The notes beneath the pieces were generated by a model. It did no database searches. It worked only from the letters and a program-made list of their open reading frames with translations, and had not been told where the DNA came from. Shown one piece after another: positions 1 through 44,528 of a stretch of DNA of 44,528 bases (position 1 is its first letter; each line of letters begins with the position of its first letter). The position numbers and the translations under genes are program-made. This DNA is from Methanobacteriota archaeon (lineage in GTDB: Archaea; Thermoplasmatota; Thermoplasmata; RBG-16-68-12), in contig VBMG01000039.1 in the NCBI GenBank assembly GCA_005878485.1, positions 1 through 44,528 of the forward strand. The letters run 5' to 3'.

Positions 1-289
1 TCGACGTGAGCGCGGCGACGAGCACCGCGACGAGGGCCAGTCCCCCCAGCGGAATCAACGCGATCCATCGCGGTTCGTACCGCAGGTGCATGTAGTAGGC
101 GACAACAAGGCTCGCCTTGATCGCCGCAAGGACGACCAGGATGGTAATCGTCTCGAGCCGCGGCAGGCGGAGGCTGTAGACATTCAGCTCGATGAATGTC
201 ACGACGGCGAGGATCACGAACACGACAACGTAAGGGCGCTTCCGAACCTCCTCGACCGGAGCCGTTCCCGTTGCCGTCGCGGTTGCCAT
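1..289 (-). CDS. Cytochrome c oxidase subunit IV-like membrane protein (partial, runs off the window edge)
   Basis: Reverse-strand reading from ATG at 289: MATATATGTAPVEEVRKRPYVVVFVILAVVTFIELNVYSLRLPRLETITILVVLAAIKASLVVAYYMHLRYEPRW...; hydrophobic segments and the KASLVVAYYMHL motif typical of prokaryotic COX subunit IV; directly downstream of coxC. Confidence 0.8.
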   Translation of the reverse strand, partial: MATATATGTAPVEEVRKRPYVVVFVILAVVTFIELNVYSLRLPRLETITILVVLAAIKASLVVAYYMHLRYEPRWIALIPLGGLALVAVLVAALTS

Positions 290-297
290 CCGTCACC

Positions 298-1137
298 TCA
301 GATCAGGTACACGATCGTGAATAGGAAAATCCAGACCACATCCACGAAGTGCTAGTACAGCCCGACGAGTTCCACGGCTTCGTGATTCTCTTTCGTGAAT
401 CCGCCTTTGAACGCCTTCCGGGTGACGTACGCCATGCCGATCACGCCGGCGGTCACGTGAGAGCCGTGGACGCCCGTCTGCGCGTAGAACGTCGGGCCAT
501 AAAGCGGATTGACGTTGAACGGTGCGCTCTTGAACGTGAGGTGCTCGCCGAAGTACAGATGTTGGTACTCGAATGCCTGGATGCTGAGGAACGTGATCCC
601 GAGTAACAGGGTCGCCGCGAGGAACAAGCGGAGGCGCTTCTGATTTCCACGCTCGATCGCCCCCAGCGCCTCGACCATCGTCAGGCTGCTGCAGATCAGA
701 ATGAATGTGTTTAGGCCGGTGAGGGGCACGTTAAGGATAGGAGGGGTTACACCCGGGATGACCCACTCCCCGCCGTATTCTGGCGTACCGAGGACGGTCG
801 TCCGCAACCGCAACGTCCAGGAGGTCCCAATCACCGCGGAAAACAACATGATCTCGGTTGCGAGGAAGAGCCACATCCCCAGCTTCCGGGCGCTGACCCG
901 CGGAAACTTCGACTCGATCGCGGAGATAGCGCCATAGAACGCGCTCGATGGCCGCTGCAGGTCTTGATGGATCCAGCCACCAAGCCCGCCGCCAAAGATC
1001 GCGAGGCCGACGAGGAGCATCGGGATGCTGACGGAGACAATCCCGACGTAGCCGACGCCCATCCCGATTGCGATGATCACGGGCCACGGGCTCCCGTGGT
1101 GCTCCTCTGCCTCGCCCGTGGGTTCCGGGTGCGCCAT
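298..1137 (-). CDS. coxC: Heme-copper oxidase subunit III; in-frame TAG at 352-354, with homology continuing to the TGA at 298-300
   Basis: ORF 352..1137 gives a subunit III protein (GMWLFLATEIMLFSAVIG; GVHGSHVTAGVIGMAYV; EAVELVGLY*). The next codons in frame read HFVDVVWIFLFTIVYLI*, the canonical C-terminus. Confidence 0.85.
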
Positions 1138-1207
1138 CTGCCTCGGACCGGCGCAGTGGATAATCCGGCTCGCTATAACGTCTTCGCTTTATCTGGACCG
1201 ACGCAAC

Positions 1208-1327
1208 TCAGTTCGGCCTCAGGACCCATGCATCGTGCGCGAGGCTCAGGAACAGGTCGCGGGATTTCGACCACTCGATGAGCCAAGTCGGGACGGGGAT
1301 TCGCGGGCCCTCGGGTCGAAATCGCAT
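1208..1327 (-). CDS. Small hypothetical ORF, 39 aa (MRFRPEGPRIPVPTWLIEWSKSRDLFLSLAHDAWVLRPN)
   Basis: ATG at 1327 and TGA at 1208-1210 on the minus strand; GC-rich third positions; AT-rich TTTATT element upstream around 1357. Below the ORF-track size cutoff. Confidence 0.4.
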   Translation of the reverse strand: MRFRPEGPRIPVPTWLIEWSKSRDLFLSLAHDAWVLRPN

Positions 1328-1548
1328 GCATCCGCCGTTCGATCCGAGGTGAATAAAGCCATCGTCGTTTGTGCTGATTTCAATTCTTAAGAGGTATAAC
1401 GCGCCGCGCGGCTCGCGATAATGACCGGCCTATCGAGGTTGTTCAGCGGGGCGAGGCGCGACGGTCCAATCTTCGCACGACGAAACTGCTTATACTTGCT
1501 TTCCGGATGGGGAGCCGCCCGGGATTCTCCATGCCGACCGTCCGGCGG

Positions 1549-2334
1549 ATGAAGGCGAAGCTCGCGCTCATGGGCGAGGGCGGAGTCGGGAAGACTTCGT
1601 TGATCCGACGGTTCGTCCTGAACGAGTATCAGGACACGTATCTCCACACGATCGGCACGAAGGTGAGCAAGATCGAACTCACGGTCCCGTACGGCGCGGA
1701 TGTCGAAGTCCAGCTCAGCATGTCGATTTTTGATATCATGGGCCAACGGGGATTTAGGGACCTCGTGAAAGAGACGTACTACCACGGTGCCCAGGCGTTG
1801 ATGGGCGTCTGCGACCTGACGCGCAAGGACAGCCTCCATTCCCTGAACGACTGGATTCCGTCAGCACTCGAGGTCGCGGGCGACGTGCCGGTGTTTCTCG
1901 TCGTGAACAAGAGGGATCTGCGAGAACGACAGGCCATTTCGGAGGACGATATCCGGACCCTCGCGGAGCCTTTCCGGGCGCCGTACATCTACACGTCGGC
2001 TCGGACGGGTGAGTTCGTTGAGGATGCGTTCAACGCCCTTGCGATTGAGGTTGTCGACCGTGCCTTCCAACTGGAACAAGCCCGCGCCGTCGAACGCGGA
2101 TTGCGAGAGAAAGTCCTCTCGCTCCTGGAGAAGCGGAGGTCTTTGGGCCTGACAAAGAACCAGTTCTTCGAGATTCTCCGCGGCGTGAACTTCGACGATC
2201 TCAAAGCGGAGCTCACACGACTCGAAGGGGAGGGGCTCGTGACCGTGATGTGGTCCGGGGCCTCGGACTTTACCGTTTTCATCACGCCGCAAGGGGCGGC
2301 CGCCGGGCGACCGGTAACGTGGGAAGAGGAGTAA
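1549..2334 (+). CDS. Ras/Rab-like small GTPase with C-terminal winged-helix-like domain
   Basis: G1 GEGGVGKTSL, G3 DIMGQ, G4 NKRD, G5 TSA; C-terminus RGLREKVLSLLEKRRSLGLTKNQFFEILRGVNFDDLKAELTRLEGEGLVTV resembles wHTH. TATA-like cttatactt near 1490; alternative ATG starts at 1507 and 1531. Confidence 0.85.
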   Translation: MKAKLALMGEGGVGKTSLIRRFVLNEYQDTYLHTIGTKVSKIELTVPYGADVEVQLSMSIFDIMGQRGFRDLVKETYYHGAQALMGVCDLTRKDSLHSLNDWIPSALEVAGDVPVFLVVNKRDLRERQAISEDDIRTLAEPFRAPYIYTSARTGEFVEDAFNALAIEVVDRAFQLEQARAVERGLREKVLSLLEKRRSLGLTKNQFFEILRGVNFDDLKAELTRLEGEGLVTVMWSGASDFTVFITPQGAAAGRPVTWEEE

Positions 2335-2359
2335 GAGAACCCGACCCAGGGGGGAGCGC

Positions 2360-2965
2360 ACGAAGAAATCCCAGCTCGAGCGAATCCTGCAATCCCTCGA
2401 TCCCCTCCCGAATCCCGTCGCGCCCGCGGAGCAGTATCCGACGCCGGCCGGGATCGCGGCCGAGGTCGCATACTTCGCGACCGCGAAAGGCGATATCGCG
2501 CGTCGCACGGTCGTCGACCTGGGCTGCGGGAACGGCGTCCTCGCGATTGCGGCGAGACTCCTCGGTGCAGACCGAACCGTCGGAGTCGATTCGGACTCGG
2601 CGGCCATTGAGGTCGCACGGCGGAACGCGGAACGGGCGCGGGTGGAGGTGGAGTGGCGCCCCGACGACGTGCGGTCCGTCCGGGAGCCCTTCGATACGGT
2701 CCTCATGAATCCTCCGTTTGGTTCTCAAACGTCGCACGCGGACCTCCCATTCTTCGAGGTCGCGCTCGCCCAAGGCCGCGTCGTCTACACGTTCTTGAAC
2801 GCGAAGTCCGAGTCGTTCGTGCGGCGACACGTTGAGTCCAATGGCGGAAGCCTAACGGATCGCAGCCTGTACGCGTTCCCGATCCGGCACACATTTCCGT
2901 TTCACCGCGAGGAACTCCGCCATGTGGACGTCGTTCTGTACCGCGTCAAGACGGCGAAGGGCTAA
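2360..2965 (+). CDS. METTL5-like SAM-dependent RNA/DNA methyltransferase (NPPFG motif); start codon apparently non-canonical (ACG)
   Basis: Reading frame ...TKKSQLERILQSLDPLPNPVAPAEQYPTPAGIAAEVAYFA..VVDLGCGNGVLAIAA..NPPFGSQTSHADLPFFEVAL..; motif I and NPPF typical of the archaeal METTL5 family. The ORF track lists only the 2642..2965 part. Confidence 0.8.
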   Translation, partial: TKKSQLERILQSLDPLPNPVAPAEQYPTPAGIAAEVAYFATAKGDIARRTVVDLGCGNGVLAIAARLLGADRTVGVDSDSAAIEVARRNAERARVEVEWRPDDVRSVREPFDTVLMNPPFGSQTSHADLPFFEVALAQGRVVYTFLNAKSESFVRRHVESNGGSLTDRSLYAFPIRHTFPFHREELRHVDVVLYRVKTAKG

Positions 2966-3012
2966 ATACCGAGGTCCCCTGTTCGCCCGGAACGAAGGGG
3001 TGAACCGAGCGA

Positions 3013-3774
3013 ATGGAACCGAAGATGGTCCTCCCGGGGGACGAGATCGCGGTCGCGGAGGAGTTTGAGCCCGGCGAGGGGACGTACGAACGGAACGGCC
3101 TCGTGTTCGCGGCGACGCCCGGCGTTCTCGTGCTGGATCCAGAGAACCGGGTTGCCCGGGTGCGGGCGTTCAACCCGCCGGCCGAGCTCAAGGTCGGGGA
3201 CATCGTCTACGGAGTCGTCGACGATATCCGGGGGATGATGGCGACCGCGACGGTCAGCGCACTGCATGGCCGCAGTCGGCAGATTAGCGGAGAAACGGAA
3301 GGGACGATTCACATTTCGAACGTATCCGAGGAGTACACGGAGGACATCCACGACATGTACCGCCTCGGAGACGTCGTCCGTGCGAAGGTGATCCAAGTCA
3401 AACCGTCACTCCAACTGACGACCGCGGAGCGAGACTTGGGCGTCGTGAAAGCCCTCTGTTCGGTCTGTCGCGGGCCGCTCGAGTTGCGGGGCCGAGAGCT
3501 TTACTGTCCGCGCGACGAGCGGACGGAGCGCCGCAAGCTCGCGGCCGACTACGCCGACCTTCGTCTCTCCGTTCCTGCGAGCGAACTCGGCGGCGGGACG
3601 GTCGCCGAGAAGCACCGCGAGCCGCGGGGAGAAGGTCAGGATCGCGGAGGACGCGATCGCGGACGAGGGGGAGGGCGTGATCGGTCCCGAGATCGCGGTG
3701 GCGGCCGGGGCCGCGAAGGACGGGGCCCTGGGGGCCGCGGCGGACGCGATCGAGATCGCGGACGTCGCCACTGA
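3013..3774 (+). CDS. csl4: Exosome complex RNA-binding subunit Csl4 with RG/RD-rich C-terminal tail
   Basis: N-terminal PGDEIAVAEEFEPGEGTYERNGLVFA, S1 domain, zinc ribbon CSVCRGPLELRGRELYCPRDER, followed by ~65 residues rich in R, G and D. Confidence 0.88.
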   Translation: MEPKMVLPGDEIAVAEEFEPGEGTYERNGLVFAATPGVLVLDPENRVARVRAFNPPAELKVGDIVYGVVDDIRGMMATATVSALHGRSRQISGETEGTIHISNVSEEYTEDIHDMYRLGDVVRAKVIQVKPSLQLTTAERDLGVVKALCSVCRGPLELRGRELYCPRDERTERRKLAADYADLRLSVPASELGGGTVAEKHREPRGEGQDRGGRDRGRGGGRDRSRDRGGGRGREGRGPGGRGGRDRDRGRRH

Positions 3775-3878
3775 AATCGCAAAGAATCGCTGACCGTTCC
3801 GTTCCGAGAATTAGCATCAAGAACGGAAGGCAAAGGGATAAGAACGTACGCTGTAATAGCAGCGTTCAGAGGTCGTGA

Positions 3879-4043
3879 ATGCCTCCTTCCAACGAGGAAG
3901 TGATGAAGGAACTCGCTCGCCTTCGCACGGAGATTCAGCAGCTCCGCGAGGTCGTGAGCGCGTTGTTCAACGCGGTCTTCGAGGAAGGGGAAGAAGACTG
4001 GGACTCGGTCCCCGAGAAGGACGAGTTCAACCTCTACAACTGA
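3879..4043 (+). CDS. Small acidic coiled-coil protein, 54 aa
   Basis: MPPSNEEVMKELARLRTEIQQLREVVSALFNAVFEEGEEDWDSVPEKDEFNLYN*; heptad-like N-half, acidic C-half. Below the ORF-track cutoff. Confidence 0.6.
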   Translation: MPPSNEEVMKELARLRTEIQQLREVVSALFNAVFEEGEEDWDSVPEKDEFNLYN

Positions 4044-4223
4044 CTTTTCGCCCTCGATATCGGCGCCCAAATCGGCTTGCAGGAGGCCCTTCGCGTCGCT
4101 CCCGGATGCGATCCCGTTTGATGGGCGACCCCCGTTGCGGCGGCCCTGAAACGAAAACGGGCCGAGCGATCGGATCGTTCGCGGCCAGACAAAGTCATAA
4201 GCCGCCCATCCGTTCCGCGGGCC

Positions 4224-5234
4224 GTGAGACGGCCGGACCGGTATCGTCGACAGACGGTCCTCGCGGAAATCGGGGCCGAGGGCCAGCGGGCGCTGTCCCG
4301 CGCTCGCGCCTCGGTTGTCGGCCTGGGAGCGCTGGGCAGTATCTCCTCGGACCTCCTTGCCCGCGCGGGCGTCGGCCACCTTCGCCTCGTCGACCGGGAC
4401 GTTGTCGAGCTGACGAACCTGCAGCGGCAGTCGCTGTACTCGGAATCGGACGTGGACCGGCCAAAGGCGGAGGCCGCGGCGGAGCGTCTCCGATCCGTGA
4501 ACTCGGGAATCGACATCGAAGCAGTCTCGAAGGACGCCCACTCGGCGACCGCTCGCGACATTCTCCACGGGGCCGACATCGTGCTCGACGGCACCGACAA
4601 TCTCGAGACGCGGTTCCTCCTGAATGAGGCCGCGATCGACCTCGGCATCCCGTTTGTCTACGCCGGCGCAATCGCGACGTATGGGATGGTGTTCGCGATT
4701 CGCAGCCCGGATACGGCGTGCTTCCGCTGTTTCAACCCGAACGCGCCACCGCCGGGAAGCCTCCCGACGTGCGAGACCGCGGGCATCTTCAACGCCGTGT
4801 CCGCGCAAATCGGCGCGATCCAGGCGGGGGAGGCCCTCCGATTGCTCCTCGGGGAGGCGCCGTCGGGGGATCTCCTCATCATTGACGGCTGGCGCCCGGA
4901 GATCCAGAAGATTCACGTGGGTCGTCGGTCCGACTGCCCTGCCTGCGCCCTCGGTGAGCGGGAGTATCTCGGGGCGAAGCGGGCCCAGGTGTTGGTCTCC
5001 TTGTGCGGGAGCGACACGATCTCCCTCGACCCGGTCCACCGCGGGGCGATCGACTTGGAGGCACTCGCGCGGCGGCTCGAGGCACTCGGGTCGGCGCGCC
5101 GTGCGGGCGGCGTCCTCGTGGTTGACGTGGAGGGCCGACGCCTCACGATTTTCCCCGATGGACGCGCCCTGATTCGGGGCGTGAACAGCGAGGCCGAGGC
5201 CCGGACGGTCTACGCCAAGTACGTGGGGATCTGA
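4224..5234 (+). CDS. E1-like ThiF/MoeB/UbaA family adenylyltransferase
   Basis: RYRRQTVLAEIGAEGQRALSRARASVVGLGALGS..LARAGVGHLRLVDRDVVELTNLQRQSLY, a classic ThiF/MoeB fold; GTG start. Confidence 0.9.
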   Translation: MRRPDRYRRQTVLAEIGAEGQRALSRARASVVGLGALGSISSDLLARAGVGHLRLVDRDVVELTNLQRQSLYSESDVDRPKAEAAAERLRSVNSGIDIEAVSKDAHSATARDILHGADIVLDGTDNLETRFLLNEAAIDLGIPFVYAGAIATYGMVFAIRSPDTACFRCFNPNAPPPGSLPTCETAGIFNAVSAQIGAIQAGEALRLLLGEAPSGDLLIIDGWRPEIQKIHVGRRSDCPACALGEREYLGAKRAQVLVSLCGSDTISLDPVHRGAIDLEALARRLEALGSARRAGGVLVVDVEGRRLTIFPDGRALIRGVNSEAEARTVYAKYVGI

Positions 5235-5235
5235 G

Positions 5236-5907
5236 ATGGCGCAGAAAGGCGTACTCCTTCTGAGCGGCGGCTTCGACAGTCCCGTCGCGGGCTACCTCAT
5301 GGCCCGCCAGGGGCTCGACCTCGTTGCGGCCCACTTCTCGCTCGAACCGATCACGGACGACGCGGCCGCGATCAAGGCGCGGACCTTGTGCGGGCTTCTC
5401 GGCATCCGGTCGCTCTACGTCGTGCGCGTGGGGGAGTCGTTCGCAGAGGTCGCCCACGTCGCGAACCGTCGGTTCTACTTCGTCCTCACGAAGCGCCTCA
5501 TGGTCCGCCTCGCGGACGGAATCGCGGATCGGGAGTCGGCCGACGTCCTCGTGACCGGGGAGAACCTCGGCCAGGTTTCGAGCCAGACCCTCGCGAGCCT
5601 CCGGGCGATCGACGCGGTCGCCCGCCATCCGGTCGTCCGCCCCCTGATCGGGTTCGACAAGCAGGAAATCGTGGACCGCGCGAAGGCGATCGGCACCTAC
5701 GAGGTCTCGAAGGGCCCGGAGATCTGCGACCTGCTCGGACCCCCGAAACCCGCGACCCACGCGCGGCTGGACCAAATCCTCGCCGAGGAGGCGAAGGTCG
5801 ATTCGGAACGCCTCACTGCTTCCTGCCTCGCGGGCGTCGCGGCGGAAAAGTTGAAGGGGGACGGGCCCGCTGTTCCAATCTCGTCGAGTCCCAGGTCTAC
5901 CCGATGA
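5236..5907 (+). CDS. ThiI-like PP-loop sulfurtransferase domain without an N-terminal THUMP domain
   Basis: SGGFDSPVAGYLMARQG PP-loop; ENLGQVSSQTLASL; PEICDLLGPPKPATH. Only ~223 aa, starting directly at the PP-loop. Confidence 0.85.
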   Translation: MAQKGVLLLSGGFDSPVAGYLMARQGLDLVAAHFSLEPITDDAAAIKARTLCGLLGIRSLYVVRVGESFAEVAHVANRRFYFVLTKRLMVRLADGIADRESADVLVTGENLGQVSSQTLASLRAIDAVARHPVVRPLIGFDKQEIVDRAKAIGTYEVSKGPEICDLLGPPKPATHARLDQILAEEAKVDSERLTASCLAGVAAEKLKGDGPAVPISSSPRSTR

Positions 5908-6191
5908 CGTACTACCTGCTCAAACCGTGCCGGACCGCAACCGCCTTCATTTCGACGCTCAAGAAGGCGCAACGGGTGGACCTGACGGAGGCCGCTGAGC
6001 GCTTGCGCACCCAGGGCTGGCACGTGAGCGACGTGAAGGTCATGCTGATCCTCGAGGGCGAGCCGGAACTCACCCTCTATGAGAGCGGCAAGATTCTCGT
6101 GAAGACGGACGACGAGCGACTCGCGCGGGAGGCCGTCGACCGCGTCTACCAAGCCATCGGACCGATGGCCCCGATCCCCGCCGCGGCGTGA
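5904..6191 (+). CDS. Conserved hypothetical protein, 95 aa
   Basis: ATGA overlap with the preceding ThiI-like ORF; MTYYLLKPCRTATAFISTLKKAQRVDLTEAAERLRTQGWHVSDVKVMLILEGEPELTLYESGKILVKT... Confidence 0.75.
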   Translation: MTYYLLKPCRTATAFISTLKKAQRVDLTEAAERLRTQGWHVSDVKVMLILEGEPELTLYESGKILVKTDDERLAREAVDRVYQAIGPMAPIPAAA

Positions 6192-6271
6192 CGCTCCCGG
6201 TATTGAACGCAGGAGATTCCGAGAAGCTATATACCCCTCCCCGCGAATGATAGTCGCAGAGGAGGACCCGT

Positions 6272-6787
6272 TTGAGGCGCCGGGCGGCACTTGCGATGGC
6301 CGTCGTCGGCTTGCTTCTCGTTGCGGGAATCGCATACCTGGGCTCCTCCGCGTCCGGGACCCTCTACATCTACGTGCGGGATGCGCCGGCCGACTGGAAG
6401 CACCTGACCGTCACGTTCTCCGACATCCAAGTCCACCGCGCCGCGGCCGGCAACGCGAGTGATTGGACCTCCCTGCCGCTCTCCTCGCCCACCATCGACT
6501 TCATGGCGCTCGGGAACCTCACGAAGCTCCTCGCCTTGGACCGGGCTGCGGCGGGCAAATACACGCAGCTTCGGCTCGTTGTGGATGCGGTGGATGGCGT
6601 CCTGGCGGACGGCACCCCGATCACGCTGACCGTCCCGGATGGCGTCCTCAAGACGGTCCTTCCGTTCACCGTCCCGGGGAGCGGCGCGGTGAGCGTGACG
6701 CTCGACTTCGACTTGGCAAGTTCCATCCACGCCGCGGGCGGGACCTGGATTTTCCGTCCCGTCCTCGGGTCAATCCAGGTGACCTGA
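6272..6787 (+). CDS. DUF4382-like secreted/membrane-anchored protein
   Basis: N-terminal hydrophobic signal/anchor, then SGTLYIYVRDAPADWKHLTVTFSDIQVHRA and a DUF4382-like beta-rich pattern; TTG start. Confidence 0.7.
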   Translation: MRRRAALAMAVVGLLLVAGIAYLGSSASGTLYIYVRDAPADWKHLTVTFSDIQVHRAAAGNASDWTSLPLSSPTIDFMALGNLTKLLALDRAAAGKYTQLRLVVDAVDGVLADGTPITLTVPDGVLKTVLPFTVPGSGAVSVTLDFDLASSIHAAGGTWIFRPVLGSIQVT

Positions 6788-6901
6788 CCCCACGATTGTC
6801 GCTGGGGGTCGACACATCTCCGTCGGCGTAAAGGCCCGGGTCGACGACGAAGAAACCAAACCCGGGACTCTACGCGTGGCGGGCGGTACTCCGCCCCGCC
6901 C

Positions 6902-7702
6902 TCACTCCCCATACCGGCGTTGCCGCATCTGGTACGACCGTAATGCCCGGAGGAAGTCGATCTTCCGGAAACCGGGCCAATAGACGTCGACGAAATACAG
7001 CTCCGCATAGGCGAGTTGCCACAGGAGGAAGTTCGAGATGCGCTCTTCGCCGCTTGTGCGGAGGACCAGGTCCGGATCCGGGAGGTCGGCCGTGTATAGC
7101 CGTTTCGAGAAGAACTTCTCGTCGACGTCGGCCGGGTCCACCTTGCCGGCCTGCGCGTCGCGCACGACATTGCGGATCGCCAAGAGGATCTCCTCACGGC
7201 CACCGTACGCGACCGCGACATTGAACCTGTACTGGTCGTAGTCCTTGGTCCGTGCCTCCGCATACTCGATTGCCTCGATGACTTCCGCGGGAAGGAGCTC
7301 GCGGTTCCCGAACACGCTCACGCGGATCTTGTGCCGATGGACCCGTTCATCATCGCCGACCTTGCGGAAGTTCTCCGCGAACAGGTGCATGAGGTGTTGG
7401 ACTTCTTCGCTCTCGCGGCGGATGTTTTCCGTGGAGAACGCAAAGACCGTGAGGATGCGGACACCGACATCGAGGCACCACTCGAGCACCTCCTCCAGCT
7501 TGTCGCGGCCCTTCGTGTGACCATCGAGGACGTTGCCCAGACCGATCTCCCGCGCGAACCGGCGGTTCCCGTCCATGATGATCGCGACGTGATGGGGGAC
7601 CGCGGCCTGCTTGACCTGATGGAGGAGGCGACGCTCGTACGCTTGGTACGCGGCGTCGCTGATGATTTTCGAGATGTCCGTCGGCATCGACGAATTTCGC
7701 AC
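6902..7702 (-). CDS. uppS: Cis-prenyltransferase (UppS family)
   Basis: HHVAIIMDGNRRFAREIGLGNVLDGHTKGRDKLEEVLEWCLDVGVRILTVFAFSTEN; DLVLRTSGEERISNFLLWQLAYAELYFVDVYWP. Confidence 0.95.
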   Translation of the reverse strand: MRNSSMPTDISKIISDAAYQAYERRLLHQVKQAAVPHHVAIIMDGNRRFAREIGLGNVLDGHTKGRDKLEEVLEWCLDVGVRILTVFAFSTENIRRESEEVQHLMHLFAENFRKVGDDERVHRHKIRVSVFGNRELLPAEVIEAIEYAEARTKDYDQYRFNVAVAYGGREEILLAIRNVVRDAQAGKVDPADVDEKFFSKRLYTADLPDPDLVLRTSGEERISNFLLWQLAYAELYFVDVYWPGFRKIDFLRALRSYQMRQRRYGE

Positions 7703-7828
7703 GATTGGGACCGACCTATTTATCCGTTCGCGGGAACGCCGCCGCCGGAAGCCTGGGGAGGCAGTGAAGGTTCCGCGATCCGGTTTCCTCCCAACGGACG
7801 AAGCAGTTTCGCGCAGCTCGGCCGCAAA

Positions 7829-7839
7829 GATATTTAAGG
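7829..7839 (+). promoter_or_regulatory. Archaeal TATA-box-like element upstream of the CDIN1-like gene
   Basis: gatatttaagg, ~65 nt before the ATG at 7902. Confidence 0.45.
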
Positions 7840-7901
7840 ACGGTGCTCGGTTGGTCCCACCGTTCCATTCATCCCGTCAGTGTGATTTAGTGGCCTCATC
7901 G

Positions 7902-8738
7902 ATGAAATTGGTTGAATATCAGGACCTTTACCGTAAGCTCGCCACCCCGGAGGACATCGACTTCCTCGCGGAGAACGCCGGGTACGACAAGGAACTTCTC
8001 CTTGTGATCTATACGCAGCGCATCGTACGCGAGACGACGAAGAAGTTCTACCGTGTGAAGGCGCAGGCCCGTCGGCTGGCGTTCATGTGGCAGAACGGAT
8101 CGAGTCTCCTCGAGATTGCGCGCAAGTTCGAGTTCCCGCCGATCTTGACCGCCCTGATGGTCCTCGAGCAACGGAAAATTTCCCGAAAGCAGTTCTGGAA
8201 GATGATCAACGATCTCGCCAGCGTGAAGGACCGCCGTCTCCGTCGGGAGCTCGAGGACGTGAATCGCACGGACATCGTCTACTCCCCCGGGGGCAGCGCC
8301 CGTCAATACGCGCGCGGACGGTGGGGCGAGGCAAAGCTCCACACCTGGCTCGACGCCCGCGGACTCGTGTACGAGACGGAGAAGGATCTTCGCGCGAAGT
8401 ACGACAAGACCCCCGACATCTTGTTGCACATACCGCTCGAGATGAACGGTTCGAGGAAATACTGGATCGAGTCGAAAGCGACGTTCGGAGACCCCTACGA
8501 AATTCGGCGCCACCTTCGGAAGCAGCTCCAACCGTACAGCGACCTGTTTGGCGATGGGGCCGTCGTCTACTGGTTTGGCCATGTGGACGATCAACAGTAC
8601 GAACTGCCGGTGGGGGTTGACATCGTCAGCCCGCAGTTTTTCGAGACGCCACCGGTCCCGTTCCCGTATGTGCCGGTCGGCGAGACTCCGCTCGAGGAAG
8701 CGCCGCTCCAACCCGGCGCGGTCGGTCTCCGGGAGTAG
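7902..8738 (+). CDS. CDIN1/C15orf41-like (TPD motif) predicted nuclease
   Basis: RGRWGEAKLHTWLDARGLVYETEKDLRAKYDKTPDILLHIPLEMNGSRKYWIESKATFGDP; the TPD motif and D..ESKA arrangement of this restriction-endonuclease-fold family. Confidence 0.75.
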   Translation: MKLVEYQDLYRKLATPEDIDFLAENAGYDKELLLVIYTQRIVRETTKKFYRVKAQARRLAFMWQNGSSLLEIARKFEFPPILTALMVLEQRKISRKQFWKMINDLASVKDRRLRRELEDVNRTDIVYSPGGSARQYARGRWGEAKLHTWLDARGLVYETEKDLRAKYDKTPDILLHIPLEMNGSRKYWIESKATFGDPYEIRRHLRKQLQPYSDLFGDGAVVYWFGHVDDQQYELPVGVDIVSPQFFETPPVPFPYVPVGETPLEEAPLQPGAVGLRE

Positions 8739-8778
8739 CCGCCGAAAACGTTTAAGTTCTCTCGTCGCATCGTCGCCG

Positions 8779-9086
8779 TGGTGCCGGAAGAAGAAGTCGT
8801 CCGGGTCCGCATGCCGCGGGGGAAGGACGGCGAAATCCTCGGAATCGCGGACCAGCTGCTTGGAGCGTCGCGGATTCGCGTGATGTGCCAAGACGGAAAG
8901 AGCCGGCTCGGTCGGATCCCCGGGAAGCTGAAGAAGCGGATGTGGATTCGCGAAGGCGACCTCCTCGTCGTCAAGGTGTGGCAGTTCCAGGACGAGAAGT
9001 GTGACATCCGTCACCGGTACACGAAGACCGAGTCGACCTACATGAGCCGCCGCGGCCTCATCCCGAAAGCGATCAATATCTTCTGA
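8779..9086 (+). CDS. eif1a: Translation initiation factor aIF1A
   Basis: VVRVRMPRGKDGEILGIADQLLGASRIRVMCQDGKSRLGRIPGKLKKRMWIREGDLLVVKVW. Confidence 0.95.
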
Positions 9087-9133
9087 CAGCCCACAAAGCT
9101 CTTAGTTGGGCGGATCGTTCGTTTCGCAAGCCA

Positions 9134-9897
9134 TGATTGACGAGCGACGCATGCGAGGCCTGGAGGCCCAGGTCGACGCCCTCCGAACAAAGGAGAAAGA
9201 CTCGGAGACTCGCAAGACCTACGACGAAGTCTTCGACCACGCCGCCCTCCTGACGATTGCCCAGCTGATCACGGACGGGGTCCTCTCGACCCTCGACTAC
9301 CCAGTGAGCACGGGGAAGGAGGCGAACGTCTTCCACGCGACGGGTCCCGATCGGCGCGCGAAGGCGGTGAAGATCTACCGGATCGCGACCGCGACGTTCC
9401 GGAACATCGCCGTGTACATCGAGGGCGATCCGCGCTTCAAGAAAGTGAAGCGCGCGACGAGACCCACGCTCCTGGCATGGGCCCAGAAGGAATACAAGAA
9501 CCTCGTCCGGATGGGGGACGCCGGTGTGCGCGTGCCGAACCCGGAACGGGTGCTCGACAATGTGCTCGTGATGGAGTACATCGGGGACGAGACCCAGCCT
9601 GCGCCGTCCCTCCGCGAGGTCGCCTTAGAGGATCCGTACGCCGTCTTCAATGACGTCGTGGCGAACATGCGGGGAATCCGGGAGTCGGAACTCGTGCACG
9701 CGGACCTGAGTGAATACAACCTCCTGTGGTGGGCCGGACAAGTCGTCGTCATCGATGTTGGACAAGCGGTCCCCCTCGACCACCCGCGGGCGGCGGAGTG
9801 GTTCAAGCGGGACGTTGCGAACGTCGCCCGGTTCTTCAAGCGGCGGCGCGTCGACGTGACCCCGGCGACCCTCGAGCGAGCGATCCTGGGAGGATGA
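9134..9897 (+). CDS. rio1: Rio1-type serine protein kinase
   Basis: STGKEANVFHATG; AVKIYRIATATFRNIAVYIEGDPRF; LVHADLSEYNLLWWAGQVVVIDVGQAV. Confidence 0.95.
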
Positions 9898-9898
9898 G

Positions 9899-10435
9899 AT
9901 GCTCTACGCGCGCATTTCCGCGGAACGCATCGGCGTCCTGATTGGGTCCGAAGGCGCGACGAAAGACCGTCTACAGAAGGCGACCGGGACGCGAATCGCC
10001 GTGGACTCCACGAGCGGCGAGGTCACGATCGACGAGTCGACCGCGAACGATCCAGTCTTGGCCCTCAAGGCCCGAGACGTCGTCCACGCCATGGCGCGCG
10101 GGTTCTCGGAGGATCGGGCGTTCCGACTCCTCGACGAGGACGCCTACCTAGAAATCCTCGACATCAAAGATTTCGCGCACTCCAAGAATCGCGTGTCCCA
10201 GATTCGTGCCCGGTTGATTGGCACTCGGGGCAAGACGCGTCGGCTGATCGAGGAGCTCACCGGGGTCGACGTCAGCGTGTGGGGGCACACGATCGCGCTG
10301 ATTGGCGGATCGTTCGAGATGGCGATCGCACGAGAGGCGGTCTTCATGCTCCTCCGCGGCAGCGAGCACAAGACCGTGTACCGGTTCCTCGAGCGGAAGC
10401 GGGCCGACCTCAAGGTCTACCAAATGGGCTTCTGA
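9899..10435 (+). CDS. KH-domain ribosome biogenesis protein (Pno1/Dim2-like)
   Basis: IGVLIGSEGATKDRLQKATGTRI..ARLIGTRGKTRRLIEELTGVDVSVWGHTIALIG..; follows rio1. Confidence 0.92.
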   Translation: MLYARISAERIGVLIGSEGATKDRLQKATGTRIAVDSTSGEVTIDESTANDPVLALKARDVVHAMARGFSEDRAFRLLDEDAYLEILDIKDFAHSKNRVSQIRARLIGTRGKTRRLIEELTGVDVSVWGHTIALIGGSFEMAIAREAVFMLLRGSEHKTVYRFLERKRADLKVYQMGF

Positions 10436-10502
10436 TCTTCCCCAGGGAAACGAGCCGCGAAGATTGTTATAGGCGCACCGGACTACCGCGGCGCGGTCCC
10501 TC

Positions 10503-13403
10503 ATGCCGAAGCATGTCTACCTGTTTGAAGAGGGCAACGCCTCGATGCGGGACCTCCTCGGCGGCAAAGGAGCCGGCCTCGCCGAGATGACGCGTCTCGG
10601 GTTCGCCGTCCCGCCCGGCTTCACGATTACGACGAAGGTGTGCAACGCGTACAACAAGTCGGGGCGCTTCCCGCCCGGGATGTGGAAGCAGGTCGACGCC
10701 GCGCTCTCTCAGGTCGAGTCAAAGGGGGGTCGTCGGTTTGGGGACCCCGCGAACCCGCTGTTGGTTTCCGTTCGGTCTGGTGCGAAAATCTCGATGCCCG
10801 GGATGATGGACACGGTCCTGAACATCGGACTGAACGACTCGACCGTCGAGGCTCTCGCCCAGATGTCGAACGAACGGTTCGCTTGGGATACGTATCGGCG
10901 GCTCGTGTCGATGTACGGGCGGATTGTGAAGGAGATCGACGGTCGAAAGTTCGAAGCCACCTTGGACCGCCACAAAGAGAAATCCGCGGCGCGCAAGGAC
11001 ACCGACTTGGGGCCGGGCGAGCTGAAAGCGGTCGTGGCGGATTTCAAGGACCTGTACCGCCACGAGGTCGGCGAGGAATTTCCGTCGGACGTGAAACAGC
11101 AACTGCGGGAATCCGTGGCGGCCGTCTTCCGATCTTGGAACGGAAAGCGGGCGGTGGACTACCGAACCTTCAACAAGATCCCGCACACGCTCGGGACCGC
11201 CGCGAACACTCAGATGATGGTGTTCGGCAACATGGGGCCCGACTCGGGCACGGGGGTTGCGTTCACCCGGAACCAAGTGACGGGCGCGAAAGAGCTGTAC
11301 GGGGAGTACCTCCCGAACGCCCAGGGCGAGGACGTCGTCGCGGGAATCCGAACGCCAATGAAAATCGCCGAGCTTCGGGGCAGTTATCCGGAGATCTACG
11401 CCGACCTCTCGCGCGTCGCTGAGCGCCTCGAGAACCATTTCCGAGAGGCCCAAGACATCGAGTTCACCGTCGAGCGGGGGAAGCTGTGGATCCTCCAGAC
11501 CCGGGCCGCCAAGCCTCCCGCCCGGGCCGCCGTCCGGATCGCCCTCGATATGGTTCGGGAGCGCCTTGTTACGAAGCAGGAAGCACTCCTCCGGATCAAG
11601 CCGGATCATGTGATTCAACTGCTCCTCCCTCAGTTCGACGAAGCGGCCAAGGCCGAGGCGAGGCGTGCGGGCCTGTTCCTCGCGAAAGGCCTCAACGCGT
11701 CCCCCGGTGCCGCGATGGGCGTCGTGGCCTTCGATCCCGACGAAGCCGAGAGGATCGGCCGGGACGAGGCAAAGCCGGTCATCCTCGTGCGGCTCGAGAC
11801 CTCCCCGGACGACGTGCATGGAATCCTTCATTCGAAAGGCGTCCTCACCGCGCGAGGAGGAGCCACAAGCCATGCGGCCGTCGTGACCCGGGGCCTCGGC
11901 ATCCCGTGCGTCGCCGGATGCGAGGCAATCCAGGTCGACTACGACGCGGCCGAATTCCGCGTCGGGGACAAGGTCGTTCGCCGCGGGGAACATCTCGCGA
12001 TCGACGGCAGCACGGGCGAGGTCTTCGCAGGAGCGATTCGGACGATTGCTCCGGACTTCGAGCGAGAGGCCGAGCTGCAGACGCTGCTCGGCTGGGCCGA
12101 CGAGGAACGGGCGCTGCAGGTGTGGGCGAACGCGGACTATCCGCGAGACGCCGCACGGGCGCGGAAGTTCGGCGCCCAAGGCATCGGCCTCGACCGCACG
12201 GAACACATGTTCATGGAAACGGATCGACTGCCGATCGTCCAAGAGATGATCCTCGCCGCGCCCGAGTATCGGAAGGTCAAGCGGCAGCGCGGTGCGTTGG
12301 CATCCCAGTTCGAGGCAGCGACAAGCGATCGACGCCGCGACCTCGAGGGCCGACTCGCCGAACTCGACTCTCGCCTCGAGGACCTCTCGAGGCGGTACCT
12401 CGGATCCCTCGACCGCATCGGCCAAATGCAGCGGGACGACTTCGTCGGAATCCTGAGGGAGATGGCCGGACTCCCGGTGATCATCCGCCTCATCGATCCT
12501 CCGCTCCACGAGTTCCTGCCGCGGTACGAGACCTTGCTCGTCCAGGTGACGAAGCTGAGAATCGCGCGCGGGGACCCCGAGGCGTTCGTCCGTGCCGCAA
12601 CCGCCGAGGAGGACCGGGCGCTCCTCGCGGAGGCCCGGAAGGTCGGCGGCTCGGATGTTGCCCGAGGGATCCAGGCGCTTTTGCCGCGCAAGGAGCGTCT
12701 CCTTGAAGCCGTGAAGCTCTCCCGCGAGGCCAACCCGATGCTCGGACTTCGCGGCTGTCGCCTCGGCATCATGTTTCCCGAGATCACCCGGATGCAAGTC
12801 CGCGCGATCTTCGAGGCGGCGTGTCGCCTCCAGAGGGAAGGCGTCGATGTCCGGCCGGAAATCATGATTCCGTTGGTCGGCCTCGCGGAGGAGTTGCGGG
12901 TCGAGCGGGAGGCGCTCGAAGCGGAGGCGAAGAGCGTCATGGAGCGAGAGGGCGTTTCGGTCGCCTACAAGTTCGGCACAATGATCGAGATCCCGAGGGC
13001 CGCCCTCGTCGCCGACGAGATCGCTCGGCACGCGGAGTTCTTTTCGTTCGGGACGAACGACCTCACCCAAACGACGATGGGGTACAGCCGCGACGACGCG
13101 GAGCCCAAGTTCCTGCTCGACTACATCGAGGAGGGCATCCTGCCGAACAATCCCTTCCAGACGATCGATCGCAAGGGCGTGGGCCAGCTGATGCGGATGT
13201 GCGTCCAGCGCGGGCGCAAAGTCCGCCCGAATCTCGAGATCGGGATCTGCGGAGAGCACGGCGGGGACCCCGCGAGCATCGACTTGTGCCACGAGATCGG
13301 CCTCAACTACGTCTCGTGCTCGCCGTTCCGCGTGCCCGTGGCCCGCCTGGCGGCCGCCCATGCCACGCTGCGACGCAAGATGCCCGCGTCCGAGGACGGC
13401 TGA
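10503..13403 (+). CDS. ppdK: Pyruvate, phosphate dikinase
   Basis: Full-length PPDK motifs: GGKGAGLAEMTRLG, TARGGATSHAAVVTRGLGIPCVAG, PPLHEFLP, FFSFGTNDLTQTTMG, GICGEHGGDP. Confidence 0.97.
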   Translation: MPKHVYLFEEGNASMRDLLGGKGAGLAEMTRLGFAVPPGFTITTKVCNAYNKSGRFPPGMWKQVDAALSQVESKGGRRFGDPANPLLVSVRSGAKISMPGMMDTVLNIGLNDSTVEALAQMSNERFAWDTYRRLVSMYGRIVKEIDGRKFEATLDRHKEKSAARKDTDLGPGELKAVVADFKDLYRHEVGEEFPSDVKQQLRESVAAVFRSWNGKRAVDYRTFNKIPHTLGTAANTQMMVFGNMGPDSGTGVAFTRNQVTGAKELYGEYLPNAQGEDVVAGIRTPMKIAELRGSYPEIYADLSRVAERLENHFREAQDIEFTVERGKLWILQTRAAKPPARAAVRIALDMVRERLVTKQEALLRIKPDHVIQLLLPQFDEAAKAEARRAGLFLAKGLNASPGAAMGVVAFDPDEAERIGRDEAKPVILVRLETSPDDVHGILHSKGVLTARGGATSHAAVVTRGLGIPCVAGCEAIQVDYDAAEFRVGDKVVRRGEHLAIDGSTGEVFAGAIRTIAPDFEREAELQTLLGWADEERALQVWANADYPRDAARARKFGAQGIGLDRTEHMFMETDRLPIVQEMILAAPEYRKVKRQRGALASQFEAATSDRRRDLEGRLAELDSRLEDLSRRYLGSLDRIGQMQRDDFVGILREMAGLPVIIRLIDPPLHEFLPRYETLLVQVTKLRIARGDPEAFVRAATAEEDRALLAEARKVGGSDVARGIQALLPRKERLLEAVKLSREANPMLGLRGCRLGIMFPEITRMQVRAIFEAACRLQREGVDVRPEIMIPLVGLAEELRVEREALEAEAKSVMEREGVSVAYKFGTMIEIPRAALVADEIARHAEFFSFGTNDLTQTTMGYSRDDAEPKFLLDYIEEGILPNNPFQTIDRKGVGQLMRMCVQRGRKVRPNLEIGICGEHGGDPASIDLCHEIGLNYVSCSPFRVPVARLAAAHATLRRKMPASEDG

Positions 13404-13417
13404 CCCGAGGCCTCGGC

Positions 13418-14188
13418 ATGGCGGACTTGGCGACCTCTCCGTACTTTCTCCTCATCCTGCTCATCGCCGCGTTTGCACTCCCCCTCGTCTACCTCGTTTG
13501 GATCCGGAATTCCGTTCGGTCCGGTCGGGAGCCGTGGTCCACGGTCCTGAAAGCGTTCTCGTGGGGTGCGGTGCTCAGCGTGATTATCGCCTTGGTCCTC
13601 AGCCTTGTGTTCATCCTGATTCTCAATCAAATCGGGCCCTTGAACGATTTCTTCGCCCGCCGATTCGCGGATCCGACCACCGCGATCGGAGTCCTCGTCG
13701 TCGCCCCGATTGTCGAGGAGGCCGCGAAAGGCGTCGGAGCGACGGCGGGTCGCCCGCAGACCCAGTCGAAGGCGGACGGCCTGGTCTACGGCGCGGCCGC
13801 GGGCCTCGGATTCTCGGCGATGGAGAACCTGTTTTACGCGCTCGCGGCGCTCTTCGTCACCGGCGTCGGTCCGTCCGGCTCCCTCGTCGTGGTGGGGGTG
13901 CGATCCTTTTCCTCCTCGTTCCTCCACGCGAGTTCAACCGCGGTTTTCGGGTACGGGCTTGCGAAGGCTTGGCTCACCAAGCGACCGTGGGCGATCTTGC
14001 CGTTCTACTTCGTCGCAGTCGGGATGCACGCGACGTTCAACTTCTTCTCAACCCTCGCGCTCACATATTCGGATCAGAACAACATCGTGGGCGAAGCCCT
14101 TGCGTTCGTCGCGGCGGTGACGTTCGCGATCGTCGCATTCTCTATCGTGCGGTTGAGACTCGCATCGGGGCGGCGTGCGCCGCAGTAG
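13418..14188 (+). CDS. PrsW-like intramembrane protease family protein
   Basis: APIVEEAAKG, GLVYGAAAGLGFSAMENLFYA, SSFLHASSTAVFGYGLA, AVGMHATFNFF; multiple TM segments. Confidence 0.85.
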   Translation: MADLATSPYFLLILLIAAFALPLVYLVWIRNSVRSGREPWSTVLKAFSWGAVLSVIIALVLSLVFILILNQIGPLNDFFARRFADPTTAIGVLVVAPIVEEAAKGVGATAGRPQTQSKADGLVYGAAAGLGFSAMENLFYALAALFVTGVGPSGSLVVVGVRSFSSSFLHASSTAVFGYGLAKAWLTKRPWAILPFYFVAVGMHATFNFFSTLALTYSDQNNIVGEALAFVAAVTFAIVAFSIVRLRLASGRRAPQ

Positions 14189-14243
14189 GGCGAGCCGCGC
14201 TCACGAAATCGTTATTTACGCCGGACCGCGTGCAGACCGGCGC

Positions 14244-14714
14244 ATGCGGTTTCGCTTCGAGATGGATGGGGAAGCCTACTCGAAAAACAAGGAGACCTTC
14301 AAGCGGATTCTCGCGAAGCACGGCTTGCGGTGGAAGGGCTCTCTTGAGCGGCCGTTCTGGGCGAGCGGAAGCGAGCGCGTGACGGCCGTCTTCGATCGGG
14401 ACCGGGAGAAGGACATCTTGCGCAGCGCGACCCTCGTCTGGGAGAGCGTGAAGAAGTCGACCCTCCTCGAGGAGCTGAAAGGTTGGGCCTGGGAGGTCGG
14501 CGCGAACGTCTCGGAGGATCGGTCCCCCTCCGCGGAGGAGGTCACGGACGAGGTCGAACGGGCGCTCCGGAACTGGGACCTCATCTGGAAACCGAACGTG
14601 GACCTCTTGCGGGCGCAGGGGCGGCCCTCGACGTGGATCGAAGCGGACGTGAAGCGCTGGAAGCAGCGACGGCTCGAGCGGCGCCGCGAGCTCATCGGGC
14701 AGGCGACGGACTAG
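14244..14714 (+). CDS. Conserved hypothetical protein, ~156 aa
   Basis: Continuous ORF MRFRFEMDGEAYSKNKETFKRILAKHG..; TATA-like cgttattta at ~14209. Confidence 0.7.
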   Translation: MRFRFEMDGEAYSKNKETFKRILAKHGLRWKGSLERPFWASGSERVTAVFDRDREKDILRSATLVWESVKKSTLLEELKGWAWEVGANVSEDRSPSAEEVTDEVERALRNWDLIWKPNVDLLRAQGRPSTWIEADVKRWKQRRLERRRELIGQATD

Positions 14715-14875
14715 AACGCGGCTTGGGAGTGGACTTCGAGCGCATCAAAGCAGTCGAAACAGTAGCCTTGGCGGCGATCCTCCGGAAGCAGCACGATTCG
14801 GGTGTGGCACTTCCGACACCGAGCCTCGCGGTCCCCCCCGTCCGAAATCCGCCGCGTGTCCGGTCGAATCTTCCA
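14711..14875 (-). CDS. Small zinc-ribbon-like ORF without a canonical start codon
   Basis: Minus-strand reading WKIRPDTRRISDGGDREARCRKCHTRIVLLPEDRRQGYCFDCFDALEVHSQAAF*; two CxxC pairs; the stop TAG shares the palindromic ctag with the convergent upstream gene. Confidence 0.45.
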   Translation of the reverse strand, partial: WKIRPDTRRISDGGDREARCRKCHTRIVLLPEDRRQGYCFDCFDALEVHSQAAF

Positions 14876-14994
14876 TGAAATTCTACCCGCCCCCCCGAGG
14901 CGAACCCCGCCGCGGCACGGAGCCTCCGAACTCTATAAAAACGTTGTGCGGCGGGGCGACACCGAACTCGACGGCGGTTTAATGTGGACTCCGC

Positions 14995-15642
14995 TTGTTG
15001 TCGCCGCACGTGCTCGCGGGTTTCGTGACCTTCGAGGGAATCGACGGTGCGGGGAAGACGACGGTCAGCCGTCTCGTGGCGGAATTCCTTCGGGCGAAGG
15101 GACATGCGGTCTTCCTCACGAGCGAACCGACGAAGACGTGGCTCGGCGACGCGGTGCGACACGCCTACGATGACGACGTCGGTGCGGTGGCGGAGTCGTT
15201 TCTTTTCCTCGCGGACCGCGCCGCGCACGTGGAGGAGATCCGCTCCCACCTCGAGAATGGTGAACTCGTCCTCTGTGACCGCTACGCGGATTCGACGTAC
15301 GCGTACCAGGGGGCCCGTCTCAAAGGGATTGTCAAGGACCCAATCCGATTTCTGCAGCAGGCCAGCAAGGGGTGGACGCTCGAGCCCGACCTCACGGTCC
15401 TCCTCCGCGTCACGCCGAACTTGGGCCTGAAGCGTATCCAGGGCCGGCCAACCCGGATCCGGTTCGAGGAGCTCCCCTTCCTCAAGGAAGTTGCCGCGAA
15501 CTACGATGGCCTCTCCCGCTCCCGCCGGTTCGTCGTCCTCGATGGGGCACGGACCGCGGAGGTCGTCGCGCGGGAAGCGACGATGGCGATTGAGAACCGC
15601 CTCACGCCGCGGCGGAGACGCGGAGCGGGTAGCCCGCCATGA
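14995..15642 (+). CDS. tmk: Thymidylate kinase
   Basis: FVTFEGIDGAGKTTVSRLVAEFL; DRYADSTYAYQGA. Confidence 0.95.
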   Translation: MLSPHVLAGFVTFEGIDGAGKTTVSRLVAEFLRAKGHAVFLTSEPTKTWLGDAVRHAYDDDVGAVAESFLFLADRAAHVEEIRSHLENGELVLCDRYADSTYAYQGARLKGIVKDPIRFLQQASKGWTLEPDLTVLLRVTPNLGLKRIQGRPTRIRFEELPFLKEVAANYDGLSRSRRFVVLDGARTAEVVAREATMAIENRLTPRRRRGAGSPP

Positions 15643-15763
15643 GGAGCGTCCTCACGAGGAACGCCCGGGCGAACAGCTTGGCGGACTCGAGGTTCCCCCG
15701 CTGAAGCTCAACGAGGAATGCCTTGCCGAAAACAAGCTGAAGACTGGCGTCCGGTCCCGCCAT
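15602..15763 (-). CDS. Small hypothetical ORF, 53 aa
   Basis: MAGPDASLQLVFGKAFLVELQRGNLESAKLFARAFLVRTLLMAGYPLRVSAAA* on the minus strand; fills the tmk-herA gap and overlaps the tmk 3' end. Confidence 0.35.
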   Translation of the reverse strand: MAGPDASLQLVFGKAFLVELQRGNLESAKLFARAFLVRTLLMAGYPLRVSAAA

Positions 15764-15911
15764 GCCAACGGAGATTGCCGGAAGAGGGGGTGAACACGCG
15801 ACTCGAGAATATCACGCGAGATTATCATTTCCCCGTCCAGCAACTCTACGCGCCCTGGACAAACCTATTTATTCGCTCGGCCATTTATCGCGCCGCGCAT
15901 GGGATGCACGC

Positions 15912-17405
15912 ATGGATTCGGCCGGTCATTCTAGGGCCTCGAGCCACCACCATGGCGATGGATTTGTCGGTGTGATCTATGGCGACATCGGCACGACGTC
16001 CTTCCGCTTCTCCGTCGTCGAACCGGTCGAGCGGAACGAGTTCGTGCAGGTCGAGCACGAGACATGCGGGACCGTCCTCGGGCGCGTGGACGAGGTCGAG
16101 CGGAAGACGGACCTGTCCCTGGACCGCGCGCAGGTCCTGGGGGACGGCGAGCCGGTAGACATCGAAGAGCGGGTGTCCGCGCAAGTGAGCGTGATCGGCT
16201 ACCGGGACGACCGCGGGCTGCTTCAGGTCCCGCGAACGCCGTTCCGCGCAGGCGGAGCCGTGTCCAAGGGCGAGACCGCCACGATTCAGGAAGTCATCGG
16301 CCTTACGGAGGACAAGAAACACGGTGCCTACGTGGGCCTGCTCGCGGGCCATGACGTCCCCGTCTACCTCGACATCAATGCGATGGTCCAGAAGCACGTC
16401 TCGATCGTCGCGAAGACGGGCGGCGGGAAGTCATACATCGCAGGCGTCCTCATCGAGGAACTGATGAAGCACCACGTGACGTGCGTGATCCTCGACCCGC
16501 ACGGGGAGTACGCCTCGCTCCGCGAGAAGGGGAAGCACGCGGAGGGAGCCGCTCGATTTCACGTGGATCCCCGAGGATATGGAGACGCCATCCAAGTCTT
16601 CTCCCCGGACACGAAGATCAATACTGGCTGTCGTCCCCTGAAGTTCACACTGAGCAACCTGGACGCGCGGGATATCCTGTCCCTGACGGGCTCCGCGAGG
16701 GTTCGCATCCATCTCACCGCCCTCCGCAAGGCGCTCGACCTACTCCGACAAGCCGCGAAAGACTACACCATCCGCGACATCATTCGCGTCCTTGAGCGGG
16801 AGGACGATCCGCAGAACGCGTCCTTGGTCGACGAGCTGGAATACCTGAGCGAAGTCGAGATCTTCGCGAAGGAGGGGACGCGGATCGACGAGCTCGTCCT
16901 CAAGGGCAAGACGACGATCATCAATTTGAAAGGCGTCCCGCCGGACATCCAGGAACTCGTCGTGAACCGCCTCACGACGGCGATGTTCGAGCTGCGGAAA
17001 GTCGGGCGAATCCCGCCGATGATGCTCGTCGTCGAGGAGTCGCACAACTTCTGCCCCCAGGTGGGCCAGGTCGCCTCCTCGAAGATCTTCCGGACCCTCG
17101 CCTCGGAGGGGCGCAAGTTCGGCCTGGGACTCGTCGTGATCACGCAGCGGGCCGCGAAGGTCGACAAGAACGTGCTCAGCCAGTGCAACACCCAGATCAT
17201 CCTGAAGGTCACGAACCCGAACGACCTGAAGGCGATTATCGCGAGCGTCGAGGGCTTGACGACCGCGATGGCGGAGGAGATCTCGCGCCTCCCGATCGGG
17301 GTCGCAATCATGACGGGTGGCGGCCTTCAGATGCCGCTCATGGTCGAGGTCCGTCCGCGGGAGACCCGGCATGGCGGAGAGAGCGTCAAGGTCATCGAGG
17401 ACTGA
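15912..17405 (+). CDS. herA: HerA-type DNA helicase/translocase ATPase
   Basis: HVSIVAKTGGGKSYIAGVLIEELMK; CVILDPHGEYASLR; LVVEESHNFCPQ; VVITQRAAKVDKNVLSQCNTQIILKVTNPNDLKAI. TATA-like ctatttatt at ~15868. Confidence 0.93.
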   Translation: MDSAGHSRASSHHHGDGFVGVIYGDIGTTSFRFSVVEPVERNEFVQVEHETCGTVLGRVDEVERKTDLSLDRAQVLGDGEPVDIEERVSAQVSVIGYRDDRGLLQVPRTPFRAGGAVSKGETATIQEVIGLTEDKKHGAYVGLLAGHDVPVYLDINAMVQKHVSIVAKTGGGKSYIAGVLIEELMKHHVTCVILDPHGEYASLREKGKHAEGAARFHVDPRGYGDAIQVFSPDTKINTGCRPLKFTLSNLDARDILSLTGSARVRIHLTALRKALDLLRQAAKDYTIRDIIRVLEREDDPQNASLVDELEYLSEVEIFAKEGTRIDELVLKGKTTIINLKGVPPDIQELVVNRLTTAMFELRKVGRIPPMMLVVEESHNFCPQVGQVASSKIFRTLASEGRKFGLGLVVITQRAAKVDKNVLSQCNTQIILKVTNPNDLKAIIASVEGLTTAMAEEISRLPIGVAIMTGGGLQMPLMVEVRPRETRHGGESVKVIED

Positions 17406-17435
17406 GCCGGAAGCAAGAGAGCCTTTGGTGGGACC

Positions 17436-17735
17436 GTGACATCAACGGGCGTGGGTCTCCGCGAGCTCGTCGAAAAGGACATCGCCCTCACGGAGAAGGC
17501 GCTCGCGAAGGCCGCGATTGCGCCGCCTCAGCGTTCCCACCTACGCAAAGTCGCGGAGGATTTCGTCCAAATGGCCCGCGCGTACTATGAGGACGCGAAA
17601 CACTTCCGGGAGCAGGGGGAACTCGAGAAAGCACTCGCGAACGTGAATTACGCTCATGGGTGGCTCGACGCCGGCGCACGACTCGGATTGTTTGACGTCG
17701 GCGGTGACGATCAGCTCTTCACGTTGAGCGAGTGA
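17436..17735 (+). CDS. DUF357-family protein
   Basis: AEDFVQMARAYYEDAKHFREQGELEKALANVNYAHGWLDAGARLGLFDV, characteristic of DUF357. Confidence 0.85.
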   Translation: MTSTGVGLRELVEKDIALTEKALAKAAIAPPQRSHLRKVAEDFVQMARAYYEDAKHFREQGELEKALANVNYAHGWLDAGARLGLFDVGGDDQLFTLSE

Positions 17736-18608
17736 TTAGAGAACGCGCGCGCCCACGTTGTCGACCTCGCACCGAAGCAAGGTCCCGAACTTCAGGTACA
17801 GGGTCGCGAGCTGTTCCCGGTTCCCCGTCGCGAAGACGGAGTTGCCGAGCATCGCCATCGTCGCGCGTCCGAACATCCGGCTCGCCCGAATCACTTCGAG
17901 GACGGTCTTGCTGGCCAGGCCCGATTCTTCGGCGAACCGCGCCCCCAACGCAAAGAGCCGCTCGAGCGAAGGGCCTTTCGCGAACTCTTCGACGCACGCG
18001 GAGCCCGCGCGGTTGATTCCCGCGACTTTCTTCGCGTCCCGGATCACGGACCGCGTCGGGATCTCCGGGCCGAGGACCGCCAAAAGCAGGTCCGCTTCGA
18101 CCGGTATCTTCCGTACCTCTCCGTGGCCGGGCGCCCCCGGTTTCCAGCGGAGGTCCATCCCGCCCAGGGAGGCGGGCACGACATCCCCAAGGCCCGTCCC
18201 GCATTCGACCTCCGCCTCGTGCGCGATTGCGACGAGTTCCTCTCGGGGCGTTCCCCGCCCGAGCGCATCATCCAAGGCGAGGGCTGTGCTGAGCGCGCCC
18301 GCCCCGCTCACGCCGAATCCCTGGGAAACCGGCAGGGGGGATTCGCTCAAGATCTTCACCTCGAACGAGGCGTCGCGAACGATTTTCTCCGCTACCGTCT
18401 GCGTGACCTCCGCCTTCTGACGCCTTCCGTTCACGAAGATGTCGATCATGGTCCGCGGGGCCTCGCGGACGCGCGCGACGGTGCGCACCCCAAGGCTCAG
18501 ACACAGGCCGGCGCCGCGCGACCCCTTCCTCCGGGGGTCCAGATCGTCGACGACCTCGAAGAACGCCGTCACGTGCCCCGGGCAGAACGCCTCACTCTCG
18601 GACACCAT
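17736..18608 (-). CDS. Pantoate kinase (GHMP family)
   Basis: EAFCPGHVTAFFEVVDD..RKGSRGAGLCLSLGV; PVSQGFGVSGAGALSTALALDDAL; adjacent to coaBC as in the archaeal CoA pathway. Confidence 0.88.
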   Translation of the reverse strand: MVSESEAFCPGHVTAFFEVVDDLDPRRKGSRGAGLCLSLGVRTVARVREAPRTMIDIFVNGRRQKAEVTQTVAEKIVRDASFEVKILSESPLPVSQGFGVSGAGALSTALALDDALGRGTPREELVAIAHEAEVECGTGLGDVVPASLGGMDLRWKPGAPGHGEVRKIPVEADLLLAVLGPEIPTRSVIRDAKKVAGINRAGSACVEEFAKGPSLERLFALGARFAEESGLASKTVLEVIRASRMFGRATMAMLGNSVFATGNREQLATLYLKFGTLLRCEVDNVGARVL

Positions 18609-19797
18609 GGAGGACCGCCCGCCAGACGCGCTCCGCCGCAAGGGCTTTCGAGCCTTCGAAGGCATCCGATTCCCCCTTGCGGTCAAAGATTGTGACGGAC
18701 GTCGTGTCCCCCTTCACCTTCGAGATGTCGTTCGCGACGACGAGGTCCAAGTCGGCCTCCTTCACGAGTGCCATCGCCCGCGCCTTGAGTTCGGCGGTCG
18801 TGACGCCCGCTTCCGCTTTGAAGCCGACGAGGACCTTCCGTGTGCCTTTGCGGAACCGATCGAGGATCTTCGGTGTCGGTTCGAGGTCGAGCGTGAGGCC
18901 GCCTTCCCGGCTCGAGATCTTGCCCTTCGCCTTCTTGGCGGGGGTGAAGTCCGAGACCGCGGCAGGGACGACGCACACGTCGGCGTCCACTTTCTCCGCC
19001 ATTGCCGCGAGGTCGGCGGTCGTCGCGAACGATTTGTACGGAAGCCACGTCGGGACCGGCGTCTCGTGACGGCCGAGCCACATCTCGACCTCCGCGCCGT
19101 GCTCGAACGCGACTTTCGCCAACTCGATCCCCGTCCCGCCCGTCGAGCGGTTCGTGACGATTCGCATGTCGTCGATCGGCTCGATCGTCGCGCCCGTTAC
19201 CACGAGGACGTGCATCCCCGCCAAGTCCCTTGGGCCGAGGCGGCGGATCGCGCGGGCTGCAATCGTCTCGATATCGGCCATTTTCGCCTTGTCCTCCTCC
19301 CGCCTCGGATCGATGAGTTCGACGCCGATTTCTTTGAGTCGTCGGAAGTTCGCCGCGACGGCCGGGTTGTCCATCATCGATTCGTGGGCCGCCGGGGCCA
19401 CGAGGACCGGAATCCCGGAACCGAGGGCGTTCACGGCGTACGTCGTCACCGTCGTATCGTCGATTCCGTGCGCGATCTTGCCGATCGTGTTCGAGGTGCA
19501 CGGAGCGATCAGGAGGAGGTCCGCTTTTCCATCCCGGCCGCACATCTCGAGATATTCCATCGCCCCCGTGATGGCGGTGACAACCGGGTGGCCGGTCGCA
19601 TACTGGAGTGCGTTCGGATGGACGATTTCCGTGGCCGAGCGAGTGAGGACTGCGTAGACGTCCGCGCCGTGCCGGATGAGCTCGTGAGCGAGCTTCACGC
19701 TTTCAACGGCGGCGATGCTCCCCGTGACCCCGAGGACGATCGTCTTGCCTTGGAGCTTGAGGCTCTTGACGCCCCGCAGCCGTTCCGCGGGATGCAT
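18592..19797 (-). CDS. coaBC: Phosphopantothenoylcysteine decarboxylase / phosphopantothenate-cysteine ligase
   Basis: KTIVLGVTGSIAAVESVKLAHELIRHGADVYAVLTRSA; PAAHESMMDNPAV; VTGATIEPIDDMRIVTNRSTGGTGIELAK; VVANDISK. Confidence 0.95.
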   Translation of the reverse strand: MHPAERLRGVKSLKLQGKTIVLGVTGSIAAVESVKLAHELIRHGADVYAVLTRSATEIVHPNALQYATGHPVVTAITGAMEYLEMCGRDGKADLLLIAPCTSNTIGKIAHGIDDTTVTTYAVNALGSGIPVLVAPAAHESMMDNPAVAANFRRLKEIGVELIDPRREEDKAKMADIETIAARAIRRLGPRDLAGMHVLVVTGATIEPIDDMRIVTNRSTGGTGIELAKVAFEHGAEVEMWLGRHETPVPTWLPYKSFATTADLAAMAEKVDADVCVVPAAVSDFTPAKKAKGKISSREGGLTLDLEPTPKILDRFRKGTRKVLVGFKAEAGVTTAELKARAMALVKEADLDLVVANDISKVKGDTTSVTIFDRKGESDAFEGSKALAAERVWRAVLHGVRE

Positions 19798-19820
19798 TGT
19801 CGTGAAAAGCCGTCCTGCTC

Positions 19821-19829
19821 GATATATAG
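19821..19829 (-). promoter_or_regulatory. TATA-box-like element for the coaBC operon
   Basis: gatatatag (minus-strand CTATATATC) ~25-30 nt upstream of the ATG at 19797. Confidence 0.6.
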
Positions 19830-19939
19830 GTATGGTCGCGGGTCCAGCGGACGGGTCCGATTCGAACTCCCCGGCGGTCGGGTCGTCTTTCCGGGAAGCT
19901 TTAAGGTCCTCAGGACGAGTCTCGGGACGGAGACGCCTT

Positions 19940-20350
19940 GTGCAGCCGTACTCGGAACCGCCCCCGCCGGTGCCTCCTCCGATGACGGGAGGGCCGCGAA
20001 AAATGGCCCGAGGGATATTCGAGCACACCGTCATGTTGCTGGCGGGTGTGGTGATCGGCGTCCTCGTGTTCGTCGGGCTGCTGTCCCTTCATGCCGTATT
20101 CCTCATCCCACCCCCTGGGAGCGCCCCGCCGAGCGACTACACGAACCTGATCCGGACCTTGGGTTGGACCGCCGTGGTCTCGATGGACCTCGCCGTCTCC
20201 CTGACCGTGATGCTCGCCTGGGTCGTCGGCGCGTCGCGGTCGGACGTGCCAGACGCATCCCGTCGCGGCATCTTCATCTTCGCCACAGTCTTTCTGGCGA
20301 TTTGGATCATTGTCGCATCTCCGTTCCCATTCTTCGGCCGATTTCTCTGA
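19940..20350 (+). CDS. Membrane protein with proline-rich N-terminus and three predicted TM helices
   Basis: GTG start; VQPYSEPPPPVPPPMTGGPRKMARGIFEHTVMLLAGVVIGVLVFVGLLSL..; TATA-like gctttaagg at ~19899. Confidence 0.65.
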   Translation: MQPYSEPPPPVPPPMTGGPRKMARGIFEHTVMLLAGVVIGVLVFVGLLSLHAVFLIPPPGSAPPSDYTNLIRTLGWTAVVSMDLAVSLTVMLAWVVGASRSDVPDASRRGIFIFATVFLAIWIIVASPFPFFGRFL

Positions 20351-20406
20351 AACGGGTTCGCGGGGTCAACCTTTAATCCGCTTCGCCAGTTAGCCCCGCC
20401 GCTTCC

Positions 20407-21693
20407 ATGGACTACCAAGCCACGCTCGAGCATCTTTACCGGCTCGAGCGGTTCGGGATCAAGCTCGGTTTGGAGAACATCCGGCGGCTTTTGTCCCTCC
20501 TCGGCGATCCCCATCGCGGCTTGAAGGTCCTTCACGTCACCGGGACAAACGGCAAAGGTTCCGTATGCGCCTACGCCGCGGCGGTGCTTCGGGCCGCGGG
20601 ATACCACGTCGGGCTCTATACGTCCCCTCACCTCGTCCGATTCAACGAGCGAATCCAGGTGGACGGCGAGCCGATCGCGGACGAGGCGGTCCTCGGGCTC
20701 TGGCAGGGCATGCAACCCGCCATCCGCGCGATGACCTCCACCCGCGCAATCGACCATCCGACGTTCTTCGAGGTTACCACCGCGATGGCGTTCGAGTACT
20801 TCTCCGAACGGAAAGTGGACGTCGCGGTCGTGGAGGTCGGCATGGGCGGCCGGATGGACGCCACGAACGTCGTCGACGGGCTCGTGTCCGTCATCACGCG
20901 GGTGGACTTGGAGCACACGGAGCATTTGGGAAAGACCGTGGAACGGATCGCGCGGGAGAAGGCGGGGATCATCAAGCGCTCGTCCCGGGCCGTGACGGTG
21001 GACCAGGCGGCCCTTCCGGTGATCGAGGCCCGGTGCCGCGAGGTCCACGCGCCGCTCACGGTCCTCGAACGGGACGTCCACGCGGAGCGAATCGCGGGCG
21101 ACCTTCGGGGACAGCGCGTCCGGGTTCGCGGGTCGTTCGGATCCTTGGAACTCGGAACGCCGTTGCTCGGTACGTTCCAGGTCGAGAACTTGGGCCTCGC
21201 GGTCGCCGCCCTCGCGGAGATGCGCCGCGCGGGTTTCACGATCCCCGAGGAGGCGATCCGATCGGGCACCGCGTCGGTCCGTTGGCCTGCACGGTTTGAA
21301 ATCGTCCGGACGTCCCCTCTCGTCGTGGTCGACGGGGCCCACAACCGCCCCGCCGCGCAGGCGCTCGCAGCTGCGATGGCGGAGACGTTCCCCGATCGAA
21401 AGGCCCTCTTGGTTGCGGGGATCTTGAACGACAAAGACCTGGCCGGAATCGGACGGGCCCTCGGTCCGATTGCCGCGCGGGTGTACGCGTGTCGACCGAA
21501 AACCCATCGGGCGTACGATGCGGAGGAGGTCGCGACCGCGTTCCGTCCGTACGCGGACTCCGTCGCTATCCCCTCCGTCCGCGACGCGATCGATGCGGCC
21601 CTCGCCGGGTCCCGTCCCGACGATATCGTCCTTATCACAGGCTCGATCTACACGGCGGGGGAAGCCCTTGACCACCTCGGCATCCGCCCGTAG
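20407..21693 (+). CDS. folC: Folylpolyglutamate synthase / dihydrofolate synthase
   Basis: VLHVTGTNGKGSVCAYAAAVLRAAGYHVGLYTSPHLVRFNERIQVDG; VVDGAHNRPAA. Confidence 0.95.
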   Translation: MDYQATLEHLYRLERFGIKLGLENIRRLLSLLGDPHRGLKVLHVTGTNGKGSVCAYAAAVLRAAGYHVGLYTSPHLVRFNERIQVDGEPIADEAVLGLWQGMQPAIRAMTSTRAIDHPTFFEVTTAMAFEYFSERKVDVAVVEVGMGGRMDATNVVDGLVSVITRVDLEHTEHLGKTVERIAREKAGIIKRSSRAVTVDQAALPVIEARCREVHAPLTVLERDVHAERIAGDLRGQRVRVRGSFGSLELGTPLLGTFQVENLGLAVAALAEMRRAGFTIPEEAIRSGTASVRWPARFEIVRTSPLVVVDGAHNRPAAQALAAAMAETFPDRKALLVAGILNDKDLAGIGRALGPIAARVYACRPKTHRAYDAEEVATAFRPYADSVAIPSVRDAIDAALAGSRPDDIVLITGSIYTAGEALDHLGIRP

Positions 21694-21709
21694 CCGAATC
21701 GGCTTCCTC

Positions 21710-22402
21710 ATGCGGGACCTGTCCCGGCGGTACCTCCCGGCGGGGGACCTGCATGAGGGGGAGACCGCCCTCGCGAAAATCGTCGCGGAGACCGAGGATC
21801 CGTTCTCGGTCCTCATCTCGACGATCCTCTCGCAACGCACGCGCGACGAGATGACGGAGCGGGCCTCGAGACAGCTCTTTGCAAAGTACCGCACCCCCAG
21901 TGCGATTGCCAACGCGGACCGAGCCGATTTGGAACGGCTCATCAAACCCGTGGGATTCTACCGGCAGAAGGCCGTCCAGATCCAGAGGGTGAGCCGCGTC
22001 CTGCTTGACCGGCACGAGGGCCACGTCCCGCGGACGTATGAGGAGTTGATCGAGCTTCCCCAGGTCGGGCCGAAGACCGCGAACTGCGTCCTCGTGTACG
22101 GGTACGGTGAGGCGAGGATCCCCGTCGACACCCATGTGCACCGGATCAGCAACCGACTCGGGCTCGTGCGGACACGGACGCCGGAACAGACGGAGAAAGC
22201 CCTCATGCGGGTCTTTCCGCGAGACCTCTGGCTCCACGTGAACGAACTCTTCATCCGGTTCGGCAAGGAAGTCTGCCGGCCAATTGGTCCGCGGTGCGAG
22301 GCGTGCTCGTTCCGATCGTTCTGCCGCTACTACCGAACCGTCGTAGGGCCGAAGCGTGCCGCGCAGAGCCGTCGACGGAAACGAACGTCGCGACGCGCCT
22401 AG
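21710..22402 (+). CDS. nth: Endonuclease III (HhH-GPD, [4Fe-4S])
   Basis: ELPQVGPKTANCVLVYGYGEARIPVDTHVHRISNRLGL; C-terminal CRPIGPRCEACSFRSFC cluster loop. Confidence 0.95.
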   Translation: MRDLSRRYLPAGDLHEGETALAKIVAETEDPFSVLISTILSQRTRDEMTERASRQLFAKYRTPSAIANADRADLERLIKPVGFYRQKAVQIQRVSRVLLDRHEGHVPRTYEELIELPQVGPKTANCVLVYGYGEARIPVDTHVHRISNRLGLVRTRTPEQTEKALMRVFPRDLWLHVNELFIRFGKEVCRPIGPRCEACSFRSFCRYYRTVVGPKRAAQSRRRKRTSRRA

Positions 22403-22529
22403 CGGTTCTTCCGCGGCCCTCGAGCTCTGGGGCAGCAGAGTGGACCCGTCCTCTGGTTCGGAATCGTCGATGTCGGGAATGCGAACGACGCGGGCAGCTT
22501 GATATCCGCCCATTTCCGTTCGGGGTGCG

Positions 22530-23591
22530 ATGCGGATCGACCTCATGGAGATTCTTCCTGTCACCCTTCAACGGAAGGAACCGTTCGCGATCGCCCGGGG
22601 TTCGTCGGACATTGCAGAGATCATCTTCGTGGCGGTCCACTCGGGGCGACGAACGGGACATGGCTGTGCCGCTCCGAGCGAGGTGACCCGTGAGAACGTC
22701 CATTCGGTCACGAACGCACTGCAGTTTATTGCCCGGGCCCTCTCCGGGGTGGAGTTCGAGAGACCCGGGTCGATCGTCGACCGGATGGACCGGGCCACGC
22801 AAGGAAGCCCCAGCGCAAAGGCCGCGGTGGACATGGCCATCTACGATCTCCTCGCCCAGGCGGCTGGCTTGCCCCTCTACGCATACCTCGGCGGCCGTCT
22901 CGACCGGTTGCCTACGGACATGACGATCGGCATCATGGACAAGGAGGCCGCGGTCGCCCGGGCTCAGCACTGGGTCGCGATGGGCTTCCGTGCGCTCAAG
23001 ATCAAGGTGGGACGGGAGTGGCGATCGGACGTCAAGCGCCTCAAGGCGGTCCGCGAGGCGGTGGGTCCCGACATTGAGCTGCGGGTGGACGGCAACGAGG
23101 GGTACAGCTGGGCCGACGCGCTCTCATTCGCGCGGCACGCCCAGCGCTTCAACATCGCCTTCTTTGAACAGCCCGTGGCCGTCGGCGACTGGGAAGGGAT
23201 GCGCGCGTTGACCGAATCGTCTCCAATCCCGATCATGGCGGACGAGATGGCCGTCACCGCGGACGACGTGAAGAAGCTCCGATGGAGCAACGCGACCCGG
23301 ATGGTGAATCTGAAGCTGATGAAACACGGCGGGATCGCGCGCACGATCGAGGTGAACACGATCTGCGAATCGGCAGGCTACCCGGCGATGATGGGTTGCA
23401 ACGGCGAGCCGCAGCTTTCCATCGCGGCGGCACTTCACTTGGCTCTCGCGACGCGGAACGTGCGCTGGCTCGACCTAGACTCCCACTTCAACCTCCAGTC
23501 CGACCCAACGGCCGGATTGCGGTTCGACGGCGGCATGCTCCTCGCGCCTTCCCGGCCTGGGATTGGTATCGAGGTGACCCTGCCAACGTAA
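22530..23591 (+). CDS. Enolase-superfamily dipeptide epimerase (MR/MLE family)
   Basis: KAAVDMAIYDLLAQAAGLPLYAYLGG; ALKIKVGREWRSD; LRVDGNEGYSW; FFEQPV; IMADEMA; NLKLMKHGGI. Confidence 0.9.
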   Translation: MRIDLMEILPVTLQRKEPFAIARGSSDIAEIIFVAVHSGRRTGHGCAAPSEVTRENVHSVTNALQFIARALSGVEFERPGSIVDRMDRATQGSPSAKAAVDMAIYDLLAQAAGLPLYAYLGGRLDRLPTDMTIGIMDKEAAVARAQHWVAMGFRALKIKVGREWRSDVKRLKAVREAVGPDIELRVDGNEGYSWADALSFARHAQRFNIAFFEQPVAVGDWEGMRALTESSPIPIMADEMAVTADDVKKLRWSNATRMVNLKLMKHGGIARTIEVNTICESAGYPAMMGCNGEPQLSIAAALHLALATRNVRWLDLDSHFNLQSDPTAGLRFDGGMLLAPSRPGIGIEVTLPT

Positions 23592-23613
23592 GGCGCGAGC
23601 TCACGACAGCGGC

Positions 23614-26106
23614 TCAAGCCGAGGCCGGCTTCTCGCCGGCTACTTGCGCTTCCTCCATTTCGCGGACGAGTCGTACGACTGCGGTGACCTTATCGCCTTC
23701 GTTCAAGCGCTGAATCCGGACGCCTCGGGCCGCACGACCCGTCTCTCGGATTCCGTCGGCCGGACACCGAATCACGATGCCGCCGACTGTCGTCACGAGA
23801 AGTTCATCCCCCGGCTCCACCTCGAGGACCATGACGACGGGGCTCTTCGCGACCTTCATGTTCGTGGTGACGACGCCTTGGCTTCCACGTCGGGTCTTGC
23901 GGTACTCCTTCACTTTCGTTCGCTTCCCGAAACCGCTCTCGAGGACTGTCAAGAGCGTGGTCTCCTCGCTCTTCACGAGGGCCATCGAGACCACCCGATC
24001 GTCTTTCCGCAGCCGCATTCCGCGGACGCCAGCGGCGGTTCGCCCCATTGAGCGGACCTCCTTTAGGTTGAATCGGTTCGCGTACCCGCCGGCGGACGCC
24101 AGGATCACTTCCTCGTCGCCATCCGCGATCCGCGCTTCGACGAGTTCGTCACTCGGGTTCAATGCGATTGCTCGGATGCCGCGGATGTTCGGCCTCTTGA
24201 ACGCATCCAGCTGGGTCCGCTTGATCTTTCCGCGTCGCGTCGAAAAGACGATGCTCCGTTCCGGGTCGAACTCCCGAACGGCGATCATATCCAGGATTCG
24301 CTCATCGGACGCGAGCCGCGGCAAGAGATTCACGATTGGCTTGCCCTTCGCGTACCGACTCCCGCCAGGAATGCGGTAGGTCTTGAGCCAGTAGCACTGG
24401 CCGTTGCTCGTGAAGAAAAGGATGTAGTCGTGGGTCGAGGCCGTGAATAGGTTCACGACGAAGTCTTCCTCCTTCGTCTCCATCCCTGTTACGCCCTTGC
24501 CGCCACGCTGTTGCGTGCGGTACATCTGGGGTGGCACTCGCTTGACGTAGCCCGTATTCGTGATCGTGACGACGACGTCTTCCTCCGGGATGAGGTCCTC
24601 GATCTCCATCTCATACGCCTGCGCTTCAACGGCCGTCCGCCGGTCATCCCCGAACCTCTCTTTCAGCTCAAGGAGTTCCGCTTTGATGATGTCCAAGATG
24701 CGCTCGCGAGACGCAAGGATTCCCTCCAAGCCCTCGATCTGCTTCTTCAAGTCAATGAGCTCGCGGCGGAGCTTCTCGATCTCAAGTCCCGTTAGTTGCC
24801 GCAGGGCCATCGCGAGGATTGCCTTCGCCTGGAGCTCAGACAACAGATAACGGTTGATGAGGCCGGACTCGGCGGCGGCCGCGTCCCGTGCGCGGCGGAT
24901 GAGCCGGATTACTTCATCGAGATGGTCGACCGCCGTGATGAGGCCCTCGACGATGTGTGCCCGCTCTCGCGCCTTGCGGAGGTCGTACTCCGTCCGGCGT
25001 CGGATGATCGTGATTCGGTAGTCGACGTACGACTGCAGACCCTCTTTCAGCGAAAGGACTCTCGGTTGGCCATCGACGAGGGCCAGGTTGATCACGCCGA
25101 ACGTCTGCTCCATCTGAGTGTGATGGTAGAGCTGATTGAGGACCACGTCCTCGACCGCGTCCCGTTTGAGTTCGAGGACGATTCGCATCCCTTCCCGATC
25201 GCTCTCGTCCCGAAGATCCACGACTCCCTCGATTCTCTTTGACTTCACAAGGAGAGCAATGGACTCCACAAGGGCGGCCTTGTTGACCATGTACGGGATT
25301 TCCGTGATCACGATCCGGGCCTTGTCGTGCCCTGCCTCTTCGAACTTCGCGGTCGCCCGAATGCGGATGAGGCCCCGGCCGGTCTTGTAGGCTTCTGTGA
25401 CGCCCTCGGCCCCGTACAAGATGCCGCCGGTGGGGAAATCGGGACCTCGAATCGGCCCCCCCTCAGGGTTGTACAGATCCTGGAGCTCCGCGCTCGGGTT
25501 GGTGATGAGGACGATCAGGGCATCGACGACTTCTCGCAGGTTGTGCGGCGGGATGTTCGTCGCCATCCCCACCGCGATGCCGCTCGAGCCGTTCACCAGC
25601 AGGTTCGGAAACTTCGCCGGAAGAACCAGGGGTTCTTTCATCGTCCCGTCGAAGTTGTCCATCCACTCGACCGAGTCCTTCTCGATGTCTTGGAGGATTT
25701 CTTCCGCGACCTTCGAGAGGCGGCACTCCGTGTACCGCATTGCGGCGGGCTCGTCCTCCGTGCTGCCCCAGTTGCCTTGGCCTTGCACGAGCGGATACCG
25801 GAGCGAGAAATCCTGGACCATCCGCGCAAGTGCATCGTAGATCGCGAGGTCGCCGTGCGGATGGTATCGGCCGAGGCAGTCGCCGACTATGCGCGCCGCC
25901 TTCCGCCACTGGCTGGTGGACGAGGCGCCCGTCTCGTTCATCGTGTGGAGGATCCTGCGCTGGACGGGCTTCAATCCGTCCCGCACGTCCGGGAGCGCGC
26001 GACCGACGATGACGGACATCGCGTAATCGATGTACGAGCGCTCCATTTCCTGCTCGATCGGCTGCGGGATCGTCCGCCGAGGCGGTTCTTGAGCCTCCTC
26101 CGGCAT
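23614..26106 (-). CDS. gyrA: DNA gyrase subunit A
   Basis: [79 protein letters not shown]; GyrA-box-like QQRGGKG. Confidence 0.98.
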
Positions 26107-26113
26107 TCGTCAC

Positions 26114-29464
<3,351 letters not shown>

Positions 29465-29545
29465 CTATTTCGGTACCTCTCAAACCTCGTTTCGATGCCC
29501 TCTCGCACCCCATCCCGAGGGATGCCGCAAGTATGCGGCTGGCCC

Positions 29546-29554
29546 CTATAAAGG
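29546..29554 (-). promoter_or_regulatory. TATA-box-like element for gyrBA
   Basis: ctataaagg (minus-strand CCTTTATAG) upstream of the gyrB ATG at 29464. Confidence 0.45.
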
Positions 29555-29720
29555 TTCGGAGGCCAGTTTCTATGGAGAAAACAGGGCTTTCCGACGGGGG
29601 TCGATTAAGACTCTTTCGATTAAATACTGTAGCACGGTCGTCCGACCCCTGGTTCTCGTCCTTGGGAACGACGGATGGATGGCCCGGAAAACGGGTCGAA
29701 ACGAGCGTTGGAACGGCGGC

Positions 29721-31130
29721 TCAGCGACGCTTCCAGCGCACCCCGTCGCGGGTGTCTTCGAGGACCACGCCGACGGCACCCAGCGCGTCCCGGATTCGGT
29801 CCGCCGCGGCGAAGTCTTTCCGCTTCCGCGCGTCCTCCCGGAGCGCCACGATCAAGTCCAAAAGTCGGTCGATGGTGTCCGCGCCCACCGCCGGCGGCGC
29901 GAGGATGCCGAGGATCTCGCCGAAGGTTCCGAACGCCCGCATGGCTTCGTCGAGGGCTGTCCGCCCGGCACCCGAATCGATCGCCTTGTTGACCGCGCGG
30001 CTGTAGTCGAACAGCACCGCGACCGCCTCGCGCGTGTTGAAGTCGTCCGACATCGCCACGTCGAAATCGTCGAGCGCCTTCGTCGTCGCGGCTTTCAGCG
30101 TCCGGTCCCCCTTCCCCGACTCCGGGGCGCGGCGCCGCTCCGCGTCGACCGACCGGACGGTCTCCCGCAGGCGCTCGTACGACCGCTTCGCTTCATCGAG
30201 GAGATCTGGGGTGAAGTCGATCGGTCCGCGGTACTGGACGTTGACGAGGAAAAACCGGATAACCTCCGGCTCGTAGAGTTTCAACGCGGCCTTCACGGGC
30301 CAGAAGTTCCCGAGCGACTTGTGCATCTCCTCTCCCTTGACCATGACCATCCCGGTGTGCATCCAGTACTTCACGAACGGCGTCACGCCGGTGTACGCCT
30401 CCGCTTGTGCAATCTCCGCCTCGTGGTGGGGGAACAGGAGTTCGGTGGCTCCGCCGTGAAGGTCGTACTGGGGTCCGAAGTGACGGATCGTGATCGCGGT
30501 GTCCTCGATGTGCCATCCCGGCCGACCCTTTCCCCACGGACTGTCCCATGCCGGTTCCCCCGGCTTCTGCGCCCGCCAGAGGACAAAGTCCCCGGGGTGG
30601 CGCTTCCGCTCCTCGACCGCGACGCGGGCCCCGGGCCGGAGCGCTTCGACCTTCTGTCCGCTCAGCCGGCCCCAGCCCGAGAACGTCGTCGTGTCGTAGT
30701 AGACGCTTCCGTCGTCCGCGAGGTAGGCGTGGCCCTTTTCCATCAGGCCCTGAATCTGCTCGACGATCTCGGGGATGTAGTCCGTCGCGAAGGCGTACAC
30801 GTCCACCGAGGTGCACCCGAGGGCCGACATCACCTCGAGGTATTCGCCAAAGTACTGATTCACGATGTCCTTCCAGCCGCGCCCCGTGCTCCGCATCTTG
30901 TCGATGATCCGGTCCTCGATGTCCGTGACGTTCTGCAGGTAGAAGACGTGGTATCCTTTGTGATGGAGGAACCGCGCGACGACGTCGAACCCGACGTACG
31001 TCTTCGCGTGTCCCATGTGGGTCTCGTCCTGCGGCGTGAGGCCGCAGACGAACATCGACACGCGGTTTCCCTGGAGGGGGACGAACTCCTCCTTCCTTCG
31101 GGAGAGGCTGTTGTACACCTGAATGGCCAT
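29721..31130 (-). CDS. cysS: Cysteinyl-tRNA synthetase (Asp at the usual Zn-ligand Cys, WHIEDTAI)
   Basis: SMFVCGLTPQDETHMGHAKTYVGFDVVARFLHHKGYHVFYLQNVTDIEDRII; GKGRPGWHIEDTAI; ELLFPHHEAEIAQAEAYTG; KMSKS-like EEMHKSLGN. Confidence 0.95.
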   Translation of the reverse strand: MAIQVYNSLSRRKEEFVPLQGNRVSMFVCGLTPQDETHMGHAKTYVGFDVVARFLHHKGYHVFYLQNVTDIEDRIIDKMRSTGRGWKDIVNQYFGEYLEVMSALGCTSVDVYAFATDYIPEIVEQIQGLMEKGHAYLADDGSVYYDTTTFSGWGRLSGQKVEALRPGARVAVEERKRHPGDFVLWRAQKPGEPAWDSPWGKGRPGWHIEDTAITIRHFGPQYDLHGGATELLFPHHEAEIAQAEAYTGVTPFVKYWMHTGMVMVKGEEMHKSLGNFWPVKAALKLYEPEVIRFFLVNVQYRGPIDFTPDLLDEAKRSYERLRETVRSVDAERRRAPESGKGDRTLKAATTKALDDFDVAMSDDFNTREAVAVLFDYSRAVNKAIDSGAGRTALDEAMRAFGTFGEILGILAPPAVGADTIDRLLDLIVALREDARKRKDFAAADRIRDALGAVGVVLEDTRDGVRWKRR

Positions 31131-31273
31131 CGCGGCGTCCGCATGAAGGGGCGCGGTATTAAGGTTCTTGAGCAGTCGGGAACCAGCCCGCCGTCGAACC
31201 GTTCGTTTGTCAACGCGGCCCGCCGTTTCGTCAGAAGTCTTATCGAGTTCCGGAACACAATGCCGCCGTGGCC

Positions 31274-32200
31274 ATGGCGGGATTCTTCCCCCACCCGCGG
31301 GCGGCCTCGCGCCGCCCCTTCTGGCCCCGCGACCTGCAGCGCGGGGCTGTCACCCTCGGCCTGAGTGGCGCCGTCTTCTGGTCTTCCTTCGCGGCCGGTC
31401 GGTGGATCATCTCGGTGCCGGACGTGGGCCCGATCTACCTCGACCTCCTCCTCGCCTGGGTCGCCGTCGTCCTCCACGTGTCCGCGTGGCCGGATCTGTG
31501 GGCCGGACTCCGAGATCTGCGGGCCCGTGAGCCGGACAATGACGACGGCGGTGTCGCGTGGCGCGCGTTCCTCCTCACGCTCGTCCTCATTTTCGCCGCG
31601 ATCATCATCCTGCCGCTCGAGTATCACACGTTTGCCTCCACGGAGGCGTGGATCCTGGTCCTCTACGTGACGGCGTTCCCCTATCTGGGCTGGACTTTCG
31701 TGCCGATCCTGGCGCTCCACGGAATCGTCTTCGGGCGGGTCGCGAGATTCCTTGATCCGCAGTTGCGGTTCGTCGTGAACACCGGGGCGTTCGTCCTGTT
31801 CGCGGTCGCGGGCGTGTCGACCGCGGTCATCTTGCAAAACCCCGGGGCCACATCGTTCATCCGTTCTTGGAGCGTGGGTCGTGGAATTCTTCCCGCGGCG
31901 GCGCTGGCGGGCTACCTGCTGATCGCCGTCGGGATGACGGCCCATGCCGTCCCCGCGGTGCCTCGAGTCCGGTCTTGGACCCCGCTCCGCGTGCGATGGG
32001 CTTCGTCAGGCGAGGGCACGCTCGAGGTCTTCGGTCAAGTCCCGGACATCCTCAATGCCGACCGAGAAGCGGACAAGCCCGTCCGTGATTCCCTGCTTTT
32101 CCCGCTGCTCCTTCGGCACACTGGCGTGCGTCATCGAAGCCGGATGTTCGATCAACGACTCGACCCCGCCGAGGCTCTCCGCGACGAGGACCACCTCTAG
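31274..32200 (+). CDS. Multi-pass membrane protein; 3' ~195 nt overlaps the convergent cystathionine gene
   Basis: Several TM segments (GAVTLGLSGAVFWSSFAAGRWII, FLLTLVLIFAAIIILPL, FVVNTGAFVLFAVAGVSTAVIL); no in-frame stop before 32198-32200. Confidence 0.6.
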   Translation: MAGFFPHPRAASRRPFWPRDLQRGAVTLGLSGAVFWSSFAAGRWIISVPDVGPIYLDLLLAWVAVVLHVSAWPDLWAGLRDLRAREPDNDDGGVAWRAFLLTLVLIFAAIIILPLEYHTFASTEAWILVLYVTAFPYLGWTFVPILALHGIVFGRVARFLDPQLRFVVNTGAFVLFAVAGVSTAVILQNPGATSFIRSWSVGRGILPAAALAGYLLIAVGMTAHAVPAVPRVRSWTPLRVRWASSGEGTLEVFGQVPDILNADREADKPVRDSLLFPLLLRHTGVRHRSRMFDQRLDPAEALRDEDHL

Positions 32201-33130
32201 GCGCTTGAGTCGTTCGACGATCCGCGCTGCGCTCCGAAGCTCGAAGCTGAGCATGCCGCCGAAGCGCCGCATCTGTTTCTTCGCGATTCCGTGGCCCGGG
32301 TCGCCCGCGAGCCCGGGGTAATGCACCTTCGCAACGGCCTTGTGCTCTTCAAGGAACCTCGCGAGCGCTTCCGCGTTGTCGCAATGCTTCTCCATGCGAA
32401 TCGCCAGGGTCTTGATCCCGCGGAGGGTGAGCCAGCAGTCGAACGCGCTCGGCACGGCACCCAAGGCGTTCTGGGCGAACTTGAGCTTCTCGTGGAGGTC
32501 GTCTCGGTTCATCACCAGCGCTCCGCCGAGAAGGTCCGCGTGACCCGCGATGTACTTCGTCGTGCTGTGAACCGTGAGGTCAACGCCAAGCGCCAACGGA
32601 TTCTGGAGCGCCGGGGATGCGAACGTGTTGTCGCACACGCTGAGCGCGTCGTGCGCCTTCGCGATCACCGCGAGCTCTCGCAAGTCCATGACCTTCATCA
32701 ACGGGTTCGTCGGCGACTCCATCCACAGCATCCGCGTTTCCGGGCGGAACGCGTCCTCGGCATCCACCAGGTCGCGCAGGTCGATGAACGTCGACTCGAT
32801 CCCGTAGTTGTTCACAATCCGTGTGAACATGCGGTAGACGCCGCCATAGCAGTCGTCCGTGACGACGACGTGGTCGCCCTTCTTGAGGAGGGTGAGGGCC
32901 GTCGTGATCGCGCCCATACCGCTCGAGAACGAAAGCGCGTGCTTTGCCCCTTCGAGGGCCGCGAGGCTGTTCTGGAGCGCGTCGCGGGTCGGGTTCGCCC
33001 CACGCGCGTAGGCGTATTCATCCTGTTCCTTCCGGGAGTACGTGGACGTCATGTAGATCGGGGGGGTGACCGCACCCGTACGCGGATCCGGTTCCTGTCC
33101 GGCGTGAATCACGGTGGTGGCAAAACGCAT
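32006..33130 (-). CDS. Cystathionine gamma-synthase/gamma-lyase family PLP enzyme
   Basis: PIYMTSTYSRKEQDEYAYARGANPTRDALQNSLAALEGAKHALSFSSGMGA; HSTTKYIAGHADLLGGALV; SLGGVESLIEHPASMTH. Confidence 0.95.
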   Translation of the reverse strand: MRFATTVIHAGQEPDPRTGAVTPPIYMTSTYSRKEQDEYAYARGANPTRDALQNSLAALEGAKHALSFSSGMGAITTALTLLKKGDHVVVTDDCYGGVYRMFTRIVNNYGIESTFIDLRDLVDAEDAFRPETRMLWMESPTNPLMKVMDLRELAVIAKAHDALSVCDNTFASPALQNPLALGVDLTVHSTTKYIAGHADLLGGALVMNRDDLHEKLKFAQNALGAVPSAFDCWLTLRGIKTLAIRMEKHCDNAEALARFLEEHKAVAKVHYPGLAGDPGHGIAKKQMRRFGGMLSFELRSAARIVERLKRLEVVLVAESLGGVESLIEHPASMTHASVPKEQREKQGITDGLVRFSVGIEDVRDLTEDLERALA

Positions 33131-33175
33131 TCGATCGCCGGAGACGGAGTTGCGGGCCCGCCGTAAATAGGCTTG

Positions 33176-34546
33176 CTACGCGCGGCCCGCAAGGTACTCG
33201 ATTACGTCGATGCGGGTGATGATGCCTTCCAATCGGTTCTCCTTCCCGACGATGACCGCAGGGCTCCCACGCAACAGCAGCTTGTACACCTGCTCGAGGT
33301 CCGCCCCCGGCTCCACGATCGGAAAGGGCTTCTCCATGACCTTCGCAACGTAGTCGTCGTACATCTTCGGGTTCTCGAGGAGCGCCTTCATCAGGACCTC
33401 CTCCCGCAAGCTGCCGATCAAAATCCCGGTGTCTAGGACGGGAAGCTGGGACACGTTGTACTGGCGCATGATGTCGGCCGCTTCGCGCACCTTCGCGGCG
33501 ATGTCGATTGTGATGACGCCGGGGATTGTCCGTTCTTTCGCTCGTAGGATGGCCATCAGCGGGGCGACGGGTTCCTCGAGGTAGCCCTGTTCTTTCAACC
33601 ACTCTTCGTTGTGGGCCTTCGACAGATATCGCTCCCCCGTGTCCGGCAGGAGGACGACCATCACATCGTGCGGCCCGAGGGTCTCCGCAATCCGACGCGC
33701 CGCGATCAAGGCAGCCCCGCTCGAACTCCCCGCGAGGATTCCCTCTTCGCGAGCGAGCCGGCGCGTCATCAGGTAGGCCTCCTTGTCCCCCACCTTCACG
33801 ATCTCATCGATCGAGTCGAACCAGGTCGATTCCGGCACGAAATCCTCCCCGATTCCCTCGATTTTATATGTGTGGGCCTTAATAATTTCCTTCTTATAGA
33901 AATAGTCTTTCAAGATCGATCCGAGCGGGTCGACGCCGATGACCCGTACATTCCGGTTCCTCTCCTTCAGATACTTGCCGGCTCCGCTGATTGTGCCGCC
34001 CGTGCCCATCCCACACACGAAACAGGTGACGGTCCCGTCCGTGTCCCGCCAAATCTCCGGGCCCGTTGTCTCGTAGTGCGCTTGCGGGTTCGCTTGGTTC
34101 GCGTACTGGTTCGGGAGGATCGAGTTCGGCGTCTCCTTGTGGATTCGCTCCGCGACCCGGTAGTAGGATTCGGGGTGGTCCGGCGGCACCGCGGTCGGCG
34201 TGACGACGACGCGGGCCCCGAGCGCTTTCAGGAGGTCGATCTTCTCGCGGCTCATTTTGTCCGGCATCGTGAAGACCGCGCGGTAACCCTTGATGGCGGC
34301 GACCATGGCGAGCCCGAGGCCCGTGTTCCCACTCGTCGGCTCGATGATCGTGCCCCCCGGTTTCAAGAGGCCTTTCGCCTCCGCGTCCTCGATCATCTTC
34401 TCCCCGATCCGGTCCTTCACGCTCCCCCCGGGGTTCATCATTTCGAGCTTCGCGAGGACGAGACACCGCGCGTCCGCCATAATCTTCGGCAGCTTCACGA
34501 GAGGCGTATTCCCGATCGTGTCGAGGATGCTCTCGAAGTACCGCAT
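33176..34546 (-). CDS. Cystathionine beta-synthase-type PLP enzyme with C-terminal CBS domains
   Basis: ILDTIGNTPLVKLPKI; NPGGSVKDRIG; EPTSGNTGLGLAMVAAIKGY; C-terminal CBS pair. ORF can extend to ATG 34573; the TATA position favours 34546. Confidence 0.92.
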   Translation of the reverse strand: MRYFESILDTIGNTPLVKLPKIMADARCLVLAKLEMMNPGGSVKDRIGEKMIEDAEAKGLLKPGGTIIEPTSGNTGLGLAMVAAIKGYRAVFTMPDKMSREKIDLLKALGARVVVTPTAVPPDHPESYYRVAERIHKETPNSILPNQYANQANPQAHYETTGPEIWRDTDGTVTCFVCGMGTGGTISGAGKYLKERNRNVRVIGVDPLGSILKDYFYKKEIIKAHTYKIEGIGEDFVPESTWFDSIDEIVKVGDKEAYLMTRRLAREEGILAGSSSGAALIAARRIAETLGPHDVMVVLLPDTGERYLSKAHNEEWLKEQGYLEEPVAPLMAILRAKERTIPGVITIDIAAKVREAADIMRQYNVSQLPVLDTGILIGSLREEVLMKALLENPKMYDDYVAKVMEKPFPIVEPGADLEQVYKLLLRGSPAVIVGKENRLEGIITRIDVIEYLAGRA

Positions 34547-34588
34547 TCGGGCGACTCCACCGTGCCGGCTCATTGAAAAGGACGGTCT

Positions 34589-34597
34589 CTATAAGAA
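34589..34597 (-). promoter_or_regulatory. TATA-box-like element for the CBS-type gene
   Basis: ctataagaa (minus-strand TTCTTATAG) ~40-50 nt upstream of the ATG at 34546. Confidence 0.45.
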
Positions 34598-34631
34598 CGT
34601 GCGCGGACTCCGGTTGGAGCGATTCCCGGAG

Positions 34632-34704
34632 TGCCGGGGGAGGGAGTCGAACCCTCTGGAAACCGATCTGCAGTCGGTCACATTAGCCGCTCTGTCACCC
34701 CGGC
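34632..34704 (-). tRNA. tRNA-Cys (anticodon GCA), base 73 = A as encoded, no encoded CCA
   Basis: Minus strand GCCGGGG TG ACA GAGCGGCTAA TGT G ACCGA CTGCAGA TCGGT TTCCA GAGGG TTCGACT CCCTC CCCCGGC A; all stems pair, anticodon loop CTGCAGA. Confidence 0.92.
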
Positions 34705-34939
34705 AGTCGCCCTGCCAAACCGAGGCGGCGTAATTGAAACTTTTGAGGAGGCTGCTCCTTCCTCGCGCACGAAATGCGCGGTGAAGCGGTTCTCGCCCGG
34801 GGAACATGCGCGAGCCGCGAACGCTCGGACACCATCGTACGTCAACGCGGCCTTCCCTCCCTGCCTTCGACTATCGTCTGATAAACTATTAGTGTGGACT
34901 GCCCTGTTCTCGCCGCAGTTTCCGTCTGGGGGGAGCCGC

Positions 34940-37621
34940 CTGGAATCCGAAACAGAACAAGAAGAAGGACCCGCCGAGGCGTCCCCGACGGAAACGGTCC
35001 CCCGCAAGCGGCCGTGGGGCCGGATCACGGCGGTCTTGGTCGTCGCCATGGTGACGATTACCGCCGTCGCGCTCTCCGTGCGACAACCGAACCGTGCTCC
35101 AACGATTGGGCCGGTCACCGCGGACGCGCAAACCGTCGTACTGCAGCTCCGGCCCCCAAGCCAGACGCCCGTTGCGTCCGTCAACTTCACCGCGCAAGCG
35201 ATGGATCCGGACGGCGATGCGTTGACGTACACGTGGAATTTCGGGGACGGGTCGGGTTCTTCCGGTGATTCGGTGGAGCACCGCTACACGGTCCCCGGGC
35301 GATACATCGCGCTCCTCACGGTGACGGACGGGAAGGGCGGAATTGCGACGAACGATGGCCGCTTGATTTTCGTCCGGGTTCTGGCCCGTGACGCCGACGG
35401 CGAGCCGCCGAGCCAACCATCGGCGGCGAGCTGTCCGGTGCGGTGCGTCGTCGGAGGACTCGCGGTCCTCGCCGCGAACACTTCGACGGCCTCGGTGGGG
35501 TCCGTCGCTCGCTTCACGGCAAACGCGTCTTGGGCGTACCTGTGGACCTGGAACAACGCCACGAATCCGTCGGCCGGAGGGCGGCTCACGATCGTGAGTG
35601 CCTCCGAAGACGCGTCTCTCTTCTCGTTCAACTATTCGTGGGGGGACGGGTCTACTAACACAAAAGGGCCGCCCTCGCAGGTCGGGGAGACAACGCATGC
35701 GTTCTCGTCGTCCGGGAACTCTTTCGTGTCACTCACCTCGACCGCCGGCGGCGTGAACCGGTTTGCCGGCTACACGATCCGTGTCGTCACCGGCGTGGCC
35801 TCGGGCCAACCGCGGGACTCGTCGGTGTTCGCCTCGGCCACGGCCCGCGAACCCGATTCGCTCGACCCTGCGGTCGACAATGAATCGGCAGGCGGTGAGG
35901 TCCTTCAGAACGTGTACGACACCCTACTTTCGTACCCTCTGAAGAGTGAGGGTGTCGCACCACTCGCGCCCCGGCTCGCGACGGTGATCCCATCCACCTC
36001 GAACGGCGGGATTTCTCCGGACGGGCTGAACTACACATTTCACCTGCTCTCGAACGTGACGTTCCATTACAATCGCGCTAAGATCACGGCGCAGGCCGTT
36101 GCGTTCACATTCCACCGCCTGATCGCGATTCACGACCTGAACAGCCCGTCCGAGATCCTTTCGAAGATTCTGACGAACGGAATCAGCGGATACCCCGGCG
36201 CAGATTGCAATCCCACCCTGGCCGGCGTCCAGAACTGCACGATCGGAGATTGGGCGAACCGGACGTTCCCCACCCGCTCCGCGGTGCCGACCTACATCCT
36301 CGCCGCGTTGCCGCCGGAGCCGGTGTGGGACACGACGCAGCTGAACGATTCGGTCGCCCGAGCCGTGGGCGATTCGACGGTCGAGCCCACGGACAACGTC
36401 ACGGTCGTGTTCCATCTGCTGCGGTCGGACGCGTCGTTCCTCCCCATCCTTGCTTCCCCGGTTGCGTCCGTTGTTTCCGACGTCTGCTTGGCCGCGAACG
36501 GCGGCGTTCACTGGGGTTCCCGGAACCCGTTCCTGGACCATCCCGGACCGAGCGGCGGCGATTGCGGGAGTGGCCCGTTCATGCTCTCCTCTTGGTACCG
36601 GAACCAAGTCCTGAATCTCACCCGCTTCGATTCGTACTGGCAAGGCCGCGCGAAGCTCCGCGAGGTGGACATTCTCCCCACCCGCGACGTATTGGCCCGC
36701 GAGTTCATGCTCCTCGCCGGGGACGTGGATTCGGCCGCGATCGATCGGGACCACCAGTGGGACGTCATGAACCCAGACGGGACTCCGATATCGCCGTCCT
36801 TGCGCATTGTGAAGGACCGACCGGCGTTCACCATGGCCTTCCTGGGGTTCAACCAGAGGCTCAACGCGACCGCCGTCCCGGATCCGATCTCGATTCCCTC
36901 CACGTTCTTCAATGACACGCACATCCGCCGGGCTTTCGCTTTCAGCTTCGACTACAGCGGGTTCATCCAGAACGTGACCCACGACAACGGGATTCAGCCT
37001 CGGGGTCCGATTCCGCAGGGGCTCTTCGGATACAACGCGAGCATCCCTCTGGTTCCGTTCGATCTGACGCAGGCCGCGGCCGAGCTGCAGAACACGACGT
37101 ACTGGGCCGCTGGGTTCAACCTCACCCTGTACTACCGCAACGGGAACCCGTACGAGCAGGCCGGCGTGTTGTTGCTCGCCGGAGGCCTCGAAGCGCTCCA
37201 CTCGCTGAAAGGATCGCCCGGGGCAATCGTCGTCCAAGTTCAGGCGCTCGACCCCGTGAAATATGACTCGGCGTTGCGGGCCGGCGGCCTCCCGCTGGCC
37301 CTGCTGGTGTGGACGCCGCGTTTCGCAGACCCATCGGATTCCGTCGTCCCGTTCCTCCGAACCGGAAGTCCGTACCCGACGTGGATCGGATACGGGAACG
37401 CGACGCTGGACGGGCTGATTGACGCGGCCGCGGGCCAGTTGAACGACACGCGACGGGTCGAGGAGTACTCGGACTTGTTCGCGCACGCGGTCCTCGACGA
37501 CGTGCCGTACCTCTGGGTGTTCCAAGCCACGAGCTTCCACGTCGAGCGCGCGTGGGTCCGAGGCTACTACTTCAATCCGATGCTGCTGGGGCTCGAGTAC
37601 TACCCGATGTGGAAAGCCTAG
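34940..37621 (+). CDS. Membrane-anchored family-5 (peptide/nickel type) solute-binding protein with N-terminal PKD-like domain(s); probable start uncertain (CTG)
   Basis: TM GRITAVLVVAMVTITAVALSV; PKD DPDGDALTYTWNFGDGSG..HRYTVPGRYIALLTVTDGKGG; SBP_bac_5 motifs EPDSLDPAVDNESAGGEVLQNVYDTLL..SPDGLNYTFHLLSNVTFH; C-terminal ...DVPYLWVFQATSFHV. The ORF-track N-terminus (34631) runs through the tRNA and is rejected. Confidence 0.85.
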   Translation: MESETEQEEGPAEASPTETVPRKRPWGRITAVLVVAMVTITAVALSVRQPNRAPTIGPVTADAQTVVLQLRPPSQTPVASVNFTAQAMDPDGDALTYTWNFGDGSGSSGDSVEHRYTVPGRYIALLTVTDGKGGIATNDGRLIFVRVLARDADGEPPSQPSAASCPVRCVVGGLAVLAANTSTASVGSVARFTANASWAYLWTWNNATNPSAGGRLTIVSASEDASLFSFNYSWGDGSTNTKGPPSQVGETTHAFSSSGNSFVSLTSTAGGVNRFAGYTIRVVTGVASGQPRDSSVFASATAREPDSLDPAVDNESAGGEVLQNVYDTLLSYPLKSEGVAPLAPRLATVIPSTSNGGISPDGLNYTFHLLSNVTFHYNRAKITAQAVAFTFHRLIAIHDLNSPSEILSKILTNGISGYPGADCNPTLAGVQNCTIGDWANRTFPTRSAVPTYILAALPPEPVWDTTQLNDSVARAVGDSTVEPTDNVTVVFHLLRSDASFLPILASPVASVVSDVCLAANGGVHWGSRNPFLDHPGPSGGDCGSGPFMLSSWYRNQVLNLTRFDSYWQGRAKLREVDILPTRDVLAREFMLLAGDVDSAAIDRDHQWDVMNPDGTPISPSLRIVKDRPAFTMAFLGFNQRLNATAVPDPISIPSTFFNDTHIRRAFAFSFDYSGFIQNVTHDNGIQPRGPIPQGLFGYNASIPLVPFDLTQAAAELQNTTYWAAGFNLTLYYRNGNPYEQAGVLLLAGGLEALHSLKGSPGAIVVQVQALDPVKYDSALRAGGLPLALLVWTPRFADPSDSVVPFLRTGSPYPTWIGYGNATLDGLIDAAAGQLNDTRRVEEYSDLFAHAVLDDVPYLWVFQATSFHVERAWVRGYYFNPMLLGLEYYPMWKA

Positions 37622-37702
37622 GTGCGTTCGCGAACGTCGGTGCGGCGCCGCGGCCCGACCGGTTCGCAGCGAAGGGGCTGGCGTCAAACCATCGCAAAGA
37701 AC

Positions 37703-37710
37703 CTATATAT
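37703..37710 (+). promoter_or_regulatory. TATA-box-like element of the HD-domain gene
   Basis: ctatatat ~25-32 nt upstream of the ATG at 37735. Confidence 0.6.
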
Positions 37711-37734
37711 CCGGCCGAAGGGCTGGCACATCGG

Positions 37735-39027
37735 ATGGCGGATCTCAAGACGATCACGGACACGGTCCACGGGACCATCCGATTGGACCCGCTGACCCTG
37801 GACCTCCTCGAGACGCTCGAACTCCAGCGTCTCAACTCGATTCGCCAGCTCGGCCTCACATACCTCGTGTTCCCCGGCGCGAACCACTCGCGAGTCGAGC
37901 ACTGCCTCGGGGTCGGTCACGTCGCGGGGGAAATGGCGCGCTCGCTCGAGCTGTCGGCCGACGAGCGGAAGCTGGTGCAGGCCGCGGGGCTTCTGCACGA
38001 CGTCGGTCACGGGCCGTTCTCCCACACCCTGGAACACGTCCTGAGCCGCGAACTCGCGGTGGACCACATGCACCTCACGCAGCGAATCATCACAGGCGAC
38101 GACGACAACGTCTCGCCGGACGACCGGAGGGCCTTCCCCGACGTCCGGCGGATCCATCAGGTCCTCGAGAAGCACGGCGTGGACCCGTCGGCGGTCGCCG
38201 CCCTCATCCGCGGGCCTTCGGAGCGGGGTGCGAGCCTGCTCATCCCAGGAACCCGGAAGGAATCGAACCGGTATCTCGCGCAGATCATCCACAGCCCGAT
38301 GGACGCGGACCAGATCGACTACCTGATGCGGGACGCGCACTACACGGGCGCCCCCCACGGCACGATCGACTTCTCGCGGCTTCTACAGACCCTGCGGACC
38401 TACCGGGGGGAACTTGCCCTCGATCGGAAAGGGCTGCCAGCCCTCGAGGGGATGCTCGTGGCCCGCGGGCTGATGTATTCCTCCGTGTACTTCCACAAGA
38501 CCGTCCGGATCGCGGAGGAAATGCTGTCTCGGGCCGTCGAGCGGTCCGAAGCGCCGATCGGCGAGATTCAAAAGATGGTGGACCACGAACTCCTCAATTG
38601 GCTCGTGCACCAAGGCCCGTTCCAGCGAGAGATTGCGCTGCGGCTCAAGTACCGCAAGCTGTACAAGCGCGTCCTCGCATCGGACCGCGACGAACTCACC
38701 GATGCAACCCGTTCCGTCCTCGCGTCGTTCAAGGATCCGGAAGAGCGACGCCGCGTGGAGGATCGCATCGCGCGGCGGGCCGGTCTCGAACCGGGCCAAG
38801 TCATCATCGACGTCCCGCTGCCCGAACTCCTCCTGAGCGAACCGCGGATCGCGAAGACGGAGGTCCCTATCCTCGACGACGGAGAAGTGAAGCCCTTCTC
38901 GAAGGTCAGCTCGCTGGGCCGCGCGCTCCAAGTCCGGCAGGTCGTCGACTGGGTCGTCATGGTCGCGGCGCCCGCGTCGTCCGTCACGGCGGTCCGCAAA
39001 GCGTCGGCGTCCACGCTCTCGGGATGA
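37735..39027 (+). CDS. HD-domain phosphohydrolase (dGTPase/SAMHD1-like)
   Basis: HSRVEHCLGVGHVAGEMARSL; AAGLLHDVGHGPFSHTLEHV; IIHSPMDADQIDYLMRDAHYTG. Confidence 0.93.
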   Translation: MADLKTITDTVHGTIRLDPLTLDLLETLELQRLNSIRQLGLTYLVFPGANHSRVEHCLGVGHVAGEMARSLELSADERKLVQAAGLLHDVGHGPFSHTLEHVLSRELAVDHMHLTQRIITGDDDNVSPDDRRAFPDVRRIHQVLEKHGVDPSAVAALIRGPSERGASLLIPGTRKESNRYLAQIIHSPMDADQIDYLMRDAHYTGAPHGTIDFSRLLQTLRTYRGELALDRKGLPALEGMLVARGLMYSSVYFHKTVRIAEEMLSRAVERSEAPIGEIQKMVDHELLNWLVHQGPFQREIALRLKYRKLYKRVLASDRDELTDATRSVLASFKDPEERRRVEDRIARRAGLEPGQVIIDVPLPELLLSEPRIAKTEVPILDDGEVKPFSKVSSLGRALQVRQVVDWVVMVAAPASSVTAVRKASASTLSG

Positions 39028-39086
39028 ACCGCGGAAAACCGCGCGCCATTCCGTCGTTTGTCAACACGGCGGACGTTCGTCGGACA

Positions 39087-39101
39087 ACGCTTAAATAGCG
39101 T
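39087..39101. promoter_or_regulatory. Palindromic promoter element around the TATA-like box of ftsZ paralog 1
   Basis: ACGCT-TAAAT-AGCGT, perfect 5-bp inverted repeat around TTAAATA. Confidence 0.45.
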
Positions 39102-39162
39102 CCGCCGGATACGAGCCCATCTTGCGGGATGGGATGACCTCGCAGGTTCTGCCGGTGGCGCA

Positions 39163-40257
39163 ATGAATTCGATGCTAGAGGACGTGCTCGCCCGGGAAGG
39201 GAGTGGCCCAGCGTTCGAGGACAGCAGGGTCGATGCTGAGCTCGAAGAGATGCTCAGCAAGATGCGGACGAACATCAAGATCATCGGCCTCGGCGGCGGC
39301 GGCTGCAACACGATCGGCCGCGTGTATAACGAAGGGATCGTCGGCGCAGAGCTCTACGCCTGCAACACGGACGCGCAGCACCTCCTGCACATCGCATCGC
39401 CGAAGAAGGTCCTGCTCGGTCGACGGATCACGAAGGGCCTCGGCGCAGGCGCCCTGCCGCAGATCGGCGAGGAGGCCGCCCGCGAGGCCGAAGAGGAGCT
39501 CCGGGCCATCGTCCAAGGCGCGGACATCGTGTTCGTGACGTGCGGGCTCGGGGGCGGCACCGGCACGGGCAGCTGCGGCTACGTCGCGCGGCTCGCGAAA
39601 GAGATGGGGGCCCTCACGATCGCCGTCGTCACGCTTCCGTTCCGCGGCGAAGGAAAACTGCGGATGGAGAGCGCGGAGTGGGGACTCGAGCGCCTGCGCG
39701 ACGCGGCGGACACGGTCATCACGATCCCGAACGACAAACTGCTCGACCTCGTGCCGAGGCAGTCTCTGAACCTCGCGTTCAAATTCGCGGACGAGGTCCT
39801 CATGCGCTCGATCAAGGGACTCACGGAAATCATCACGAAGCCGGGCTTGGTCAACCTCGATTTCAACGACGTGAAGACGATCATGAAAGGCGGCGGGGTC
39901 GCGATGATCGGCCTCGGCGAGAGCCAGGCCGTCGGCGACAACCGGGCGGTCGAGGCGATCGAGGAAGCGATCAACTCGCCCCTTCTCGAAGTCGACGTCT
40001 CGACAGCCCATGGCGTCCTGATCAACGTGACCGGCGGCAACGACATGACGATCTCCGAAGCGGAGCGCGTTGCAGAGGTCGTCCAGTCGAAGGTCTCGCC
40101 GACCGCGCGGATCATCTGGGGCGCGACCGTCGATCCGTCGCTCGAGCACACGTTGCGCGTCATGCTCGTGGCGACCGGCGTGAAGTCGAAACAGATTGTC
40201 GGGCGCCGCGATCCGTCGGAGGAGCGGGCCCGCGTCGGCGTCGACGTGATTCGCTGA
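39163..40257 (+). CDS. ftsZ: Cell division protein FtsZ (paralog 1)
   Basis: NIKIIGLGGGGCNTIGRVY; NTDAQHLL; tubulin signature CGLGGGTGTGSCGYVARLAKE; VTGGNDMTISEAERVAEVV. Confidence 0.97.
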   Translation: MNSMLEDVLAREGSGPAFEDSRVDAELEEMLSKMRTNIKIIGLGGGGCNTIGRVYNEGIVGAELYACNTDAQHLLHIASPKKVLLGRRITKGLGAGALPQIGEEAAREAEEELRAIVQGADIVFVTCGLGGGTGTGSCGYVARLAKEMGALTIAVVTLPFRGEGKLRMESAEWGLERLRDAADTVITIPNDKLLDLVPRQSLNLAFKFADEVLMRSIKGLTEIITKPGLVNLDFNDVKTIMKGGGVAMIGLGESQAVGDNRAVEAIEEAINSPLLEVDVSTAHGVLINVTGGNDMTISEAERVAEVVQSKVSPTARIIWGATVDPSLEHTLRVMLVATGVKSKQIVGRRDPSEERARVGVDVIR

Positions 40258-40314
40258 GCGCCGGTCCGTCGCAACAACGACGGAGGAGAGGGCGAATGGC
40301 GCCAATCCGGAAAC

Positions 40315-40323
40315 CTTTATTAA
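40315..40323 (+). promoter_or_regulatory. TATA-box-like element of ftsZ paralog 2
   Basis: ctttattaa ~67-75 nt upstream of the ATG at 40390. Confidence 0.45.
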
Positions 40324-40389
40324 CGCTCCTCCTTTACGCTGCCGTCGCGGTTGCTTCATTGGCTTCCTCGGGCAGCCGGAGGCCGAACG

Positions 40390-41496
40390 ATGGATTCCAT
40401 TGTCAGGGAAGTCGTCTCCCGGTCGGGCGTCGAACCCCGGGTCCTTGAGTCCCCCACGCAGACGGCGGGGATCGGCGCGGAGGACGCGGAACTCGAACGC
40501 ATCCTCGCAAGCCTTCGGACGAACATCAAGATCGTCGGCATCGGCGGCGGCGGCTGCAACACAATTGACCGCCTCGTGGAATCCGGGATCGTCGGCGCGG
40601 AGTTGTTCGCGGCGAACACGGACGCGCAGCACCTGTTGATCGTCCGGTCGCCGCACAAGCTGCTCCTCGGCCGGCGAGTGACGCGGGGGCTCGGCGCGGG
40701 CGCCCTGCCGCAGGTCGGCGAAGAGTCGGCGCGCGAGGCCGCCGACGAGCTGCGGTCGGTCGTCCAAGGGGCGGATATGGTCTTCATCACGTGCGGGCTC
40801 GGCGGCGGAACCGGCACCGGTGGCGCGCCGGTCCTCGCGCAACTCTCGAAGGAGGCGGGCGCCCTCACGATTGCGATCTGCACCTTCCCGTTCCGGGCGG
40901 AGGGCGCGATCCGCGCCGAAAACGCGGAGTACGGCCTCGAGAAGCTTCGGAGCTTCGCGGACACGGTCGTCGTGATCCCGAATGACAAACTCCTTGAACT
41001 CGTGCCGCGTCTTGCGTTGAATGCGGCGTTCAAGGTCGCGGACGATGTGCTGATGCGCGCAATCAAAGGGATCACGGAGGTCATCACGAAGCCCGGACTA
41101 GTGAACCTTGATTTCAACGACATCAAGACGATCATGAAGGGCGGCGGGGTCGCGATGATCGGCCTGGGGGAATCGGACCGGGACACCCGCGCGGAGGAGG
41201 CGATCGAAGAGGCGATCAACTCCCCCTTGATCGACGTCGACATCACCGGCGCGACCGGAGCCCTCGTGAACGTGACGGGCGGGAACGACATGAGCGTGTC
41301 CGAGGCCGAGCGCGTCGCGGAGATCGTCCAGGGACGAATCGCCCCGAACGCCCGAATCATCTGGGGGGCCGCAGTCGACCCGAGCCTCGAACACAAGCTG
41401 CGGGTCATGCTAATCCTGACCGGCGTCCGATCGAAGCAGATCCTGGGGCCTGGCGAGCACGTCCGGCCCCATCCGGGCGTCGACATCGTGCGGTGA
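40390..41496 (+). CDS. ftsZ: Cell division protein FtsZ (paralog 2)
   Basis: NIKIVGIGGGGCNTIDRLVESG; CGLGGGTGTGGAPVLAQLSKEAGALTIAICTFPF; VTGGNDMSVSEAERVAEIV. Confidence 0.97.
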   Translation: MDSIVREVVSRSGVEPRVLESPTQTAGIGAEDAELERILASLRTNIKIVGIGGGGCNTIDRLVESGIVGAELFAANTDAQHLLIVRSPHKLLLGRRVTRGLGAGALPQVGEESAREAADELRSVVQGADMVFITCGLGGGTGTGGAPVLAQLSKEAGALTIAICTFPFRAEGAIRAENAEYGLEKLRSFADTVVVIPNDKLLELVPRLALNAAFKVADDVLMRAIKGITEVITKPGLVNLDFNDIKTIMKGGGVAMIGLGESDRDTRAEEAIEEAINSPLIDVDITGATGALVNVTGGNDMSVSEAERVAEIVQGRIAPNARIIWGAAVDPSLEHKLRVMLILTGVRSKQILGPGEHVRPHPGVDIVR

Positions 41497-41501
41497 GGTC
41501 C

Positions 41502-41753
41502 ATGGCTGACATCGTGGACAAGAGCTGGGACGTACAGCGTCGGATCGAGGAGCGGGCGAAGCGCCTCGGGAAAGGCCGGTACGGCCGCGTGTTGAAGATG
41601 GCCCGCAAGCCGACGCAGGACGAGTACTCGAAGGTCGTCCTGATCACGGGCCTCGGGATCGCCGCGATCGGCGCGTTGGGCTTCGTGATTTATCTCGTCA
41701 TGCGGTACGGGCCGAATTTCTTCCGGGGCCTCTTCGGCGTTGTGGGGACCTGA
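41502..41753 (+). CDS. secE: Preprotein translocase subunit SecE (Sec61 gamma)
   Basis: KMARKPTQDEYSKVVLITGLGIAAIGALGFVIYLVMRY; single TM; between ftsZ and spt5. Confidence 0.9.
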   Translation: MADIVDKSWDVQRRIEERAKRLGKGRYGRVLKMARKPTQDEYSKVVLITGLGIAAIGALGFVIYLVMRYGPNFFRGLFGVVGT

Positions 41754-41757
41754 GCCG

Positions 41758-42684
41758 ATGGGACTCCTGGACGACCTCTCGAAGCGGGAGCCGCGACCGG
41801 AGCCCAAGCCCGAGCCGCCCGCGGTCGGCCATTACAGCGTGAAGCTGGACCTGACGGAGGAGAAGGTCTCCCTGACCGCGGGGCAGACGAAGGAGTACGC
41901 GGTCCTCGTCACGAACACGGGGACGGAAGACGACACGGTCCGGATCAAGGTGGACCTCCTGTACAACTCGGAGCTGCCGGACCCTCCCGAGTGGACCGTC
42001 AAGCTGTTTGGTGTCGAGGAGAAGGCGTGGGACGTCACATTCACGAAGGTCACCGAGAAAGAGTTCGTGTTGATCGCGGACGGCCAACGAGAAATCACGC
42101 TCACCGTCACGTGTCCGAAGGGCGCGCGATACGGGGATCGTCTGAACGTCGTGGTCAACGCGATCTCGAAAGGCGACCCGGGGGCCTCCGACGTCAAGAC
42201 GTTGAGCTTCAGCGCGCGCCAGGCCGTGCTCGCGGTGAAGTCGTCGATCGGTCACGAGCGCGCGGTGGCGGACGCGATTTTCGCGCGGGCGAAGGCGAAG
42301 GACGTCGGGGTGTTCTCGATCCTCGTCCCTGCGAACTTCCGGGGATACGTCTACGTCGAGAGCATGAACCCGGACCGGTTGGAGGAGGTCGTCCGCGGTT
42401 TGCGTCGGGCCCGGGGCGTCGTGAAGGGCGAGGGCGAGTCGACCGGCATCGCCTTCTCCGAGATCGAGGCGTATCTGACCCCGAAGCCGATCGTCAGCGG
42501 CATCATGGAGGGGGACATCGTGGAGCTCGTCGCGGGCCCGTTCAAGGGCGAGAAGGCCCGCGTCATGAAGATCGATGAGACGAAGGAGGAGATCACCGTC
42601 GAGCTGTTCGAGGCGATGGTGCGCATCCCCGTCACCGTTCGCGGCGACAGCGTCCGCGTTCTCCAGAAGGAAGAGGAGAAATAG
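41758..42684 (+). CDS. spt5: Transcription elongation factor Spt5 (NGN-KOW) with an N-terminal ~150-aa Ig-like extension
   Basis: NGN: AVLAVKSSIGHERAVADAIFARAKAKDVGVFSILVPANFRGYVYVES; KOW: MEGDIVELVAGPFKGEKARVMKIDETKEEITVELFEAMVRIPVTVRGDSVRVL; N-terminal extension VSLTAGQTKEYAVLVTNTGTEDDTVRIKVD. Confidence 0.92.
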   Translation: MGLLDDLSKREPRPEPKPEPPAVGHYSVKLDLTEEKVSLTAGQTKEYAVLVTNTGTEDDTVRIKVDLLYNSELPDPPEWTVKLFGVEEKAWDVTFTKVTEKEFVLIADGQREITLTVTCPKGARYGDRLNVVVNAISKGDPGASDVKTLSFSARQAVLAVKSSIGHERAVADAIFARAKAKDVGVFSILVPANFRGYVYVESMNPDRLEEVVRGLRRARGVVKGEGESTGIAFSEIEAYLTPKPIVSGIMEGDIVELVAGPFKGEKARVMKIDETKEEITVELFEAMVRIPVTVRGDSVRVLQKEEEK

Positions 42685-42741
42685 GCGTCCGTTGGATGGG
42701 GCGTCGCCAAGCGGACATCTCGAGAGCAGCACGCTCCCTGG

Positions 42742-43440
42742 CTATCCCCTCTTGCCGGGACTCGCCGTGGCGAACGACGATCGCCGCAGGACAAAAACAG
42801 TCCGGTAGGTCTGACCGATGTCGACGACGCTTCCGAGCCAGGCGAGCGGTCGTGTCGAGATGTGGACGACGTCGACAAGAAACCGGTTCAAACTCCATGC
42901 AAGCAGGTTGACACTGGGGAGTCGATCCACGTGCCAATCGGCCGGGATTGATCCCACGATTTCCTTCTCCGTTGGGAGACCTCGCTGGCTATGTTCCTCG
43001 AGCCACGGATTTTCCTCACCTCGGACGACGCCCAACAGCTTGCGATGCACGGCCTCCGCTCTTTCGCTTCGCGCTGTGGGGCAGGCGAGAAACACCAAGC
43101 CGCGAGAAACGCGCAGGGTCTCTCGAACGAAGAAGGGGCGCCGGTCCTTCGGCAAATGCTCCACGACGTCTACGGCCACCACGGCATCGAACGATGCGTC
43201 GCGGAAGGGGAGCTGATTCCCGGAGGCTCGGACGAAGGATTCGCCTGCAGCCGGGCGTGCGACGGGGCGGATGTCGCAGGTAACCATCGGTGCTCCGAGC
43301 AGATGGGCCAGCCCGACATCCCCACGGCCGATTTCAAGGATCCCGGCGCGGAAGGGGATTTGCTCGACAATGCGCCGGTACCTGAGGAGGACGTCCGGAT
43401 CTAGGGTCGGGAATTCCGCATAGATGCCGCGGACATCCAT
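42742..43440 (-). CDS. SAM-dependent class I methyltransferase (type 11-like)
   Basis: GILEIGRGDVGLAHLLGAPMVTCDIRP; GNQLPFRDASFDAVVAVDVVEHLPKDRRPFFVRETLRVSRGLVFLACP. Alternative start at 43470. Confidence 0.85.
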   Translation of the reverse strand: MDVRGIYAEFPTLDPDVLLRYRRIVEQIPFRAGILEIGRGDVGLAHLLGAPMVTCDIRPVARPAAGESFVRASGNQLPFRDASFDAVVAVDVVEHLPKDRRPFFVRETLRVSRGLVFLACPTARSERAEAVHRKLLGVVRGEENPWLEEHSQRGLPTEKEIVGSIPADWHVDRLPSVNLLAWSLNRFLVDVVHISTRPLAWLGSVVDIGQTYRTVFVLRRSSFATASPGKRG

Positions 43441-43567
43441 GACGCGACCCTTCCGGCTGGGCACGTGCATCGATGGAGTGGCAGATAGATGAGTCTTCCT
43501 CGGTAGGTTCGCGGTAGGAAACGTTTATGCGACTCGGTTCGCTTGGGCGGCGCCACAGCGCATCACG

Positions 43568-44047
43568 ATGGCCGAGAGACTCAACGTCCTGGTAGACGGG
43601 GGTAAAGCGACACCCGGTCCACCGTTGGGCCCGGCCCTCGGCCCCCTTGGGGTGAACATCGTCGAGATCCTCAAGGCGATCAACGAGAAGACGAAATCGT
43701 TCGAAGGGATGAAAGTCCCTGTCACCCTGCTCGTCGACCCGAAGACGAAGGCCTTCACAATTGAAGTCGGGACCCCGCCGACGTCCGCTCTGATTACGAA
43801 GGAGCTCAAGATCGAGAAGGGATCGGGAGACCCGGGCAAGACGCGGGTCGGCAATCTCTCCCTCGTGCAGGCGATCAAGGTCGCGAACATGAAGGCGGAC
43901 GCGATGCAGGGGAAGTCCCTTAAAGCGCGCGTCCTCGAAGTCGTCGGCACGGCGGTCTCGATGGGCGTGACCGTCGAGGGGAAGCCTGCGAAAGAGCTGT
44001 CAAAGGAGATTCAGGCGGGCAAGTTCGACCGGCAACTCGCGGCCTGA
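43568..44047 (+). CDS. rpl11: Ribosomal protein uL11
   Basis: LNVLVDGGKATPGPPLGPALGPLGVNIVEILKAINEKTKSFEGMKVPVTL; L11 family throughout. Confidence 0.97.
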   Translation: MAERLNVLVDGGKATPGPPLGPALGPLGVNIVEILKAINEKTKSFEGMKVPVTLLVDPKTKAFTIEVGTPPTSALITKELKIEKGSGDPGKTRVGNLSLVQAIKVANMKADAMQGKSLKARVLEVVGTAVSMGVTVEGKPAKELSKEIQAGKFDRQLAA

Positions 44048-44088
44048 GTCGTGCACAGGCCGACCGAGCACGGGTTTCGGGTAACACG

Positions 44089-44528
44089 TCATTGGGCCTT
44101 CGGCAGGACCTTCCGCTCCGCTCGTGCTGGACGCGCGAGGTCCAAGAGCATCGCCTCGAGCTGGATCCGGACGAAATCCATGTCGCCGACCCAAAGTCCC
44201 TGGAGCTTGTCCGCCGCGAACTCACCGTCTCGATAGAACGAGTTCAAGATGAACACTTCCTGGTCGCTTGGAAAGACATAGGTGTGCGCGAGTCGCGTCG
44301 TCGAGAGAGGCCGCGCCGGGAAATGAAACTGCACCCGCGTGGTCCGGCCTAGGAGGCCGCTCAGCTCCGCCAAGTCCGACCGGTTCGATTCGTTCAGGAC
44401 GACACGAACGAGGCGGCGCGAACGCCCGAGCGCGTCGAACAGGAGGCGCAGGATCTCCGGCGCGACGGGGAACGGACTCACGCAGAGGATCTGGCCGCTG
44501 CTCGAAAGGATCACTTCGCGGAGCTTGC
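44089..44528 (-). CDS. Hypothetical protein, partial (N-terminus outside the window); possibly a transcription-regulator C-terminal domain
   Basis: Open frame to the window edge: KLREVILSSSGQILCVSPFPVAPEILRLLFDALGRSRRLVRVVLNESNRSDLAELSGLLGRTTRVQFHFPARPLSTTRLAHTYVFPSDQEVFILNSFYRDGEFAADKLQGLWVGDMDFVRIQLEAML. Confidence 0.6.
   Translation of the reverse strand, partial: KLREVILSSSGQILCVSPFPVAPEILRLLFDALGRSRRLVRVVLNESNRSDLAELSGLLGRTTRVQFHFPARPLSTTRLAHTYVFPSDQEVFILNSFYRDGEFAADKLQGLWVGDMDFVRIQLEAMLLDLARPARAERKVLPKAQ

Follow-up and report, generated by a model that had tools for sequence, protein, structure and literature searches.

The window analysed here (44,528 nucleotides) is the entire contig C54, one of 230 contigs in a draft archaeal genome assembled from a metagenome; the genome is 84.4% complete and 2.9% contaminated. 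The minus strand at one edge of this contig encodes coxC, the gene for heme-copper oxidase subunit III (positions 352–1137), which starts with an ATG at 1137 and runs through 261 open codons before it meets an in-frame TAG at 354–352 as codon 262. Beyond the TAG, the same frame occupies positions 351–298 on the minus strand, reads HFVDVVWIFLFTIVYLI and closes with a normal TGA (300–298) that is common to most relatives. These letters and coordinates, the terminal segment and the TGA included, are as the initial annotation had given them. Downstream of coxC lies the gene for oxidase subunit IV (COX4_pro, PF03626, 56 bits; positions 2–289, minus strand), which is cut by the contig edge and continues on another contig, C38. 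On the other side, coxC is adjoined in divergent orientation by a gene for a Ras-like small GTPase (PF00071, 111 bits; 1507–2334, plus strand). The window also encodes RIO-kinase, KRR1/PNO1-like KH and RRP4-type exosome genes, as well as an intein-bearing gyrB (26114–29464, minus strand), in which the intein matches fall at residues 430–508 (N-terminal) and 891–914 (C-terminal); the gyrB homologue of genome G017 (606 residues) contains no intein.

Membership of the interrupted gene in the COX3 family is well defined. The COX3 profile PF00510 scores 92.4 bits on the frame read through the TAG and 63.3 bits on the truncated part, both above the curated cut-off of 23.8 bits, and the pairing with a downstream subunit IV gene is likewise shared with known COX3–COX4_pro gene pairs. 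The frame across the TAG aligns over its full 279 residues with same-genus homologues, reaching 85% identity with the best of them, which shows that the interrupted frame is real. At the C-terminus, where GLYWHFVDVVWIFLF is conserved in relatives, the window's copy differs in having TAG in place of the Trp. Consequently, the complete last helix with its conserved Trp is absent from the coxC frame of the window. Elsewhere in the genome (C228:1275–3677, minus strand), an 800-residue open frame contains a second protein with a COX3 match, in which oxidase subunits I and III may be fused.

With 352 bases between it and the edge of C54, the TAG falls inside a contig tip of 652 bases (positions 1–652) that is duplicated in the same genome. 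The end of the 5,674-base contig C38 (C38:5023–5674) matches this tip without gaps at 634 of 652 positions, as two haplotypes would, and it has TGG at the codon where the window has TAG. A second version of the locus with the usual base, free of the TAG and encoding the complete last helix, is therefore present in the same assembly. Of the 18 differences between the two copies, 16 are synonymous and the remaining two are the TAG itself and a missense change (codon 41 of subunit IV, Arg in the window and Gly in C38); the differences that follow the TAG within the coxC frame are synonymous. This composition gives the window tip and C38 the appearance of two strain haplotypes. C38 runs on beyond the window's edge and the window runs on beyond the edge of C38, which suggests that the two are the overlapping ends of neighbouring contigs that derive from different haplotypes.

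The opposite tip of the window shows the same signature of strain mixture. Positions 43896–44528 are duplicated by C85:1–633 at 615 of 633 positions (18 differences), and from this overlap C54 and C85 are probably neighbours from different strain haplotypes as well. Elsewhere in the genome, C8:1–632 and C112:834–1464 share 632 bases at 97.5% identity, including a tRNA-Leu(CAA), and then diverge. This shared stretch is possibly a third case of strain overlap, and it may reflect an indel between strains, a duplication or a chimeric contig join. A search of the genome for a similar overlap at the left end of C38 found none. Strain variation is described as giving fragmentary co-assemblies (DESMAN, PMC5607848), and the present locus resembles strain-variant or erroneous bases at the contig ends of metagenome-assembled genomes in that the ends overlap at 97% identity with mostly synonymous differences, and in that C54 is broken in this way at both ends. 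The sole difference is that one change hits a Trp codon and makes a stop. With overlaps to other contigs at both window ends supporting strain variation, we conclude with high confidence that a lone TGG-to-TAG change, confined to one of the two haplotypes, accounts for the coxC TAG. Its source is a base or consensus error, or else a nonsense allele that arose recently and is private to one strain.

Comparison with relatives bears on whether the TAG could instead be fixed in the species, with a functional CoxC of 261 residues that can do without most of the last helix. Apart from the TAG, the contig is coherent and the upstream frame is intact and well conserved, as such a truncation would allow. 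However, the Trp of the GLYWHFVD motif is found in the protein alignment in all 18 complete related homologues as well as in the fragments from C38 and genome G016, so that the Trp assigned to this site by the initial annotation is indeed present in every relative that covers the codon. At the DNA level, each of the other 17 aligned sequences has TGG at the equivalent of codon 262. A scan of genome_contigs gave only distant homologues, none above 52% identity. Among the 61 genomes searched, no coxC homologue besides that of the window has an internal stop, and no naturally truncated coxC was found among the relatives; relatives with a functional CoxC ending at the same position, which the initial annotation had named as a contrary case, were looked for and none was found. 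Moreover, the Trp is kept by C38 of the very same genome. A truncation fixed in the species is thus very improbable.

An in-frame TAG followed by an open frame is also what recoding by pyrrolysine or an amber suppressor would produce, in which case a suppressor tRNA(CUA) would decode the codon, or pyrrolysine would be inserted at it, to give full-length CoxC. The frame past the TAG is intact to its normal TGA and the haplotype differences after the TAG are synonymous, as readthrough predicts, but a very recent change or an error would leave both features too. TAG is neither depleted nor absent as an ordinary stop in this window. Of about 24 gene ends placed there by conservation, a few of them possibly in spurious frames, 15 use TGA, 6 TAG and 3 TAA, and the conserved TAG ends include those at 8736, 14712 and gyrB (26116–26114), in agreement with the earlier remark that TAG terminates other genes here. 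We also surveyed the window for nonsense codons against the proteins of seven same-genus genomes, comparing about 11,279 codons. Nearly all of the many in-frame stops of the first survey belonged to shadow frames of high-GC genes and vanished when the best-scoring frame at each place was kept. One candidate, at 9857, falls before the KH-domain gene's true start (9899), and the remaining candidates were judged to be shadow-frame or intergenic alignments, given their low local identity, their one or two supporting relatives or their position between genes. With shadow frames removed, the coxC TAG appears, in our judgement, to be the only stop that interrupts a conserved gene in the window; no other conserved window gene has an internal TAG, and none of the relatives has a TAG at the coxC site, where all carry Trp.

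To use pyrrolysine, a cell is described as needing the genes that make it, an amber suppressor tRNA dedicated to it and the matching synthetase (PMC3941956). Transfer RNA genes were located with the Rfam tRNA model and read by ARAGORN, which gave 38 hits; overlapping loci account for two repeats among these. None of the resulting 36 distinct tRNA genes of this 84%-complete genome has a CUA anticodon. Four tRNA loci gave no gene or another gene under ARAGORN default settings; with introns allowed they came out as tRNAs for Lys, Gly, Met and Tyr, none with CUA. Intron-bearing tRNAs are present in the genome according to ARAGORN and, like the RIO-kinase, KRR1/PNO1-like KH and RRP4-type exosome genes of the window, are consistent with an archaeon. 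The draft lacks about ten tRNAs that a full set would include, tRNA-Trp among these, which fits its incompleteness; at this completeness a suppressor tRNA could have been missed, which leaves readthrough some room. The PylS profile, for which one control genome scored above the cut-off, gave no match above the cut-off in this genome or in 18 same-genus genomes. Matches of 18–24 bits in six same-genus genomes are far below the cut-off of 178 bits and probably represent other aminoacyl-tRNA synthetases. The locus thus differs from known recoding systems in that tRNA(CUA) and PylS were not found, the TAG is not conserved and TAG serves as an ordinary stop, and the readthrough or pyrrolysine option of the initial annotation is, in the face of this evidence, extremely improbable. 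A combined case, in which the coxC of one strain has a real amber allele and an amber-suppressing tRNA absent from the draft lets the full-length protein be made, would be exceedingly unlikely as well.

An isolated change in one of two haplotypes therefore remains the preferred explanation, and of the possibilities offered by the initial annotation, the nonsense mutation and the base-call error are the ones that stand with the TGG of C38 and the Trp of all relatives. The draft genome would accordingly be strain-mixed, with the TAG in one haplotype at a 652-base contig tip and the coxC of the species otherwise intact. The other 17 differences between the haplotypes (16 synonymous and one missense) show purifying selection, against which the nonsense change stands out. 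Low depth is frequent at contig tips. The surrounding haplotype is coherent, which favours real reads of a second strain over a poor consensus. On balance, we lean slightly towards an error rather than a real nonsense allele of one strain. If the allele were real, CoxC would be truncated to 261 of 279 residues, and the last 18 residues, amounting to most of the last transmembrane helix, would be lost; such a protein would probably be impaired. A literature search on the effect of subunit III loss gave nothing useful.

Most of what the coxC TAG asks is answered, without reads, by setting it against the remaining contigs of its own genome. The case serves mainly as a caution for metagenome-assembled genomes: when a stop appears in a conserved gene close to where a contig breaks off, the genome's remaining contigs are the first thing to compare it with. 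In the present case, the TAG in coxC is ordinary, and neither an error nor a private allele needs a new mechanism.
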